The notes beneath the pieces were generated by a model, which had not been told where the DNA came from, did not search any database, and worked only from the letters and a program-made list of their open reading frames with translations. From the NCBI GenBank assembly GCA_031256435.1, contig JAIRQO010000039.1, forward strand, positions 30,167 to 94,166: a stretch of 64,000 nucleotides of DNA. Direction: 5' to 3'. The translations under genes and the position numbers were made by a program. The stretch is from Cellulomonadaceae bacterium. GTDB taxonomy: Bacteria > Actinomycetota > Actinomycetes > Actinomycetales > Cellulomonadaceae. This document shows positions 1 to 64,000 of the stretch, in pieces (positions within the stretch are counted from its first letter, which is position 1; each line of letters begins with the position of its first letter).

Positions 1-2
1 AA

Positions 3-254
3 GAGCTCTGGGAACAATCCGATCCCTTAACCGGGCCTCACGTTGATGGAGGGAATCGTCCGAAAGGTAGAGACCTCAAAGTTCTGAAACTCCTCGCCCG
101 AGGGAAAACCGATGAGGAAGTTGCCCGCCACCTAGGCATAGCCCCCCGCACCGTCCGCAGGGAGATCGACCGTTTGGAAGAAAGGACCGGAGCGCGATCA
201 CGATTGGAACTGGGGGTCCTTGCAGAACGGTACGGCTGGCTGAATCGCGTATAG
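3..254 (+). CDS. LuxR-type helix-turn-helix transcriptional regulator, C-terminal fragment (5' truncated by window edge)
   Basis: Open frame from window start translates ...LKVLKLLARGKTDEEVARHLGIAPRTVRREIDRLEERTGARSRLELGVLAERYGWLNRV*; resembles the C-terminus of the 14349-15320 regulator. Not in ORF track because the start codon is outside the window. Confidence 0.8.
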   Translation, partial: ELWEQSDPLTGPHVDGGNRPKGRDLKVLKLLARGKTDEEVARHLGIAPRTVRREIDRLEERTGARSRLELGVLAERYGWLNRV

Positions 255-305
255 TCGTGGCCAAATCCGGCATGCCTATACTGGCCACGAATAAAACGAT
301 TTTCA
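255..305 (+). promoter_or_regulatory. Putative operator/promoter block 1: TCGTGGCCA-N18-TGGCCACGA plus downstream AATAAAACGATTTTCA
   Basis: Perfect 9-bp inverted repeat (255-263 / 282-290) upstream of the 383 CDS; near-copy of the block at 14255-14305. Confidence 0.6.
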
Positions 306-382
306 ATCTTTCGCACACTGTTTAACGCGCGTACTGTGTCAAGTGTGGCAAACCCGTCACACCCAACACAAGGACGTGAATC

Positions 383-772
383 ATGACAAGGAAAACACGC
401 ACTGCCACTATTCTCATCGCTGGCGCATTGGCCGTTGGCCTCACGGCTGCACCAGCATCCGCTCTGTGGAGCGATTGCCCATCGGGATATGCCTGTGTGT
501 GGACATCCACCAGTTATCCTGGCAGCCCTAACGCAAAAACAGCGAGCTTGTCAAACCTCGCTGATGTGAGTAATCGGGGAAATTCGATTGTGAACAATGG
601 AAAGACCTCGGTAGCAAGATACTATGACTTGGCTGGATGTAGTACCGGTTCCTACATTGTGATGAACAATCCGGCCCGTGGTGGGCAAAGCCGTGATCCC
701 TTACTTTCCAACGGGACTGACGCAACAACGGCGAACTGGGCCAACAAGATCTCGTGCGTGAAGTTCTCCTAG
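383..772 (+). CDS. Secreted small protein resembling peptidase inhibitor family I36 (SMPI-like)
   Basis: Sec signal peptide (MTRKTRTATILIAGALAVGLTAAPASA) then CPSGYACVWTSTSYPG...RYYDLAGC...; pattern of the I36 family. Confidence 0.65.
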   Translation: MTRKTRTATILIAGALAVGLTAAPASALWSDCPSGYACVWTSTSYPGSPNAKTASLSNLADVSNRGNSIVNNGKTSVARYYDLAGCSTGSYIVMNNPARGGQSRDPLLSNGTDATTANWANKISCVKFS

Positions 773-788
773 CGGTGAGAACGGAATC

Positions 789-1673
789 ATGACTGGTTCG
801 CGTGCCTGGGCACGCGTTGGAATGCTCCTGGCGCTGTGCATTACCGCGTCAGGATGTGGTGGAAGCACTGTGACCACCCCGCTGACGCCAGCCGAAGTCG
901 CTGAGCGGTACGGGTACAATACCGCCACGTCAACCATGACTCCGGCATATGCATTAGTGCCCGAATATCGTAACCCGCTTGACGGCTACGCCCGCGATCT
1001 CCTGGCGCGGGAGTGTTTGCAGGGTGTAGTTGACTACCAAGTTGTGCGCCCCGTTCCTGGTGACACGGAACTCGAAGAGTTCCGGACGGGTCAGGCGATT
1101 TTCAATGAGGGTGTGGCTCTGCGATTCGGTTACCCAATATTCCGCGCGCCCGCCACGAACGGTCTCGTTGTCGATGAATCGGTCACAATGACTGAGGATA
1201 TCCTCACTGCAATGAAGGACTGTGGGAAGGCTGCCGACAAACGTCTCGGTCTCATTCCGGACAACATCCCGTTCCTCATTGAATCCGCAGGATGGGAGGC
1301 GGCTGCCACCGATCCATTGGTGATGAGTGCAGCCAGCGCATGGAAGGCGTGTATGGCTCCGCTTGGCATAGCGGACTTGCCCGAAGTACCTGATCTGATG
1401 CCACCACCTTCCATGTTTCCTCGCTGGGCCGTTGACGAAGACGGGAATTACCAGGGCTACCTTGATCTCGCTCTGACAGACAAGGAGCGGGATGTTGCCG
1501 TTGCGGATGCACGCTGCCGAGGTGAGGCACACTACGACGAGGTGAGGTTCAAAGCCCGCGTAGTAGGTGAACTCCAAGCGATAGCTGCTGATCCCGAAGG
1601 ATTCGAAGCAGCACGTACGGAGTTCGCTGATTACTTCCAGGGCATCTCCGAGGTCATTTCAGCATTAGGTTAA
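789..1673 (+). CDS. Putative secreted lipoprotein, unknown function
   Basis: Lipobox-like LCITASGCGG; 17 bp downstream of the I36-like gene. Confidence 0.65.
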   Translation: MTGSRAWARVGMLLALCITASGCGGSTVTTPLTPAEVAERYGYNTATSTMTPAYALVPEYRNPLDGYARDLLARECLQGVVDYQVVRPVPGDTELEEFRTGQAIFNEGVALRFGYPIFRAPATNGLVVDESVTMTEDILTAMKDCGKAADKRLGLIPDNIPFLIESAGWEAAATDPLVMSAASAWKACMAPLGIADLPEVPDLMPPPSMFPRWAVDEDGNYQGYLDLALTDKERDVAVADARCRGEAHYDEVRFKARVVGELQAIAADPEGFEAARTEFADYFQGISEVISALG

Positions 1674-1716
1674 CGCCTGCTGGCTGCTATTCATCATCCA
1701 CAAAGGAGGCTAAGCG

Positions 1717-2874
1717 ATGAAAAGGATGACACTCGGTGTGGCCTCATTGTTGATCCTAGCCGCAGTTGCGTGGCTAGTGGCATCGCGAATGGAATCACCA
1801 GAGCAGGTATCTGCGCATGCCGAGGCCCCCGTCGCGGCGCCAATTACGGCTACCGTGATTGAAGGGTACCTGTATGGCAGCATGACGCTTTCGGCGATCG
1901 CCTCACCGGAGACCACCCAAAACATCACCGCTCCCAGTGAGATGGGCGGTGTTGTCACGGCACGGGTTGCACGGCGGGGGCAGGACGTTGGTTCCGGTGA
2001 TGTCATCCTCCGCGTCAATGGCCGTCCCGTTTTCACCCTCGCAGGAGCGTTCCCCATGTACCGGGATATCATGCCTAACGATTCCGGTGATGACGTGGCG
2101 GAAGTGCAGAAGGCACTCACCGATGCTGGACTCTATGAAGGGCCTGTGGATGGCGAGTTTGGAGAGGTAACCCAACAGGCATTCGTAGCAATGTATAACC
2201 GTGCCGGTTACAGGCCCCCGCGAGCACCAGAGGCACAACCACCAAGCCAGGACAATCTCGACGGTGAACAGAATGAACGTGAAAATGGGCGGGTAACCCG
2301 CCAGGAACCGAAGGACACAACCGGTGGCCCCATGATCCTTCGTCAAGAGGTGCTCTTTGTCCCGTCCCTTCCCGCCACTATCTCGTCTATTGCCGATGTC
2401 GGGAGCACCGTGACTTCTGACATGCATTTGCTCACATTCGCAACGTCGAACACCGTGCTGGAGGCCGTCATTCCGGTTGAGTCGCTCGGTCCCCTGACTG
2501 AAGGCGCCATGGGGTCTTTGAAGGACGACGACGGGAGCGAGGAAGAAGTCAGCCTCGAGTCAATAAACTCTGACGGCCAGGATGCAACACTGCGTTTCCC
2601 GGCCAATGAGCACACGTTGACTCAAGGAAACCCCTACGTCCTGACTTTGACCAACCCCGCGAACGAGCCTGCGCAGAGACTCCTGGTGCCAACCACTTCA
2701 GTGACAACGCGCGGTGGACGGTCAGTAGTGTTTGTGGGACAAGGGCTTTCATTTCATGAAGTAGAGGTGACGATCTCAGGGAGTGTTGGAGGAGTGGTGG
2801 CGATATCCCCTGCGAGGCCTGAGGAACTTGCACCTGGTTTAGCCGTTTTGATAGGTGATCACAGTGGGCACTGA
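1717..2874 (+). CDS. Peptidoglycan-binding domain-containing efflux/secretion adaptor (HlyD/MFP-like)
   Basis: N-terminal signal/TM; DDVAEVQKALTDAGLYEGPVDGEFGEVTQQAFVAMYNRAGY is a PG_binding_1 motif; adjacent to ABC transporter. Confidence 0.75.
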   Translation: MKRMTLGVASLLILAAVAWLVASRMESPEQVSAHAEAPVAAPITATVIEGYLYGSMTLSAIASPETTQNITAPSEMGGVVTARVARRGQDVGSGDVILRVNGRPVFTLAGAFPMYRDIMPNDSGDDVAEVQKALTDAGLYEGPVDGEFGEVTQQAFVAMYNRAGYRPPRAPEAQPPSQDNLDGEQNERENGRVTRQEPKDTTGGPMILRQEVLFVPSLPATISSIADVGSTVTSDMHLLTFATSNTVLEAVIPVESLGPLTEGAMGSLKDDDGSEEEVSLESINSDGQDATLRFPANEHTLTQGNPYVLTLTNPANEPAQRLLVPTTSVTTRGGRSVVFVGQGLSFHEVEVTISGSVGGVVAISPARPEELAPGLAVLIGDHSGH

Positions 2875-4810
2875 CACAGAAGGACCCGTTCTGCCGGTGT
2901 TGCACACTCCACCTCTCGTTGAACTCTGTGAGGTTTCTCGGTCCTATAAGGACACCTTTGCGCTGACCGATGTTAGCCTCACGATTCGTCCAGGGGAGTC
3001 CGTGGCGGTTGTGGGACGCTCAGGGTCAGGAAAGAGCACCCTTCTTAACATCCTTGGCCTTCTGGACGTCCCAAGCAGTGGAACGGTACGAATCGCGGGC
3101 TCGGAGATCGTCGAGGACGATGAAAAGACACGGGTCCACATGCGTGCTGACTACCTAGGATTCATTTTCCAGCGTTCACATTTGATCGGCGGACTCACCG
3201 TTGCGGAGAACGTGGAATTAGGGTTGCAGTATTCGAGAAGTCATCCGGACAATCACGCTGCTGTCAGAGCGCGCGTCATGCAGGCTCTCAGTGATGTAGA
3301 CCTTGTGCATCGCGCCCAGGCAGATGTCACCACGCTTTCCGGCGGAGAAATGCAACGGGCAGCTATTGCGAGAACACTGGTGCGTGATACACCATTGTGG
3401 TTAGCGGACGAGCCCACAGGTAATCTTGACTCCGCACAATCGCAGGAAATTATGACCCTCCTGCTGGAACGCGCACAGCAAAACAGTGCGAGCCTGGTAG
3501 TGGTGACTCATGAACCCGAAATCGCCGCCCAATGCAGCAGGCAGGTGATGCTCGCCGACGGACGAGTAGTCTCTGACGAGCGCAAGATATCTCCGGTCAT
3601 GGATGCCGCCACGTGGGCAAGCCCTGCCTGTTCCAATGTTCCCCCAGTGGGTGTGATACGAACTTGGTGGACGGCCTGGGTTCGTCTGACGAGGTTCATT
3701 TCCCAAGGTCTGCGCGCGCAACGTCAGCGAACCTGGGCTGGTGTGCTGGCATGCACCTTCGCCGTAGCGCTCACTGTCACCGCTATGGGACTGTCACAAA
3801 GCGCATCGAGCCAAGTCTCAACAATCTTCGATGCTCGACGCGCATCACAAGTTTCGGCCACCTTGACACGTGATTCCGGGGAACCCCGCTGGGGGCTCAA
3901 CGCGTCAGCGGTTCGAGAGTATGCCGGAGTCCGAGCCGTCGAATTCTGGAGCCAATGGCAGGCGGTATCTATACGGAATGGAGAAGCTAGTGAAACCACA
4001 GCAGAGCTAAACGCCATGGAGATGACTCCCGGACCGGGTTCGGATGCGCATATCACCTGGTTGAATCCAGATCGACGAGTCCTTGGTGAAGGTGACGTTG
4101 TGTTAGGCCAATCTCTCGCCGCTCGTCTTGCACTCCCCTCACTGTCCACCTCTCCCGAGGTGATCGTCCACGGTACCCGGTTGCGTGTGGCCGGGATACT
4201 CACCGAAGCCAGGCCAGGCACTGCAGTGGGGGCGGCTTTCGTGACACCAGAAAGCGTCGAGAATCTCCCGTCGCCGCGGACCGTCATGATATATGCCAAG
4301 ACCAACCCCGGAGCCGCACGACAACTTGCCGATCACCTGGATTCCCTGGCAAATCCGTTCGGCGAGTACCGGATCATGGTAGATCCCGTATTACAAGCGG
4401 ACGCATTCCGTGGACAACTCCAGGAATCGGTCTCAGTATCCCTCACCGTTCTTGCAGTTGTAGCAGCGCTTGCGGGACTCGTGATCGTGGTGATGGTCAC
4501 GGTCCTCGGTGTCACGAGGCGGATCCCCGAGTTTGGACTCAGGCGGGCACTGGGTTCCTCCCGCTTCGGCGTGGCGGGACTCGTCATGGGTGAGTGCATT
4601 GTCCAAGGAACAATAGGTTCATCACTCGGCACGGTAGTGGGTTTCATCGCCATCATGACGGTCACCGCTTTTGCTCGCTGGCAACCGGTCTTTGATACGC
4701 GTTTACTCGCCATACCTATGATAGCCAGTGCGGTATTTGGGTTGGGTGCTGCCGTAGTTCCTGCAATCCTGGCTGGACGGATCCAACCCGCTGATGCCGT
4801 TCGAGGATAG
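2855..4810 (+). CDS. MacB-like ABC transporter, fused ATPase and FtsX-type permease
   Basis: Walker A GRSGSGKST, signature LSGGEMQR, Walker B LWLADEPTGNLD; C-terminal FtsX-like TM region. Overlaps upstream CDS by 20 bp. Confidence 0.88.
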   Translation: MITVGTDTEGPVLPVLHTPPLVELCEVSRSYKDTFALTDVSLTIRPGESVAVVGRSGSGKSTLLNILGLLDVPSSGTVRIAGSEIVEDDEKTRVHMRADYLGFIFQRSHLIGGLTVAENVELGLQYSRSHPDNHAAVRARVMQALSDVDLVHRAQADVTTLSGGEMQRAAIARTLVRDTPLWLADEPTGNLDSAQSQEIMTLLLERAQQNSASLVVVTHEPEIAAQCSRQVMLADGRVVSDERKISPVMDAATWASPACSNVPPVGVIRTWWTAWVRLTRFISQGLRAQRQRTWAGVLACTFAVALTVTAMGLSQSASSQVSTIFDARRASQVSATLTRDSGEPRWGLNASAVREYAGVRAVEFWSQWQAVSIRNGEASETTAELNAMEMTPGPGSDAHITWLNPDRRVLGEGDVVLGQSLAARLALPSLSTSPEVIVHGTRLRVAGILTEARPGTAVGAAFVTPESVENLPSPRTVMIYAKTNPGAARQLADHLDSLANPFGEYRIMVDPVLQADAFRGQLQESVSVSLTVLAVVAALAGLVIVVMVTVLGVTRRIPEFGLRRALGSSRFGVAGLVMGECIVQGTIGSSLGTVVGFIAIMTVTAFARWQPVFDTRLLAIPMIASAVFGLGAAVVPAILAGRIQPADAVRG

Positions 4811-5012
4811 GATGCTCATTCCCCTCAGACTACCTGGGAGTTGGCCCCTAGAATTGCAGAAATCATGTTGTCATCACACGGATGAGTGGTCAGCGAGTGG
4901 GTCGCTGTACCAGGGGAGCCTGATGGAGCCGAGCCTGGAATTGGAAGTGGGCCGGGAGGCGAGAGGTGGCACGCGGTGTGCCGTGGCGAGCCGCCGCAAC
5001 TAGGCTGGAGGT

Positions 5013-5498
5013 GTGAATGGCAATCTTGAAGTTCTGGCACCCGTTGCGGGAACCGCCACCCCTATTGCGGACGTGCCGGACGCCGTGTTCTCCGGATCGA
5101 TTGTGGGGCCCGGCATTGCCGTCATGCCTGACGATTCCCCGGGTGCCAGCATTGCGCGCGCTCCCGTGGATGGCGTGCTCATGCAACTGCGCAACCACGC
5201 GTTCATTGTGCAGGCTGCTGACGGCCGGGCCATCCTGACGCACTTGGGCATTGACACCGTGGAACTGGACGGAGAGGGCTTCACCCTGTGTGCCGCCAAC
5301 GGCGATGCCGTGGAGGCCGGGCAGCCGATCATCCACTGGGACCCTGCGGCGGTTAGGGATTCGGGGCGCTCCCCCATTGTTCCGGTGGTGGCCCTGGACG
5401 TCCCGCCGGAGGCCCTGACCATTGTGGCTCCCATTCATCAGCCGGTCATGGACGGAGACGCGTTGTTCACGCTCTCCGCACCGCCTCCCGAACTCTAA
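5013..5498 (+). CDS. PTS EIIA component, glucose/GlcNAc family (orphan)
   Basis: PVAGTATPIADVPDAVFSGSIVGPGIAVMP...VDGVLMQLRNHAFIVQAADGRAILTHLGIDTVELDGEGF; GTG start. Confidence 0.88.
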   Translation: MNGNLEVLAPVAGTATPIADVPDAVFSGSIVGPGIAVMPDDSPGASIARAPVDGVLMQLRNHAFIVQAADGRAILTHLGIDTVELDGEGFTLCAANGDAVEAGQPIIHWDPAAVRDSGRSPIVPVVALDVPPEALTIVAPIHQPVMDGDALFTLSAPPPEL

Positions 5499-5577
5499 GC
5501 GCACGGCTGCGGCTCGTCCGTCGTCGAGCAATATCCCACCGTACATCACCCACCACCCACACACCACAGGAGGCCCC

Positions 5578-6225
5578 ATGGATCACGCCGTGGTGTTTGA
5601 CGTGGGGGAAACGCTGGTGTGCGAGACGCGAATCTGGCTGCGCTGGGCCGAGCGCCTGAACATTCCCGCCGTCACTTTTGCTGGAGTGCTGGGCGGATGC
5701 ATTGCCGAGGGCAAAACCCTGGAGGAAACCTTTGAGATTCTTGTGCCAGGCATCTCCATCCCCGACGAAGAAGCGCGCTGGGCCGTAGACGAACCAGAGT
5801 CCTTGCGCTCCGGCTTTGACGCTGATGACCTGTATCCGGACGTCCGCCCAGCCTTGGAAGCCCTCCAGGCGGCGGGTTTCCGCGTGGTGATTGCGGGCAA
5901 CCAACCGGCCGAGGCGCTCGCCTCGCTGCAAGCCATGGACCTTCCGTGTGACGTGATTGCTAACTCGTCGGAAATCGGCGTGGAGAAGCCGGACCCCGCG
6001 TTCTTCAGCGCCGTAGCAGAACTGGCCGGAGTGGAGCGGTACAGGATTTCCTACATTGGGGATCGGCTGGATAATGATGTGTTTCCGGCCATGCGCGCGG
6101 GGATGCGGCCCTTTTTAATCCGACGAGGCCCCTTCGGCTACATGCATGCCGCGGGGCCGGACGCCTTCAGAACCACGGTGATTGATTCCCTGATGGAACT
6201 CCCCGAGATTCTCACGCACCCGTAG
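5578..6225 (+). CDS. HAD-superfamily hydrolase
   Basis: VVFDVGETLV, VVIAGNQ, ISYIGDRLDNDVFPAMRAGM motifs; start revised to ATG 5578 with upstream AGGAGG. Confidence 0.85.
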   Translation: MDHAVVFDVGETLVCETRIWLRWAERLNIPAVTFAGVLGGCIAEGKTLEETFEILVPGISIPDEEARWAVDEPESLRSGFDADDLYPDVRPALEALQAAGFRVVIAGNQPAEALASLQAMDLPCDVIANSSEIGVEKPDPAFFSAVAELAGVERYRISYIGDRLDNDVFPAMRAGMRPFLIRRGPFGYMHAAGPDAFRTTVIDSLMELPEILTHP

Positions 6226-6397
6226 CGCCACCGCGCCCGTCACGCCGTACTCGCCGCATCGCCCCTGCCACACACCCTCGCCACACCACCCCCGCCACAC
6301 CCCACCGCGCATTTCGCGCAGTTACTACCACCCCGCAGCGCCACCGCGCCGTGCTGTCATGGCCCGCCGCTCTGGGCGCCTTGATTAGTCAGAAACA

Positions 6398-7393
6398 ATG
6401 CCCGTCATGGGAACGCAGAGTTCTGTGACGGGGCATAACGTTGTGATTCACGTTGTGGCTGACTCCACGGGTGACACAGGGGCTCGAGTAGCGCGCGCCG
6501 TGCAAGCCCAATTCCCGGACCTTACCGACATTCGCCTGATTCGTCACGCTAAGATTTCCTCTGATTCCGCGCTGGACCGCGCCTTGGGAGCCATCATGGC
6601 GGACGAGGGCAACACCATTGTCATCCTCACCATGGTCAACGAGGAGCGCGAGAAGCGCGTCATTGATGCCTGCGCCGCGATGCAAATCCCGTGCGTGGAC
6701 TTCCTGGAGCCCGTGTTACAAGCCGTCCAACAGCGCACCGGGTTGACGCCCGCGCGTGAGGTGGCCCCCGTGGGCTTGGCCGCAGACTACTTTGAGCGCA
6801 TTCACGCCATGGAGTTTGTGCTGGCCAATGATGACGGCAACCTGTCCGATTCCCTGCACGAGGCCGCCGTGGTGCTGGTGGGCGCCTCGCGTACCGGGAA
6901 AACGCCGCTCTCCATGTACCTGGGCTACCTCGGCTACCCCACGGCGAATATCCCGCTGGTGACCGGCGTGGAGCCGCCGCCCGAGTTGTTCCAGTGCGAT
7001 CCCTGGAAACTGGTGGGCTTGACCATCAACCCGGAACGTCTCCTGGAAATTCGTCGCAGACGCGTAGACACCATGGGTGTAGCGATAGCCGGCGGACAGA
7101 ACTTGGGCGGGTATGCCGATCTCGCCCAGATTTATGACGAGTTGGACGCCGTAGCCAAAGTGCAGCGCAGGCTGGGGTGTCCCGTGTTTGATACCACCAC
7201 GTTGGCTCTGGAAGAAGCCGCCGGACGGGTCATCGAAACCGTCACGGCGCGTCGGAGAACGTTTGAGGCGCGCCAGCGGCAACAATCCATCCCCGTCACA
7301 CCGAAACCACAGAAAACCCCCACTCAGGTAGTGGACCTTGGCAGACCGATGGCTGAGGGATTCACCCACCCGAGGACAACCCCCACTAAATAA
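6398..7393 (+). CDS. Pyruvate, phosphate dikinase regulatory protein (PDRP; bifunctional kinase/phosphorylase)
   Basis: HVVADSTGDTGARVARAVQAQFP...GASRTGKTPLSMYLGYLGYPTANIPLVTGVEPPPELF; directly upstream of ppdK. Confidence 0.92.
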   Translation: MPVMGTQSSVTGHNVVIHVVADSTGDTGARVARAVQAQFPDLTDIRLIRHAKISSDSALDRALGAIMADEGNTIVILTMVNEEREKRVIDACAAMQIPCVDFLEPVLQAVQQRTGLTPAREVAPVGLAADYFERIHAMEFVLANDDGNLSDSLHEAAVVLVGASRTGKTPLSMYLGYLGYPTANIPLVTGVEPPPELFQCDPWKLVGLTINPERLLEIRRRRVDTMGVAIAGGQNLGGYADLAQIYDELDAVAKVQRRLGCPVFDTTTLALEEAAGRVIETVTARRRTFEARQRQQSIPVTPKPQKTPTQVVDLGRPMAEGFTHPRTTPTK

Positions 7394-7402
7394 GGAGAAG
7401 GA

Positions 7403-10054
7403 ATGACCTCCGAAACAACGTACGTGTATGACTTTGCGGACGGCAGCCTGGACATGAAGCCGCTGCTCGGCGGCAAGGGTGCCAACCTGTCAGAGATGAC
7501 GCGGATTGGCATCCCCGTGCCGGACGGCTTCACCGTCACCACCGCTGCCTGCGTGGCCGCCATGAAGTCTGGTGGCGAGTGGCCCGTGGACCTGTGGCCG
7601 CAGGTGGAAGCACACCTGGACGCTCTGGAAGCGCGCACGGGACGCACCCTCGGCGCCTCGGACAAGCCGCTGTTGGTTTCCGTCCGTTCCGGCTCCGTGT
7701 TCTCCATGCCCGGCATGATGGACACCATCTTGAACCTCGGTATTTCCGACGAGTCTGCGGGCGCGCTGGCCAAGGAGACGGGCAACGAGCGCTTTGCCTG
7801 GGACTCCTACCGTCGCTTTGTGCAGATGTACGCCGAAGTGGTAGAGGGCGCCCCGCCGCACATCTTTGAAGATGAACTCACCGCCATGAAGGCCGCGCGT
7901 GGCGTGGACTATGACACGGACCTCAGCGCTGATGACCTCAAGGAACTGGTTGCCACGTTCCGAAGGGTAGCCAAAGAAGCCACGGGCACGGACCTGCCCA
8001 CGGACCCGCGCGAGCAGCTCAAGCGCTCCATTGGTGCCGTGTTTGCCTCCTGGGACAACCCCCGGGCCAACATTTACCGCAACCTGAACAAGATCCCGCA
8101 TGACCTCGGCACCGCCGTGAACGTGCAGCAAATGGTGTTTGGTAACCGTGGTGACACCTCCGCCTCCGGTGTGGCGTTCACGCGCAACCCGGCCACGGGC
8201 GTCAAGGAACTGTACGGCGAGTACCTGGTCAACGCCCAGGGCGAGGACGTGGTAGCGGGCATCCGTACCGGCCACCAGTTGCCGGACATGGAAAAGGACC
8301 TGCCCAAGGCGTTTGCCGAGTTCACGGCCACCATGGACAAGTTGGAAGCCCACTACGGTGACATGCAGGACATTGAGTTCACCGTGGAGGACAACACGCT
8401 CTACATCCTCCAAACGCGTGCCGGCAAGCGCACTGCCGCCGCCGCCCTCAAGGTGGCCCGTGACATGGTGGAAGCCGGAACCATCACCAAGGAAGATGCG
8501 CTGCGCCGCATTGAGCCTGCTCAGCTGGACCAACTGCTGCACCCGGGCATTGACCCCTCGCACGGCGAAACCCCCATCACCAAGGGCCTCAACGCCTCAC
8601 CCGGCGCCGCCGTGGGCCGCGTGGTCTTTGACGCTGACACCGCCGCCGAATGTGGCGAGAAGGGCGAGAAGGTTGTTCTGGTCCGTTGGGAAACCACGCC
8701 CGACGATATCCACGGTGTGGTAGCCGCGCAGGGTGTGCTCACCTCGCATGGTGGTATGACCTCCCACGCTGCTGTTGTTGCCCGCGGGATGGGCAAGCCG
8801 TGTGTGGCCGGTTGTGGCGACCTCCGCATTGACACCGCCGCCAAGACGGCCACCATTGGTGACCGCGTCCTGACCGAAACGGACGTCATCACGCTGGACG
8901 GCTCCACCGGTGAAATCTATGACGGTGCCCTGAAGCTCACCGAAGCCCAAATCACGGATGACTTCCGTGAGGTGCTGGGATGGGCCGATGAGATTCGTCG
9001 TCTCGGAGTACGCGCCAACGCAGACACCGGACCGGATGCCGCCAAGGCTCGCGAACTCGGCGCTGAAGGCATTGGCCTGACCCGTACCGAGCACATGTTC
9101 ATGGCCCCGGACCGCCTGCCCGTGGTTCAGGAAATGATCCTGGCTCAGGACGAGGCTGGCCGCGGCGTGGCACTGGACAAGTTGCTTCCCATGCAGCAGG
9201 CAGACTTTGAGGAACTGTTTGAGGCGATGACGGGCCTGCCCGTGACGATTCGTCTGATTGACCCGCCTCTGCACGAGTTCCTGCCCAACCTGGTGGAGCA
9301 GTCCCTGGTGGTCCAGAGACTGGAAGACGCCGGAACCACCGGCGCCGAACTGGATGACGCCCGTGAACTGCTGGGCCACGTACGCCGCCTGTCCGAGGCG
9401 AACCCCATGCTGGGAACGCGCGGATGCCGCCTGCTCATGCTGTACCCGGAGATTGCCGTGATGCAGGTGCGCGCTATTGCTCGTGCCGCTGCTGCGGTGA
9501 CCAAGCGCGGATTTGAGCCGCACGTGGAAATCATGATCCCGCTGGTGGCGTACTGGCAGGAACTGGACACGCTGCGTCAAGTGGCGGAGAAGACGTGGGC
9601 GGAAGAGGCTCCCGAGGGCATTGACCGCACCATCGGAACGATGATTGAGTTGCCGCGCGCTGCGGTGACTGCGGATCAGATTGCGCAATACGCGGACTTC
9701 TTCAGCTTCGGCACCAATGACCTCACCCAAACCGGTGTGGGCATCTCCCGTGATGACGCTGAAGGTTCCTTCCTGCAGTCCTACATTGACATGGGCGTGG
9801 TTCCCACCAACCCGTTCGCTTCGATTGACCCAGACGGCGTTGCCGAACTGGTGCGCATCGGCGTGGAGAAGGGCCGCGGCGCCAAGCCCGGCCTGAAGAC
9901 GGGCGTGTGTGGCGAGCACGGCGGTGACCCGGACTCCATCACCATCTTCAACAAGATTGGTTTGGACTACGTGTCCTGCTCGCCTTACCGCATCCCCATC
10001 GCTCGCCTAGCCGCAGCCCGCGCTGTGCTCGGTGACACGGTCAAGGACGCGTAA
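7403..10054 (+). CDS. ppdK: Pyruvate, phosphate dikinase
   Basis: MKPLLGGKGANLSEMTRIGIPVPDGFT...LTSHGGMTSHAAVVARGMGKPCVAGC...; full-length 883 aa. Confidence 0.97.
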   Translation: MTSETTYVYDFADGSLDMKPLLGGKGANLSEMTRIGIPVPDGFTVTTAACVAAMKSGGEWPVDLWPQVEAHLDALEARTGRTLGASDKPLLVSVRSGSVFSMPGMMDTILNLGISDESAGALAKETGNERFAWDSYRRFVQMYAEVVEGAPPHIFEDELTAMKAARGVDYDTDLSADDLKELVATFRRVAKEATGTDLPTDPREQLKRSIGAVFASWDNPRANIYRNLNKIPHDLGTAVNVQQMVFGNRGDTSASGVAFTRNPATGVKELYGEYLVNAQGEDVVAGIRTGHQLPDMEKDLPKAFAEFTATMDKLEAHYGDMQDIEFTVEDNTLYILQTRAGKRTAAAALKVARDMVEAGTITKEDALRRIEPAQLDQLLHPGIDPSHGETPITKGLNASPGAAVGRVVFDADTAAECGEKGEKVVLVRWETTPDDIHGVVAAQGVLTSHGGMTSHAAVVARGMGKPCVAGCGDLRIDTAAKTATIGDRVLTETDVITLDGSTGEIYDGALKLTEAQITDDFREVLGWADEIRRLGVRANADTGPDAAKARELGAEGIGLTRTEHMFMAPDRLPVVQEMILAQDEAGRGVALDKLLPMQQADFEELFEAMTGLPVTIRLIDPPLHEFLPNLVEQSLVVQRLEDAGTTGAELDDARELLGHVRRLSEANPMLGTRGCRLLMLYPEIAVMQVRAIARAAAAVTKRGFEPHVEIMIPLVAYWQELDTLRQVAEKTWAEEAPEGIDRTIGTMIELPRAAVTADQIAQYADFFSFGTNDLTQTGVGISRDDAEGSFLQSYIDMGVVPTNPFASIDPDGVAELVRIGVEKGRGAKPGLKTGVCGEHGGDPDSITIFNKIGLDYVSCSPYRIPIARLAAARAVLGDTVKDA

Positions 10055-10137
10055 GTAATACCAGGGCAAGGGCCCGGTTGGGTGGCTCCACCCCGTAAAG
10101 TTTCCACGCATCGCTCGGAATACTTTACGGGGGCCCC

Positions 10138-10180
10138 GGAGTAGAGCCAGGCGCACCAGCGCCGACGGTCGAAACCCCCA
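10138..10180 (+). repeat. Palindromic repeat type A (GTAGAGCCAGGCGCACCAGCGCCGACGGTCGAAACC)
   Basis: Near-identical to 10251-10287 and 13475-13512; GGCGC-acca-GCGCC hairpin core. Confidence 0.8.
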
Positions 10181-10239
10181 CCGGACCCATTGCCGTCCCC
10201 GCAATGTTTCCACGCATCGCTTGGAATACTTCACGAGGG

Positions 10240-10449
10240 CCCGGTTGGGTGGTTGAGCCAGGCGCACCAGCGCCGACGGTCGAAACCCCCACCGGGCCCT
10301 TTGCCGTCCCCGGCCAACTCACCCGCAATTCCGAAGCACAACGGCGATTCCTGCGTGCATTAGTACATCCTTGCTCGGTTAGTGCCGCAGTCCATCGTCG
10401 AATATTGCACTGATCGACGAAACTTGCACTAACCCACCAGCCAGACACC
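10240..10449 (+). repeat. Long direct repeat copy 1 flanking the 10591-13413 gene
   Basis: Shares type A repeat, GGGCCCTTTGCCGTCCCCG, CCGCAATTCCGAAGCACAACGGCG..CCTGCGTGC and a 66-bp identical end (10384-10449) with 13465-13732. Confidence 0.85.
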
Positions 10450-10590
10450 CAGACCCAGACGCGCCAGCGCCTGGCTCAACCGCCCGTGGGGGGAGGAATA
10501 CCTGCTCCGCCAAATACGCTTTGACGTTGCAGAGCGCTGCGAGTAAACGTTTACTAAAATGGTGACAAATCCGGACACAAGGGAGTCTCC

Positions 10591-13413
10591 ATGGATACGC
10601 GCGCTCACGTCAGCCACCCTCGCTCTGGGATGAGGTGTTCTAGTCACCACCCGAGTTCCCTGGATGAGAGTGCTCTGTACCTAGCCACTCAACACCCAGC
10701 CACGCAGCACCCAAGCGCACGACGCCACGTTCGCGTGGGCGTCATGGCGGGGATAGTGGCTACGGTAGTATTATTGGGCGGCCTGTTTGCCACCATGGCA
10801 ACCACGTCTGCGTGGGCTGGAACCACCCCTGCCAACGGCATAGCCGTTCAACCCCTCCCGGCAGGCGCTCTACGTCAGGTACCTGCATCGCTGCCCAGCC
10901 CTGCACCCACGCCATCTACGTGGCACTTCCGGGTTGATCGCGAGGACGGCAGTTCCACAGGTGGACTTCTCAACTCAGGCACCTACGCCAACTTCACCGA
11001 CATCTGGGATACCTTGCAAGCCGGAGATAAGGTCACCCTCCTTAGAGACATCAACTTCACCGGACCCATCTCCCTGACCAACCAGGGCGCCATCACCCTC
11101 AACACCAACGGGTACACGTTAAACCTCACGTCTAGCGGTGACACGCTCACCGTTTCCGAGAACTCGCAACTTACCGTAACGGGAACGGGAGCGGTGAATG
11201 TTTCCACTACGGGCACTGGGGCGGGCGTGGCTGCGGTCAGAGTCAGATCTCGCGGCGTGGTGACCGGCATTCACAATGTGACTGCACCAGATGGCGCATC
11301 GGGCGCTTGGGCCCTTCACGCTGAGGGCGCCCAGTCCGGCGTGAGCATCAACGGCAATGTGACCTCGGGATACTCCGTACACGCCAACACGGGAGCAACG
11401 GTGACGGTGGCCGGTTCCACCAGTACGTACTTTGGGCTGGACTCCAACGCTGGCACCATCATGGCCGGAGCGGTCACCGCCACCGTGCGTGGTCTGTATG
11501 CGGTAGCCGGTGCCACCGTGACCGCAGGACAGGTCACGCTTGGCTCACAATCCCAGGACGGGGAGGCGGGCCAGTTCTATGTATCCAACTCCCAGGTGAC
11601 AGCCCAGGCCATCACCGTGACCGGTGCCTGTGATGTCCTCGTGCATGACAAGGGGTCCCTCACGGTCACCGGCGCCATCACCGGAGCCCGCATCATAGAC
11701 GTAGCTCCCAAGGCAGTACTGAAAGCCGGGTCCATCTCTGGCGTGCATGAGCTTATTGTTGAGGATGCCACGGTCAATGTTCAGGGAAATGTGGCCTTTG
11801 CCCAGAGCGGCGCGTCGAGTGCTTCCAACCCAGCGCCTTGCGATCATAGCGCTACCAACCCATTGCTGTGCGCTGAAAGTTCCGCCAAGGTGTCCATTGG
11901 GGGTTCGGTCTCCTTCCCTCGCGCTGGGGACGTAACTGCCAACACTGGGGCAAGCCTTGCCGTGGGCAAAGATCTCTCCTGGCAGGTAGGCACTCTGGAT
12001 GTGTCAGACCCCGGGACCACCCTCTCCATCAAGGGTGTCTACAGGTCCACCGGAACGTCCTCGGGTAGCCACAGTTCCGTGATATACGTTGACCAGGGCG
12101 CCGTAGTAACACTTGGCTCCGCCTCAATTGTCCATGGCGTGATGGCTGCCTCCCGTGCCGCCCAGATCACCGTCAACGCGAACGCTGCCTTCACCGGCAG
12201 TGGAACCCTGCTGGCTCAGCAGGGTTCAGTGATGGTTCAGGGAAATGTAGATCTGGCCTCGTGCAAGGCTGATAGCGAGTCTGCGCCCATGGTATGCGCC
12301 GTTGCCATGAACGGGCACATCACCGTGAACGGGAATTTCACGGCACGCCAATCAGGACTCCTCTGGGCGTTTGACCCTACTCCACTATTTAGTGCCAGCG
12401 CCATCATGAACAGTCAACAGATTCCCCAGGGCGGGACCATCACCGTCTCCGGCCACACTTCATTGCCGGGTACCACGTGGTTAGGACTTGGACTCAACAC
12501 GGCTGGGGTGCCCATGTTGAAGCCAGCCACCGTCAAGTCAGTGACGCAGATGGCTTCCAGCACTACCAAGGCTGGCTACCTCACCTACGCCCAGGGCGGC
12601 TCCTCCATCTGGATTCGCCCCTTCCCGGTCACCGTGAACACACCGCGCATCCCTACCGCTATTTCCGTGGGACAGAAAGTGTCTGTGGCGTCCGGCACCT
12701 GGCCGGTGGGGACCAAACTCACCTATCAATGGTTGCGCGGCACCACCCCAATAGGCACCAACGCTGCCAGTTACACCCCCGTGGCCGCCGATGTAGGAAA
12801 GGTGCTCAGTGTCAAGGTCTCTGCGGTCACTCCCCCTCACCACGTGGCAGTCCAACCCCGTGTCTCCAACACAGTTACCGTGGCAAAAAGTCCGAGCCCC
12901 AGCGCACCCGTGGCGCCAGCAGTGACCGCCAAGACATCCACGTCTGTCACGCTGAAAGCTAACGCTCGCCATGAGTTTTCCAAGGATGGGGTCACGTGGC
13001 AAAGGTCTGGTACCTTCACTCGTTTAGCGCCGGGAACACGCTACTCGTTCCACCAACGTGTGAAGGAAACGGCATCCACCCACGCCTCTGCTAAGAGCAC
13101 CAAACGGACGGTTACCACCACACCTGGAACGTTCTCCCAGGGTAGGGTTTCTCTGTCCGGCACGGCAGGAGTAGGGAAGAAACTCACCGCCCAGGTGGCA
13201 ACCACCACCCGACCTTCGGCCACCCGGTATCGCTATCAGTGGTACCGCTCTGGCAAGAGCGGCGCAGTGAAAACAGTGGTGACTACAGCAAAGAAGAGTT
13301 ACTACACTCTGGTCAAGGCTGACGTGGGAAAGAAGATCACCGTCAAGGTGACCGCCATAAGGACTGGTTACACCTCCAAGACTTTCACAAAAACAACGGC
13401 CCGAATCTCCTAG
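10591..13413 (+). CDS. Large secreted protein: beta-helix-like repeats plus C-terminal bacterial Ig-like repeats
   Basis: Signal/TM segment (VRVGVMAGIVATVVLLGGLFATMATTSAWA); repetitive V-T-V-x-G pattern; LTYQWLRGTTPIGTNAASYTPVAADVGKVLSVKVSAV and a related YRYQWYRSG... repeat. Confidence 0.75.
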   Translation: MDTRAHVSHPRSGMRCSSHHPSSLDESALYLATQHPATQHPSARRHVRVGVMAGIVATVVLLGGLFATMATTSAWAGTTPANGIAVQPLPAGALRQVPASLPSPAPTPSTWHFRVDREDGSSTGGLLNSGTYANFTDIWDTLQAGDKVTLLRDINFTGPISLTNQGAITLNTNGYTLNLTSSGDTLTVSENSQLTVTGTGAVNVSTTGTGAGVAAVRVRSRGVVTGIHNVTAPDGASGAWALHAEGAQSGVSINGNVTSGYSVHANTGATVTVAGSTSTYFGLDSNAGTIMAGAVTATVRGLYAVAGATVTAGQVTLGSQSQDGEAGQFYVSNSQVTAQAITVTGACDVLVHDKGSLTVTGAITGARIIDVAPKAVLKAGSISGVHELIVEDATVNVQGNVAFAQSGASSASNPAPCDHSATNPLLCAESSAKVSIGGSVSFPRAGDVTANTGASLAVGKDLSWQVGTLDVSDPGTTLSIKGVYRSTGTSSGSHSSVIYVDQGAVVTLGSASIVHGVMAASRAAQITVNANAAFTGSGTLLAQQGSVMVQGNVDLASCKADSESAPMVCAVAMNGHITVNGNFTARQSGLLWAFDPTPLFSASAIMNSQQIPQGGTITVSGHTSLPGTTWLGLGLNTAGVPMLKPATVKSVTQMASSTTKAGYLTYAQGGSSIWIRPFPVTVNTPRIPTAISVGQKVSVASGTWPVGTKLTYQWLRGTTPIGTNAASYTPVAADVGKVLSVKVSAVTPPHHVAVQPRVSNTVTVAKSPSPSAPVAPAVTAKTSTSVTLKANARHEFSKDGVTWQRSGTFTRLAPGTRYSFHQRVKETASTHASAKSTKRTVTTTPGTFSQGRVSLSGTAGVGKKLTAQVATTTRPSATRYRYQWYRSGKSGAVKTVVTTAKKSYYTLVKADVGKKITVKVTAIRTGYTSKTFTKTTARIS

Positions 13414-13464
13414 GCGTGGCGCAATCGCCCTCCAAGTACCCCTCGCAACCGGTGCATTGCCGGA

Positions 13465-13732
13465 CCCGGTTGGGCGGTTGAGTCAGGCGCACCAGCGCCG
13501 ACGGTCGAAACCCCCACCGGGCCCTTTGCCGTCCCCGCGATGCCCGCAACTCCGAAGCACAACGGCGATTCCTGCGCCCCACCAGCCCACAAACCAGCAA
13601 CCCGCCCGCAATTCCGAAGCACAACGGCGCTCCCTGCGTGCGGCAGTACATCCTTGCTCGGTTAGGGCCGCAGTCCATCGTCGAATATTGCACTGATCGA
13701 CGAAACTTGCACTAACCCACCAGCCAGACACC
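13465..13732 (+). repeat. Long direct repeat copy 2 flanking the 10591-13413 gene
   Basis: 66-bp identical terminal segment (13667-13732 = 10384-10449); includes an internal duplication of CCCGCAAYTCCGAAGCACAACGGCG. Confidence 0.85.
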
Positions 13733-13746
13733 GAGGCTCACGGGGC

Positions 13747-14154
13747 TTACTCCTTCAGGCGTAACAGACTAACGGTTCCTGCCAGCGCCGTCACCAGCGC
13801 AACGAGTGAGCTTCTCGCCCCAGAGGCAATGAACTCACCCAGGCTCGGCAGCGAATCGCTGGGGATGGTGAACCGCGCTACAGCGCCGTGCGTTGCCACC
13901 ATGCCTACAACAATGAGCACCATGCTGGTCACCGCCGCAATGGCCAGTACCTGCGGGAAGCGGTAGGCCAGATATCCCACGGCAGCACCCACAATAAGGG
14001 CCGCGAGCACCCGAGCAACGGCACCGCCCGTCAGTTCACGCGAAGCGGTGGGCATCACCTGCGGATCAAACACCGCAAGGCCAGAAAACACCGTCACACC
14101 AGCAACAATGCCACCAAAGACAGACTTCCCAGTGACGTCTTTCAACAGTTCCAT
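13747..14154 (-). CDS. Small integral membrane protein, unknown function
   Basis: MELLKDVTGKSVFGGIVAGVTVFSGLAVF...; several hydrophobic helices; start 14154 preceded by GAAGGGAGA. Confidence 0.6.
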   Translation of the reverse strand: MELLKDVTGKSVFGGIVAGVTVFSGLAVFDPQVMPTASRELTGGAVARVLAALIVGAAVGYLAYRFPQVLAIAAVTSMVLIVVGMVATHGAVARFTIPSDSLPSLGEFIASGARSSLVALVTALAGTVSLLRLKE

Positions 14155-14254
14155 GATCATTCTCCCTTCGAGATAGCGGACCCTCAGGTGCCGCAAGTGT
14201 AGGTCAGTGCCTTACTGAAGTGACGGTACGCTGGTTATCCACGGCGGGAAACCC

Positions 14255-14305
14255 TGAAAATCGGTTTCATACGTGGCCAAAAGAGGCATGGCCGCAGGTG
14301 GCCAG
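14255..14305 (-). promoter_or_regulatory. Putative operator/promoter block 2
   Basis: On - strand: CTGGCCACCTGCGGCCATGCCTCTTTTGGCCACGTATGAAACCGATTTTCA; aligns over ~50 bp with block 1. Confidence 0.6.
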
Positions 14306-14348
14306 GTGACACCAACTAGGATGGACGACGATGCGTTCGGAGGTGTTA

Positions 14349-15320
14349 TCAGGGGTGCGGGAGCCAGCCAAGGCGTTCGGCCCGGACCGCAAGTTCGAAG
14401 AGCGATCTTGCTCCGCAGCGGTCCGAGAGGTCAGCGATGATGCGCCGTAAGGTGCGCTTACTCAGCCCGGTGGCATGGCTAATGCCGTCATAGGTGTCGC
14501 CCATGGAAAACCTCTGGAGTACGTGCGCCTCCCTGGGGGTCAGAACCCCGGTCTCTCCTTCGCGTGGTAGCGGTTGAGCACCATCCCACACGTGGTTGAA
14601 CAGTGAAGCCAGGAGATCCACGATGATGGGATTTGTCACGTGGACTGCCGTGGGGCTTTCATGCTGATAGGAATCGACGATGATTGCCTCACCTCGGTCC
14701 GTCATGATGATTCTGGCAGGCGTAAACACGTGGGTTCGGATCTCCGCATCGTACGCAGATGTTGCTTGCGAGTAGCGGTGTACCTGAGGGGCTTCTGCGG
14801 CATCGGCGGGATAAATGGACAACTGTTGGAGTCCGCGTTCCAGCATAGGAATGTCCTCTGAGACGGCCGAAGCCAGTACCTCTGCTGTGGGAACGGTAGG
14901 GAGAACGTTGTGGACGAACATGCGTGCTCGAGCGGTCAGCCCCGCTATGGCGCTGATGATGGAATCACGCCCAACAAGGTGTTCCACATTGGGACTTTGG
15001 AGGTGGTGACCGCTCGCGGGATTCAGCTGCGCTACCGCCTCAGTCAGCACCGATGCATCATTCTGAAGCCTGGCAATGACAGCGGTAAGCGCCCGGATGA
15101 ACGTGGCCTCAGGATCCGGAGCCCGCACTGCTCCCGGCTGAGTCAACGAGGGCCGAACGAGGCCAAGCTCAAGCAATCCATCAACAATCGTCGCCATGTC
15201 CGTTGGCTCAACTGACCGATACTGCTCAGTCAACTCCGGGACGCTGACGGAATTCGCTCCAAGAATCGCTTTGTAGACTGCTCCGGCCGATACGTGCGTT
15301 CCCTCATGCTCGTCTCCCAT
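14349..15320 (-). CDS. Transcriptional regulator, N-terminal TrmB-like wHTH/sensor region and C-terminal LuxR-type HTH
   Basis: C-terminal LTPREAHVLQRFSMGDTYDGISHATGLSKRTLRRIIADLSDRCGARSLFELAVRAERLGWL; N-terminal VSVPELTEQYRSVEPTDMATIVDGLLELGLV reads like a winged helix. Confidence 0.78.
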   Translation of the reverse strand: MGDEHEGTHVSAGAVYKAILGANSVSVPELTEQYRSVEPTDMATIVDGLLELGLVRPSLTQPGAVRAPDPEATFIRALTAVIARLQNDASVLTEAVAQLNPASGHHLQSPNVEHLVGRDSIISAIAGLTARARMFVHNVLPTVPTAEVLASAVSEDIPMLERGLQQLSIYPADAAEAPQVHRYSQATSAYDAEIRTHVFTPARIIMTDRGEAIIVDSYQHESPTAVHVTNPIIVDLLASLFNHVWDGAQPLPREGETGVLTPREAHVLQRFSMGDTYDGISHATGLSKRTLRRIIADLSDRCGARSLFELAVRAERLGWLPHP

Positions 15321-15342
15321 CCCTCCACCCTACCCACGGCGC

Positions 15343-15373
15343 GTGGCCACTTGCGGCCACGGCCTCAGGTGGC
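15343..15373 (+). promoter_or_regulatory. Putative operator block 3 between regulator and 43-aa peptide gene
   Basis: GTGGCCACTTGCGGCCACGGCCTCAGGTGGCCG; shares TGGCCAC[CT]TGCGGCCA[CT]G with block 2. Confidence 0.5.
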
Positions 15374-15444
15374 CGCCGAAATCTCTGGACATTGGCCGTG
15401 ACGTGGGTCACAGTTATTGAGCGGTTCGAACAAAGGAGATCACC

Positions 15445-15576
15445 GTGCGCAAAGCCATCGCCCTCATCCTCGCAGCCCTCGCCATCATTGCCGGAGGTGC
15501 GGCAGCATCACCACACACCACCCCACCCCATCACACCGTGGTAGAAGCCTGCCACTGCAGCCACTGCTGGAACTAG
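15445..15576 (+). CDS. 43-aa secreted His/Cys-rich prepeptide, unknown function
   Basis: GTG start with AAAGGAGAT at 15432-15440; MRKAIALILAALAIIAGGAAASPHTTPPHHTVVEACHCSHCWN*; clear Sec-type signal peptide; below the size cutoff of the supplied ORF track. Confidence 0.7.
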   Translation: MRKAIALILAALAIIAGGAAASPHTTPPHHTVVEACHCSHCWN

Positions 15577-15592
15577 AATCAAGGAGAAAGAC

Positions 15593-16390
15593 ATGTTGCC
15601 GTTCAGGGAACACTCATTGCACATTGCCGTTGGTGAAACCAGCCCACGGAGAATGACCATTATTCGCGGGTGGGTTGCGGTGGTCACCGCTGGCATGTTG
15701 ATCACGTCCACGGGTCCCGCTTTCGCCTCTAGTGGAAGCGCACGCATTGACGATGGATTTGAGGCAGCGCTCATTGTTCTGTTGGATCGAAATCCAGGGA
15801 CAACGCGAGATGAAATGATTGAGGCAGCCACCGTTGTGGCTACCGAAAGCGGTCAGGTGATGAGAGAAGTCATTGTGGCAGCGGCGCGAGAAGCAGAGGC
15901 TCAGGAACTTCCCGAGGGAGGCGATGGAACACGCCTTGGTGTTGGAGCGGATATTGTTATTCCTGCGAGTAATTTCAAGGGGGATGTTTTCTATAGCCCA
16001 GTATCAACACTTGGTGTCACCCATGGCCACTCGGGCATTTTCTCGACGCTGCAGACAATAGTTGAGGCACCTGGTCCCGGGAAGCAGGTTCGGAATACGA
16101 ACCGTAGCAATGTCAAGGTTGCATCGGGATCCCACCAGCAGGTGGTGAACACTACTCAGGCTAAGCGCGATAAGGCAGTGACCAAAGCACTAACCTTTGT
16201 GGGGCGTGCGTACAACTTGAATTTTGCATTCAACAAAACTGCCAATGGTGCGATGAACTGTTCACAGGTAGTGTGGGTAGCGTATAAAGATGGCTCCGGA
16301 ATTGACCTTGATGCCAACGGAGGAAACGGTGTTTACCCGATTGACATCAAGAACTCATCACACACCTCAACCTATCGAATTGTGAAGTAG
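15593..16390 (+). CDS. Secreted permuted papain-fold (YiiX/YycO-like) amidase/peptidase candidate
   Basis: GDVFYSPVSTLGVTHGHSGIFS (His motif) precedes MNCSQVVWVAYKDGSGIDLDANGGNGVYPIDIKNSS (Cys motif), i.e. permuted NlpC/P60 order; signal peptide present. Confidence 0.65.
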   Translation: MLPFREHSLHIAVGETSPRRMTIIRGWVAVVTAGMLITSTGPAFASSGSARIDDGFEAALIVLLDRNPGTTRDEMIEAATVVATESGQVMREVIVAAAREAEAQELPEGGDGTRLGVGADIVIPASNFKGDVFYSPVSTLGVTHGHSGIFSTLQTIVEAPGPGKQVRNTNRSNVKVASGSHQQVVNTTQAKRDKAVTKALTFVGRAYNLNFAFNKTANGAMNCSQVVWVAYKDGSGIDLDANGGNGVYPIDIKNSSHTSTYRIVK

Positions 16391-16399
16391 GGCAACCCC

Positions 16400-17743
16400 A
16401 TGTTCAATGTCACAACGAGCGTATCCACGAGTCAGCGCGGGTACGCTCGTGTGCGTTGGTGGCATGCCGTCACTGGAGCAGTGGCCATTGCTCTCCCCCT
16501 CAGTGGATGTGCCGCTCATGGACGGAACACGGTATCTCAATTGCAAGAGGTGGATTGGGAATCCGTTGTTGCCGTGGCGGTGATGGCTCCTCAGGCGTCG
16601 ACCAACTGGCTCGGTGGCGGAGGCCAGGTAACAGTAATGAATCGCGACGGCTCTACGGCGGTAGTTTCCATGTCCGCGATGGACGTGGGAGCGGCATCGT
16701 GGACAAATCACGGCCTGATCTTCTCTGACCAGCACCATGATTACCTTATTGAGGGAGACGGGTCCGTCAGCGCGTTTGAGTCATTAAAACCTGACTACCA
16801 GGATGGCCTGGTTTCCCTCGATAACGGCACACGTGTGGGCTTCTTCAACGGTGGTTACGCCGATGACGGCTCCTACGATGAGGTGGTCACCACCATTGAT
16901 CACTCGGGTTCCACGCAGCACAGGTCAACGGAATGGTCACAGGTCTTTGCCGCGTGCGGAAACTCCGCCTACGGAATAGCGCAAATTATCCCCGAGGGAA
17001 GCCCTCAACACACCACGTTGTCAATGCGCATCCTACTCAGTGACGGCAAACCGGCAGACCGCGGCATCGCCACCCACACGTCGGCCTTTTCTGAGACGGC
17101 TTTTGCTGCACCCGCCGTCCCATGTCTCGACGATGAAATCGTGTTCATCTCCTCACAAGATGTAGCAACAGGATCACTGAACAGAGTGCCTGCCACGGAT
17201 TCTCCTTATCGAGACCCTGACTCGGGTTTTGAATGCCAACTCGTCAATGACGGATATGGCCATCTCAGTTGCCCTACGGTAGAACGGTGGAACGTGAGAA
17301 CGGGACAACGACTGATTGTGCCCATCCAAACCACGGGCGTCCCCGGTGTTGACTGGTCTGAGAACTCTGCATACTTGGCTCGTTATGATCAGAACTCCCT
17401 GGTGGAAGGATTCCTGTACTGGCTCCATCCCAGTGGGGTTCTCCTGCAAACAGACATTTCCAATGGGCACACTGCAACGTTGGCAACCTTGCCGGGAACG
17501 GAATTGAACCTAGGTGACTTCCTCACGGGCAACGTTGACTACCTGGTGGATATCCAAGATTCAGTGATGTCAGTGCTCCGCTTCAGCCCCAATGGCAAGG
17601 GCACGTTCCCCACCGAAATCCTGAGCTACGCGATCCCTGACGGCGCTCTCGTTTCCCGCACCGAATTTCCCGAATTCCTTCGCGATAATAGTGCGAACTA
17701 CATTGTCCGAAGCATCGCCGTCAACCCAACTTTGACCCTGTAA
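16400..17743 (+). CDS. Putative lipoprotein, possible beta-propeller, unknown function
   Basis: Lipobox-like ALPLSGCAAHG; co-directional, 10 bp after the upstream CDS. Confidence 0.6.
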   Translation: MFNVTTSVSTSQRGYARVRWWHAVTGAVAIALPLSGCAAHGRNTVSQLQEVDWESVVAVAVMAPQASTNWLGGGGQVTVMNRDGSTAVVSMSAMDVGAASWTNHGLIFSDQHHDYLIEGDGSVSAFESLKPDYQDGLVSLDNGTRVGFFNGGYADDGSYDEVVTTIDHSGSTQHRSTEWSQVFAACGNSAYGIAQIIPEGSPQHTTLSMRILLSDGKPADRGIATHTSAFSETAFAAPAVPCLDDEIVFISSQDVATGSLNRVPATDSPYRDPDSGFECQLVNDGYGHLSCPTVERWNVRTGQRLIVPIQTTGVPGVDWSENSAYLARYDQNSLVEGFLYWLHPSGVLLQTDISNGHTATLATLPGTELNLGDFLTGNVDYLVDIQDSVMSVLRFSPNGKGTFPTEILSYAIPDGALVSRTEFPEFLRDNSANYIVRSIAVNPTLTL

Positions 17744-17909
17744 CGAAGGAAACCTCGTTACAGAGCAGACGCCGTGCCACCACCAGCGCAGCCCCACTAG
17801 CATTTGCGGCGGCGGGTATTGGCTAGGGTGGCAATGACGCCCTACTGTCCGCGAAAGCAATCCAGGCACGGACACTACGGCATGGTAGGATGAGTGGTAG
17901 GATAACGCC

Positions 17910-18155
17910 ATGAGCCAGATGACCCTCAAGAAATCAGTCACCATTCCGGAAGATGTGTTCCGCGAAACCCAAAGCTTCAATCCGAACTTGTCCGAGTACA
18001 CCACCAGGGCGCTGCGTAATCAGATTGAGCAGGACAAACTTGCCACCCTCGTCGAATATCACGAAAGCAAATACGGCCCCGTTTCTGACGATGTGATGGC
18101 GCGCGTGATTGCTGATCGTCATGCGGCTGACCGAATGGTTGGCTTCGTTCGGTGA
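17910..18155 (+). CDS. Antitoxin of a VapBC-type module
   Basis: Small protein overlapping a PIN-domain toxin by 4 bp; tandem TGGTAGGAT just upstream. Confidence 0.7.
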   Translation: MSQMTLKKSVTIPEDVFRETQSFNPNLSEYTTRALRNQIEQDKLATLVEYHESKYGPVSDDVMARVIADRHAADRMVGFVR

Positions 18156-18574
18156 CGCGACGCAGAGTCCCGCGAGACCATGCGGCTCGCGTGGTGGTTT
18201 TTGATTGCCAGGCGCTCGCAAGGGCAGTGACGGGCGACGAGTACCTCCGGGGCGTGATCCGGTTGGCAAAGCAGGAGAACTCTCCCGTTGTGGTCTCGGT
18301 AGCCACCATGGTGGAGGTGATCCACCCCAGGATTGACACTCGCGAGTTACGGTACGTACTCTCGCTCATCAGGCTGGTTGACGTGACAGCCGATATTGCC
18401 CGGAGTGCGAGTGAGTTGCTCAGCGCCGCAGGTCTACACGGCCACACGCATGCGCTCGATTCCTTTGTTTGTGCCACCGCCTTGGCGTCACAGGGTCACC
18501 CGACGATTTACACCTCGGATCTAGGTGATGTGCAGCGCCTCGTGGGCAACCGCGCCTCCGTGATCCGGGTGTAA
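18152..18574 (+). CDS. PIN-domain toxin (VapC-like)
   Basis: VVFDCQALARAV, conserved acidic positions (...VVEVIHP...HALDSFVCATAL...IYTSDLGDVQRL). Confidence 0.8.
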   Translation: MTRRRVPRDHAARVVVFDCQALARAVTGDEYLRGVIRLAKQENSPVVVSVATMVEVIHPRIDTRELRYVLSLIRLVDVTADIARSASELLSAAGLHGHTHALDSFVCATALASQGHPTIYTSDLGDVQRLVGNRASVIRV

Positions 18575-18587
18575 CGTCCCGCGCTGT

Positions 18588-19718
18588 TTATGGGATGGGG
18601 CGGACAGCGGTTTTCTGGAGGCCACGGTAGTGGTGGAGTGAGGTGATGTGGCCTCCAACGCCGGGGGCCTCCTCCAGGATCTTGCCGTTGCCAAGGTAGA
18701 TGGCGCAGTGGTTGATTTTCCCGCCGCCGATGGCGTAAAACACCACGTCACCGCGCTTAAGGTTCTTCAGGTTGACGTGCTTCAGCCGCGAGAGCGCCGC
18801 CAAGTTTCGTGACGAGCGCCACGCCGGGAGCGCATGATTCACGGTGGTGTTGGGCTTGGGATCAATCCCCACCGAGTAGAGCGCCTGGAGGATGATTCCT
18901 GAACAATCGCCGCCTTGCTCGGGCAGGTTAGCGCCGCCCCAGATGTACCGCTTCCCCTGGTACTCGGCCGCCGTGGCAATGAAGGTCTCGATGATCTGCT
19001 TGCGAGACATGCGCGGCGTCACCACCACCGGATGCTGGTAGCAATCAATCTCTTTCCAGTCCTTGGCTGTGAATCCCATGGCCAGCCACGTTTTTTTGTT
19101 AACAACCCCGGTGGCCTTCAGGTCGTGCTTCCTCTGGAACGTCCGCACCTTGGAGCGCAACAGCGGACTCATGGATTGCAGACGCTGCGTCACCTTGAAC
19201 TTATCCGCCACCATCTGGACCTTCAGGCCGTTCATCCCGGGCGTGAGATTGAAACCGCAGCCCTCCAACGCGGGCAGCCCCTCGTAATGAATCTGCCGGT
19301 ACTTGCGGGGAACCTGATACTTGGCGGCGATGCTGAACGTGGTTTTCCCCGTCACGCTCGATAACTTGATGCGCCCAAATTGAAACTTCTGCGCGTAGCC
19401 ATCCTTGGTGGCGTATTGATTCCCTATCGGCTCCCCCAACGCAGAGTTTTCCGCACCGAGTTTGGTGTATCGCCGCAGGATTTTCCCCTTCACGGTGAAT
19501 TGCGGGGTGCCCGTTGCTTCGGCTTGTGGGTCGGTCTGATTTTTTCCCGACGACGATGCTGCGGCTGAATTTTCCTTAGCCGTGGCACTCGCAGTGCCCA
19601 CACCGCACACGAGTCCGAGGGCCAGCAGCGTTGCTACTACGCCGCGTACCGGTACGCGATACCGTGCGCGCATCAGGGGACCCCATTCCCGAATCGTGAT
19701 CCGCCGGTGCTGAATCAC
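18588..19718 (-). CDS. Secreted NlpC/P60 (C40) hydrolase with peptidoglycan-binding and LGFP-like segments
   Basis: YIWGGANLPEQGGDCSGIILQALYSVGI...LKRGDVVFYAIGGGKINHCAIYLGNGKILEEAP. Start may be 19673 (MRARYRVPVRG...). Confidence 0.85.
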   Translation of the reverse strand: MIQHRRITIREWGPLMRARYRVPVRGVVATLLALGLVCGVGTASATAKENSAAASSSGKNQTDPQAEATGTPQFTVKGKILRRYTKLGAENSALGEPIGNQYATKDGYAQKFQFGRIKLSSVTGKTTFSIAAKYQVPRKYRQIHYEGLPALEGCGFNLTPGMNGLKVQMVADKFKVTQRLQSMSPLLRSKVRTFQRKHDLKATGVVNKKTWLAMGFTAKDWKEIDCYQHPVVVTPRMSRKQIIETFIATAAEYQGKRYIWGGANLPEQGGDCSGIILQALYSVGIDPKPNTTVNHALPAWRSSRNLAALSRLKHVNLKNLKRGDVVFYAIGGGKINHCAIYLGNGKILEEAPGVGGHITSLHHYRGLQKTAVRPIP

Positions 19719-19867
19719 CGGGGACTCTGGCCATTCTCCTGGCCACTGACCACTTTACTGGGCGAGCATTGCCACGGGTTCGGCGGCGTCCGTGGGTGAC
19801 GAAAGCGTTATTGAACCGGTGCACAGTTCAACCGGTGTACGTGTCAGCCAACTACGCCGTCTGCCTG

Positions 19868-21880
19868 TTAGCCAGCCAAAGGCAGGGTGAGGGTGGCCGC
19901 ACCTTCGGTGCTGACGCGGACCGGCACGCCCCAGTCCTGCTGGGCGAGGTGGCACGCGGGGAACTCGGTGGCGGGATCATCATCGCAACTGGCGGCGCGC
20001 GCTGTCACGTGGAGCACGCCCTCCACGACCTGCGGGTTGATGACAAGATCACGGGTCAGCGCAGTCCCGGCGCCGTCACCCCCGGCGAGCAGTTCAGCCG
20101 GGGTGGCGGACACTTTCAACGATGTGGCAGGGCCCCATCGCTCGTCGATTTTCTGGCCGGGTGCCGGGGTAAAGGGGACCTCCAACCGGAGGTTGCCGGG
20201 AGCAATGAGGGTGGCGGGGCGCTGGGTTTCCTTGGCACCCTCGTTGAGGATCTCGCCGCTCAGATCGGCGGGAAGGGCAATGCGCGTGAGGCGATGCGCA
20301 GCACTTTCCACCACCACCAGCGTGATCTGGTCATCTCCGTGGTGTTCCACCAGGATGTCCGAAGGCTCAGCCAGTCCGGTGGCCAGCGTGGTGAGGTGCC
20401 CCTGCGCGTACCGACGGATGGCTCCATTGTAGGTATCGGCGATGACTACAGATTCGTCGGGCAAAACGGCAAGGCCTAACGGGTGTTGGAGCCGCGCCGA
20501 TGACGCTGGACCGTCCACGAGGCCAAAATCAAACAGGCCCGTTCCCACCGGCGTGGTGGTCACGCCGGTTTCGGTGACGTGGCGGAGCGCGGACGTTTCC
20601 GAATCGGCAATCCACAGGCCGTCCTGGCTGGCCGCGAGTCCGCTGGGTTGGGCGAACCACGCTGTGGTGGGCGAGCCGTCCACCAGGCCCTCGTTCATGG
20701 TGCCGACCCAGAGGCGGATGGTGTGGGCTGCTGGATCGAAGAGCCAGAGGGTGTGGTGGCCTGCCATGGCAGCAACGAATCCTTGGGCTGGCTCGAACCA
20801 CTGGACGTCCCACGGTGAGGACAGGCGGACGCTGCGTGCGGGATAGGTGGCGCTGGGCGTGAACGGTCCGGTGGTTCCCGTGACGTTTTCCAGGCCGCCC
20901 ACCAGGAACTGTTCGCCGGTGCCTGCCACGGTGGTGACTGTGCCGTCACCCAGGCGGATTCCGCGCAGGGCGTGGTTGACGGTGTCAGCAACGAGGACGT
21001 CATAGCCGAGGTTGGCGCGCAGGTGTTCTGGGACAAGGCAGAGGCCGTTGGGTTCGCTGAAGGTGGCACCGGGCGTGGTTTCGAGACGTTCGCTAGGCGA
21101 ACCCTCAACCGATGCGAGCGGGAGCAAGGTGCCCTCCTGACTCGGCTCGCTGTCAGTAAAGCCGCGCTGACCAGTGCCGATGCGACGAATCAGCGTGGTG
21201 CCATCCGGCTCCAGTTCCACAATACTGTGGTGACCCGCATCGGACACCAGCAGATTGCCGCCGGGAAGCGCTACCGCTTTGGACGGGAACCGCAAAGTCC
21301 CCTCGCGCGGAGGCGGCGGAACATAGGGTCCCGAGCCACGGTGCAGCGTGCCGCGCTCGGAATGTTCCGTGACGAGTTGCTTGACCAGGGCCTCGAGCGC
21401 TGAGGCGTGCCCCTCCCCCGCCATCTGGGCCACGATGTACCCTTCCGGATCGATGACTACGAGGGTAGGCCAGGCGCGTGCTCCGTACGCCTGCCAGGTC
21501 TGGAGCGCGGGATCGTCGAGCACGGGATGGTGAACCTCGTAGCGCTCCACGGCATCCTTGAGCGCCTGCGGATCGGCCTCATGGTCAAACTTGGGGCTGT
21601 GTACGCCGACGAGCACCACCTCGTCAGGGTAGGCGAGTTCCAGCGGGCGAAGCTCGTCGAGAACGTGCAGACAGTTGATACAGCAGAACGTCCAGAAGTC
21701 TAGAATCACAATCTTGCCGCGCAGGCTTTCCAGGGTGACGGGCTCGCCCCCGGTGTTCAACCAGCCGCGTCCGCGGAGTTCCGAGGCGCGCACACGGGAG
21801 AGACGCGATGTGCTGGTACCGGGCTTGCCGGTGCTGGAGGTGCTGGTGCTGCGGTTACTGGTACTGGGAGTGCTGACCAT
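19868..21880 (-). CDS. Thioredoxin-like/NHL-repeat protein (NHLRC2-like)
   Basis: GKIVILDFWTFCCINCLHVLDELRPLE followed by NHL-type repeats; start revised from 22162 to avoid overlap with the divergent gene. Confidence 0.82.
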   Translation of the reverse strand: MVSTPSTSNRSTSTSSTGKPGTSTSRLSRVRASELRGRGWLNTGGEPVTLESLRGKIVILDFWTFCCINCLHVLDELRPLELAYPDEVVLVGVHSPKFDHEADPQALKDAVERYEVHHPVLDDPALQTWQAYGARAWPTLVVIDPEGYIVAQMAGEGHASALEALVKQLVTEHSERGTLHRGSGPYVPPPPREGTLRFPSKAVALPGGNLLVSDAGHHSIVELEPDGTTLIRRIGTGQRGFTDSEPSQEGTLLPLASVEGSPSERLETTPGATFSEPNGLCLVPEHLRANLGYDVLVADTVNHALRGIRLGDGTVTTVAGTGEQFLVGGLENVTGTTGPFTPSATYPARSVRLSSPWDVQWFEPAQGFVAAMAGHHTLWLFDPAAHTIRLWVGTMNEGLVDGSPTTAWFAQPSGLAASQDGLWIADSETSALRHVTETGVTTTPVGTGLFDFGLVDGPASSARLQHPLGLAVLPDESVVIADTYNGAIRRYAQGHLTTLATGLAEPSDILVEHHGDDQITLVVVESAAHRLTRIALPADLSGEILNEGAKETQRPATLIAPGNLRLEVPFTPAPGQKIDERWGPATSLKVSATPAELLAGGDGAGTALTRDLVINPQVVEGVLHVTARAASCDDDPATEFPACHLAQQDWGVPVRVSTEGAATLTLPLAG

Positions 21881-21982
21881 GCGCCTATTGTCCCGATGCC
21901 GTGGCAGGCCGGGAAACGCGCGGCCCGTGGTGATCCTTGCGGGCAGGGGTTGGTGCATGGTCCCACCCTGTAGGATGTCACC

Positions 21983-22570
21983 ATGACACGGAGAGCCCTG
22001 ATTATTGTTGATGTTCAACCCACATTCTGCGAGGGTGGTGAACTCGGGGTGGACGGCGGCAACGCCGTGGCCGAGCGGATTGCCGCGTATGTGGCCGCGC
22101 ATCGTGACCGGTATGCGCTGGTGGCCACCACCCAGGATTGGCACGTGGATCCCGGAACCCACTTCTCAGACACGCCGGACTTTGTGGACACGTGGCCACC
22201 CCACGGCATTGCTGAATCCAAGAACGCCCTGCTTCACCCTGCGTTAAGCGCCGTGAATGCTGACGTCACCATTAAGAAGGGTCGGTTTACTGCCGGATAT
22301 TCGGGTTTTGAGGGGGTAGATGAGCATGACGTTCTCCTGGCCGACATCCTGCGGCAGAACGCGATTGAAGCACTGGACGTGGTGGGCATTGCCGAATCGC
22401 ATTGCGTGAAGCACACCGCTCTCGATGGCGTGGATGAAGGATGGGCGGTGCGGGTGCTGACGGACCTGACCGTGCCCGTGTCCGCAGAGTTGGGCGAGGT
22501 GGCCGAGGTGGAGATGGCTACCGCTGGGGTGGAGTTGGTGGAGAGTGCGGCGCTAGAGAGTGCGGAATAG
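21983..22570 (+). CDS. pncA: Isochorismatase-family nicotinamidase
   Basis: RALIIVDVQPTFCEGGELGVDGG...KGRFTAGYSGFEG...VVGIAESHCVKHTALD. Confidence 0.88.
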   Translation: MTRRALIIVDVQPTFCEGGELGVDGGNAVAERIAAYVAAHRDRYALVATTQDWHVDPGTHFSDTPDFVDTWPPHGIAESKNALLHPALSAVNADVTIKKGRFTAGYSGFEGVDEHDVLLADILRQNAIEALDVVGIAESHCVKHTALDGVDEGWAVRVLTDLTVPVSAELGEVAEVEMATAGVELVESAALESAE

Positions 22571-22599
22571 GCGTTGCTGCTGGGATCAACCCACCTGCG

Positions 22600-24711
22600 C
22601 TAAATCCAACTCGGTAGCCACATGAGGCCCTGCCATTGGCTGAACGGGATGGGGATCGCGGACCAGATGGGGTAGAACATGGCCGATACCACCACAATCA
22701 GTGTCACCACTACTGCAATGGCTACGATGACCAAGCGGCGCGGCCAGCGAGGTGATGGCACTGTTGCCTGGACCGTGGTTTCGACCGACGGCAGGCCATG
22801 GCTGCCTGGCTCAACCACCCGGTAGGCGGGTTCCTCGCCGCCATGCCTGCCTGGCTCAACCACCCGGTAGGCGGCTTCCTCACCGCCATGCCTGCCCGGC
22901 TCAACCGCTGGATCGTCGTCGAATACTTCAAGGCCGAGTACCCCCACAAAGGTGAGGGTCAAGATGACCCACGGGGCGAATGCGATGGAGTAGAAGGTGA
23001 ACACGGTGCGGTGCATGTAGGCCATCCATGGCAGCCAACCCGCGATGATTCCGGAGAGCACGGCGAGGCCTCGCCAGTCGCGGCGCCAGATTCCGAGGAC
23101 GGCAACAAGGAGGATGCTGGCCGCGCCGAGCCACCACAGGATGGGGTTCCCCAGCGAGGTGATGGCTTGCGCGCATTGTTCCGGGCCGCAGGCTTCATGG
23201 TTGGTGACGCGTTCCCAGAAAAAGGACGTGGGGCGCCATTGGATGATCCAGCCCAGCGGGTTGGCCGCGTACGGGTGCTCGGCTTCCAACGAGGTATGGA
23301 AGTTCCACATGTCATGGTGATAGTGCAGGAAACTGCGCAGCGCCTCGGGGAGCCAGGTGATTCCTTGGCCCGGGTTGTCGGCCGCCCACTGCCGCCCGTA
23401 GGCACCGGGGGTGGCAAACCAACTCCACCAACTGCCCACGTACACGGCAACGGCGGTGGGAACCATGAACAGGAACGCGCGGACGCCATCCTTGGCGAGG
23501 CCGCCCAGGAACCATCGCTGGATGCCCGCGCGCCTGCGTGCCGTGACGTCCCACAGAACGGTCATCAATCCGAAGCCCGCCAGGAAATACAGTCCGGACC
23601 ATTTCACGCCGATAGCCAAGCCGAGTGACACCGCAGCGGCAAGGCGCCACGGCCGGAATCCGAGGCCCGGGCCGTACATCCACAGGGCGTTATGAAGGCT
23701 TGAGGCGGCGGGTTCTTGGCTCTCATGTCCGGCGGGGGTTTCGACCGACGCGCTTGTCAGCGCTGGCTCAACCACCCTGTCAGGGAGCGCTGGCTCAACC
23801 ACCCTGGCGTCGGCCAACCGGGCGGCTAATCGTCGCTGGGCATGGTCACGGTCAATGAGTAAACATCCAAAAGCCACCAGGGCAAAGAACATCAGGTACT
23901 GATCCAGCAGCCCGGTGCGCGAGTGAACAATGGCCGTCCCGTCCACCGCCATCAGTCCGCCTGCCACCAGTCCCATGGCCGTGGAGGAAAACAGCCGCCG
24001 CGCTATCCGTGCCATGAGGACGACGGCAAGGATGCCCACCACCGCGTTGGCAATCCGCCACGCAAAGGCATCCGTGGGGCCGCCGCCAAGGTGAATCCCC
24101 AGGCCAATCAGCCACTTGGCCACCTGAGGGTGGACCACAAAGGCAGGCTCAGAGATGTAGGAATACACGTCTCCGGACTCAAAGGCGGGGTTGGGATCCT
24201 CGGGCCATCGCGCCTCAAAGCCCAGGTTCCACAGCGTCCATCCGTCCTTGACGTAATAGGTTTCGTCGAACACCAGCTCATGGGGCTCCCCCAGCCTGAC
24301 CAGCCTGATAAGCGCTGCCACCACCGCCAGGAGTGCCACACCGATCCAACCGATCAGCCGATCATGGCGCTGCGACCCGAGCGCCAGTGCGCGGGCGGAG
24401 AAAAGGCGGAGGAGGAGTTGATCGTGGAGGGGTGGGGCTGGTTGGACTGGTAGGACGGGTGAGGCGGCGGCGGAGGTTTGGGCGACGGTGAAGGTTTGGG
24501 CTACGTCAGGGGCTGCGGCGGGGGCAGTGGCGAGGCTTGGTCCGGCAGGCGGTACGGTACCCGTGCTAGTCGGCGTCGGTGACTCGGTGCCCGCGCGAGG
24601 TGAAACCGTTGGCCCATTTCCTGCAGGGGGCAGCACGGCGGGTGTGGCGCCCGTGGGAGGCCAATTCATCTCCCCTGCCCATTGGCCGCCGCTATCCGTC
24701 ACAGGGGACAT
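22600..24711 (-). CDS. Dolichyl-phosphate-mannose-protein mannosyltransferase-like (PMT) glycosyltransferase
   Basis: RLGEPHELVFDETYYVKDGWTLW...; multi-TM; divergent from rsmI as commonly seen in actinobacteria. Contains in-frame repeat units. Confidence 0.88.
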   Translation of the reverse strand: MSPVTDSGGQWAGEMNWPPTGATPAVLPPAGNGPTVSPRAGTESPTPTSTGTVPPAGPSLATAPAAAPDVAQTFTVAQTSAAASPVLPVQPAPPLHDQLLLRLFSARALALGSQRHDRLIGWIGVALLAVVAALIRLVRLGEPHELVFDETYYVKDGWTLWNLGFEARWPEDPNPAFESGDVYSYISEPAFVVHPQVAKWLIGLGIHLGGGPTDAFAWRIANAVVGILAVVLMARIARRLFSSTAMGLVAGGLMAVDGTAIVHSRTGLLDQYLMFFALVAFGCLLIDRDHAQRRLAARLADARVVEPALPDRVVEPALTSASVETPAGHESQEPAASSLHNALWMYGPGLGFRPWRLAAAVSLGLAIGVKWSGLYFLAGFGLMTVLWDVTARRRAGIQRWFLGGLAKDGVRAFLFMVPTAVAVYVGSWWSWFATPGAYGRQWAADNPGQGITWLPEALRSFLHYHHDMWNFHTSLEAEHPYAANPLGWIIQWRPTSFFWERVTNHEACGPEQCAQAITSLGNPILWWLGAASILLVAVLGIWRRDWRGLAVLSGIIAGWLPWMAYMHRTVFTFYSIAFAPWVILTLTFVGVLGLEVFDDDPAVEPGRHGGEEAAYRVVEPGRHGGEEPAYRVVEPGSHGLPSVETTVQATVPSPRWPRRLVIVAIAVVVTLIVVVSAMFYPIWSAIPIPFSQWQGLMWLPSWI
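22777..22912 (-). repeat. Type A repeat unit and 45-bp tandem derivative inside the PMT gene
   Basis: GGTTTCGACCGACGGCAGGCCATGGCTGCCTGGCTCAACCACCCGG then repeated CCATGCCTGCCTGGCTCAACCACCCGGTAGGCGG; encodes (VVEPGRHGGEExAYR)n. Confidence 0.85.
23737..23800 (-). repeat. Second in-frame type A repeat unit inside the PMT gene
   Basis: GGTTTCGACCGACGCGCTTGTCAGCGCTGGCTCAACCACCCTGTCAGGGAGCGCTGGCTCAACCACCC; encodes RVVEPALPDRVVEPALTSASVETP. Confidence 0.8.
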
Positions 24712-24913
24712 GGTAAACGCTGGCGGTGGAAAATATGGCGAAATTTGGCACTGCCGCACGGAAATTGCACTAACCCACGTTCGGGAAACTCAGGTGCTCG
24801 CCCCGTGAGAGAGTGGGGGTATGGGTGTTGCGAAAGAGGGTGTTGCGTGCCAGGCGGCGCGTGTACGCCGGGGGTCCGGAACCGGTGAGGGTGTTGCGAG
24901 TGAGGCGGGCGGG

Positions 24914-25750
24914 ATGCTGGTTGTGGCGGGAACGCCGATTGGCAACGTGGAGGACGCGTCGCCTCGGCTGCGAAGGTTGCTTGCCGAAGCTGACGTAGTG
25001 GCGGCCGAGGATACCCGACGAGTCCGTGACCTGGCCTCGCGGCTCGGCGTGACCATCCAAGGCCGCGTGGTGAGTTGCTTTGAGCACAACGAGGGGGCCA
25101 AGGCTGACGAGTTGGTGGATGCGGTTCTGGCGGGCGGAACGGTGCTCTTGGTCTCGGATGCGGGGATGCCCACGGTGTCTGATCCGGGATTCCGCGTGGT
25201 GGAACGCGCCGTGGAGCGTGGCGCTCCGCTGACTTGCGCTCCCGGTCCCAGCGCTGTTCTCACAGCACTTGCGCTTTCTGGCTTGCCTTCGGACCGGTTC
25301 TGCTTTGAGGGGTTTGTGCCGCGGAAGGCAGGTGAGCGCGGGCGGGCGCTTGACTCTTTGGCCCAGGAACAGCGCACCATGGTGTTCTTTGAGTCCCCGC
25401 ACCGGATAGTGGACACGGTGGAGGCCATGCGGGAGGCGTTTGGAGGGGACCGCCGCATGGCGGTGTGCCGTGAACTGACCAAGACGCACGAGGAAGTTCT
25501 CCGCGGGACGGCGGCCAATGTGTCTGCGGAGATCGCCGCGCGTATGGAAGCGGGGAACCCACTCCGCGGAGAGATCTGCCTTGTGGTGGAGGGGGCGCCT
25601 GATTCGGCCATGCCCTCAATGGACATGCTGGTGGCCGAGGCGCAACAGCGCGTTTCCGCAGGTGAACGCCTGAAAGATGTCACCGCAGACATTGCTGCCA
25701 CCACCGGCATCAACCGCCGGGACCTCTACAACGCAGTACTACGCGGATAG
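24914..25750 (+). CDS. rsmI: 16S rRNA (cytidine1402-2'-O)-methyltransferase
   Basis: MLVVAGTPIGNVEDASPRLRRLLAEADVVAAEDTRR...VSDAGMPTVSDPGFRVV; start revised to 24914. Confidence 0.93.
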   Translation: MLVVAGTPIGNVEDASPRLRRLLAEADVVAAEDTRRVRDLASRLGVTIQGRVVSCFEHNEGAKADELVDAVLAGGTVLLVSDAGMPTVSDPGFRVVERAVERGAPLTCAPGPSAVLTALALSGLPSDRFCFEGFVPRKAGERGRALDSLAQEQRTMVFFESPHRIVDTVEAMREAFGGDRRMAVCRELTKTHEEVLRGTAANVSAEIAARMEAGNPLRGEICLVVEGAPDSAMPSMDMLVAEAQQRVSAGERLKDVTADIAATTGINRRDLYNAVLRG

Positions 25751-25751
25751 G

Positions 25752-26000
25752 CCAGGACGAGATACTGCGACTCGCTTCGCTTCGCGCAGCATGACGGTGG
25801 GGTGTGGAGATAAGCCAGAACGAAATACTGCAACTCCGCTCCGCTGCGTGCAGCATGACGACGAGTGGTGAGGATGAGTCAGGACGAGATACTGCAACTC
25901 CGCTCCGCTGCGTGCAGCATGACGGGTTGGGCGGTTCCCTTCACACCTGTCATTCTGCGGGGAACTCGCAGAGCCTCGCAGAATCTCCCCGTAGGATGCA
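25752..26000. repeat. Cluster of type B palindromic repeats (GAGATWCTGCG...CGCAGMATGACG)
   Basis: Three tandem diverged copies (25753, 25812, 25878) plus an inverted copy GTCATTCTGCGGGG...CCTCGCAGAATCTC (25949-25995). Confidence 0.85.
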
Positions 26001-26063
26001 TGACATTGCTCCGAGTTCTTGTACTCCATTGGATTCCACAGACGGGCATGGCAGAATAGGCCC

Positions 26064-26297
26064 ATGGCCGGATCGATCCGCACACCGCAACGCATCACCA
26101 TGGACCCCAGTATTCGCTTTGGGAAGCCCACGGTATTCGGCACCCGTATTTCTGTTGCCGATATTCTCGGATGGCTTGCTGCCGGAATGTCCATTGCAGA
26201 GATTGTGCAGGACTATCCCGATCTCGATTCTGATGCTGTCTATGCTGCGCTGGAGTACGCCGCCTCGGCCACTGATAGCCGCAGAATTGCCGTGTGA
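26064..26297 (+). CDS. DUF433-family antitoxin
   Basis: PSIRFGKPTVFGTRISVADILGWLAAGMSIAEIVQDYPDLDSDAVYAALEYAA is the DUF433 pattern; start revised to 26064. Confidence 0.85.
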   Translation: MAGSIRTPQRITMDPSIRFGKPTVFGTRISVADILGWLAAGMSIAEIVQDYPDLDSDAVYAALEYAASATDSRRIAV

Positions 26298-26668
26298 CCA
26301 TGCGGTTCATTGTTGATGCGAACCTCCCCTTCAGCCTCGTGAAACTGCTCCGTGATCACGGCCACACTGCTGACCACGTTGGAGGGCTGGATATCGGCAA
26401 GGACGCCTCTGACACTGTCATCGCTCAATGGGCTGACACGCAGAATGCCGTTGTGGTGTCCAAAGACGCCGATTTCCGGCTCCTCCAAATAGCCACGGAC
26501 CGCCCTCCGAGGCTTCTGCTTGTGGGCACGGGGAATATTTCCAACCGTGATCTACGGGCATTGGTGGAACGCTTCTTGACCCAGATTGAGGTGGAACTTC
26601 ACCAGCGGCGGTTTGTGATGTTCGACGAACACTCACTCATTGTTGAGTCATCTCCAGATGAGATGTAA
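26294..26668 (+). CDS. DUF5615-family PIN-like toxin
   Basis: MRFIVDANLPFSLVKLLRDHGHTADHVGGLDIGKDASDTVIAQWADTQNAVVVSKDADF; GTG start overlaps upstream stop. Confidence 0.85.
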   Translation: MTMRFIVDANLPFSLVKLLRDHGHTADHVGGLDIGKDASDTVIAQWADTQNAVVVSKDADFRLLQIATDRPPRLLLVGTGNISNRDLRALVERFLTQIEVELHQRRFVMFDEHSLIVESSPDEM

Positions 26669-26695
26669 CAGACCCCACAACCACCTCATTGACGC

Positions 26696-27577
26696 CTACA
26701 TCGGAGGCAATACCAGTCCGGCCTGGGCTTGGAGGCGGGCTATGCGGTCTGCCATGGGTGGGTGGGTGCTGAACAATCGGGACATGGAGCCGCCGGAGCG
26801 GAATGGGTTGGCAATCATCATATTGGACACGTTCTGTAACTGAGGTTCGGCGGGAAGCGGCGCTAAAGAAATTCCGGACTCTAGTTTCTGTAACGCGGAG
26901 GCCAACGCCAACGGGTCCTCGGTCAGCCGTGCTCCGTCCTCATCTGCGTCATATTCTCGGGTCCGAGAAATAGCCAGTTGGATCAGGGAGGCGGCAATGG
27001 GCATCAGGATCATGGCCGCAAGGCCAGCCAGCGCGCTGCTGTTGTTGCGCCGGTTTCCGCCGCCAAAGAACATCAGGAACCTGGCCAGGGACGTGATCAC
27101 TCCTGCCATGGCCGAGGCCACGGCAGAGGTCAGGATGTCACGGTTATACACGTGCATGAGTTCATGGCCCAGTACTCCGCGCAACTCTCGTTCGTCGAGA
27201 AGCCGCAGAATCCCCTCAGTGCAACACACCGCAGCGTTCTGGGGATTGCGTCCCGTGGCAAAGGCGTTGGGTGAGGCCGTGGGCGAGATGTAGATGCTGG
27301 GCATAGGCTGACCCGCCTTGGTGGACAGCTCGCGCACAATCCGGTAAATAGCCGGAGCCATCTCCTCAGTGACCGGGTACGCCTTCATGGAACGGATAGC
27401 AATGGTGGCCGAGTTCCAGTACCCCACAAACGTCATCACCAGGCCGATTCCGGTGAAGAGGATCAGCATGGTGGAGTCTCCCCCGCCCACAAAGAACCCG
27501 AGCAGCATGATGATGGTCCACATCACCACAAAGAGCATGGTGGTTTTCAGGCCGTTGTAATGTTTCCGCCCGTACAT
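26696..27577 (-). CDS. htpX: M48-family zinc metalloprotease HtpX
   Basis: Zn motif GVLGHELMHVYNRDI; NAFATGRNPQNAAVCCTEGIL. Confidence 0.93.
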   Translation of the reverse strand: MYGRKHYNGLKTTMLFVVMWTIIMLLGFFVGGGDSTMLILFTGIGLVMTFVGYWNSATIAIRSMKAYPVTEEMAPAIYRIVRELSTKAGQPMPSIYISPTASPNAFATGRNPQNAAVCCTEGILRLLDERELRGVLGHELMHVYNRDILTSAVASAMAGVITSLARFLMFFGGGNRRNNSSALAGLAAMILMPIAASLIQLAISRTREYDADEDGARLTEDPLALASALQKLESGISLAPLPAEPQLQNVSNMMIANPFRSGGSMSRLFSTHPPMADRIARLQAQAGLVLPPM

Positions 27578-27604
27578 GGAACTCTCCTATTCGCTCTTGG
27601 GGTG

Positions 27605-27650
27605 TTGGATTGAGATTCTGCGAGGCGTTTCACGCCCGCAGAATGACGGG
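27605..27650. repeat. Type B palindromic repeat upstream of htpX
   Basis: GAGATTCTGCGAGGCGTTTCACGCCCGCAGAATGACGGG. Confidence 0.85.
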
Positions 27651-27656
27651 ACCGGG

Positions 27657-29090
27657 TCAGCCTACGGAGGGCGGGGGTGCCATGGAGATGGCGAGCATCT
27701 CCTCGCGCGGGACCACCTTGACGCGTTCGCGGCCCTGGGAGGCTCCCAGCATTTGCTCGTAGCGGTCCAGCACCTCAAACTGTGCCCACTGCACGTATTC
27801 CACGCCCTTGGCGGCCAGGAACTCCAGCACGGATTCGGCATTCCCGTCCGGCGCGGTGCGCCCGCCGTCCAGGTCACCGCCACGCGGATCTTCACCAATC
27901 CCCACGCCGGATACGTCCTCCATCAGGCAGCGCACGGTTTCCTGAGCATCGGACTTGGTGGACCCAATCAACCCCACGGGCCCGCGCTTGATCCACCCGG
28001 TGGCGTAAACTCCATGGACAATCCTGCCGTCCCCGTCAATGACACGGCCCTCATGGTTGGGGATCACGCCGCGTGCATCGTCGAACGGAACCTGCTCCAG
28101 CGGTGAACCAAAGTACCCTACGGCGCGGTACACGGCCTGACACGGCCACTCGGTAAACTCACCGGTGCCTTCCACGGAGCCGTCCCCCACCAGGCGGGTG
28201 CGCTCGGTGCGCAGCGCCTCCACTTTCCCGTCTCCCAGGATGGCGGAAGGCGCGTGCAGGAAGTGGAGGTGGATGCGCCGCGATGCTTGCTGCGTGGCCG
28301 GATCGATGAGCGTCCAATCGGTGAGGGTCTTGACTACCTGTTTGGTTTGGTTGGTTTTTTCAATGGCGGCCAGGGAGCCGTCATCAAACTCGTAATCCTC
28401 CGGATAGACAACGATATCCACGTCAGGCACCTGGGCCAGTTCACGCAACTCCAGCGGGGAGAACTTCACCTGCGCCGGGCCACGACGCGCAAAGATGTGG
28501 ACATCCGTGACCGGGTTCTCCTTCAGCCCCTCGTACACGTTGTTGGGAATCTCGGTGCGCAGCAGGTCATCGGCGTGTTTGGCCAGAATGCGGGCCACAT
28601 CCAGGGCAACGTTCCCCGCCCCCAACACGGCAATCTCCTGGGCTTCCAGTGGCCAGGTGCGCGGCACGTCCGGGTGGCCGTCATACCAACTCACAAAGTC
28701 TGCCGCTCCGTAGGAACCCTCCAGGTCCACGCCCGGCAACGGCATGGGCGCGTCCTTGATGGTGCCGGTGGCAAAGATGACCGCGTCATAGAAACGGTGC
28801 ATGTCATCCAGGGTAATGTCCCTGCCGTACCGCACGTTGGCCAGAAGCCGCACGTCACCGTGCTCCAGAATCTTGTGCAGCGCCAGAATGATCTGCTTGA
28901 TGCGCGGGTGATCCGGGGCCACGCCGTAGCGGACCAAACCGAAGGGTGCGGGCAGATGCTCCACAATGTCAATGGACACGTTCAGGGGCTGCTTGGACAG
29001 GATGTCAGCGGCGTAAATGCCAGCGGGGCCGGCACCCACCACGGCCACGCGAAGAGGACGAATAGTGCTCACAGTGTGCGATTCCTTCAT
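27657..29090 (-). CDS. Ferredoxin/adrenodoxin-NADP+ reductase (FprA-like)
   Basis: LRVAVVGAGPAGIYAADILSKQ...HLPAPFGLVRYGVAPDHPRIKQI; start revised to 29090. Confidence 0.9.
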   Translation of the reverse strand: MKESHTVSTIRPLRVAVVGAGPAGIYAADILSKQPLNVSIDIVEHLPAPFGLVRYGVAPDHPRIKQIILALHKILEHGDVRLLANVRYGRDITLDDMHRFYDAVIFATGTIKDAPMPLPGVDLEGSYGAADFVSWYDGHPDVPRTWPLEAQEIAVLGAGNVALDVARILAKHADDLLRTEIPNNVYEGLKENPVTDVHIFARRGPAQVKFSPLELRELAQVPDVDIVVYPEDYEFDDGSLAAIEKTNQTKQVVKTLTDWTLIDPATQQASRRIHLHFLHAPSAILGDGKVEALRTERTRLVGDGSVEGTGEFTEWPCQAVYRAVGYFGSPLEQVPFDDARGVIPNHEGRVIDGDGRIVHGVYATGWIKRGPVGLIGSTKSDAQETVRCLMEDVSGVGIGEDPRGGDLDGGRTAPDGNAESVLEFLAAKGVEYVQWAQFEVLDRYEQMLGASQGRERVKVVPREEMLAISMAPPPSVG

Positions 29091-29298
29091 GGACAACAAA
29101 TCTTGAGCAGAGTGTATCCGGGGGGTAGGACACGCAGCGGGATTCGCTCGCACAATGATGGGACTTCCGGGGCGTGGCGTCGCGCGGGGAGCGTCAGGGC
29201 GCACGGGTTGACCGCGGCGGGAAGGTGCGCGCACGGACAGGGTTCGCCCAACGGGGAGCGTCAGTCCAGCCGAGAGGGTAGCGCCTCAGGAGGGGGCG

Positions 29299-29577
29299 TC
29301 AGCCCAGGAACTCGTCGTCCTCGGCACCAATTCCTTGCGACGAGGGTAGTTCCACGGTCCACGGGAAGGTGGCGGCCAGGGATGCCAACGCGAGATACCC
29401 CGTAATCAGCGCCGGGACGGGGACGCAGCGCCGGGCGTGACTTGCCGTGGTCACCGCTGGACATCCGTGGACAGCATTGGTCTGCCCAGCGCACAACCCT
29501 GCCGCTCCGGAGGCGAGGCCGGACACGGCAGGCTGAACAATGGCGAGTCCGTGGGGCCACGGTGAGGTGAAGTACAT
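29299..29577 (-). CDS. Hypothetical small membrane/secreted protein
   Basis: 92-aa ORF with hydrophobic segments; weak ribosome-binding site; fills an otherwise empty spacer. Confidence 0.35.
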   Translation of the reverse strand: MYFTSPWPHGLAIVQPAVSGLASGAAGLCAGQTNAVHGCPAVTTASHARRCVPVPALITGYLALASLAATFPWTVELPSSQGIGAEDDEFLG

Positions 29578-29690
29578 GGAGCGTCCTGAGGTTGAGCGAT
29601 TCGCACCGCCGCGATTCGCTGATACCCCTGTGTTTACTCCTGTTCACCGCCGTGGAGGCACAGCCGTGGAAAGTGCCGGGGAATGGATGC

Positions 29691-32600
29691 TCAATCGTGA
29701 CCAGGTTGCGCAATTTGGCGCTGCCCGTGGCGACGCACCATCACTCCACCACCGGCGAGTGCCGCCACCACAAGGAGCAGCACGCCAATGGATACGCCCG
29801 TGAGGGCGAGCCTCGGCACGGTAGTGGGAGTTCGCGTCAGGTCACGTGACACCGTCTCGGCCTCGCCGAGTTCCACGTCACCCGCGCCTCCCGTAGGCGG
29901 CCTGCCACCCATGTTATCGCCAGGAGGCAGCGGGTAGGAATCCCCAGGAATCTCCCCGCCCACGGGCGGTACCTGCGTGACCTCCACTGTCACGTCATCC
30001 CGAATCTCAGGAATCTGATAGATCCAGGCGATGTTGGTGTACGTCGCGTAGGTGGTGTCCTCGAGGAGCCGCATGGGGCCGTCCAGCGTAATGGAGTACG
30101 TGAACGAGTACGGTGCGAGCGCCTCCCCATACCAGGCACCCACCGGCGGCTCGCCTGCCAACGTGGACGGCGGTTCCCAGGACCACGGCACCCACCCGAG
30201 TTCCACCACGTTGCCCGGCACCGTTTTATCGTCCACAATGCGCACGCACCGGCGGGCCGGTCCGGCATCAGCACCCGGAACGGGACAGGCCGTTGGGCGA
30301 TCGTCGGGCATCTCGCCAGGGATCTCAATCAATTCCGAGTTGTACACACTTGTGGAGAAATCAATGTTTGCCGTAGTCGCTTGCGACCCATGGAGGAGTT
30401 GCACCCAATCAATGCTGACTGCGGCCTTAGCCGTAACCGAGCCGTCGAGTTCCTGAGACCCGCCGAAGGTGGATGTGTCAAAGGTGAAGGTGTACTCGAA
30501 TCTCACCGCGCCGCCCGCCGGAATCGGATATTGATCCACTACGAAGGCGGTGATGAATCCCAGACTCACCTGCTCATCGGCAAGAATCAGGCAGGGTTCG
30601 AAGCCTCCTGGCACAACGGTGGTTGTATCCCCCCGGACCAGAAATACCTCGGTGGAAAGCGGGGTTAGGAGCAGATCGTCCGCTCCGTTTGAGAACTCAG
30701 GGATAATACAGATCCCATTCAGGTCCACCGGTACCGTGTTGGTATTTCTCACCGTGAACTCGCCGTCCACGTGAATATGCGGCGCGAGTGGTTCCACGGA
30801 CACTCGATAGGTGAACGTAGCGGTGCCGTCCGGGTTCTCGTAGGCCATTTCCTGGTCACCGTCTTCAACCTTCCGCAGATCCCAGTTGGGCGTACGACGG
30901 ATTGTCAGTCCTTCGCCTCCACGATGTTCCACGTTGAGGTCAACGCCGCAGGTCACATGGTTGGTGTAGGTGATTTGGTAGTCCGTTGCCCCGACGACGA
31001 ATAGCCTCGGGGACGTCTGTCCGCTCGGGAATTCGGTGGGCCAGGTATAGGTGAACCCGTCCTCGGTGACGCCAATGGGCGCGATGTTCCCCACCGGGCC
31101 ATGCGCTACCACGGCACCCTCCGGCCTGCACGGGCCGCCCACGTTCACGGACTCGCTGAAGGTCAGTGAATCCCCGACGAAGGTGCTGACGTGCTGGACG
31201 CCCCAAGGAGACGGACCTTCACCGTGGAGGTCCGCGTGGAGCGCCTCAGCCACCTGCGCCACCTGGGCAGCAGTTAACGTAGGATGGGTACCCGCAAGGT
31301 CAGGGTCACGCAGCAGCGCTTCCGATACCGGTTCGAGCGCACCAGTCCCCAGGTCTATAGACCAGTACTTATCCACCGCAACTTCCGCAGGCAGCCACGT
31401 ATCCGCGGCGCAGGTCAGAACGTTGGTAAAGGTGATGCTGGTATGCGCGTAATACTTGGTGAACTCACGCTCATACTCGTAGTGCCATTCGCTCTCCGTG
31501 GGCGCTCCAGCATATCCATCCCCTAACGTGTCTTCAATGCGCGTGAGATGCGCTTCATACACGCACAACTCCGGGACGAGCACGTCCTTTTCATAGAGGA
31601 GCACCCTGGCACCGGCAGGGATCACCGTGCCCGTACCCCAGGTGAACCCCACAGGTTCATCATTGATGTACCCCACAAGGTCAACGCTCACCGAATGAGC
31701 AAGGTTCACTAGCCGCACCCAGGAGAACCCGGCTATCTCCGCTTGCGGATCACCTTCAACAATCGTGCCGTTGAGGATGCCCCTCAACGTAGAGTCCGGA
31801 ATGCTGACTGGATCGGCGCCCTCCAGCGTGACCTCCCACACCTTGTCTACATCCAGAACTTGCCGCGCGATGATGACGTCTTGGTCATCGGTGGCGAGGA
31901 TCTTTGGGGCATCAGAGTCTGGGTCTGGGTCTGGGTCTGGGTCGGTGAACTCCTCCCACTCCTCGGGGGTCCACGGAGTGGTATCAGCGCCCCCCGGACG
32001 CACCACGGCGATGTTCCGGTAGGTGGTCTGGTAGTCATCAGCAGCACCGATGTTGCGTAGGGCCGTGTAGGTGAACGGCCACTGACCGGATGGTTCGTCA
32101 GCCTGAGGTTCGACGAATGCCGCACTATCAGGTCCGCACTGTGCAGCGAACTGCGGGGTCAGGAGTTGCCCGCCAAATTCGTCGAACGAATCATCAACGA
32201 ATGCTTCCGCGTTCGCCACATCAGAACGGCACACCACATAGGGGTCATGGCCCGGAGCAGGTACAGGGCCAAACGCTTCACGACCCTCAAACTCCATGGA
32301 CACCCCCGTCACGGGGGCGAGGCGCTCGTGGGTGTCCGTCACGGTGAAACTAAACTGGGCTCTGCCACCTGGAACAATCCGGCCGGTGCTGTCCAGTTGA
32401 CCCACGGGAGACTGCGCCACGCTGATGGGACTGACCACACCGGGAGCCTGACCCAGCAACTGGACCACGGGTACGGCCGGGGGAAGCATCGGTACAGGGT
32501 TGGGATTAGTCACCCACGCGTACCCGGTGATGGTGGTGTAGCCTGCGGTAGGCGCGGCACCGACATCAAGGCGGTACTCCAATTCAACGGGTTCGCCCGT

Positions 32601-35600
32601 GGTGATGAACAACGGAACGCCGTCCTCGCTCACACCGTGGGGTTCGGTGGTGATGGACTTCTCCAGAGTCCAGTCAATGTCCACGTCAAAGGTGCCGCTC
32701 ACCGAGGAGTCACCGAAGGCCCAGGGGGTGAGCCACATATCGGTGGGACATTCCACGGTGTTGGTGAAGGTCACGGTGGCCAGCGGGCCATCCATCACGT
32801 GGTTCCACACAGGAGGAGTGAAACTCAGGCCCATCAACCGGACGATGGGCCGGTCCCAGGTCTCGGTGGTGCCCGTATCCGTCACGGTGGCATCGGTCCA
32901 CTGGCAACCTTCTGGAACGGTGACCGTCTCCAGGAGGTTGACTTCTGCGCGGTAACCGATGGGGACAGGGGTGCCCCACGTCAGGCCAGCGATCGGTTGG
33001 GCTTCAGTGGCGCCGTACGGCGTGGCCCACCCCAGGGGTGTGGCACTGACGCCATCTCGCAACCCGCGAACCTGGCTGTAGGCCAAGCCGGAGTCATGAA
33101 CGCCCTCGCCATCCGCGTTGAATCCACGTAACGCAGCCTCGCTGACGGTGAACTGCTGGTCACCGAGGGCAATGACCCATTCCTTGTTCACGGTCAGCAT
33201 CTGCTCCGCAACGGTGACGTCCACCCGTTCCTCGAGGTCAGGCGTGTCAGCATCAGGGAAGGTCAACAACGCAATGTTCCTGTGGGTTCCCACCATCACG
33301 TCTACTTCATACGCACACTTCCAGCGATGAACGGAACCGTCCAGGGAGCGTTCGCACTCATCGGGACTTCCCTCACCCAGAGCGTCTAGGCCAACGGCAT
33401 TGATGTTGTACGCCGTGGTTGTAGCGTCCTGGCCAGAGTCGCTATCTCCGGAAGCACCATCCTCGGAAGCAGAATCCCCGTCAGCAGCATCCCCAGAATC
33501 AAACCAGTCACTCAGCACAGTACTGCGGTCCGTTTCAACGCCATAGTTCACACGGGTCAAGTCCAGTGGCGCTGACACCGTGGGCGCCCCCGGTATCGCA
33601 ATCTCCACGGCAATGGGTGGGTGCGTGTACTCCAGTGAGGCGGTGAACCCAACGTCCACATACCCGCGTCCATCCACCTGGGTGACACCGGCGGGCATCG
33701 CCACGGTAGCCTGTTCGCCTCCCACGGTCACCACCGGTGGAACAAGGTCAACCGGGTAGGACGCCGAGTTGCTCAGCCTCACGGTACCGGTGACATCGAT
33801 GTGCGAATACCGAGGCGTGGCGGTCACGTCCACGTGGTATCCGATTTCCCTGTGCCCGCCCGTGGTGATGAACGTTGGAACGCCATCAATCACCAGGTCC
33901 GGTGCGCTCTCAACAGTTTTCCCCAACGTCCAATCGAAACTCAGGGAGTAGTAGCCCTCAGCGTTCGGGACGGTAGCGGTCAACGGTTCCGCTGGACCAT
34001 GGACCACCATGTCACACAGGAGGTGAGTCTCTGTGGGGAGAGTGACAGTGAATCCGCGCCCGAATGTTCCCGTTCCACCCGCAATGTTCCCCGTGGGTAC
34101 CCGGAGGCCGGAAACGGCGTCTACGCAGAGAGCGTTCACCGGTGTGGTACTGCCCGGCATGCCTGGGAGTTGCAACTCGGGGAAATCTCCCGGAGCACTG
34201 CGCAGGGTCACGGGCCAACTGTGACCCTGGACGGTGGAGAAATAGTTGAACCGTGCTACTTCCGTCTCCGTGGTGGTTGCGGTGGCGGCACTCGTGGCAG
34301 GGGCGCTTGCCTGTTTCTCCCAGGAGCCCTCAAAACGTTCCATCTGCTGCTCAATGGCTTCGTGATCCGTAGCGGCAACCGTGGCATCCACCACGTTCAT
34401 CCTCACGCTCACCGAGGCTCCACACAAGGCATTGGCAAGGTTCTGCAGAGAACTGCTGACTTGAGCAAAGTTGCCGTACGTCACCAGATCAGGAATGACA
34501 CCAGGAGCCGAGGTCCCGGAGATGGCCCGGAGGTTGTTGGTCAATGCCGTGGCAGCAGTTTCCCCGGCTGTGGCCGGAACACCCACACCAAAAATCCGAG
34601 CACCGGTGTCCTTCAGCGCGTTGGCAGCAGCCACGGCAGCCTCCAGGGTGACAGGCCGCGTCTCGCTTCCGGGACCGCCCAGGCTAGTGCCAGCCTGGTG
34701 ATACGTGGGGTTGCCGTCCGTGATGAACACCACCAGGTCATACGGAGCACTGGACCGTACTCGGTTCAGACCCTCATCCCAGTTGGTACCTCCGGCAGCC
34801 CCTATTCCCTGCTGCACGGGAAGCCGATTGATCACCGCCGTGATAGCACTGGCGTTGGTGGCAAGATCGACGTTCCGCACTTCATTGGCGGAATTGTTGT
34901 TGAACGGAGAGTTGGTCCCAAAGGTGTACAGAGACATCACCGTGGATGTGCCGGTCAGCGCGGTGGTGAAAGCAGTCATGGCATCACGTTGATCAAGCAA
35001 CATGGTGTTGGTCATCGAGTTGGAGTAATCGGCCAGCAGCGCGATTCTCAACTGACCACACCGCGCGGTCAGCGAACGGTTGTCCCGCACCAGCGGCACC
35101 ATGCCTGAGGCGTTTGCTCTAGACAGTGCAGCCGAGTTGGCCTGATTGACCAGGTGGGCGTTGTTGAGGCGCATGACCTGGCCTTGCGCGGGGGCCGTGG
35201 CGATGAATTGGTGCGCGTGGTGGGTACCGGTCACCGGCGCGGTGGTGGCCGTTGGCCCTATGAGTGACCATCCGTGGGGTGTCTCCGTAACGCGGACGCG
35301 CACCTCAACGCCGGCGGGTACGGCCAGTTCCGCCCACCCGGCAGGCGCACTCCCCGCGCCGGTGGTGGCTGTTGTTACCACGGTTCCCGCAGGAACTCCG
35401 GACGCTCCCGTGGTCCTCACGGCCTCAAAGGTCACGCCGTTCACCCCGGTCACCCCTGACACCGTGGGCCACACATTCCGATTCGTTGCACTCTGGGTAC
35501 CAAGTGCGGGGGCGGCGGTGCCGCTGCGGTCACCGGCGGCGAACACGCGGATGTAGGAGCACGTGCTTCCCGGCGTGCAGGTGTAGTAGTCCTCGGTCAG

Positions 35601-36068
35601 CGCCTCGGGTTCCACGAGTTCGTCCACGAGTTCCTCCGCGAGCGCCGCCACGGAAGCATCATCAGTGGCGTCTTTGAGGACTACGGCGGAGTCATGCTGT
35701 TCATTGAGGGACGCTTCGCCATCAGCAGTGTCAGCCGTGTTGTCAGGTTCATATTCGACGATGGTGCGCTCGGGTTCGCTGTCCGCGTTCGGCTCAGGAT
35801 CCCCGTCGGCTATGGGGAGAGTCACTGGTTCTGCCTCGGGCTCCTGCGGCTCAGAAACATCATCCTTTGCTCCACCGTCTACGTAGCCGCCATATTCGTC
35901 GAGCGTGAGAAGATCTGCGGCCGCCTCAACGCCCGGTGCTTCATCGGCAGCGAAGGCCACGGTGGTAGACCCCCCAACCGCCAGAACAAGCGCAACAAAC
36001 GCGGCTGCCATTCTGGTCACGCGCGGGCGCGCGGTGGCGGCTAGGTGGCGGGGGCGGTTACGACGCAT
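29691..36068 (-). CDS. Giant vWA-domain cell-wall-anchored adhesin with repeated DUF5979-like modules and an LALTG sorting signal
   Basis: Signal peptide; LRIALLADYSNSMTNTMLLDQ...LVVFITDGNPTYH (vWA-like); repeated xVDKxWxxxLG modules; C-terminal LALTG-TM-RRHGQR. Start revised to 36068. Confidence 0.85.
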   Translation of the reverse strand: MRRNRPRHLAATARPRVTRMAAAFVALVLAVGGSTTVAFAADEAPGVEAAADLLTLDEYGGYVDGGAKDDVSEPQEPEAEPVTLPIADGDPEPNADSEPERTIVEYEPDNTADTADGEASLNEQHDSAVVLKDATDDASVAALAEELVDELVEPEALTEDYYTCTPGSTCSYIRVFAAGDRSGTAAPALGTQSATNRNVWPTVSGVTGVNGVTFEAVRTTGASGVPAGTVVTTATTGAGSAPAGWAELAVPAGVEVRVRVTETPHGWSLIGPTATTAPVTGTHHAHQFIATAPAQGQVMRLNNAHLVNQANSAALSRANASGMVPLVRDNRSLTARCGQLRIALLADYSNSMTNTMLLDQRDAMTAFTTALTGTSTVMSLYTFGTNSPFNNNSANEVRNVDLATNASAITAVINRLPVQQGIGAAGGTNWDEGLNRVRSSAPYDLVVFITDGNPTYHQAGTSLGGPGSETRPVTLEAAVAAANALKDTGARIFGVGVPATAGETAATALTNNLRAISGTSAPGVIPDLVTYGNFAQVSSSLQNLANALCGASVSVRMNVVDATVAATDHEAIEQQMERFEGSWEKQASAPATSAATATTTETEVARFNYFSTVQGHSWPVTLRSAPGDFPELQLPGMPGSTTPVNALCVDAVSGLRVPTGNIAGGTGTFGRGFTVTLPTETHLLCDMVVHGPAEPLTATVPNAEGYYSLSFDWTLGKTVESAPDLVIDGVPTFITTGGHREIGYHVDVTATPRYSHIDVTGTVRLSNSASYPVDLVPPVVTVGGEQATVAMPAGVTQVDGRGYVDVGFTASLEYTHPPIAVEIAIPGAPTVSAPLDLTRVNYGVETDRSTVLSDWFDSGDAADGDSASEDGASGDSDSGQDATTTAYNINAVGLDALGEGSPDECERSLDGSVHRWKCAYEVDVMVGTHRNIALLTFPDADTPDLEERVDVTVAEQMLTVNKEWVIALGDQQFTVSEAALRGFNADGEGVHDSGLAYSQVRGLRDGVSATPLGWATPYGATEAQPIAGLTWGTPVPIGYRAEVNLLETVTVPEGCQWTDATVTDTGTTETWDRPIVRLMGLSFTPPVWNHVMDGPLATVTFTNTVECPTDMWLTPWAFGDSSVSGTFDVDIDWTLEKSITTEPHGVSEDGVPLFITTGEPVELEYRLDVGAAPTAGYTTITGYAWVTNPNPVPMLPPAVPVVQLLGQAPGVVSPISVAQSPVGQLDSTGRIVPGGRAQFSFTVTDTHERLAPVTGVSMEFEGREAFGPVPAPGHDPYVVCRSDVANAEAFVDDSFDEFGGQLLTPQFAAQCGPDSAAFVEPQADEPSGQWPFTYTALRNIGAADDYQTTYRNIAVVRPGGADTTPWTPEEWEEFTDPDPDPDPDSDAPKILATDDQDVIIARQVLDVDKVWEVTLEGADPVSIPDSTLRGILNGTIVEGDPQAEIAGFSWVRLVNLAHSVSVDLVGYINDEPVGFTWGTGTVIPAGARVLLYEKDVLVPELCVYEAHLTRIEDTLGDGYAGAPTESEWHYEYEREFTKYYAHTSITFTNVLTCAADTWLPAEVAVDKYWSIDLGTGALEPVSEALLRDPDLAGTHPTLTAAQVAQVAEALHADLHGEGPSPWGVQHVSTFVGDSLTFSESVNVGGPCRPEGAVVAHGPVGNIAPIGVTEDGFTYTWPTEFPSGQTSPRLFVVGATDYQITYTNHVTCGVDLNVEHRGGEGLTIRRTPNWDLRKVEDGDQEMAYENPDGTATFTYRVSVEPLAPHIHVDGEFTVRNTNTVPVDLNGICIIPEFSNGADDLLLTPLSTEVFLVRGDTTTVVPGGFEPCLILADEQVSLGFITAFVVDQYPIPAGGAVRFEYTFTFDTSTFGGSQELDGSVTAKAAVSIDWVQLLHGSQATTANIDFSTSVYNSELIEIPGEMPDDRPTACPVPGADAGPARRCVRIVDDKTVPGNVVELGWVPWSWEPPSTLAGEPPVGAWYGEALAPYSFTYSITLDGPMRLLEDTTYATYTNIAWIYQIPEIRDDVTVEVTQVPPVGGEIPGDSYPLPPGDNMGGRPPTGGAGDVELGEAETVSRDLTRTPTTVPRLALTGVSIGVLLLVVAALAGGGVMVRRHGQRQIAQPGHD

Positions 36069-36357
36069 GGTCAGCACCTTCACATTGAATCCAGGGTGCG
36101 GCCCCGGCACCGTCTGGGCGGCGCTGCACGATAGTCAGAGTCCAGTAGACACGACAAGTCCAAAAGATCACAGATTGATAACAGCATCTGTGGGGCGATA
36201 TGTCGCTATTCGTCGCAATTCCGTGAAGTCCCTCACAAAGTGCGCAAATCGCCCCCCAGTGGTATCCCTCAGGTCAGGTTCAGATTATTCTCAAGAGAGA
36301 AGTCGTTTTCCTTCGACGCGTCACAGGTGACGTATCACGCCGAGGTGAGGGAAGGTT

Positions 36358-39300
36358 ATGAAGAGCCGATTCTTGCAGTCAGCCACAGCACGAGTTACCG
36401 CTGCGTGCGTTGCGGCTCTGGCCCTCGTCATCGTCCCTGTGGCCATGCCCATCACGTCCTTGACGCCCGCGGCACAGGCGGCGGAGGTCAACGCGGACAA
36501 CCCGGTGATCTTTACCGTGCGCGGTGGCATTACGGCTGGCACGGATGCGGTCAACTACCAGATTGTGGTGGACGGGGTTTATGACCAGAGTTATCAGTCA
36601 TTCAACGTGATCTATCCTGATGAACTCACTATTGACACCTCGGCGGTCACCTCCGGAATCTGGACCATCTCCACCTCGGAAAACGGCGCCAACACCACCA
36701 CGTCTTTCATCATGAAGTCTGGCTCACGGACCGCTGCTCAACTCCAACAGGACATCCAGGCCATTTCCTTCTCCCTCACGAATGCCGGGGTGTTCCCGCC
36801 CGAGGGTTCCAAAGTCACCATCACCGCCTCCGAGGACAAAGTCACGGCGTTCATTGACGCAGGCGGCTACGTTCACTATTACGTTTTTGTACCTGGAACC
36901 ACGTCCACGTATTGGTTCACCGCCTACAACGCCGCGCACGCCCAGACCATGCAGGACCCCCGCTACCCCACCGATCCCACCAAGGTACTCCACGGCTACT
37001 TGGCTACCATCACCAGCCAAGCGGAACAACGCAAGGTCTACAATGACATTGCCACCCTCTGTGGCTGGCTTGCTGGAACCCGTGCGTTGTTTGGAACCGC
37101 ACCCACGGGCTATGCATCACTGGCTGGACAACGTATTCAGGACCAAGGCTCCCAACAGCCAGGCTCGGCAAATACCGCAGATATTCCCACCACCTCAATT
37201 CCAGCCGCCGGGGCCACCACCGTCAACTATGACATTGCGGTGGCCACCGCAACAACTTGGTACTGGGCGGACGGCCCTGAGGCGTGGACGGTGTATGACG
37301 CGGACACTGCCACGTACACCTACTACCCCATGGGGATGACCACCGTTCCTGATGACGTGTGGGTCATTCAGGACGCCAACGGCCAGAACACCTACCTTGG
37401 TAGTTTCTCGGACCAACCCACGGTGGACAACCTTCCCGCGGGGGCCAGCGTCATTCCGGACCCCAACCGCGGCCAACCCGTGGGCAACCTGGTGTTCTAC
37501 AACAAGATCACCAACGCCACCGCTCCCGCTGGCAAGGCTGGCGATCCCACCGGCAACGGGGCTCCTGCTGGGGTGTACGCCAACTGGAACAACCCGTACG
37601 GCGTCAATGTGGATGGTGTTGCCGGTACCGGCGCGGAGCCGAATAACAGCTCCGGCGAGTACGTCACCCAGTTTGCCTACACTGGCAAGGACCTCTGGAA
37701 TGACTTCTCCTATAACCCCAGCAGCACCGTGAAGGGTTACTACGTGGAGTTTGGTGGCTACGTAGGCGATCCGCTGGCCTCTGACCTGGTTGGTTCGGAA
37801 ATCACCACGTCCTCTGAAGTGCAGATGGTGATGCCGATTCATGTGGAGTATCGGTCCACGGCCACTAATGCTGACGGCACGCGCCGGTTGATGACGGGGA
37901 TTGGTACGGATTCGGATCACTTCTGGCCGTACCAGGAACACCTTCCCTACGTGGCGTATATCACCAAGGAGTTGGACCCCACCAAGCCCACCTACGGCAC
38001 CGTGTACTTCACCCTGCCGCCGGGATATTCCGCGTATGGATACGAGTTTGTGGGGACGCAAGAGGATAAGGATAAGTTGACCGTTGATGCCGATGGCAAC
38101 GTGGCGGGTTTCCATTCCCTGTATAACCAGACCATCCGCTACTTGTTCCAGCCGGACACGTACACAGTCACCTTTAACCCCAACTGGGACGGCGCAAATT
38201 CGTCGAACGTGACGCCGGCGTCCAAAACGGTTCTCTATGACACGCCGTATGGGGACCTCGCCACGGCAACGCGCAAGGGCTACACCCAAACGGGGTGGTA
38301 CGCCTGTGACAGCGCACCCACGGACTTCTCTGTGGATGGATGCACGGAAGTAACCGCGGATTCCCTGGTGCCGCTGGCCGGTGACTCGCACGCCTTGACG
38401 CTCTATGCCGGCTGGGAGGTCAACGATTCGTATACCGTCACGTATGACGTCACCACAGTGTCCGACGATTTAGGGTGCGGACCTGCCACGGATATTCCGG
38501 ATAAAACCCAGGTGGCCTGGACGGATATCAACCTCACGCCGGGGTCTGGGTTGACGGCCCCCAGCCTTGCTGACCCGTCAGACAGCCTGACCGCAACTCA
38601 AACGCTCACGTCAGACACCATTCCCACGCGGGATAACTGTGTGTTCACGGGGTGGGATGTGTCCGAGAACGGGACCGCTCAGGGAGTCACCTCCACGGAT
38701 GCCTACGGGGATGTGGCCGCGAGCGATACTGAACCGGGAATCACGCTGGAGGCGCAGTGGCGCCGCGCGCAATACCTCTCCGTGATTTACCACCTGAATG
38801 GCGGGACCACGCAGGACCCACTGCCGGATATCAGCCAGCCTGCGGAGATTGGTGATTTTGCTGTCAACCTCCCCACTCCCAGCCGAGATGGATACACCTT
38901 CTCTGGGTGGCGTGTGGCGGACAACGGGACACACACGGTGACCTCGGATGACGAGGCGTTCCTTCCTGGGCAAACCACGTATGCGAGCATCGCCGCTAAG
39001 GATGCTGACGGGAATGTGATTGCCACCTATGTGGTGATTGAAGCCGTGTGGACGGCCACGGACTACACCGTGAATTATGACGGCCAGGCCGCTGATGATT
39101 CCACCCTCAGCCCCACGAGTTTTGCCGCAGAGACGGTGACCTGGGATGAGGCTGGCGTGGTTCCCCCTGCGGAAGGCAACCCCGAGCGTGACGGGTACTT
39201 CTTCATGGGGTGGAACACCGAGAAAGACGGCACGGGAATCCTGGCCGGAAGCAGTTCCACCTATGACGCCCTAGCCCAGGGTGATCCCACGGTCACCTCG

Positions 39301-42300
39301 GTCACGCTGTATGCCCAATGGCAACCGGAACCCACCTACTTTGTGCAGTATGACCTGGCTGGCGGCTCCTACACTGACCCTTCCAGCACTGACCCGTCCG
39401 ATGCGCAGAACACCCTGACCACCATAGCCAAGAAGGACGGCGTTCACGCCAGTGATGCTGACCTGATTCCTGATGTGGACCTCACCCGCGAGGGCTATAC
39501 CTTTGTGGGCTGGAGTGTGGCCTATAACGGCTCCAAAGTGGGGGTGACCAGCACGGACACCTTTGGCTCACTGGCCGCTAACCTCAACGCCGGATACATT
39601 GTGCTCCAAGCGCAATACCAACCCAAGAGTGACTACACCGTGAAGTACAACCTTCAAGGGGGAACGCTTGACGGTGCCACCACAGTTCCTGACCTGGCAG
39701 GTGTGGTGTGGTGGACACAGGAAAGCATTCTCCCCCGCCTCACCCCGGTGCGTTCTGGCTACACGTTCCTGGGTTGGAACACGGCGGCGGACGGCACCGG
39801 CCGCGCAGTGACCACATCGGACAGTTTTGCCAGTGCTGCCGGTCAAGTGGAGCCTGCGGACAACACGTTGACCCTGTACGCCCAGTGGGCAGGGGAAGGC
39901 GTCTACACGGTCCAATACAACGTGGGGATAGGCACCAGTCCCATTGCGAGTGCGCAATACACGGCTACCCCGGATGACATTCAGAACCAAACGGTGGACC
40001 TTCCGGTTCCCCAGGCTCCGGCGGGATACACGTTCAGTTACTGGACTGTGTCCAACAACGGATATGACCAATCGAGTTCTGCTGCCGTAAAGGACGGCAC
40101 CACGTACAGCGCCCTGGCGTACCCCGTGACAGATACCAGCACACCGCCGCAGGTGGTGGACTGGCGTCACACCATCACGCTGACGGCACAGTACGCGGAG
40201 TCCGCAGATTACATCGTTGCCTATGACGGTCAGTGCGCTGACTCTCCGGACATCAGCCCCACCACGGGCGTTGCTTGGACGGACTCCGGTTTTACCCCGG
40301 CCGTCACCTGCCCCGGCAAGAACCTGGTGGGGTGGACGCTCACTCCGGACGGAACGGGCTCCTACGTGCTTCCCACCACGCAGTTCCGGGACCTGGCCCA
40401 GAACACTGAACCCGCAGACGGGACCGTCACTCTCTACGCCCAGTGGTCTGACGCCTCCTTTGTGGTGCAGTATGACCTGGGTGGCATTGCCGCCCCGGAC
40501 GGCTGGCAACCGCAGCGCACCGTGGGCTTCAATGACACCAACCTCATCCCCACGGAAACTCTGGACCGCCTGGGCTACACGCTGACCGGCTGGAAAGTGT
40601 CAGCCAACGGGGCAACAGCCGCACTGGTCACAGATAGCGATTCCTTCGGCACCCTGGCTGCGCCAAACGCACCGTTTATTCGCCTGGAAGCACAATGGGG
40701 TCCCAAGAGTTACGTGGTCAACTATGACCTGAACGATGCGCGCGGCTACACCCGCGCCCACCCGCAAAGCATTGATTCCACCCCGGCCGTGGGCGAGGAC
40801 GGCGCGCTGCGGTGGAACTCCGTGATCCCGTTTGACACGGGTCAGGACACCCCGTGGCGGAACGGGTTCACCTTTGACGGGTGGACGGTATCCATGGTGG
40901 GAGACACCGCTGTGGACGGTGACGGGGCCGTGGTCATCCCGGGTGTCACCAAGTACTCAGACGTGGGCTCCTACACGGATGCCCAGGGTGATGCCATGGA
41001 TGCGGATTCCATCACCATCCAAGCGCAATGGACGGAAAACCCTCCCGTGCCGATTGCCTATTCGGTGATGTGTCTGACCAACAAGGCCAACCCGGTGTAC
41101 CAACCGCTGGCTCACACGCCGTGCGCCACCGTGCAACTCAACAGCACCACCAAGCCGGACCCCAACGTCAACCCGGACCAGGCCACGGACATTGATCAGG
41201 ATGTACCCGATGATGACGTGTCCACCGTGGTGGGTGAAGTTCTCCCCGCGTCCGGCGTTGCCGGTGGTGCGATGGTTGCCCGTAAGCCCGGTCACAAATT
41301 CCTGGGGTGGTACAAGGCAGACCGCGTAGCGCAACTCCTAGCAACCGAAACCCCAGGCGTGTTTGATCCCGATCAGTTGCCGGAAATCCTCAGTGACACC
41401 GATGATCTGGTGTCCGATCAACCCACGTACGTTCCCTCGCGCGTCCCGGTGGATGATGGAGAGGTGTATGAACAGGGTGCCTACGTGGCTCTGTTCCAAG
41501 AACTGCCTGATGTGACCTTGACCTATCAGGCGGTCACGCTGGCCACCGAAGGCACGTGCAACTCCCTGACGTGCCCTGACACCGTGGCTAATGGTGGGTT
41601 TGTCAAGATTGCCTCCGACGATGATGCGGGCATCACCGAGAGCGAATCCGTGGCACCCGCCACGGGTACAGCCGTGGGTAGTGACGCGTTGGTGAAGAAG
41701 GGGTACAAGTTCTGGGGATGGAGCACAGACACGGTTCCGGACACCCGGGCTGATGCAGCCCGCCTGTCAGGCACGGGTCCTGCTGATGACACCACGGCTG
41801 TGTCCACGTTCCTGCCTGCCCGAAACCCGGACGGAACTTACGGAACGCTCGTCACCGCGAGTGACCAGACCGATGAACTGGACCCTGTCACGTACTACGC
41901 CATTTTCTCTGAAGAGGACAACGTGGATCTGTCCTACCGGGCCGTGACACTCTCACCCTCGGGCACCGTGGAATGCGATGGTGTGGACACGGACTCCTGC
42001 GCCGTATCTGGCGGAACCATTGATCACGAAAGTGATTCCGTACCCCCAGCCTCCGGCACGGCCGAGCAGAACACCGCTACGGCGGCATCAGGCTTTGTGT
42101 TCCTGGGATGGTTCAACCGCATCGACGATGGCAGTTACCTGGACCAAACCCCGGTATCCACTGATACCGCCTGGACCCCGCCGCGTGTGTCCGATCTCAA
42201 CGTTGACGGCAACTATGTGGCAGTATTCCAACGTCAGGCCAGCCTCCCCACCGTCGTCGTCACGCAGATTGACAACGTGGCCGTCACCACCTTGGGTGAT

Positions 42301-45300
42301 GTAGCGCTGCGTCCGGATTCGGGTGAGGATGACGTCCCCCTGATCCTGTCAGACAACGCATTTGCCGGCGAGGCATGGCCAGGCACCTTCACGGTGGTTG
42401 TTGACGGCAAGGACACGGGAGTGAAGGTGACGCTTGCCGCACCGTCGGGCGATTCCGACGCGCAGATGGTGACCACGGTAGTGAATTACTACACCGTCAC
42501 GATGTACCGCGATGTAGCAGAGGACCCACTGGTGGCCATCAGCGCGCAGATCTACCTGGCGGGTTCGTCGCACACTATTGCCGATCCCCAAGGCCCCACG
42601 GCGGACCAGTTCTTTGAGGGCTGGACGGACGATCCCACGGCCACGGACCCCAACCCGCAGTACAACCACGGGGACACCATCCAGAACATCACCGCGCCGG
42701 TCACCCTGTACGGCGTGTGGACCACCACCGTGCAGTATTCGGTGACGTATGACGTGAATGGTGCGCAGGCAGGGTCCGTGGAAGATCCCAACTCCACGTA
42801 TGACAAGGATTCCCTGGCGCCGGTTCTTGATGCTCCAGTGAGTGCTGTCACGCCCCCGGACGGCATGACCTTTGCCGGATGGGCCACGAGTTCCGATGCC
42901 ACCACGGCCACGCTGCAACCCGGAACGTCATTCAAGGTCAGCGCTGACACGGTGCTGTACGCCGTGTGGGCACCGCTGGCCGATGGCGTGACACCGTTTG
43001 TAGTGGATCCTGATGCTCCCATGGTGGAGATCACCTACAAGGCCAATGGTGGACGCAACGCTCCCGTGGATCCCTCGGAGTATGAGCAGGGCGAGAGCCT
43101 GATTGTGCTCTCCGGAGACGGCATGGTGGCTCCTGCCGGGATGCACTTTGCTGGGTGGGCGTCCTCGCCGGATGCGTCCAAGGCTGACCCGGGATTGGCG
43201 CCAGGCACCGTGCTGACCGTGGATCAAGCGCTCACCGTATACGCGGTGTGGGTGGAGAACGATCCCGTGGACGTGGGCTACGTCATTGAATGCCGCAACG
43301 GTGATGGCTCTGACAGGCCGGACCCGTCTACCCCGTGCAGCGCGCTGACGTTGCGCAGCGGTGGGAGTGATGGTGGTGGTGACGGCTCTGCTGGCTCTGG
43401 TGATAGCAGCAGCGGCAGCACGAGCGACGACTGGAAGGTCTCGGAAACGGTGGCTCCCCTCACCGGAAAACTCAGCGGCGTGGACCTGAAGGACATCCCC
43501 GGGTACGCCTTCAAGGGGTGGTGGATTTACCCGCAGGACAACATAGAAGGCCTCCCGCCTCTGTCCACGGACGAGACATGGACTCCCCCGCGCAATGCTG
43601 ACGGCACGTATGCTGCCGTGACCTACGTGGCCGTATTCCAAGAAATCCCTGACGCCACGGTGACCTACACCCTGGAATGCCGTAATGCAGATGATTCGGA
43701 CCGCCCGGATCACGGCACTCCCTGTAGCGATTTGACGGTGAACTCCAGTGGAAAGCAGGACCCCTGGACAGTGAGTGAGAGCACTGCCCCCGCCACGGGG
43801 AAGCTTTCAGGTGTGACGCTCGCTGAAATCCCCGGCTACACGTTCCTGGGATGGTGGCAATACCCACAGGATGACCTCCGCACCGAAGCCCCGCTGTCCA
43901 CGGATCTCAACTGGACACCAGGACGTGGCACGGACGGTACGTACACCGATATCACGTACGTAGCGGTTTTCCGAGCGGCTCAGGCACCCACCCTCACCCA
44001 GACGATCGACGATTCTGCGGCGATGTCCCTGGGAGACCGAGTGACCCTGACCATCAACGCGGACCTCCCGTCCCTGCCCGCAGATCAATCGTCCGATGCC
44101 ACGGTGCTGCCCGCAACGCTGTACCGGATAGAGGAAACTCTGCCGGCGCAGTTGGGACTAGTAGATGCGCCTCCGGTGGTCACGCTCGCTTCTGATGGCA
44201 AGGGCTCTGGTGGCAGTGGCTCTGCTGACAGTGGCTCCGGTGACAGCGGCTCGCCGCTGGACCCTGAGGATTATCAGGCCACGGTGGACCCGGAGACCAA
44301 CACGCTCGTGGTCACTCTCACCAAGCAGGGCTTGGCCCAGGCGGCCGAGTGGGCGGCTTCCGGTCAACACCTAAGTGTGGTGTTCCAGGCCACGGTAGTG
44401 CTGACCGGGGACAACACACCAGATCCCAAGGATATTGACGGCTTGATTGCCAGTTCCGCTCAGTTGTTTGTGAACGATCCAAGCACTCCGGCAGCCACGA
44501 GTGAAGCCGATACGCACTTTGGCGGTGTGTCCGTGTACAAGTTCGGCACGGACCTCACCGAGAAGAGTGCAGCCTCCGCTGCCACGGCCAAGGCCTTCAA
44601 CGGCACCACCTTTGAGGTGTTCTCCAAGGCGGATTATGACGCTCACGGATCGCAGGCAACCCCGCTGAAGATTGCCTTGCCTCCGTCCGTGCGTGCCTCG
44701 GTTCAGGCCACTACGGGCAAACCCGCACCGGTGGCTATCAGCGAGTTTGTGGCTGGTCCAGCAGGAATTAACCCGGACCGTAACAGGCCGGATAAGGGCA
44801 ACAACCTCACGGGCTTCAACGCTGACGGCAACGCGGTGATCTGTGGGTTGAAGAACGGCGAGTACTACTTGGTGGAAACCAAAGCGCCGAAGGGGTACAC
44901 GCTCGATCCCGAGCCGATTCCGTTCACCCTCACCCAGGATTTGGACCATGACAGCACCTGGAAAGACACGGCCACATCCGTGGCGGGAGGCGTGAACGCC
45001 GTGATCCGGTACAACGCTCATCACCCCGACGAAATGATTGTGGTGGACCCGGTGGCTAAGGACAAGACTCCTGGCTACGCCGTGGCTCCTGGCGGAGGCA
45101 AGGGCGCCGGTGCTACTGGTGGCCAAGGTTCTGGTGGTGCTGGTGGCCAGGGTTCTGGTGGGCAGGGTTCACAGGGCACCAAATCCCACGGCAAGTCCTC
45201 CGACTCTCCGAAAGACACCTCCTCCACGGCTAAGTCTGCGCATAAGAACGGAGCCTCGAAGTCCGGCTCGCATTCCGGCTCCAAGGCTGCCAAGGGCGCG

Positions 45301-45831
45301 GGTTCTGGGCAGGGTTCTGGGCACGCCGCCAGCGCCGCCAAGGTGGCAAGCATTGCCCAGGCCTCGTGGCCGCTCCTCAACCTCCTGCTGGCGATTGTGG
45401 CCGCCCTGGCTACCCTCGTAACAGGACGGTGGGCGGTGCGTCGTCGCGATGATGACGATGATGATGAGGCCGCCTGTGCTGATCGCCCAGTGGATGCCGA
45501 TGCTTTGGGCGTTGATCGCGACTCCGTTGCACTCGCCTTGGAGGATCAGACCGAGGGTTCCACGCCTGACGAGTCCACGGCTGAGGATTCCACGCGTGAC
45601 AATGCCACGCAGTCTCGCCGAGGTCGCCTCCGCTGGCTCGCACTCTCCGCGTTCCTTGCCGTGGCAGGAATCATCCTGTTCCTGGTGACCGAGGACCTCC
45701 ACGGCCTGATGGTCTGGTGGGATCGGTGGACCATTGTTCACGTTGTCCTGACCGCCGGAGCGGTGGCTGTGCTGGTTCACGTCCTTCGCGCCAGACGAGA
45801 TTCTGCGAGGCGCTCCGCACCCGCAGAATGA
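36358..45831 (+). CDS. Giant surface protein (3157 aa): C-type-lectin-like N-terminal region, many InlB (Listeria-Bacteroides) repeats, SpaA-like domain, 3-TM C-terminus
   Basis: HGYLATITSQAEQRKVY...GWLAGTR...WYWADGPEAW; repeated YTVxYDxxG...GYTFxGWxxxxDGTG...TLYAQW; GLKNGEYYLVETKAPKGY; C-terminal hydrophobic segments. Confidence 0.85.
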   Translation: MKSRFLQSATARVTAACVAALALVIVPVAMPITSLTPAAQAAEVNADNPVIFTVRGGITAGTDAVNYQIVVDGVYDQSYQSFNVIYPDELTIDTSAVTSGIWTISTSENGANTTTSFIMKSGSRTAAQLQQDIQAISFSLTNAGVFPPEGSKVTITASEDKVTAFIDAGGYVHYYVFVPGTTSTYWFTAYNAAHAQTMQDPRYPTDPTKVLHGYLATITSQAEQRKVYNDIATLCGWLAGTRALFGTAPTGYASLAGQRIQDQGSQQPGSANTADIPTTSIPAAGATTVNYDIAVATATTWYWADGPEAWTVYDADTATYTYYPMGMTTVPDDVWVIQDANGQNTYLGSFSDQPTVDNLPAGASVIPDPNRGQPVGNLVFYNKITNATAPAGKAGDPTGNGAPAGVYANWNNPYGVNVDGVAGTGAEPNNSSGEYVTQFAYTGKDLWNDFSYNPSSTVKGYYVEFGGYVGDPLASDLVGSEITTSSEVQMVMPIHVEYRSTATNADGTRRLMTGIGTDSDHFWPYQEHLPYVAYITKELDPTKPTYGTVYFTLPPGYSAYGYEFVGTQEDKDKLTVDADGNVAGFHSLYNQTIRYLFQPDTYTVTFNPNWDGANSSNVTPASKTVLYDTPYGDLATATRKGYTQTGWYACDSAPTDFSVDGCTEVTADSLVPLAGDSHALTLYAGWEVNDSYTVTYDVTTVSDDLGCGPATDIPDKTQVAWTDINLTPGSGLTAPSLADPSDSLTATQTLTSDTIPTRDNCVFTGWDVSENGTAQGVTSTDAYGDVAASDTEPGITLEAQWRRAQYLSVIYHLNGGTTQDPLPDISQPAEIGDFAVNLPTPSRDGYTFSGWRVADNGTHTVTSDDEAFLPGQTTYASIAAKDADGNVIATYVVIEAVWTATDYTVNYDGQAADDSTLSPTSFAAETVTWDEAGVVPPAEGNPERDGYFFMGWNTEKDGTGILAGSSSTYDALAQGDPTVTSVTLYAQWQPEPTYFVQYDLAGGSYTDPSSTDPSDAQNTLTTIAKKDGVHASDADLIPDVDLTREGYTFVGWSVAYNGSKVGVTSTDTFGSLAANLNAGYIVLQAQYQPKSDYTVKYNLQGGTLDGATTVPDLAGVVWWTQESILPRLTPVRSGYTFLGWNTAADGTGRAVTTSDSFASAAGQVEPADNTLTLYAQWAGEGVYTVQYNVGIGTSPIASAQYTATPDDIQNQTVDLPVPQAPAGYTFSYWTVSNNGYDQSSSAAVKDGTTYSALAYPVTDTSTPPQVVDWRHTITLTAQYAESADYIVAYDGQCADSPDISPTTGVAWTDSGFTPAVTCPGKNLVGWTLTPDGTGSYVLPTTQFRDLAQNTEPADGTVTLYAQWSDASFVVQYDLGGIAAPDGWQPQRTVGFNDTNLIPTETLDRLGYTLTGWKVSANGATAALVTDSDSFGTLAAPNAPFIRLEAQWGPKSYVVNYDLNDARGYTRAHPQSIDSTPAVGEDGALRWNSVIPFDTGQDTPWRNGFTFDGWTVSMVGDTAVDGDGAVVIPGVTKYSDVGSYTDAQGDAMDADSITIQAQWTENPPVPIAYSVMCLTNKANPVYQPLAHTPCATVQLNSTTKPDPNVNPDQATDIDQDVPDDDVSTVVGEVLPASGVAGGAMVARKPGHKFLGWYKADRVAQLLATETPGVFDPDQLPEILSDTDDLVSDQPTYVPSRVPVDDGEVYEQGAYVALFQELPDVTLTYQAVTLATEGTCNSLTCPDTVANGGFVKIASDDDAGITESESVAPATGTAVGSDALVKKGYKFWGWSTDTVPDTRADAARLSGTGPADDTTAVSTFLPARNPDGTYGTLVTASDQTDELDPVTYYAIFSEEDNVDLSYRAVTLSPSGTVECDGVDTDSCAVSGGTIDHESDSVPPASGTAEQNTATAASGFVFLGWFNRIDDGSYLDQTPVSTDTAWTPPRVSDLNVDGNYVAVFQRQASLPTVVVTQIDNVAVTTLGDVALRPDSGEDDVPLILSDNAFAGEAWPGTFTVVVDGKDTGVKVTLAAPSGDSDAQMVTTVVNYYTVTMYRDVAEDPLVAISAQIYLAGSSHTIADPQGPTADQFFEGWTDDPTATDPNPQYNHGDTIQNITAPVTLYGVWTTTVQYSVTYDVNGAQAGSVEDPNSTYDKDSLAPVLDAPVSAVTPPDGMTFAGWATSSDATTATLQPGTSFKVSADTVLYAVWAPLADGVTPFVVDPDAPMVEITYKANGGRNAPVDPSEYEQGESLIVLSGDGMVAPAGMHFAGWASSPDASKADPGLAPGTVLTVDQALTVYAVWVENDPVDVGYVIECRNGDGSDRPDPSTPCSALTLRSGGSDGGGDGSAGSGDSSSGSTSDDWKVSETVAPLTGKLSGVDLKDIPGYAFKGWWIYPQDNIEGLPPLSTDETWTPPRNADGTYAAVTYVAVFQEIPDATVTYTLECRNADDSDRPDHGTPCSDLTVNSSGKQDPWTVSESTAPATGKLSGVTLAEIPGYTFLGWWQYPQDDLRTEAPLSTDLNWTPGRGTDGTYTDITYVAVFRAAQAPTLTQTIDDSAAMSLGDRVTLTINADLPSLPADQSSDATVLPATLYRIEETLPAQLGLVDAPPVVTLASDGKGSGGSGSADSGSGDSGSPLDPEDYQATVDPETNTLVVTLTKQGLAQAAEWAASGQHLSVVFQATVVLTGDNTPDPKDIDGLIASSAQLFVNDPSTPAATSEADTHFGGVSVYKFGTDLTEKSAASAATAKAFNGTTFEVFSKADYDAHGSQATPLKIALPPSVRASVQATTGKPAPVAISEFVAGPAGINPDRNRPDKGNNLTGFNADGNAVICGLKNGEYYLVETKAPKGYTLDPEPIPFTLTQDLDHDSTWKDTATSVAGGVNAVIRYNAHHPDEMIVVDPVAKDKTPGYAVAPGGGKGAGATGGQGSGGAGGQGSGGQGSQGTKSHGKSSDSPKDTSSTAKSAHKNGASKSGSHSGSKAAKGAGSGQGSGHAASAAKVASIAQASWPLLNLLLAIVAALATLVTGRWAVRRRDDDDDDEAACADRPVDADALGVDRDSVALALEDQTEGSTPDESTAEDSTRDNATQSRRGRLRWLALSAFLAVAGIILFLVTEDLHGLMVWWDRWTIVHVVLTAGAVAVLVHVLRARRDSARRSAPAE

Positions 45832-45941
45832 CGGGACAAAGGCGCTCCACACCCGCAGAATGACGGGTTGTGTTGAACTGACGAACTTCTTACCTCTCGT
45901 CATTCTGCGGGCCCTCTGGGCCTCGCAGAATCTCGGGGGAA
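45796..45941. repeat. Type B palindromic repeats overlapping the 3' end of the giant gene and the following spacer
   Basis: GAGATTCTGCGAGGCGCTCCGCACCCGCAGAATGACGGG, a partial copy, and inverted GTCATTCTGCGGGCCCTCTGGGCCTCGCAGAATCTC. Confidence 0.88.
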
Positions 45942-45960
45942 GGGCTAGGTAGAACGCGCA

Positions 45961-45989
45961 AGGGCCCCCGCCTTTCGGCAGGGGCCCTG
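45961..45989 (-). terminator. Hairpin terminator downstream of rplA
   Basis: AGGGCCCC-CGCCTTTCGGC-AGGGGCCCT; no T-tract. Confidence 0.6.
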
Positions 45990-46011
45990 ATGCGATGGGT
46001 TTTCCTCGGTG

Positions 46012-46722
46012 CTAGTTGTCCTCGAGGAGGCGTTCCTTGGCGCTGGGGTCCACGGGGATGCCGGGGCCCATCGAGGTGGCAAAGGTGGCCTTGATCAGGT
46101 AGCGACCCTTGGAGGACGTGGGCTTCAAACGCATGACCTCATCCAACGCGGCGGCGTAGTTCTCCACGAGTTGTTCCTCGGTGAAGGAGGCCTTGCCAAT
46201 GATGAAGTTCAGGTTGGCGTGCTTGTCAACGCGGAACTCAATCTTTCCGCCCTTGATGTCAGCAACGGCCTTGGCCACATCCATGGTGACGGTGCCCGTT
46301 TTGGGGTTCGGCATCAAACCACGCGGACCGAGCACGCGGCCCAAACGGCCCACCTTGCCCATGAGGTCCGGGGTTGCTACGGCGGCGTCAAAGTCCACAA
46401 ACCCGCCCTGGACCTTGGCAATCAACTCGTCGCCGCCCACGTAGTCAGCGCCGGCTTCCTTGGCCTCTTCAGCCTTGGCAGCGTTAGCAAACACCAACAC
46501 GGTGGCCGTTTTACCGGTTCCGTGCGGCAGGTTCACCGTACCACGGACCATCTGGTCCGCCTTACGGGGGTCAACGCCCAAGCGGAACGCCACCTCAACG
46601 GTGGAGTCATACTTGGTGATAGCGGTCTCCTTGGCCAGGCGCACAGCCTGGAGCGGGGAGTAGAGGGCGGTGCGGTCAATCTTGGCCGCTGCGGCGCGAT
46701 ACGCCTTGGAGTGTTGTGCCAT
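46012..46722 (-). CDS. rplA: 50S ribosomal protein L1
   Basis: [34 protein letters not shown]...[14 protein letters not shown]. Confidence 0.98.
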
Positions 46723-46839
46723 GGTGGCTCTTCTTTCTTGGTTGTGGTCGTAGCGGGCGGTTGCCCTGCCACTGGGGAGTAACGTTCCCCGGTTCGCTCA
46801 CATTGCTGTGAGATGAGGTGGTGGTGCTATGCATCGAGA

Positions 46840-47013
46840 GGTTTCGACCGTCGGCGCTGCCGCACCTGGCTCAACCGCCCGATTCCCGTGGTTTCGAGAC
46901 GCCCTGCGGGCTCCTCAACCGACGAGACCGCTCACAGTTTATCTGTGAGATGAAGCGGGGGTGCTGAGTATCGAGAGGTTTCGACCGTCGGCGCTGCCGC
47001 GCCTGGCTCAACC
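46840..47013. repeat. Type A repeats and a related variant in the rplK-rplA spacer
   Basis: 46840-46876 and 46977-47013 (GGTTTCGACCGTCGGCGCTGCCGC[A/G]CCTGGCTCAACC) plus 46890-46925 (GGTTTCGAGACGCCCTGCGGGCTCCTCAACCGACGA). Confidence 0.88.
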
Positions 47014-47044
47014 ACCCGAATGCCGCAGGACGCCATCACCTCGC

Positions 47045-47476
47045 TCACAGATCGGTGGTGATTCCCATGGATCGGGCAGTCCCTGCGACGATCTTCATGG
47101 CGGCATCGATGTCATTGGCGTTGAGATCTTCCATCTTGACCTGGGCGATGTCACGCACCTGGTCAACAGTGAGGTTCGCTACCTTGACGGTGTGGGGCGT
47201 TCCGGAACCCTTGGCTACCCCGGCGGCCTTCTTGATGAGCTCGGCGGCGGGCGGGGTTTTGGTGATAAACGTGAACGAGCGGTCCTCGTACACGGTGATC
47301 TCTACCGGGATGACGTTGCCACGCTGGGATTCTGTGGCGGCGTTGTACGCCTTGCAGAACTCCATGATGTTGACGCCGTGCTGACCCAATGCGGGGCCAA
47401 TGGGCGGTGCCGGGTTAGCGGCTCCAGCGTTGATCTGGAGCTTGATTAAGCCAGCTACCTTCTTCTTGGGGGGCAT
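47045..47476 (-). CDS. rplK: 50S ribosomal protein L11
   Basis: [42 protein letters not shown]. Confidence 0.98.
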
Positions 47477-47563
47477 GATTGCACCTCATTCTCTGTTCGA
47501 GGGCCTACGCTGCGAGCGATGACCCGGTTGCGGTATTGCAGAGTTTTCCTGGAATCCAGGAAG

Positions 47564-48457
47564 CTATATCTTGGAAACCTGAGTGAATGCTAGTTCAACA
47601 GGGGTCTCGCGGTCAAAGATGCGTACCAGCACCTTCAACCTTTGCGTCACCATGTCAATCTCAGACACCGAGGCGGGCAGGCCCTCAAACGGTCCGTCGT
47701 TCACCGTGACGGACTCGCCTTCGGCAAAGTCAACCTCCAACGGCTTACCGGAGGCAGCAGCGGCCTTGGCTTCCGCCTTCTTCTCCTCGGCCACGGCGGC
47801 TTCCACCATGACGGGGGCGAGCATGGAGTACACCTCGTCAATGCTCAGCGGGATGGGCGCGTGTGCGTTACCCACAAAGCCGGTGACGCCGGGGGTGTGA
47901 CGCACCGCGTTCCATACGGCGTTGCGTTCCTCGGGCTCCATCCAGTCACCCATGTCCAGGCGAACCAGCACGTATCCGGGGATCCGCACGCGGCGCACCT
48001 GCTTCTTCACGGAGTTCTTGATTTCCGTGACCTCTTCCATGGGTACCTGAATCTCATGGATGTACTCCTCCATGTTCAGGGTCTGGATGCGAGTTTCCAG
48101 GTTCTGCTTAACGCGGTTCTCATAACCAGCGTAGGAGTGGATGACGTACCAATCGCCCTCCTGCGCCTCCAGTTCGGCGCGGAATTCTGCGGCGGCGTCC
48201 GAGGTGGGCTCGTCTGCCGGGGCTTCCTCGGTGGGTTCCTCGGTGGTTTCGACCGTCGGCGCATCCGCGCCTGGCTCAACCGCCCCAAGGTCCTCGGTGG
48301 GTTCCTCGGTGGTTTCGACCGTCGGCGCATCCGCGCCTGGCTCAACCACCCGAAGGGCCGCGGCAGCGTCATCCGCGCCTGGCTCAACCGACCGAAGGAC
48401 CTCGGCCGCAACATCGTCGTCGGAAATATCAACGGCGGGCAACACGTTATCGGACAC
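47564..48457 (-). CDS. nusG: Transcription termination/antitermination protein NusG with repeat-rich acidic N-terminal extension
   Basis: [22 protein letters not shown]...VTGFVGN...[17 protein letters not shown] (KOW); N-terminus with repeated VEPGAD([12 protein letters not shown]). Confidence 0.96.
48245..48390 (-). repeat. In-frame type A repeat units inside nusG
   Basis: GGTTTCGACCGTCGGCGCATCCGCGCCTGGCTCAACC at 48245-48281 and 48311-48347, partial at 48370-48390; near-match to the spacer copies at 46977-47013. Confidence 0.92.
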
Positions 48458-48494
48458 AATTCATCCTTTACAGACTTAAATGACGGACGGCGTA

Positions 48495-48746
48495 CTAGCC
48501 GAACAAGTGGAAAACGCCGAGGCCGATGAGGTAGTCCAACAGCCCTACAAAAGCCATCACAATGGCCACGAAGACCAGTACCACGGCGGTGAGGTTGAGC
48601 AGTTCCTTACGGCTGGGCGAGACCACCTTTTTCAGTTCGGCAATCACCTGGCGCACAAACAAGGCGATCCGCGCAAAGATGGACGGCTTGCCCTCTTTGG
48701 ACGCCTTGCCCTTGGCGGTTTTGGCTACGGCGGCGGTATCGCTCAC
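48495..48746 (-). CDS. secE: Preprotein translocase subunit SecE
   Basis: SIFARIALFVRQVIAELKKVVSPSRKELLNLTAVVLVFVAIVMAFVGLLDYLIG; GTG start 48746 with AGGGGAG. Confidence 0.93.
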   Translation of the reverse strand: MSDTAAVAKTAKGKASKEGKPSIFARIALFVRQVIAELKKVVSPSRKELLNLTAVVLVFVAIVMAFVGLLDYLIGLGVFHLFG

Positions 48747-48788
48747 TCGAACTCCCCTTTGTGTGCCGGTCAGTGCTGAACCATTCAG

Positions 48789-48861
48789 CAGGGCGGACAG
48801 GACTCGAACCTGCAACCTACGGTTTTGGAGACCGTTGCGCTACCAATTGTGCCACCGCCCT
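48789..48861 (-). tRNA. tRNA-Trp (CCA)
   Basis: AGGGCGGTGGCACAATTGGTAGCGCAACGGTCTCCAAAACCGTAGGTTGCAGGTTCGAGTCCTGTCCGCCCTG; cloverleaf consistent; upstream of secE. Confidence 0.95.
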
Positions 48862-49265
48862 TTGCGGTTGCGGGCGCCGCAAAGCGACCACATCCAGGGA
48901 ACACTGTACGCCACCGAAGGCCAAACAGGCTAGTCCTGGTGGGCGTTGCGTACCACGAGTAGGCACCGAGTGACGCACACGGGCTGTTGGGGAGAGGCAA
49001 GCGCGCCGCCTGAAGGGCTCGCCGGGCGAGGGTGAGGGCGAGAGTGAGGACGAGAGTGAGGGCAGCGTGAACCCGGTCACTAACTCTGCTCGCCCCAGCC
49101 ACTCACGCCCCCGTGATTGCCACCTAGGAAATGTGATTCTGCCCTCAACCGGGCAGGGATTGCTAGGAGATGCACCACATTTCTACCCACGGTGGCCGGA
49201 TCGGGTTTAGTGTTTTATTCACCAGATCGGGGTTGTATCCCGTGACATCGAAAGGCAAACTCAGG

Positions 49266-50222
49266 ATGTACCGCACTTCTTTGCAGAAGCACCAGGCTTC
49301 AGCTACCACTGCCGAGCGCCGAGGCTCACACCGCCTTGCTGCGCAGTCAGTTGCTGCGCTATCCCTGAGTGCTGCCCTGGTCCTTGCCGGAAGCACGGCA
49401 GCCAACGCTGCCGACGAGACGAGCGATACCGCGGTCACCACCGGTGGCCGCCACGCCACGGTCCACCCCGCCGAGGTCAAAGCCACCATGATGGCGTCCT
49501 ACCACGGAATCACCTCCGAGTTTGATGCCGCCCTCAAGCACGCGGCCAAGGTTCGCGCTGCTGAAGAAAAGCGCGCTGCCAAGGCGGAACGCGCCTTTGA
49601 CGCCAGTGACCGCACCCTGAGCGCAGGGATGAATGGTGATGACGTGCTCGGGCTCCAGTATTACTTGGACAGCCTGAACTACTTTGTTCCCGCCAAGAAC
49701 GGCACGTTTGACTCCAACACGGTGCAAGCCGTGATGGCATTGCAGAAAGTTGCCGGGATTGACCGCAACGGCGGTGTAGGTAAGGACACCCGCAAGGCCC
49801 TGAAGGCGGGCACGGTTCCCACCGCTACCACCACGCTGAAAGGCAACGCCATTGAGGTGGATCTCGCCAATCAGATCCTGATGGCGGTAGACAACGGCAT
49901 CGTGGTGAAAATCTTCAACATATCGTCGGGCTTTGGCGGAACCTTTGCTGGCTCAGACGGCAACACGTACCACGCCGTGACCAACCCCGGTGATTTTGTC
50001 ATCACATCGCAACTTAATGCCTCCCACGAGTCCACCATCTCCTCGGGCGGGATCATGTACCGTCCTAAGTACTTCAACGGAGCCATTGCCATTCACGGGT
50101 ACACCTCGGTACCCGCCCACGCGGCCTCGCACGGATGCGTCCGCATTTCCTACAGCGGCATGGACTGGCTGTGGGACCACTGGGATGCCCCCATCGGCAC
50201 ACCGGTGATTGCCTACAACTGA
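49266..50222 (+). CDS. L,D-transpeptidase (YkuD) with peptidoglycan-binding domain
   Basis: LSAGMNGDDVLGLQYYLDSLNYFVP... and IAIHGYTSVPAHAASHGCVRIS catalytic motif. Confidence 0.9.
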   Translation: MYRTSLQKHQASATTAERRGSHRLAAQSVAALSLSAALVLAGSTAANAADETSDTAVTTGGRHATVHPAEVKATMMASYHGITSEFDAALKHAAKVRAAEEKRAAKAERAFDASDRTLSAGMNGDDVLGLQYYLDSLNYFVPAKNGTFDSNTVQAVMALQKVAGIDRNGGVGKDTRKALKAGTVPTATTTLKGNAIEVDLANQILMAVDNGIVVKIFNISSGFGGTFAGSDGNTYHAVTNPGDFVITSQLNASHESTISSGGIMYRPKYFNGAIAIHGYTSVPAHAASHGCVRISYSGMDWLWDHWDAPIGTPVIAYN

Positions 50223-50289
50223 CCCCGTCCTCCACCGCACCATTCACCAGAACTTCATCCTCCATCCACTCCCACCTCTGAGGTACCCC

Positions 50290-51708
50290 ATGGAAATCAC
50301 CCCCATCACCACCACTGCCACTGCGGCGGAAACGCCTGGCCTTGTGCCTGAGTACGCGGCGGCACTGCCTGGGCACGCTGGCGCTCGGCGCCACGTTGCT
50401 CGCGGCCCCGTTGTGGGAATCATCGCGGCGGCACTGGCCTTCACGCCGGGTGTAGCCATGGCGGCCACCAGTGCTGCGCCAAGTCCTGTGGCTGGTGTTG
50501 TTGCCACTGCTCCTGTAGCAACTGCGGCGGACACCACTGGCACTACGGTGGCCACGGGCACGGTGACCATCTCCGGTACGGCCAAGGTGGGTCAAAAGTT
50601 GACCGCCACGCCCGCCGGATTCGATGCAACGCCTGCTACCACGGTGACCTACAGTTACCAGTGGATGCGGAACGGCAAGGCCATCTCCAAGGCCACCAAC
50701 CCCACGTATTCGCTGGTTGCTGCCGATTACGGCACCACTATTACGGTGAAGGTGACCGCCAAGGCGGATACCGCTACGGCAACGGCAACAAGCAAGGCCA
50801 CGTCCAAGGTTGCGGCACTGAAACTCACCGCCGGCAAGGTCACCATTTCTGGGAAGACCACGGTTGCGCAGAAACTCACCGCCAAGCCGAGTGGGTTCAA
50901 GGCTTCCCCCAAGCCAGCCAAGATTTCCTACACCTACAAGTGGCTGCGCAACGGCAAGGCCATCAAGGGTGCCACCAAGAAAACCTACACGCTGACCACG
51001 TCAGATGTGAAGAAGAAGATCTCGGTGAAGGTCACCGCCAAGGCCACCGGAACCGGCGCCTCAGCGTTCACGGCCACCTCCAAGACCTCAGCCAAAACTG
51101 CCAAGGTGAAGGACCTGAAGTTTGGTGACCGCACGCTGACCGTGGGAATGAAGGGCGCGGACGTCAAGGCCATGCAAAAGCGGTTGTCCGCACTGCACTT
51201 CTACGTACCCAAGGCGAGCGGCACCTATGACGCCAACACGCAGCAAGCCGTATGGGCCTTCCAGAAGGCCAAGGGGTTGTCTCGTGATGGTGCTGTAGGT
51301 CCCAAGACGGCCAAGGCCATGAAGAAGGGTCTCACCGTGAAGCCGAAGTCCAAGAGCGGTACCCACCTTGAAGTGAACTTGAAGAAGCAAATCCTGCTGT
51401 ACGTCAAGGGCGGCAAGGTAGTGAAGATCTTCAACGTGTCCACCGGATCTGGTATTGGCGAGTCCATCAAGACCCCCAAGGGCACCTACAAGTTCTCTCG
51501 CCAAATCAACGGGATGCACGCGTCCACCCTGTCCGGTGGCCTCATGTACCGCCCCAAGTACTTCAACGGTGGTGTGGCCTTGCACGGCTACACCTCGGTT
51601 CCGGCGTACCCCGCGTCCCACGGGTGCGTGCGCATCTCCTACACGGCCATGGACTACATCTGGAAAACCGGAGTTGCCCCCATGGGCGAGACCATCATGG
51701 TGTACTGA
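50290..51708 (+). CDS. L,D-transpeptidase with Ig-like repeats and peptidoglycan-binding domain (tandem paralogue)
   Basis: VTYSYQWMRNGKAISKATNPTYSLVAADYGTTITVKV repeats; LHGYTSVPAYPASHGCVRIS. Confidence 0.9.
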   Translation: MEITPITTTATAAETPGLVPEYAAALPGHAGARRHVARGPVVGIIAAALAFTPGVAMAATSAAPSPVAGVVATAPVATAADTTGTTVATGTVTISGTAKVGQKLTATPAGFDATPATTVTYSYQWMRNGKAISKATNPTYSLVAADYGTTITVKVTAKADTATATATSKATSKVAALKLTAGKVTISGKTTVAQKLTAKPSGFKASPKPAKISYTYKWLRNGKAIKGATKKTYTLTTSDVKKKISVKVTAKATGTGASAFTATSKTSAKTAKVKDLKFGDRTLTVGMKGADVKAMQKRLSALHFYVPKASGTYDANTQQAVWAFQKAKGLSRDGAVGPKTAKAMKKGLTVKPKSKSGTHLEVNLKKQILLYVKGGKVVKIFNVSTGSGIGESIKTPKGTYKFSRQINGMHASTLSGGLMYRPKYFNGGVALHGYTSVPAYPASHGCVRISYTAMDYIWKTGVAPMGETIMVY

Positions 51709-51978
51709 GCCAGGGTGCTAATCCAGTGGTTGAGCCGGTGTGCTGACCAGACACGTTGACCCGGCACAATTCCATAGGGTGCTGACCCGGTGTACCGAGT
51801 TCCCTCGGGACACCGCAAAGCACCACCTTCCTCACGTCTGATTCGTCAGACGTGGCGAATCCTTCCGTGACCGTTCTGGTTCGCTCACGTGAAGTGATCC
51901 ACGTGGGCCCGGTTCCCAGCGCACCACGCGCCGGGGCCGGGCCTCAGTGTTGCCCGTTTGCCCCAAGCACCTCCGGAC

Positions 51979-52046
51979 CCGCCCGTATCGGCTTCCCGCC
52001 CGTATCCGCTTCCCGCCCGTATCGGCTTCCCGCCCGTATCCGCTCC
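51979..52046. repeat. 17-bp tandem repeat x4 (CCGCCCGTATC[G/C]GCTTC)
   Basis: Four consecutive units with alternating G/C at position 12, i.e. a 34-bp unit twice. Confidence 0.9.
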
Positions 52047-52057
52047 CCGTCCGCTTC

Positions 52058-52121
52058 CGCCGTGGGGGTGTGAATGTACGCGTCTGACCCCCCGTACGCG
52101 TACCAACGCACCCCCACGGCG
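52058..52121. terminator. Large inverted repeat between convergent genes, possible bidirectional terminator
   Basis: CGCCGTGGGGGTG (52058-52070) and CACCCCCACGGCG (52109-52121), perfect 13 bp. Confidence 0.45.
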
Positions 52122-52188
52122 AAAGAGGGTGGGTGTGCTTGTGCTTTGGTGCAGCGCCACCCGGTGCCCGGGTGCGGCGCCACCAGCG

Positions 52189-53352
52189 CTACAGGTGCAG
52201 GCCCACCAGGATGGGTTCGGGTTCCAGGACAACGCTGAACGCATCCCGCACGCCGTCCCGAATGGTCACGGCCAAGTCCACAATGTCCGAGGCCCGGGCG
52301 TTGCCCCGGTTGGTCAATGCCAACGTGTGCTTAGTGGACAGCGTGGCCGGACTCTCCGCCCCCGCAATCCCAAAGCCTTTGGCAAAGCCGGACCGCTCAA
52401 TCAACCACGCCGCGGACGTTTTAATCACGTCCGGGTCAACGCGCCCGAGCGACGGATTGTGCTCGCGCTCCGGGACCTCGGTCCGCACCGGATATCGCGG
52501 AGCGTCGTCGGGCAAAACACGTGCGGCATCAGCAGTGGGGATGATGGGGTTGGTGAAGAAACTCCCGGCTGACCAGCGGTTGTGATCGGCCCCTGGCTCG
52601 GACCCAAAGCGTCCGTCCTGCAACATTCCTTTGCCCGCTCGCAGGTGCAGTACCGCCTCGCGCACCGCTTTTGACGGCGCCCGGCGCCCGGCCTCCACGC
52701 CCAGCGTCCGCGCGAGTTCGGCGTAGCCAATGGGTGCAGACAACCGCCCCAAGCGCATCTGGAATGATACGTCCAACACCACAAAGCGCGGACTGGGGTA
52801 CCACGGGCCGTGCGGGTCTTCAGCGCTGGCCTCGGCGCGCATGGAGTCCTTCAGCATGGAGTTGCGATACGCAAACTTGAGTTCCGCGCGGGAGAACGTG
52901 CGCAGTTGATTGACGGCCCGGTCCCAGGTGCGCACGGAGGAGATCACGCCGGACACCTCTTGCCCGTAGGCCCCCACGTTCTGCACGGGCGTGGCGCCCA
53001 CGGTGCCGGGAATACCGGAGAGGGATTCCATTCCCACCCACTGGTTGTCCACCGAGGTGGACACCAACTCGTCCCAGTCCTGACCTGCCACGGCGGTGAT
53101 ATTGGCCCCGCCACAGGCGTCCACGGACTTGTTCACCACTCCGGTCCGAGCGTCCCGCACCACGAGCCCGGGGAAACCGGCGTCAGACACCACTAGGTTG
53201 GACCCGCCACCGATGATCAGCACAGGCGTGCCCGCCGCGTCGGCCGTGCGCACGGCCTCAATGAACTCTTGTTCCGTGGTCGCTTCCGCATACTCGGCCG
53301 CCGGACCGCCCACGCGCATGGTGGTGAGATCGGCAAGATTCTGGGTACTCAC
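52189..53352 (-). CDS. murB: UDP-N-acetylmuramate dehydrogenase
   Basis: TTMRVGGPAAEYAEATTEQEFIEAV...LIIGGGSNLVVSD...GIPGTVGATPVQNVGAYGQEV. Confidence 0.95.
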   Translation of the reverse strand: MSTQNLADLTTMRVGGPAAEYAEATTEQEFIEAVRTADAAGTPVLIIGGGSNLVVSDAGFPGLVVRDARTGVVNKSVDACGGANITAVAGQDWDELVSTSVDNQWVGMESLSGIPGTVGATPVQNVGAYGQEVSGVISSVRTWDRAVNQLRTFSRAELKFAYRNSMLKDSMRAEASAEDPHGPWYPSPRFVVLDVSFQMRLGRLSAPIGYAELARTLGVEAGRRAPSKAVREAVLHLRAGKGMLQDGRFGSEPGADHNRWSAGSFFTNPIIPTADAARVLPDDAPRYPVRTEVPEREHNPSLGRVDPDVIKTSAAWLIERSGFAKGFGIAGAESPATLSTKHTLALTNRGNARASDIVDLAVTIRDGVRDAFSVVLEPEPILVGLHL

Positions 53353-53410
53353 CCGTCAAGAATACGGCGGTGTGGCGGGTTGGTGCAGGTCAACGAGGTG
53401 TCTTGTGACT

Positions 53411-54688
53411 CTATCTGTTCGACGACGATGGCCGTGCCGAACCGGCCGCCACTAATGCCACCGCGATGGGTATCACGATGAACAACAGCGCCAGGCGATA
53501 CCCCACCACCTCGGACAGAAGTCCAATGACTAGCGGTCCCATGATGAAGGCGAGGTATCCAATGGTGCTGGCTGCGGCAACCCGGTGGGCTGCCTTGGCG
53601 GGATCATCGGCAGCGGAGGAGACGCCGAGGGGGAATCCGAGCGCACAGGCGCATCCCCACAACACGGTGCCCGCGAGCGCCAGCGGCAACCACGGGGACA
53701 GCGCAAACAGGGTCACGCCCACCAGGGTGACCAGTGAGCATCCGCGCAAAGTGCGCACGGTGCCGAACCGGGCCACAATGCGCCCGGCGGCCAGGCGCAG
53801 CGTTAAGGCTGCACCAAAGAACAGGGCGGTGCCCAGTGCGGCGGTGGCCTCGGAGGTGTGGAATCCGGTGAGGATGGCCTGCGAGGTCCAGTCTCCCCCG
53901 GCTCCGTCGGCCAGGGCAGCGCCTAGGATGACCAGGCCGAGGAGGAGGGTGCGCGGTTCGCGCCAGGCGGCCAGGGAGGTACGCCAGGATGGGACGCTCA
54001 ACGATTCTGGCGGCACCGTGACGGACGATGCCGCCAACGCTGTAGGTGATGCGCGCCCGGCACGATGGGGGGTTACTCCCGTGGAGGACGGCGCTGGCTC
54101 GTTCGTCGCAGAAGCAGGCAAATAGGCCCGAGCGCAGACCAACCCCGTGGCGGTGTAGAACGCTATGGCTACGCCAAAATGGACCAGGAGCGGCAGGTGC
54201 AAGGCCGCCATGACCGCTCCGAGTCCGGCGCCGAGGGCGGTGCCCAGGGATTCGCCGGCTTGGAAACGCGGCATGGCAATGGTGCCGAGGCGCTGCTCCA
54301 CGGTGGCGCCTTCCACGGTGATGGAGGCGTCCCAGAGTCCTGCACCGGCGCCTACCAGGAAGAGCGCAGCGGAGGCGAGGATCACGTGCCCGGTCAGCAC
54401 CGCGACGATGAGGCTAAGTTGCGCGGCTCCCGTGAGGATGGCAAACCGGGTGGAGGCACCGCGAGTGCCGAGGCGTTCCGTGAGCATGCCCGAGGCGGGC
54501 AACGCCACCACGGACCCGATGGCCCACATCATCAGAAAGGACCCGAGTTCACCGCCGGACAGGTGTAGTTCTGACGAGATGGCGGGAATGCGCGAAGCGA
54601 AGGTGCCAATGGCAAAACCTGCCGCCCCAAAGGCACCAAAAACAGCCCACGCGGCACTCCGCGTAGGCTGTTGGATGGGGTTGGTCAC
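53411..54688 (-). CDS. MFS transporter
   Basis: About 12 hydrophobic helices; GTG start overlaps rpmG stop by 4 bp. Confidence 0.85.
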
Positions 54689-54855
54689 CTGGTTTCGCGG
54701 TGCGCCGTGTGCTTGCCACAGCGCGGGCAGAACTTCTTCAGTTCCATGCGGTCCGGGTCATTGCGGCGGTTCTTCTTGGTGATGTAGTTCCGCTCTTTGC
54801 AGTCCACGCAGGCCAGCGTGATCTTCGGGCGAATGTCCTGAGTTTTGGAAGCCAT
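54685..54855 (-). CDS. rpmG: 50S ribosomal protein L33
   Basis: [56 protein letters not shown]; 56 aa, missing from the ORF track. Confidence 0.95.
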
Positions 54856-55088
54856 GGCGGTGTTCCTCTAGCGTTGTGCAATCGGTTGTGGGTCAATGGC
54901 CGCTTCGAGGTTGCGCGGCATAGGTTGATTGATCATACCTGATGGATCGCCTGGACTGAAATTGTCTGAAACCAGGGTTCGGTACCGTGGCACGTACCGT
55001 CCACCCTCGCGGCTAGGTTCACCGGGTCGATGCGCCACAGCCTGCCTTTCGTATCGACGTTGGTCAGGGTGTGTGAGAGGCTGACGGA

Positions 55089-55565
55089 ATGATGGACAGC
55101 GCCGCAACGGACGGCAACTCACCCACCGTGAACCAACCCGCAGCAACACCCCCTGACCCTAAGCCCTCGGTGCTGTTTGTGTGCGTGCATAACGCAGGCC
55201 GCTCCCAGATGGCCGCCGGCTTCTTGACAGCGCTGGCTGGCGATGCCGTGGAGGTGCGCAGCGCGGGCTCGGCCCCCGGCACCGCCGTAAACCCTGTTGC
55301 TGTAGCAGCAATGGCTGAGCGTGGCATCGACATCAGCGCCGCTACCCCACGCCTCCTCACCCCCGGCGCAGTCCAGGCCAGTGACGTGGTGGTCACCATG
55401 GGCTGCGGCGACGCCTGCCCCTACTTCCCCGGCAAGCGATACGAGGATTGGCAACTCGACGATCCCGCCGGGCAGGGTATCGAGGCCGTCCGGCCCATCC
55501 GCGACGCCATCGAGGCCCGCATCCGCACCCTGCTCGACGAACTCGCCGTTCCGGCCAAGAACTAG
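55089..55565 (+). CDS. Low-molecular-weight phosphatase-like arsenate reductase (ArsC)
   Basis: VLFVCVHNAGRSQMAAGFL; VVTMGCGDACPYFPGKRYEDWQLDDPAG. Confidence 0.88.
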   Translation: MMDSAATDGNSPTVNQPAATPPDPKPSVLFVCVHNAGRSQMAAGFLTALAGDAVEVRSAGSAPGTAVNPVAVAAMAERGIDISAATPRLLTPGAVQASDVVVTMGCGDACPYFPGKRYEDWQLDDPAGQGIEAVRPIRDAIEARIRTLLDELAVPAKN

Positions 55566-55601
55566 CGAAACGCAGTACCAAGAGCCAACGCCAGAACACG
55601 T

Positions 55602-55640
55602 GGTTTCGAGACACCCTCCGGGTTCGTCAACCGACGAATG
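55602..55640. repeat. Type A variant repeat (GGTTTCGAGACACCCTCCGGGTTCGTCAACCGACGAA)
   Basis: Matches the 46890-46925 variant. Confidence 0.75.
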
Positions 55641-55705
55641 GGGGATTATTGCCGCTAACCCGATTCTCAACCAATACACACCGGGTCGCAGGCCGGATAC
55701 GACGA

Positions 55706-55732
55706 AGGCCCCCGCCGTTGCTGGCGAGGGCC
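55706..55732 (-). terminator. Hairpin terminator 3' of tRNA-Met
   Basis: GGCCCCCGCC-GTTGCT-GGCGAGGGCC. Confidence 0.5.
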
Positions 55733-55747
55733 TGAATTCGCTGTGTG

Positions 55748-55821
55748 TAGCGAGGGCGGGACTCGAACCCGCGACCTCACGATTATGAGTCGTGCGCTCT
55801 AACCAGCTGAGCTACCCCGCC
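55748..55821 (-). tRNA. tRNA-Met (CAT)
   Basis: GGCGGGGTAGCTCAGCTGGTTAGAGCGCACGACTCATAATCGTGAGGTCGCGGGTTCGAGTCCCGCCCTCGCTA. Confidence 0.93.
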
Positions 55822-55876
55822 ATAACGTGACATTGGCGCGAGCCGTTTGAGATACGAACTCACGCCGCTTTCACTG

Positions 55877-55949
55877 AGCCCCGAAAGGGAATCGAACCCT
55901 TGACCTTCTCCTTACCATGGAGACGCTCTGCCGACTGAGCTATCGGGGC
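55877..55949 (-). tRNA. tRNA-Thr (GGT)
   Basis: GCCCCGATAGCTCAGTCGGCAGAGCGTCTCCATGGTAAGGAGAAGGTCAAGGGTTCGATTCCCTTTCGGGGCT. Confidence 0.94.
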
Positions 55950-56079
55950 AACGGCACGGTATCTTACACGGAGTGAACCGTGTGAGGAAATCCGAGCCTG
56001 GCTGACCGGGTGGAGCCGATCGGCCTGGTGTCCGCTGATGCGTTCCACGGTTTCCCGCGTGACGCATGGTACGAACTGG

Positions 56080-56160
56080 TGGCAGGTGAGAGATTCGAAC
56101 TCCCGAAGCTGTCGCAGATGATTTACAGTCACCCCCCGTTGGCCACTTGGGTAACCTGCC
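56080..56160 (-). tRNA. tRNA-Tyr (GTA)
   Basis: GGCAGGTTACCCAAGTGGCCAACGGGGGGTGACTGTAAATCATCTGC...TTCGAATCTCTCACCTGCCA; long variable arm. Confidence 0.94.
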
Positions 56161-56692
56161 GTATGGAGTTGTTGCTGGCGGCGGCTACGCATCTAACAAC
56201 GCGCACCACAACACAGCGGAATAACCCTAGCGCCTCTGAGCCCTCGGCGCAATCCGGCACTCACCTGTGGGCGCGCGCCGCTAGGTTCCGTGGCGGCTCA
56301 ACTGGCCCCACTAGAAATGTCCCGGCTCAGATATGGCCCCGCCCGGATCACCCCACCCTAGTGCGCTGCGCTCTAGTGACCAACGGCGTTCAACACCAAG
56401 AGACGTCCAGCCCATCACCTGCGCGGCACATCAACCCAATGCCGCTATACAAACCCGATGCAGATTCGTCGAATATGGAAAACGGTTTCACAAAACTGGC
56501 GCCGCACGCCTGAACGGACGGCCGTAGCACGTCAAGAAAAGTGAGGATGGAGAAAAAACTCTGCGGAATTTCCGCCTGTTTGTGCGTGGTTTCACGTACA
56601 GCGGTGAAGGCGGACAGTCCATCTCCGGTGCAATAGGGGCAGCGGCCAACCGGCCGTAGTTTACGTCCGACGATGGATTGGAAGATTATCCC

Positions 56693-58048
56693 ATGATGAG
56701 GAAGCTTCGCCTCGGAGGGATCGCCGCGATGGTTGCGGCCGTGGCCCTCTTTGCAGCTGGTTGTGGAAACGGTGGAGACGCCGACACCGCAGCAACCCCC
56801 GAAACAACTGACACTGCGGCCGCCGCTGGCGATTCCGTAGAAATCACCTGGTGGCACAACGGCACCGGTGAGCCCCTGCTTTCCTTCTGGGAAGGCGTAG
56901 CCTCGGACTTCGAGGCAGCCAATGACGGCGTCACCGTCAACGTCCAGGCCTTCCAGAACGAAGACCTCCGCGACACCATTCTGCCCAACGCCTTCACCGG
57001 CGGCAACGCTCCTGACCTGTTCCAGTCCTGGGGCGGCGGCGAGCTGGTTGACTGGGTAAACCAGGGTATCGTCAAGGACATCTCTGACGCTGCTGCTGAC
57101 ACCGTGGCCGCTATTGGCGGTAACGCTGGTGGTTGGCAGGTAGACGGCAAGACCTACGGCCTCCCCTTTACCTTTGGCCCCTCCGGCTTCTGGGTGAACA
57201 CCGAGGTATGGGAAGCCGCTGGCCTTGACGCCGGTTCGTTCCCCACCACGCTCGACGAGCTTGAGGCTGCCTGGACCGCCATTGCGGAATCCGGCAAGTC
57301 CCCTGTTGCTCTGGGTGGCCAGGATGGTTGGCCCGTGGGTCACTGGTGGTACTGGTCCGCCATCAAGACCTGCTCCCAGGCCGCTCTGGAAGCCGCTTCC
57401 TCCAACCACGATTTCTCTGACGAGTGCTGGGTCAAGGCTGGCGAGAACCTGCAAGGTATCCTCACCTCCGTGGACGGCGGCGTGCCGTTCAACCAGGGTT
57501 GGGAAGCCACCTCTGCTCAGCAGGGTGCCACCTCCGCTTCCGGTCTTGTAGTGACCGGCGAAGCCGCCATGCAGCTCATGGGCGTGTGGGACATCGGCGT
57601 TATGGGTGGAATCTACAACGAGGCCAACAACCTCCCCGAGGACACCCTGCCCCCGGCATTCCTGTCCTGGTTCCCCTTCCCCAACATCCCCGGTGGCGCC
57701 GGTGACGGCAACGTCATGGGTGGCGGCGACGGCTTCTCCGTCCACGCCGATGCTCCCGATGCAGCCGTAGACCTGCTCGCCTTCATCCTCTCCGATGACG
57801 TGCAGAAGGCCTACGCAGCCATGGACAACATCCCCACCAACCCCAACGCGTTTGACTCCATCCCCGAGGGCTCCATCAACACCACTGTGGTGCAGGCTCT
57901 TGAGCAGGCTGACTACGTGCAGCTCTGGCTGGACACCGCCTTCGGTCCCGCCATCGCCACGCCGATGAACGATGCCATCACCGCCTTCATTGGTGGCCAG
58001 GGCACGCCGCAGGACGTTGTTGACGCGATCACCAACGCGGCTGGCTGA
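56693..58048 (+). CDS. ABC transporter sugar-binding lipoprotein
   Basis: Lipobox ALFAAGCGN; VEITWWHNGTGEPLLSFWEGVASDFEAANDGVTVNVQAFQNEDLRDTI. Confidence 0.92.
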   Translation: MMRKLRLGGIAAMVAAVALFAAGCGNGGDADTAATPETTDTAAAAGDSVEITWWHNGTGEPLLSFWEGVASDFEAANDGVTVNVQAFQNEDLRDTILPNAFTGGNAPDLFQSWGGGELVDWVNQGIVKDISDAAADTVAAIGGNAGGWQVDGKTYGLPFTFGPSGFWVNTEVWEAAGLDAGSFPTTLDELEAAWTAIAESGKSPVALGGQDGWPVGHWWYWSAIKTCSQAALEAASSNHDFSDECWVKAGENLQGILTSVDGGVPFNQGWEATSAQQGATSASGLVVTGEAAMQLMGVWDIGVMGGIYNEANNLPEDTLPPAFLSWFPFPNIPGGAGDGNVMGGGDGFSVHADAPDAAVDLLAFILSDDVQKAYAAMDNIPTNPNAFDSIPEGSINTTVVQALEQADYVQLWLDTAFGPAIATPMNDAITAFIGGQGTPQDVVDAITNAAG

Positions 58049-58073
58049 TACCTGCAAAGGACATCACTAGCCC

Positions 58074-59093
58074 ATGACTCACACAGTCACGGTAGACAAG
58101 CCCCTTGCTTCAGCAGCCGCTGGGGCAGGGGGCTTGTCCCCGATGCGCACCGAACAGCGAAAGAAGAAGGTCTCCTGGCGTGAACGCCTTGAAGTCATAG
58201 GCTTCACCGTTCCCGCCCTGGTGGTATACGTAGCCTTCGTCTTTGTGCCCATTGGGTATGCCCTCATCATGAGTTTGTTTGACGGCAGCCCGGTGGCACC
58301 ATTCCAAAACTTTGTTGGAGTGGACAACTTCACCCGCATCTTCAATCCTACGCAGATGCTGGGGCAGCCCTTCTTTTGGGATGCCGTACGTAACAACCTC
58401 CTCATTGCCGTGATGTCCCTGCTGCTGCAGGGTCCGCTGGCGCTGGGCGTGGCGCTGTTGCTCAGCCGTAAAATCAAGTTTCGCCAGGTGTTCCGCCTGC
58501 TGATCTTTGTTCCCTACGTGCTTTCTGAGGTCATCACCGGTGTGATCTTTGCTCAGATCCTCAACCCCACCGGTGCCCTCAACGCGCTCATCACGGACAT
58601 CACCGGCGCTGACGCCGCCGTGCGAACCGCGTGGCTGGGGTACCAGGGTGGCGTGGGCTCGCCGAGCTTCTGGATCCTGATGGGTGTGCTGACGTGGAAG
58701 TACATTGGCCTGGCCATCATCCTGTTCCTTGCCGGACTGTCCGGCATCCCCGAGGAACTCACGGAAGCAGCCATGGTGGATGGAGCGTCATGGTGGCAGA
58801 TTCAGCGCAAGATCACCATCCCTCTGCTCAGCCCGACGATCCGCATGTGGGCCTTCCTGTCCCTCATCGGTTCGTTCCAGTTGTTTGACATGGTGTGGAT
58901 CCTCTTTGGACCCACGCAGTTGTCACGCCAAGGTCTGCACACCATGGCCACCTATATGGTGTCCCAAGGGATGAACGCCAACCGCGTGGGCTACGGCTCC
59001 GCCGTGGCCGTGGTTCTCTTTGTGATGACGCTGATTGTGGCCTTGCTCTATCAGAAGTTCATCTTGCACCGTGACATCGGAAAGGATGCGTGA
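58074..59093 (+). CDS. Sugar ABC transporter permease (MalF-like)
   Basis: Multi-TM with EAAMVDGASWWQIQRKITIPLLSP loop. Confidence 0.92.
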   Translation: MTHTVTVDKPLASAAAGAGGLSPMRTEQRKKKVSWRERLEVIGFTVPALVVYVAFVFVPIGYALIMSLFDGSPVAPFQNFVGVDNFTRIFNPTQMLGQPFFWDAVRNNLLIAVMSLLLQGPLALGVALLLSRKIKFRQVFRLLIFVPYVLSEVITGVIFAQILNPTGALNALITDITGADAAVRTAWLGYQGGVGSPSFWILMGVLTWKYIGLAIILFLAGLSGIPEELTEAAMVDGASWWQIQRKITIPLLSPTIRMWAFLSLIGSFQLFDMVWILFGPTQLSRQGLHTMATYMVSQGMNANRVGYGSAVAVVLFVMTLIVALLYQKFILHRDIGKDA

Positions 59094-60016
59094 TCATGAG
59101 TTCCATGACCGTTGCCCCTGAATTTGACAGGGTTCCGCAGACGCTGAATCACAAAGCGCCGATGCACTGGTCTCAACCGATTGTGTACCTGGTGGCCGTG
59201 ATTGCGGCTGCCGTGTCCATCATCCCGGTGAGTTTTGTGGTGCTCGGTGGATTCCGCACCAACATCCAGTTGTTGGAGAGCCCCGCCGGGTTCCCCAACC
59301 CGTGGATTTTCTCCAACTACGCCCAGATCCTGGTGGGCCGCAACGCCTCCGTGTTCTGGGGTTCCGTTGCAGCCTCCGTGTTTGTGGCACTGATGACGGT
59401 GCTGTTGGTGGTGGTGTTGGGAACCTCCGTGGCCTACGCGATTGCCCGCATGAACCTGCGCGGCGCCGGCGCCTTGTTTGCCGTGTTTGCGGCGGGCCTG
59501 ATGTTCCCGGCCACCATTGCCATCCTCCCCACGTGGGTGATCCTGCGTGAGATTGGACTGCTGGGAAACCATATGGGCGTGGTGATTCCACAGGTAGCGT
59601 TTGCGCTGCCTACCACCGTGGTGATCCTCACCCCGTTCCTCAAAGCCATCCCCAAGGAAATGGAAGAGGCCGCCTACCTGGACGGATGTACCAGGACGGG
59701 GTTCTTCTTCCGGATCCTGTTGCCGTTGTCCAAGCCAGGCATGGTGACCGTGGGCGTGCTGGCCTTTGTGGGTTCCTGGAACGCCTACATGCTGCCACTG
59801 TTTGTGTTGCAGGTGGGTGGAGCGAACGTTCAGATTGCTGGCTTGGATCTGAGTAGAACCTTGCCGTTGGGCGTTCAGCAATTCCAGTCACAATGGTCCA
59901 CCAACGTGACCCTGGTGATGGCCTTCACCTCGTTGGCCGTCATCCCGGCACTGGTGTTCTTCCTCACCATGGAGAAGCACATTGTGAACGGTTTGGCTGG
60001 AGCCGTGAAGGGCTAG
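59090..60016 (+). CDS. Sugar ABC transporter permease (MalG-like)
   Basis: EEAAYLDGCTRTGFFFRILLPLSKPGM loop. Confidence 0.92.
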   Translation: MIMSSMTVAPEFDRVPQTLNHKAPMHWSQPIVYLVAVIAAAVSIIPVSFVVLGGFRTNIQLLESPAGFPNPWIFSNYAQILVGRNASVFWGSVAASVFVALMTVLLVVVLGTSVAYAIARMNLRGAGALFAVFAAGLMFPATIAILPTWVILREIGLLGNHMGVVIPQVAFALPTTVVILTPFLKAIPKEMEEAAYLDGCTRTGFFFRILLPLSKPGMVTVGVLAFVGSWNAYMLPLFVLQVGGANVQIAGLDLSRTLPLGVQQFQSQWSTNVTLVMAFTSLAVIPALVFFLTMEKHIVNGLAGAVKG

Positions 60017-60023
60017 TTTCCGC

Positions 60024-61625
60024 ATGACAAACCTAGGGGTGGCCTCAGTGAGTGATCTTGCTGAGGCCACCCCTTTGTCACGCCTGCGGCATCTGGACTT
60101 CCTGCGCGCACTGGCCATCGTGGCGGTGGTGCTGGGTCATTGGTTCCTGATGACCGTGGCGCGCCTGCCTGATGGCGGGCTGACCGGGTACAACGCGCTG
60201 CCACTGCTGGAAGATTTCTGGTGGCTGACCTGGCTGTTTCAGGTGATGCCGCTGTTCTTCTTTGTGGGTGGTGCGGGGAACGGGATTTCCTGGGGGCGGC
60301 GGCGCGACGATGGAGTGGCGGCGTGGCTGTTGGGACGCTCCGGGCGCCTCTTTCCTCCTGTGACGCTGCTCCTGGGCGCGATGCTGCTGGGCGTTGTGGT
60401 GGCTCAATGGCTGGCGGTGGACGAGCGATTCCTGGCCGAGGCCGTGGGCGTCATCATCCTGCCGCTGTGGTTCCTGGTGGTCTACATTGCGGTGATTGTG
60501 CTGACCCCGGTGATGTGCTGGTTGCATCGACGATGCGGCGCTGGTGTGCTTGGTGTGATGATTGCGGCTGTGGCGTTGCTGGACATTCCGCGCGTTGCCC
60601 TCGGCGTGGAGGCGTGGGGATACGCGAACTATGCCTTTGGCTGGCTGGTGATCTACCAGGCGGGCATTGTGTGGGGTGAGATTGCCGGGGGTGATTCGTC
60701 GAAGATTCGCATACGCGTTCACCCCGCCGTGCTGTTCTTGGGATCACTCGCGATGCTGGTGTTGCTGACCGTGGTGGGGCCGTATCCCGTGCCGATGGTG
60801 GCCGTGCCTCAGACCACCATCAACAACCCCTCTCCCCCTACGCTGGCGTTCTTGGCCCTTGCGGGGGTGCAGGTAGGGTTTGCCGCGTGGGTGGCTGGGC
60901 CGGTGGACCGGTGGTTGACGCGTTCCCGGTTCGCCTGGCGTGCAACGATTGCCGTGAACGCTGTGGTGATGACCCTGTTCTTGTGGCACATGGTGGCGGC
61001 GTTCCTGGCGGCGCTGGTGATGGTGGGCGTGGGGTGGTTGCCGGATTCCGACGTGGGGACGTCCGGATGGTGGCTGGGGCGGTTGCCCTGGATGGCTGCG
61101 ATTGCTGTGGTCATGGCTGGGTTGCTGGTGACGGTGGGGCGCTGGGAAGCGCGCGGGCTGCGGCGTGGCGGGGTTCGGCGTGGCAGGGTTCGGCGTGGGC
61201 CCGGATCGGTGCGGCGTGGCGGGCAGCCGATCCCGGATTCGACGACACCGGAACGTGATCACCCCGCTCACCTTCGTCGTGGGCCCGGATCAGTGCCGCT
61301 CAGCCGTTCTGGGCCCGGATCACTCACCCAAAGCGGCGTATTAGGTGAGCAAACCGGGCCCACAGCGTTCGGAACGGAGAAATCCGGGCCCACGACGGCG
61401 CGAGATTGGGCAGGCCGGGTCCTGACCTCCACTCCGGTGGTGTCCGCCGCGTACGTCACCGCAGCCCTGGGCATGATGTGGCAGAACTCGGTGGGACTCG
61501 GCCCGCACGGCCCCTTCATGGTCCCTACCGGCGCCCTGATCCTGGTCTTCGCCGCAGCAACTGTCCTCTGGCTCGGGCGGCTGTGCGTGGGCCGTTCCGG
61601 GATCATTCCACGGGTGCGTAGGTGA
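60024..61625 (+). CDS. Acyltransferase-3-like membrane protein
   Basis: LRHLDFLRALAIVAVVLGHWFLM; multi-TM. Alternative start GTG 60048. Confidence 0.75.
   Translation: MTNLGVASVSDLAEATPLSRLRHLDFLRALAIVAVVLGHWFLMTVARLPDGGLTGYNALPLLEDFWWLTWLFQVMPLFFFVGGAGNGISWGRRRDDGVAAWLLGRSGRLFPPVTLLLGAMLLGVVVAQWLAVDERFLAEAVGVIILPLWFLVVYIAVIVLTPVMCWLHRRCGAGVLGVMIAAVALLDIPRVALGVEAWGYANYAFGWLVIYQAGIVWGEIAGGDSSKIRIRVHPAVLFLGSLAMLVLLTVVGPYPVPMVAVPQTTINNPSPPTLAFLALAGVQVGFAAWVAGPVDRWLTRSRFAWRATIAVNAVVMTLFLWHMVAAFLAALVMVGVGWLPDSDVGTSGWWLGRLPWMAAIAVVMAGLLVTVGRWEARGLRRGGVRRGRVRRGPGSVRRGGQPIPDSTTPERDHPAHLRRGPGSVPLSRSGPGSLTQSGVLGEQTGPTAFGTEKSGPTTARDWAGRVLTSTPVVSAAYVTAALGMMWQNSVGLGPHGPFMVPTGALILVFAAATVLWLGRLCVGRSGIIPRVRR
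60036..60073 (+). terminator. Strong hairpin after ABC permease operon, overlapping the start of the acyltransferase gene
   Basis: GGGGTGGCCTCAG-N12-CTGAGGCCACCCC followed by TTTGT. Confidence 0.7.
61195..61397. repeat. Type C palindromic repeats (CGTGGGCCCGGAT) inside the acyltransferase gene
   Basis: GTGGGCCCGGATC at 61195; CGTCGTGGGCCCGGAT 61275-61290 with perfect inverted copy ATCCGGGCCCACGACG 61382-61397; further copy at 61310. Confidence 0.75.
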
Positions 61626-63315
61626 ACTTCTCCAGGCGAACCTCGCATGGAGGGTCGCTGGGGGAATCGCGGATGGCAATCGCGCCGATCCATAGGCCCA
61701 GGAATCCGCCGGTGGCCACGGTATCCAGGGTCCGCCCGTCCACCGTGTGGAGCGGAACAAACGCACCGACCTCCCCCAACTCAGCGCGCCCGCCATCCCC
61801 GTACTCCCCCAGTTCAGCATTCCCCCCATCCCCACGGCCATCCCGCCCGTCCTCCCCCATCACGCCAAACGTGTAGTCCTGCCCCCGCACCTGCAACGCC
61901 AACGTGATGCGGGAAATCTCGGCATACTCCGTCCCCGGCAACCCCTGGTTGTTGACCTCGGCCGTCACCCCGCCCTGAGCATGATCCACCACCACTGAGA
62001 ACGGACCCCGGCTTTCCTTGTCCTGCGGCGGCCGCAACGAAATCGCCGCAAAGTCCTTCTCGGACTGCCGCACCAGCAGCCCCACCGCATTTCCGCGCAG
62101 CAAGCCACTGAACGTGAATTCCGCAGTGACATCCACGTCACGGTCACACTGCCGCACCCCCAGGAACGCCGGCGTCCCCACATCCCTAGTCCCCACGGGA
62201 CTCGTGGCGAGGACCCACGCGGAGCCGTCACGGCGGGCAAAGGTATCCCACGGCTCCCGCAAGGTAGTCCAACGCAGATCGCCGGGGTCGAGGGCGGTTC
62301 CGCACGGCTCAGCGCTCATTGTCCCTGGTGTTTTTCCTGCGACGATGGAGGCGAAAGGCACCTCCACGGAGCATGTCACTTTCCCTACGCCGGGCGCCAA
62401 AACGGGCCAGCCGTCCTCCCAGGTCACGGGCACCAGGAACGTTTCCCGGCCGAGGTTGTAGTGGTAGCCTCCGTAGGGTCGCATCCCCAAAAGCACCGCC
62501 CACCAGGAACCGTCCGGAGCCTCCACCAGGTCCGCGTGGCCCACGCCAATGATGCTCTGACCCTGGCCCAGGTGTCGGTGGGTGAGGATGGGGTTGGCTT
62601 TGTTGCCCTCGTAGGGGCCAGTCACGGACTGCGAGCGCGCCACCACCACAGCGTGGTGAATTTCGGTTCCGCCCTCGGCGGTCAGAAGGTAGTACGTGCC
62701 GTCGCGTTGGTAGATATGCGGCGCTTCTGTCCACACGCCACCGCGCACCGCGCCGTCCCAGATCACGTACTCCGGCCCAGTCAATTGCATCGCCTGGGGA
62801 TCCAGTTCCCGGAGCCACACCTCGCACTGGTCATGCCATGCGGCCCGGTCAGCGGGGATGAGCCTGTTAGCGTGAGCCCACACCCGTCCATCGTCGTCGA
62901 AAAATAACGATGGATCACACCCGTCCACATCGAGAAACACGGGGTCGCTCCACGGGCCGGCGGCGTCCGTGGCGGTGACGATGAAGTTGCCGCGGCCTGG
63001 CGCGTGGGTGATGGGGCTGCCCTGGTCTACCAGGGTGCAGATCACCCAGAACGTGCCTTGGTGGTGGCGGATGGTGGGCGCATAGAGGCCGCCTGACGAG
63101 GCGATTCCTGTGAAATCCAGCATGCCAGCGCGGTCAATGACGTGGCCTATCTGGTCCCAGTGGGCCAAGTCACGGCTACGGAAAATCGGCAGGCCGGGGA
63201 AATATTCAAAGGAGGAACAGACCAGGAAGAACTCCTCCCCCACGCGGCAGATGCTTGGGTCCGGGTAGCAGCCGGGCAGGATGGGGTTGGTCACGCGGGG
63301 CATGGTGAGGCTCAC
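61603..63315 (-). CDS. Glycoside hydrolase family 43 (beta-xylosidase/alpha-arabinofuranosidase-type)
   Basis: NPILPGCYPDPSICRVGEEFFLVCSSFEYFPGLPIFRSRDLAHWDQIGHVIDR; 3' end overlaps the convergent acyltransferase by 23 bp. Confidence 0.92.
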   Translation of the reverse strand: MSLTMPRVTNPILPGCYPDPSICRVGEEFFLVCSSFEYFPGLPIFRSRDLAHWDQIGHVIDRAGMLDFTGIASSGGLYAPTIRHHQGTFWVICTLVDQGSPITHAPGRGNFIVTATDAAGPWSDPVFLDVDGCDPSLFFDDDGRVWAHANRLIPADRAAWHDQCEVWLRELDPQAMQLTGPEYVIWDGAVRGGVWTEAPHIYQRDGTYYLLTAEGGTEIHHAVVVARSQSVTGPYEGNKANPILTHRHLGQGQSIIGVGHADLVEAPDGSWWAVLLGMRPYGGYHYNLGRETFLVPVTWEDGWPVLAPGVGKVTCSVEVPFASIVAGKTPGTMSAEPCGTALDPGDLRWTTLREPWDTFARRDGSAWVLATSPVGTRDVGTPAFLGVRQCDRDVDVTAEFTFSGLLRGNAVGLLVRQSEKDFAAISLRPPQDKESRGPFSVVVDHAQGGVTAEVNNQGLPGTEYAEISRITLALQVRGQDYTFGVMGEDGRDGRGDGGNAELGEYGDGGRAELGEVGAFVPLHTVDGRTLDTVATGGFLGLWIGAIAIRDSPSDPPCEVRLEKFTYAPVE

Positions 63316-63827
63316 CCTTCGGGCATTGGACGAGGAACCGGAACCGCGATGACACGCACCAGAGCGGTGAGGCCCACGTAGTCATGGGGGTTGGTGGTGT
63401 AGAGAGGCAGGCCGTTGGAAGCAGCCGCGGAAGCGATCATCAGGTCGGCGATTCGGCGGCGGGGTTGCCGCCCGATGGCCAGCACTGCTGCGGACACCCT
63501 GCCGTACAGGCGGGCAGCGGCGGCGTCAAACGGCAGGGGATCGAACTCGTGCTCCACGCGCTGGAGAATATCCATTCTGCGAGACCGCTCAGTGATTGCC
63601 TCGGGTGAATCACCCGTGACGTGATGGATGCCTGCCGAGAGTTCGGCAAGGGTGACGGCCGAGATTGCCAGATCACGAGGCAATGACGCCGGGTTGATGT
63701 GATTGCGAAGAATGATGATATTGGTGTCCACCAGGCCACGCGCTGCGGGGGATGGCGCAGTGTGTGCTGGGCCTTGAGGTGCTTGTGCTGCGTGCACCGA
63801 TTCAGTGGGTGAAGACTCAGCGGGCAT
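63312..63827 (-). CDS. PIN-domain toxin (VapC-like)
   Basis: GLVDTNIIILRNHINPASLPRDLAISAVTLAELSAGIHH...ADLMIASAAASNGLPLYTTNPHDY; start revised to 63827. Confidence 0.87.
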   Translation of the reverse strand: MPAESSPTESVHAAQAPQGPAHTAPSPAARGLVDTNIIILRNHINPASLPRDLAISAVTLAELSAGIHHVTGDSPEAITERSRRMDILQRVEHEFDPLPFDAAAARLYGRVSAAVLAIGRQPRRRIADLMIASAAASNGLPLYTTNPHDYVGLTALVRVIAVPVPRPMPEG

Positions 63828-64000
63828 ACGGGTCCTCCATCGAGGAGTCAAGGAAGGCGTCCTGATCAGCGCGGAACCGGTCAAGATCAATCGAGGGCGC
63901 CGTGACAGACATCGCAGCGAAATCTTCCCGAGACACAAAAGTCCGGCGCCGCCTGAGGGGAACCAACTCACCGATCTCCCGTCCATCACGAGTCACCACA
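63817..64000 (-). CDS. Antitoxin (Phd/VapB-like), N-terminus beyond window edge
   Basis: VVTRDGREIGELVPLRRRRTFVSREDFA...; overlaps vapC start by 11 bp. Confidence 0.7.
   Translation of the reverse strand, partial: VVTRDGREIGELVPLRRRRTFVSREDFAAMSVTAPSIDLDRFRADQDAFLDSSMEDPYAR

What the first reader, a model, noticed from the sequence alone, without database searches (positions are those of the whole stretch)
15445..15576. Unannotated 43-aa His/Cys-rich secreted peptide gene
MRKAIALILAALAIIAGGAAA|SPHTTPPHHTVVEACHCSHCWN. Near-ideal Shine-Dalgarno (AAAGGAGAT), GTG start, textbook Sec signal peptide, predicted ~22-aa mature product ending CHCSHCWN with 3 Cys and 5 His. It heads a co-directional cluster and lies divergent to a LuxR/TrmB-like regulator with a candidate operator between them. 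It could be a pheromone, bacteriocin or metal-binding (Zn/Cu) peptide. I recognise no family.
Basis: partly seen in the sequence, partly recalled or inferred. Interest (0 to 1): 0.8.

Follow-up and report, generated by a model that had tools for sequence, protein, structure and literature searches.

The report
Peptide signal beside its LuxR-type receptor
The tiny gene is real: it belongs to a multi-copy family of secreted short peptides that always sit next to the same kind of LuxR/TrmB-type regulator, which makes it most likely a peptide pheromone of a kind not described before in Actinobacteria and probably controlling secreted, bacteriocin-like effectors.

Summary
Observation confirmed. The 43-aa ORF at 15445-15576 (+) is exactly as described and is not chance. 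The same genome has 11 paralogous TrmB/LuxR regulators. Six lie beside a tiny Sec-type peptide sharing little more than a C-terminal Cys-x-x-Cys plus a short tail. A profile search of the 2.5-Mb genome finds seven such peptides (one a tandem duplicate), all in these cassettes and none elsewhere. Four peptides in three same-genus genomes and three in another genus pair with homologous regulators in the same divergent layout. In 684 kb of regulator-centred DNA the peptide filter gave 13 hits, all in cassettes. More distant homologues of the regulator (Streptomyces plasmids and an unnamed same-class genus) have Sec peptides ending in a short Trp motif; several precursors repeat the unit (TTAWE x2, DPGWQ x2, DLPWT x2), as expected if a short peptide is cut out. 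Best explanation: a secreted pheromone precursor with the divergent regulator as cytoplasmic receptor, controlling its own operon (here a secreted C92-like papain-fold hydrolase and a lipoprotein). It works like RRNPP/Phr systems but the receptor lacks TPRs, so it is not a member. No family or paper searched covers it. Secretion, processing, import and binding are inferred.

The parts
15445..15576 (+). Small secreted CxxC peptide precursor (43 aa): signal sequence ~1-21, tail SPHTTPPHHTVVEACHCSHCWN
   Evidence: translation; family of regulator-linked CxxC peptides
15433..15441 (+). Shine-Dalgarno stretch AAAGGAGAT before the GTG start (position by eye)
   Evidence: sequence
14349..15320 (-). 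Divergent regulator P0002 (323 aa): N-terminal winged-helix and TrmB-like middle region, C-terminal GerE/LuxR helix-turn-helix; proposed receptor
   Evidence: Pfam GerE weak; A1 profile matches TrmBL2 5box residues 10-250 and GerE domains; 11 paralogs in genome
15321..15444 (.). Shared divergent promoter region
15398..15411 (.). Candidate operator GTGAC-N4-GTCAC, between a hand-fitted -35 TTGGCC (15392-15397) and -10 TATTGA (15415-15420); weak, not called by the promoter scan
15345..15374 (.). Imperfect inverted repeat (14-nt arms, 86%), second candidate operator
15593..16390 (+). P0003, 265-aa putatively secreted protein with weak match to the permuted papain-like C92/YiiX family (HGHSGIF and NCSQVVW motifs); likely effector, 16 bp after the peptide gene
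   Evidence: (E 2e-5, 25.2 bits, cut-off 27); no homologue in genus
16400..17743 (+). P0004, 447-aa putative lipoprotein (LSGC lipobox), 9 bp after P0003
   Evidence: no informative family
1..248 (+). 3' end of a second regulator paralog (38% identical to P0002) whose CxxC peptide (...VMACMNCFR) lies just outside the window
   Evidence: G000:C17:29446-30411; peptide C17:29172-29306
383..4810 (+). Genes downstream of that second regulator: I36-like secreted protein 383-772, lipoprotein 789-1673, membrane-fusion-like protein 1717-2874, MacB-like ABC exporter 2864-4810 (regulator and these genes on + strand, its peptide on -)

Best explanation
The gene encodes the precursor of a peptide pheromone. 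It is exported by the Sec pathway; signal peptidase and extracellular trimming release a short C-terminal peptide built around the Cys-x-x-Cys core (here within ACHCSHCWN), probably as a small disulfide loop. At high concentration the peptide re-enters through an oligopeptide permease and binds the TrmB-like sensor region of the divergently encoded regulator (14349-15320), whose LuxR-type helix-turn-helix then switches the shared promoter. This turns on more pheromone plus the co-transcribed secreted hydrolase and lipoprotein. The genome carries at least six such regulator-peptide pairs, each presumably with private specificity. Shown: the ORF, its family, the regulator linkage, operon spacing, conservation of the C-terminus in relatives, and repeated short units in precursors of distant relatives. 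Inferred: secretion, processing, disulfide, import, binding, and direction of regulation.
For: Six of 11 regulator paralogs in the genome have the peptide beside them, five divergent and one (C27) immediately 3' of the regulator. The whole-genome profile finds no copy away from a regulator. The same arrangement is found in G008 (two), G007 and G004, and in genus g21 (G199-G201); a family-wide search finds the g21 peptide at strong E-value only in those three genomes, the same ones with close regulator orthologues. The background of such ORFs is nil in 684 kb. Between G199 and G200 the N-terminal region changes freely while the tail (CV[TA]CWPTSK) has one replacement and two synonymous changes. 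A tandem copy in C59 differs at CIHC/CMHC, like a pherotype variant. Homologous regulators elsewhere, including named Streptomyces plasmids, have Sec peptides with short C-terminal Trp motifs and, in several, repeats of that unit: TTAWE x2, DPGWQ x2, DLPWT x2, DTSWGQ x2, GAGWD x5-6. The genome has two SBP_bac_5 oligopeptide-binding proteins. The regulators form one expanded clade and the CxxC label clusters on the tree.
Against: No expression, peptide or binding data. Five of the 11 paralogs have no detectable peptide. Several members lack a canonical signal-peptidase site, so an anchored peptide is possible. The AlphaFold model of the receptor is poor (mean pLDDT 55), so no peptide pocket could be examined. 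No operator is shared among the paralogs. The link between CxxC and Trp-type peptides rests on regulator homology and layout, not on peptide similarity; the unselected Streptomyces-type scan also returns junk ORFs, and some Trp/GAGWD precursors lie 1-3 kb from the regulator. SBP_bac_5 proteins are ubiquitous.
Confidence: 0.64

Rival explanations
1. The peptide itself is a small bacteriocin or antimicrobial effector whose production the divergent regulator controls.
For: Small secreted Cys peptide; sister cassettes carry small secreted proteins, lipoproteins and MacB/lactococcin-972-type exporters; one small secreted protein has a weak match to an 'ocin' family (NF053514, E 0.0067).
Against: In several genomes (G199-G201) no exporter, immunity-like or effector gene could be recognised next to the regulator-peptide pair, though gene prediction there is poor. 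The peptide keeps only a CxxC core while downstream effectors differ. Precursors of relatives with repeated 5-6-aa units fit a signal better. No RiPP enzyme was recognised in the window genes scanned.
Confidence: 0.17
2. The peptide binds metal (Zn or Cu) or acts in thiol redox at the cell surface, and the regulator senses that stress.
For: CHCSHC core with five His in this copy.
Against: His are not conserved in other members (e.g. IQCIHCKPQPK, TQCVACWPTAD); the regulator alignment has no invariant Cys; downstream genes are not metal-related; Streptomyces-type counterparts have no Cys tail.
Confidence: 0.06
3. The ORF is a translated membrane-anchored micropeptide that acts on the regulator or a neighbouring protein from within the cell, not a released signal.
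For: Some members lack a clear cleavage site; linkage to the regulator is compatible with any direct partner.
Against: Repeated short units in precursors of relatives and Pro-rich linkers before the CxxC tail suggest processing outside.
Confidence: 0.1

Closest known systems
RRNPP systems of Bacillota (Rap-Phr, PlcR-PapR, NprR-NprX, Rgg-SHP)
   Same: Tiny Sec-type propeptide gene next to the gene of a cytoplasmic receptor, often several paralogous pairs per genome, with the signal at the C-terminus
   Different: Receptor here is a TrmB-like/LuxR helix-turn-helix protein with no recognised TPR domain; divergent layout; CxxC or Trp cores; host is an actinobacterium, where PMC10075063 says signals are typically enzyme-made small molecules
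TrmB / TrmBL2 archaeal regulators
   Same: N-terminal winged helix and middle region: profile match to TrmBL2 5box over residues 10-250
   Different: Extra C-terminal GerE domain; some genus members lack the N-terminal winged helix; peptide partner
LuxR solos of Actinobacteria
   Same: C-terminal GerE domain, no LuxI nearby
   Different: No acyl-homoserine-lactone-binding domain found; encoded peptide partner
Lactococcin-972-type bacteriocin clusters
   Same: Sister cassettes have a small secreted protein, a lipoprotein and an ABC exporter related to TIGR03608
   Different: Small proteins match no lactococcin family; ABC score below the cut-off (189 vs 255 bits); window cassette has a C92-like hydrolase instead

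Membership tests
RRNPP quorum sensing | Receptor with tetratricopeptide-repeat ligand domain | tested here: not met
   Pfam and NCBIfam scans give only weak HTH/GerE matches; structure-library profile matches TrmBL2 and GerE proteins
RRNPP quorum sensing | Adjacent gene for a small Sec-type propeptide | tested here: met
RRNPP quorum sensing | Mature oligopeptide re-imported by Opp and bound by receptor | not testable with these tools
   two SBP_bac_5 proteins exist in the genome; binding not testable
LuxR-type AHL quorum sensing | Autoinducer-binding domain and LuxI partner | tested here: not met
   no autoinducer-binding domain in Pfam scan; none of the neighbouring genes scanned is LuxI-like
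TrmB-like regulators | N-terminal winged helix plus TrmB-type sensor region | tested here: inconclusive
   profile hit to TrmBL2 E 6e-4; no Pfam TrmB hit; model low confidence
Agr-type cyclic peptide signalling | AgrB-like protease and histidine kinase next to the peptide | tested here: not met
   neighbouring genes scanned are regulator, C92-like, lipoprotein and CcdA/PIN; none AgrB- or kinase-like
RiPP bacteriocin | Modification enzymes next to the precursor | tested here: not met
   none recognised among the window genes scanned
Lactococcin 972 cluster | Lactococcin 972-family precursor and TIGR03608 exporter above cut-off | tested here: not met
   sister cassettes: no precursor match, exporter below cut-off; none in window operon

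The most novel reading that the evidence does not exclude
A widespread, undescribed peptide-signalling superfamily of Actinomycetota: cytoplasmic TrmB-LuxR receptors ('LuxR solos') paired with Sec-exported precursors of very short peptides. One class has a Cys-x-x-Cys core (this genus and g21). Another has a Trp core, often in repeated units like yeast alpha-factor precursors, and is found in Streptomyces and an unnamed same-class genus.
Probability: 0.48. Interest if true: 0.9.

Novelty: new variant of a known kind. Interest (0 to 1): 0.76.

Why it matters
Actinobacterial cell-cell signalling is thought to run mainly on enzyme-made small molecules, while many of their LuxR-type regulators have no known ligand. 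A gene-encoded partner peptide for one large regulator group would give these regulators a directly testable ligand and reveal a peptide pheromone class with a new receptor type. It could also provide synthetic inducers for silent secreted-effector or bacteriocin operons. The multi-copy paralogous pairs would make a natural set for studying receptor-peptide specificity.

Tried and rejected
No viral homologue. No operator word shared by the paralogs; the window palindrome GTGAC-N4-GTCAC and the g21 ACATG-N4-CATGT block (conserved in three species) are candidates only. Peptides missing at L033, L035, L036b, L037, L038 were sought with relaxed filters without success. P0003 has no relative in the genus and none in solved structures. 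Chance ORF, pure metal-binding and RiPP readings were considered and set low. Literature searches found no description of such a system in the open library; subscription papers and preprints are not held.

Full report
Check of the observation. The ORF at 15445-15576 (+) is present as described: GTG start, AAAGGAGAT Shine-Dalgarno, hydrophobic core, AAA|SP cleavage-like site and a 22-aa tail with three Cys and five His. The next gene (P0003) starts 16 bp after its stop, and P0004 9 bp after that; the regulator P0002 (14349-15320, -) is divergent with 124 bp between start codons. Neither Pfam nor NCBIfam matches the 43-aa product.

The clue that opened the case is that the genome (G000, 2.5 Mb) holds 11 regulators of this family: P0002 and ten paralogs 27-38% identical to it over nearly full length. 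Scanning beside each gave tiny Sec-like peptides at six: window ...VEACHCSHCWN; C17 ...VMACMNCFR; C59 ...PPPEIQCIHCKPQPK; C18 ...EVVCYTCRPIPT; C5 ...IPQCWNCPGIQ; C27 ...QILCVNCPDRN (this last just 3' of the regulator on the same strand). They share little but a C-terminal C-x-x-C and a tail of 2-6 residues; only the two Cys are invariant in a 13-member alignment. A further copy in C59 (QCMHCKPQPK) belongs to a tandem duplication of the promoter, peptide and start of the small secreted protein gene.

Relatives. In the same genus, G008 (two loci), G007 and G004 carry ...TCADCWEYV...SCVHCWNPNVSELPAR...ACHYCPPRQ and ...QCIDCWQPQWAPLVS, divergent to homologous regulators, some of which lack the N-terminal winged helix. 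In genus g21, G199, G200 and G201 have ...MCVACWPTSK...MCVTCWPTSK and ...QCVACWPTAD, 158-183 bp from the start of the regulator match. A family-wide search of 222 genomes finds the g21 peptide at strong E-value (8e-7 or better) only in those three genomes, the same ones that have close regulator orthologues. Between G199 and G200 the first two thirds of the peptide change at many codons, while CV[TA]CWPTSK has one replacement and two synonymous changes.

Chance. With Shine-Dalgarno, hydrophobic core, 26-75 aa and CxxC in the last 16 residues required, 684 kb of regulator-centred DNA holds 13 hits: 11 divergent within 450 bp of a regulator and two others also in cassettes. Some loci overlap, so the 11 are ten different peptides. 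A profile of the peptides run over the whole own genome finds the seven known copies (E < 5e-9), nothing else above noise (next 0.32), and none away from a regulator. Recovery of the seven is largely by construction, as six are in the profile; the absence of others is the informative part.

Regulator. The 11-row profile matches solved TrmBL2 over residues 10-250 (E 6e-4) and many GerE DNA-binding domains over ~255-320, so the architecture is winged helix, TrmB-like region, LuxR-type helix-turn-helix. The 11 paralogs form one clade (99/96), so they expanded inside this lineage; the CxxC label is clustered (7 changes against a shuffled mean of 10.8, 0 of 500 as low).

Wider family. Homologous regulators in Streptomyces plasmids and in an unnamed same-class genus of large genomes (g123) have small Sec peptides without the CxxC but with a short Trp motif at the end...GLDDLGWQ...SQDNTWGP...PNDMIWG...TTDSLWD...RSGFSWG...APDLGWQ...PLDPIWG...DVTWGP. 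In several the unit is repeated inside one precursor: TTAWE x2, DLPWT x2, DPGWQ x2, DTSWGQ x2, IFDIG x2 in G665, and GAGWD five to six times in two precursors lying 2-3 kb from the regulator beyond one other gene. Repetition of a 5-6-aa unit is what a precursor of a short excised signal looks like and is hard to explain for an antimicrobial or metal-binding protein. This is the strongest single argument for the pheromone reading, though it comes from relatives of the regulator, not from the CxxC class itself.

What it may control. In the window the peptide leads a likely operon with a putatively secreted 265-aa protein weakly matching the permuted papain-like C92 family (E 2e-5, just under the cut-off) and a 447-aa lipoprotein. 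Sister cassettes lead into small secreted proteins, lipoproteins of two homologous groups and MacB-like exporters related to the lactococcin-972 group below its cut-off. G007 has peptide, lipoprotein, small secreted protein, adaptor-like protein and ABC genes in a row. A role in density-dependent release of secreted, possibly bacteriocin-like effectors is therefore plausible but not shown.

Mechanism, with status. Shown by sequence: translation signals, family, linkage, conserved C-terminus, operon spacing. Inferred: Sec export, processing to a short C-terminal peptide, possible disulfide between the CxxC cysteines, re-import by an oligopeptide permease (the genome has two SBP_bac_5 proteins, which is common), binding to the TrmB-like region, and switching of the shared promoter. 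Candidate operators are GTGAC-N4-GTCAC in the window and ACATG-N4-CATGT in g21, the latter inside a block nearly unchanged in three species; no word is shared by all paralogs.

Comparison and novelty. It works like RRNPP pairs of Bacillota but is not a member: the receptor has no recognised tetratricopeptide domain. It is not an AHL-LuxR, Agr or RiPP system on the features tested. A 2023 survey (PMC10075063) states that Actinomycetota signals are typically enzyme-made small molecules; [quoted passage not shown] Literature searches found no description, but only open-licence papers are held. I rate it a new variant of a known kind, with a fair chance of being a new superfamily of peptide-receptor pairs.

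Host. GC of the window is 57-65%.

Noticed in passing
L182:5609-5935 (Streptomyces sp. NBC_01708 plasmid NZ_CP109189.1) and L249:1154-1435 (G725): Secreted precursors with five or six tandem GAGWD units next to a Cys-rich protein annotated GNAT acetyltransferase (L182) and an ArsR-type regulator, in the same order in two genomes near a TrmB-LuxR regulator: possible multi-copy pheromone precursor linked to an arsenic-type island.
   Followed up: partly
L212:1057+, L243:2371-, L255:2679-, L274:2260-, L209:2696+: Small Sec precursors near regulator homologues with an internally repeated short unit (DTSWGQ, TTAWE, DLPWT, DPGWQ, IFDIG).
   Followed up: partly
17910-18574: CcdA-like antitoxin and PIN-domain toxin pair (VapBC-like) directly after the operon; weak Pfam matches. 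Similar small pairs lie near other regulator paralogs (L035, L038) by reading of their sequences.
   Followed up: no
10091-10457 and 13462-13740: Near-identical intergenic repeats (143 nt at 92%, 76 nt at 96%) flank the 940-aa secreted protein at 10591-13413, which has AIR9/SCAB Ig-like matches.
   Followed up: partly
L173, L174, L175, L177: Other TrmB-LuxR homologues in the family sit next to very large secreted proteins (1,180-1,370 aa); subtilase-like by eye, not tested.
   Followed up: no
L036:1-1650 (G000:C59): Tandem duplication of promoter, peptide and small secreted protein gene broken by the contig end; the two peptides differ at CIHC/CMHC.
   Followed up: yes
L167/L053 (G004:C13): A regulator of the CxxC-type clade with a divergent Sec peptide that has no Cys but a Trp motif (...TIGGYWRPRPNFEVITEVDYP), a possible link between the Cys and Trp classes.
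   Followed up: no

Follow-up and report, generated by a model that had tools for sequence, protein, structure and literature searches.

A dispersed palindromic element lies in frame in nusG and other conserved genes of a cellulomonad actinobacterium

Elements at the nusG locus

The window (the whole stretch of DNA analyzed, 64,000 nt) contains an rplA-rplK-nusG-secE cluster in which both nusG and the spacer between rplA (46012-46722) and rplK (47045-47476) carry copies of one short palindrome. Further copies lie elsewhere in the window. The features are as follows.

47564..48457, minus strand: nusG, 297 residues, GTG start (Pfam PF02357, E=2.3e-23; NCBIfam TIGR00922 above cut-off)
48195..48326, plus strand: 66-bp direct tandem duplication carrying the nusG element (repeat family D3, spacing 66)
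48245..48281, plus strand (antisense to nusG and in frame in it): full palindromic element, pattern match with 0 mismatches, encoding 12 residues
48311..48347, plus strand: second full element in nusG, same frame, pattern match with 0 mismatches
~48370..48389, plus strand: half element in nusG, right arm and half of the inner stem (repeat family D1, copy 48353-48396)
46840..46876, plus strand: element copy in the rplA-rplK spacer, pattern match
46977..47013, plus strand: element copy in the rplA-rplK spacer, pattern match
46890..46920, plus strand: sister palindrome GGTTTCGAGACG..CTCCTCAACC, 9 copies in the genome (C17:77056-77086)
22777..22816, plus strand: element in frame in a protein O-mannosyltransferase gene (pattern match, reading frame and profile hit)
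23737..23773, plus strand: second in-frame element in the same protein O-mannosyltransferase gene (22600-24339, minus strand)
10251..10287, minus strand: element copy outside called genes, pattern match
13476..13512, minus strand: element copy with one arm base changed, pattern match

Both spacer copies between rplA and rplK sit within an 83-nt direct duplication. Ahead of the cluster, at 36358-45831, is a repeat-rich surface-type protein of 3157 residues. At the end of this large surface-protein gene (45796-45935) lies a copy of a second dispersed repeat, ATTCTGCGGGT / CGCAGAATGACGGG, which has 41-nt inverted arms and often adjoins the palindromes (copy flanks in L097, L068, L110 and L112).

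The GTG start of nusG is preceded by an AAGGA-like ribosome site, and the NGN domain begins at residue 102. Two full elements and one half element lie in frame between this domain and the only plausible start codons, which fall 94-99 and 63 residues before the core; the interval from the two full elements to the NGN domain has no start codon. A sequence-only reading of this DNA had reported a dispersed palindrome in frame in nusG, a 13-residue peptide encoded by it and the same unit in the rplK-rplA spacer. These claims were borne out: the open reading frame holds two exact copies and a half copy, the peptide has the sequence given, and both spacer copies match.

The further claim, that the NusG extension is built from this unit, holds only in part. 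The unit does lie in the tail, but the tail is older, because an acidic low-complexity N-terminal tail is present in all relatives compared. The alignment of nusG for presence or absence that had been proposed gave congeners that have the acidic tail without the element; the tail is ~69-85 residues long in element-free congeners with a usable start and 99 residues in the window's species. An extension wholly derived from the element is thereby ruled out, and the element was added to an old, pre-existing tail. The sequence-only reading had named an old extension without matching intergenic repeats as the finding that would count against it. The extension proved old, but matching intergenic repeats are abundant and, in the sample, unique to the species. 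Both full copies belong to the 66-bp tandem duplication, which indicates that the element entered the tail and was then duplicated together with its surroundings.

Copy number and structure of the element

Copies were searched with the pattern GGTTTCGACC-N(16-22)-TGGCTCAACC; the whole-genome scan used a spacing of N(5-30), and the arms are thus fixed by the pattern. Seven copies were found in the window and 124 in the genome, a draft of 2,497,631 bases in 88 contigs that is 93% complete. Neither the pattern read backwards (genome-wide) nor dinucleotide-shuffled windows gave any match. That the similarity is chance, reflects the low complexity of acidic tails or stems from draft assembly could be argued from the 88 contigs and the low-complexity NusG tails, but this explanation is contradicted by the control counts, by inserts inside well-folded enzymes and by the same phenomenon in a congener whose chromosome is a single 3.74-Mb contig (see below), and its probability is practically negligible. 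Note that contig C26 closes with three element copies 61 bp apart (L072 6236-6394). Since the assembly breaks in tandem copies there, the genome probably contains more copies than were counted.

The 37-bp unit GGTTTCGACCGTCGGCGCATCCGCGCCTGGCTCAACC is the exact sequence of both full nusG copies (0 mismatches). In the stretches fetched around listed copies, 103 strict copies measured 37 bp (n=56), 38 bp (n=36) or 36, 40 or 42 bp (remainder). One of these is a nusG copy seen twice, so 102 of the 124 copies were classified and about 23 others fell outside the set. The invariant arms GGTTTCGACC / TGGCTCAACC are enclosed by outer GG(T/G)...(A/G)CC(C/G)G, and the flanks form a further weak inverted repeat, (C/G)GG(G/T) upstream and (A/G)CC(C/G)G downstream. 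From the flank profile the element is ~46 bp long. Of the features of a MITE (terminal inverted repeats with a target-site duplication), inverted arms are present, and the flank profile has no evident direct repeat.

In the outer arms GGTT pairs with AACC, followed by a TC/TC mismatch and then a G-C pair; the TC/TC mismatch recurs within the inner stem of most 38-mers. The inner stem of the 37-mers (5 bp) is free to vary in sequence while pairing is retained: pairs 14-27, 15-26, 16-25, 17-24 and 18-23 are intact in 47, 46, 45, 47 and 44 of 48 distinct sequences (229/240 cells), with compensatory changes such as C-G (n=26) and G-C (n=19) at pair 15-26. Over all scored pairs, 517 cells were paired, against a mean of 444.5 and a maximum of 462 in shuffles (above 1000/1000). 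The element is thus palindromic as well as dispersed. Sister palindromes with identical GGTTTCG and CTCAACC ends occur elsewhere in the same genome.

Copies inside protein genes

Genes were called with a simple codon-usage caller, so that calls are approximate; 77% of the fetched DNA was called coding, and most host genes were confirmed by profile or structure hits. Of the 102 strict copies, 28 fell in called genes. Spacers held the others (co-directional 34, convergent 21, divergent 5), except for 14 that lay at the ends of stretches. The scan for units inside coding sequences that had been suggested thus gave 28/102 copies in about 22 genes, a scale above that first estimated. The low in-gene share, in DNA that is 77% coding, suggests that in-gene copies are purged.

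Hosts named by profile hits include nusG, atpD, rplE (two copies), truB (two), purT, ileS, cydD, cydC, sufU, rsgA, a nifS-type cysteine desulfurase (two), the actinobacterial sucB, scpA, maltokinase, the 2-oxoacid:ferredoxin oxidoreductase alpha subunit, a metal ABC permease, protein O-mannosyltransferase (two) and a type III restriction endonuclease. Some of these hits score under the cut-off that NCBI itself sets for the family in question, and the narrow names are therefore provisional.

Reading frames are strongly biased. One of the six element frames always contains TGA, which leaves five open frames, and 19 of the 28 in-gene copies are read in a single one of them, (V)VEP......TVET or its 38-mer equivalent (P ~3e-7). 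Counting each gene-frame combination once gives 15/24 (P ~3e-5).

Comparison with solved homologues placed the element in extra sequence: 40 aa at the element site in TruB versus 3 in 1sgv, 67 in PurT versus 7 in 1kj8, 70 in IleRS versus 15 in 8c8u, 47 in SufU versus 8 in 9dcl, and 92 in the NifS-type cysteine desulfurase versus 2 in 4isy. In AtpD the element is in the N-terminal tail, before residue 44, and in RsgA it is in the C-terminal tail. Elements in the hosts compared thus fall in tails or in loops that measure 2-15 residues in the solved homologues. Tolerance is suggested by these positions and by the preference for frames whose peptides contain little Trp, Phe or Arg, and the added peptides would be nearly neutral. 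Inserts of up to 92 aa are longer than one element, so other repeats or tandem growth must contribute. Because conserved sequence resumes on both sides of the internal inserts, the enzymes could not be made without translating them, and translation in vivo is probable.

TruB (L077 2420-3742) has an additional 60-residue insert of GHPAG(A/S)VST-type repeats at residues 137-203. Parts of it weakly match three other open reading frames of the same genome, and it may be another coding repeat.

Congeners and Xylanimonas cellulosilytica

The exact element pattern had 0 matches in 296 other sampled genomes of the order and 0 in 10 other genomes of the genus. In orthologue comparisons the PurT and NifS sites are contiguous in congeners and the TruB sites much shorter; the tested inserts are absent there. 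One congener (G002) has VEPVETP repeats in the same TruB loop, and another (G003) has a different in-frame insert in PurT, RKVSERSEELCGVET (L153), possibly derived from another palindrome family. These two inserts extend the behavior beyond the window's species.

A short form, GGTTTCGAC-N2-GCTCAACC, prevails in the family, with 554 copies in G010, 195 in G002, 57 in G134 and 0-2 in several others. It measures ~25 bp and has the same flanks, GGT...ACCGG, as the window's element, on which ground the two are treated as homologous. Looser ends, GGTTTCGA...CTCAACC, occur in several other genera, each with its own inner part (e.g. G084, G112, G134 and G210). In G112, which belongs to a different family of the order, palindromes that share these outer ends have a nested TTCG..CTCA inner loop, GGTTTCGACGCGG..TTCGTTCCTC..CCGGCTCAACC. 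We take G010 to be Xylanimonas cellulosilytica, and the window's DNA to derive from a different species within that genus in the GTDB sense.

These counts bear on whether the palindromes are kept for a role in DNA or RNA (as sites for gyrase or a nucleoid protein, or as mRNA 3' stabilizers), with in-gene copies a by-product. Such a role would agree with the conserved stem pairing and its compensatory changes and with spacer copies that shun divergent promoter regions and prefer gene 3' ends. The distribution is patchy, however: the window's form has 124 copies in one species and 0 in 10 congeners, the other form 554 in one congener and 0-2 in others, and essential conserved sites would not be expected to be lost between sister species. 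We therefore regard functional sites as unlikely.

X. cellulosilytica provides a parallel case. Twenty 20-kb stretches of its single contig were sampled, eight picked for listed copies and twelve picked blind, and 102 short units were found on both strands: 33 in called genes and 66 in spacers (30 co-directional, 35 convergent and 1 divergent). Nearly all in-gene units (32/33) encode VVEPVETT, VVSTGSTT or a peptide close to one of these. In HemB, HGHCGVL and VDND flank the insert, and nothing is added at this point in the E. coli enzyme, porphobilinogen synthase; we take this segment to lie beside the metal site and the lid of the active site. From their sequences, further hosts resemble glycine dehydrogenase, L-aspartate oxidase, prolyl oligopeptidase and ABC transporters. 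The hemA gene holds five tandem units 36 bp apart.

Tandem growth of this kind, like that of the 66-bp unit in nusG, would be expected if a coding repeat had been born in acidic tails like the one in NusG and gene conversion had then spread it, with spacer copies secondary. Most copies, though, are outside genes, single, in both orientations and with many different inner stems, and what all copies have in common is pairing, not a peptide. A coding origin is accordingly very improbable.

Selection of the added peptides for a function, such as that of a linker or an acidic interaction tail, is another way to read the strong bias to the VEP..VET and VVSTGSTT frames, the repeated use in several conserved enzymes and the tandem growth. 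The same bias is also expected from avoidance of stops and of Trp-, Phe- or Arg-rich peptides, and with unrelated hosts and sites and congeners that lack the inserts, tolerance fits better than need. We consider such domestication quite unlikely.

Comparison with known palindromes

The REPIN/RAYT systems, reportedly treated by Bertels and Rainey in 2011, share with the window's element short non-autonomous palindromes at high copy number within one species. Unlike them, the element has no conserved GTAG/GTGG tag: T precedes GGTT in only 34/101 copies, and no flanking base makes a fixed unpaired tag. A Y1 (RAYT-type, PF01797) transposase was found in 0/4 element-carrying genomes tested, the window's own being 93% complete, while control genomes were positive. 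With no PF01797 match in these four genomes, mobilization by a RAYT was rejected, and no transposase candidate for the element was found.

Rickettsia palindromic elements (RPE; Ogata et al. 2000, 2002) are dispersed in spacers and in frame within unrelated conserved genes (PMC10969869, PMC3733652), as is the window's element; in both cases one genome holds several sister families, and truB is a host. RPE-1 is ~100-150 bp long, in contrast to ~46 bp and ~25 bp for the present elements, and the RPE hosts are AT-rich obligate intracellular Rickettsia, whereas X. cellulosilytica is a cultured GC-rich actinobacterium. The RPE resemblance noted from sequence alone stands for behavior; membership in the Rickettsia RPE families is unsupported, and the element is set beside RPE by description, as an analogue that may or may not share descent.

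GTAG- and CGTC-tagged intragenic REPs (PMC3733652) are likewise short palindromes (20-40 bp) that usually lie between genes, downstream of them, and in some cases within genes including truB and tRNA synthetases, with species-specific families and, for the CGTC type, no transposase. The window's element differs in its invariant long arms, variable paired inner stem, strong frame bias and lack of a conserved unpaired tag; where CGTC REPs have an 8-9-bp stem and a terminal unpaired CGTC, it has an inner stem of 5-6 bp and any of T, A, G and C at position 12. Actinobacteria are absent from the phyla named in the excerpt of that paper. Di Nocera et al. 2013 describe REPs within the truB gene of several species and mention RPE-1 in that of R. 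conorii (PMC3733652), and it is striking that truB, a known palindrome host, recurs here. Coding palindromes in housekeeping genes also occur in Wolbachia (WPE) and Methanocaldococcus jannaschii (cited in PMC2996958); these belong to different lineages and are likened by description, not sequence.

The element thus lies both in spacers and in frame in unrelated genes, as RPE, WPE and intragenic REPs do, and its insert is missing from the PurT, NifS and TruB orthologues of close relatives. It is without the tags, length and transposase link that define the named families. Searches of open-licence papers found neither a description of these actinobacterial elements nor a paper with the peptides VEPVET or VSTGSTT.

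Origin and significance

Spread over contigs, both orientations, preference for spacers, species specificity and shared structure together fit a non-autonomous element moved by a trans-acting agent. We conclude that these palindromes are very probably a non-autonomous REP-like family, mainly intergenic and tolerated in genes where they encode a small flexible peptide. The family would belong to a wider actinobacterial superfamily, GGTTTCGA...CTCAACC, and would have multiplied, probably as a mobile element, after the species of its genus split. Some trans-acting agent would spread the element and selection would then filter its copies, retaining in-gene copies only where 12-15 residues are added in a tail or loop with no frameshift or stop, and leaving mainly the frame VEP...TVET. 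In nusG, entry into the acidic tail would have preceded duplication with the surrounding 66 bp.

Carriage of the element by phages or plasmids is almost nil. Each of two patterns matched one contig among 2.9 million viral contigs, and among plasmids only an Arthrobacter replicon matched. There, short unit matches lie in an annotated Gfo/Idh/MocA oxidoreductase gene (NZ_CP012477.1 381502-381569, Arthrobacter sp. ERGS1:01), which suggests that in-gene copies occur in Micrococcaceae too.

More speculatively, a non-Y1 mobilization system might spread GGTTTCG-CTCAACC palindromes in actinobacteria, with an inner stem particular to each species, continually adding frame-compatible peptides to essential enzymes; actinobacteria would then hold more palindrome-derived protein segments than Rickettsia. 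We offer this as a tentative possibility.

Protein-coding palindromes have so far been described mainly in Rickettsia, Wolbachia and a few others. Here, actinobacterial elements of this kind encode flexible stretches in proteins including NusG. In Rickettsia, near-neutral insertion can be attributed to weak selection in obligate intracellular bacteria, an explanation that is weakened if a cultured, GC-rich actinobacterium shows the same behavior to a similar or greater extent. Such a bacterium is a tractable organism in which to ask whether selfish DNA gives enzymes new protein segments.
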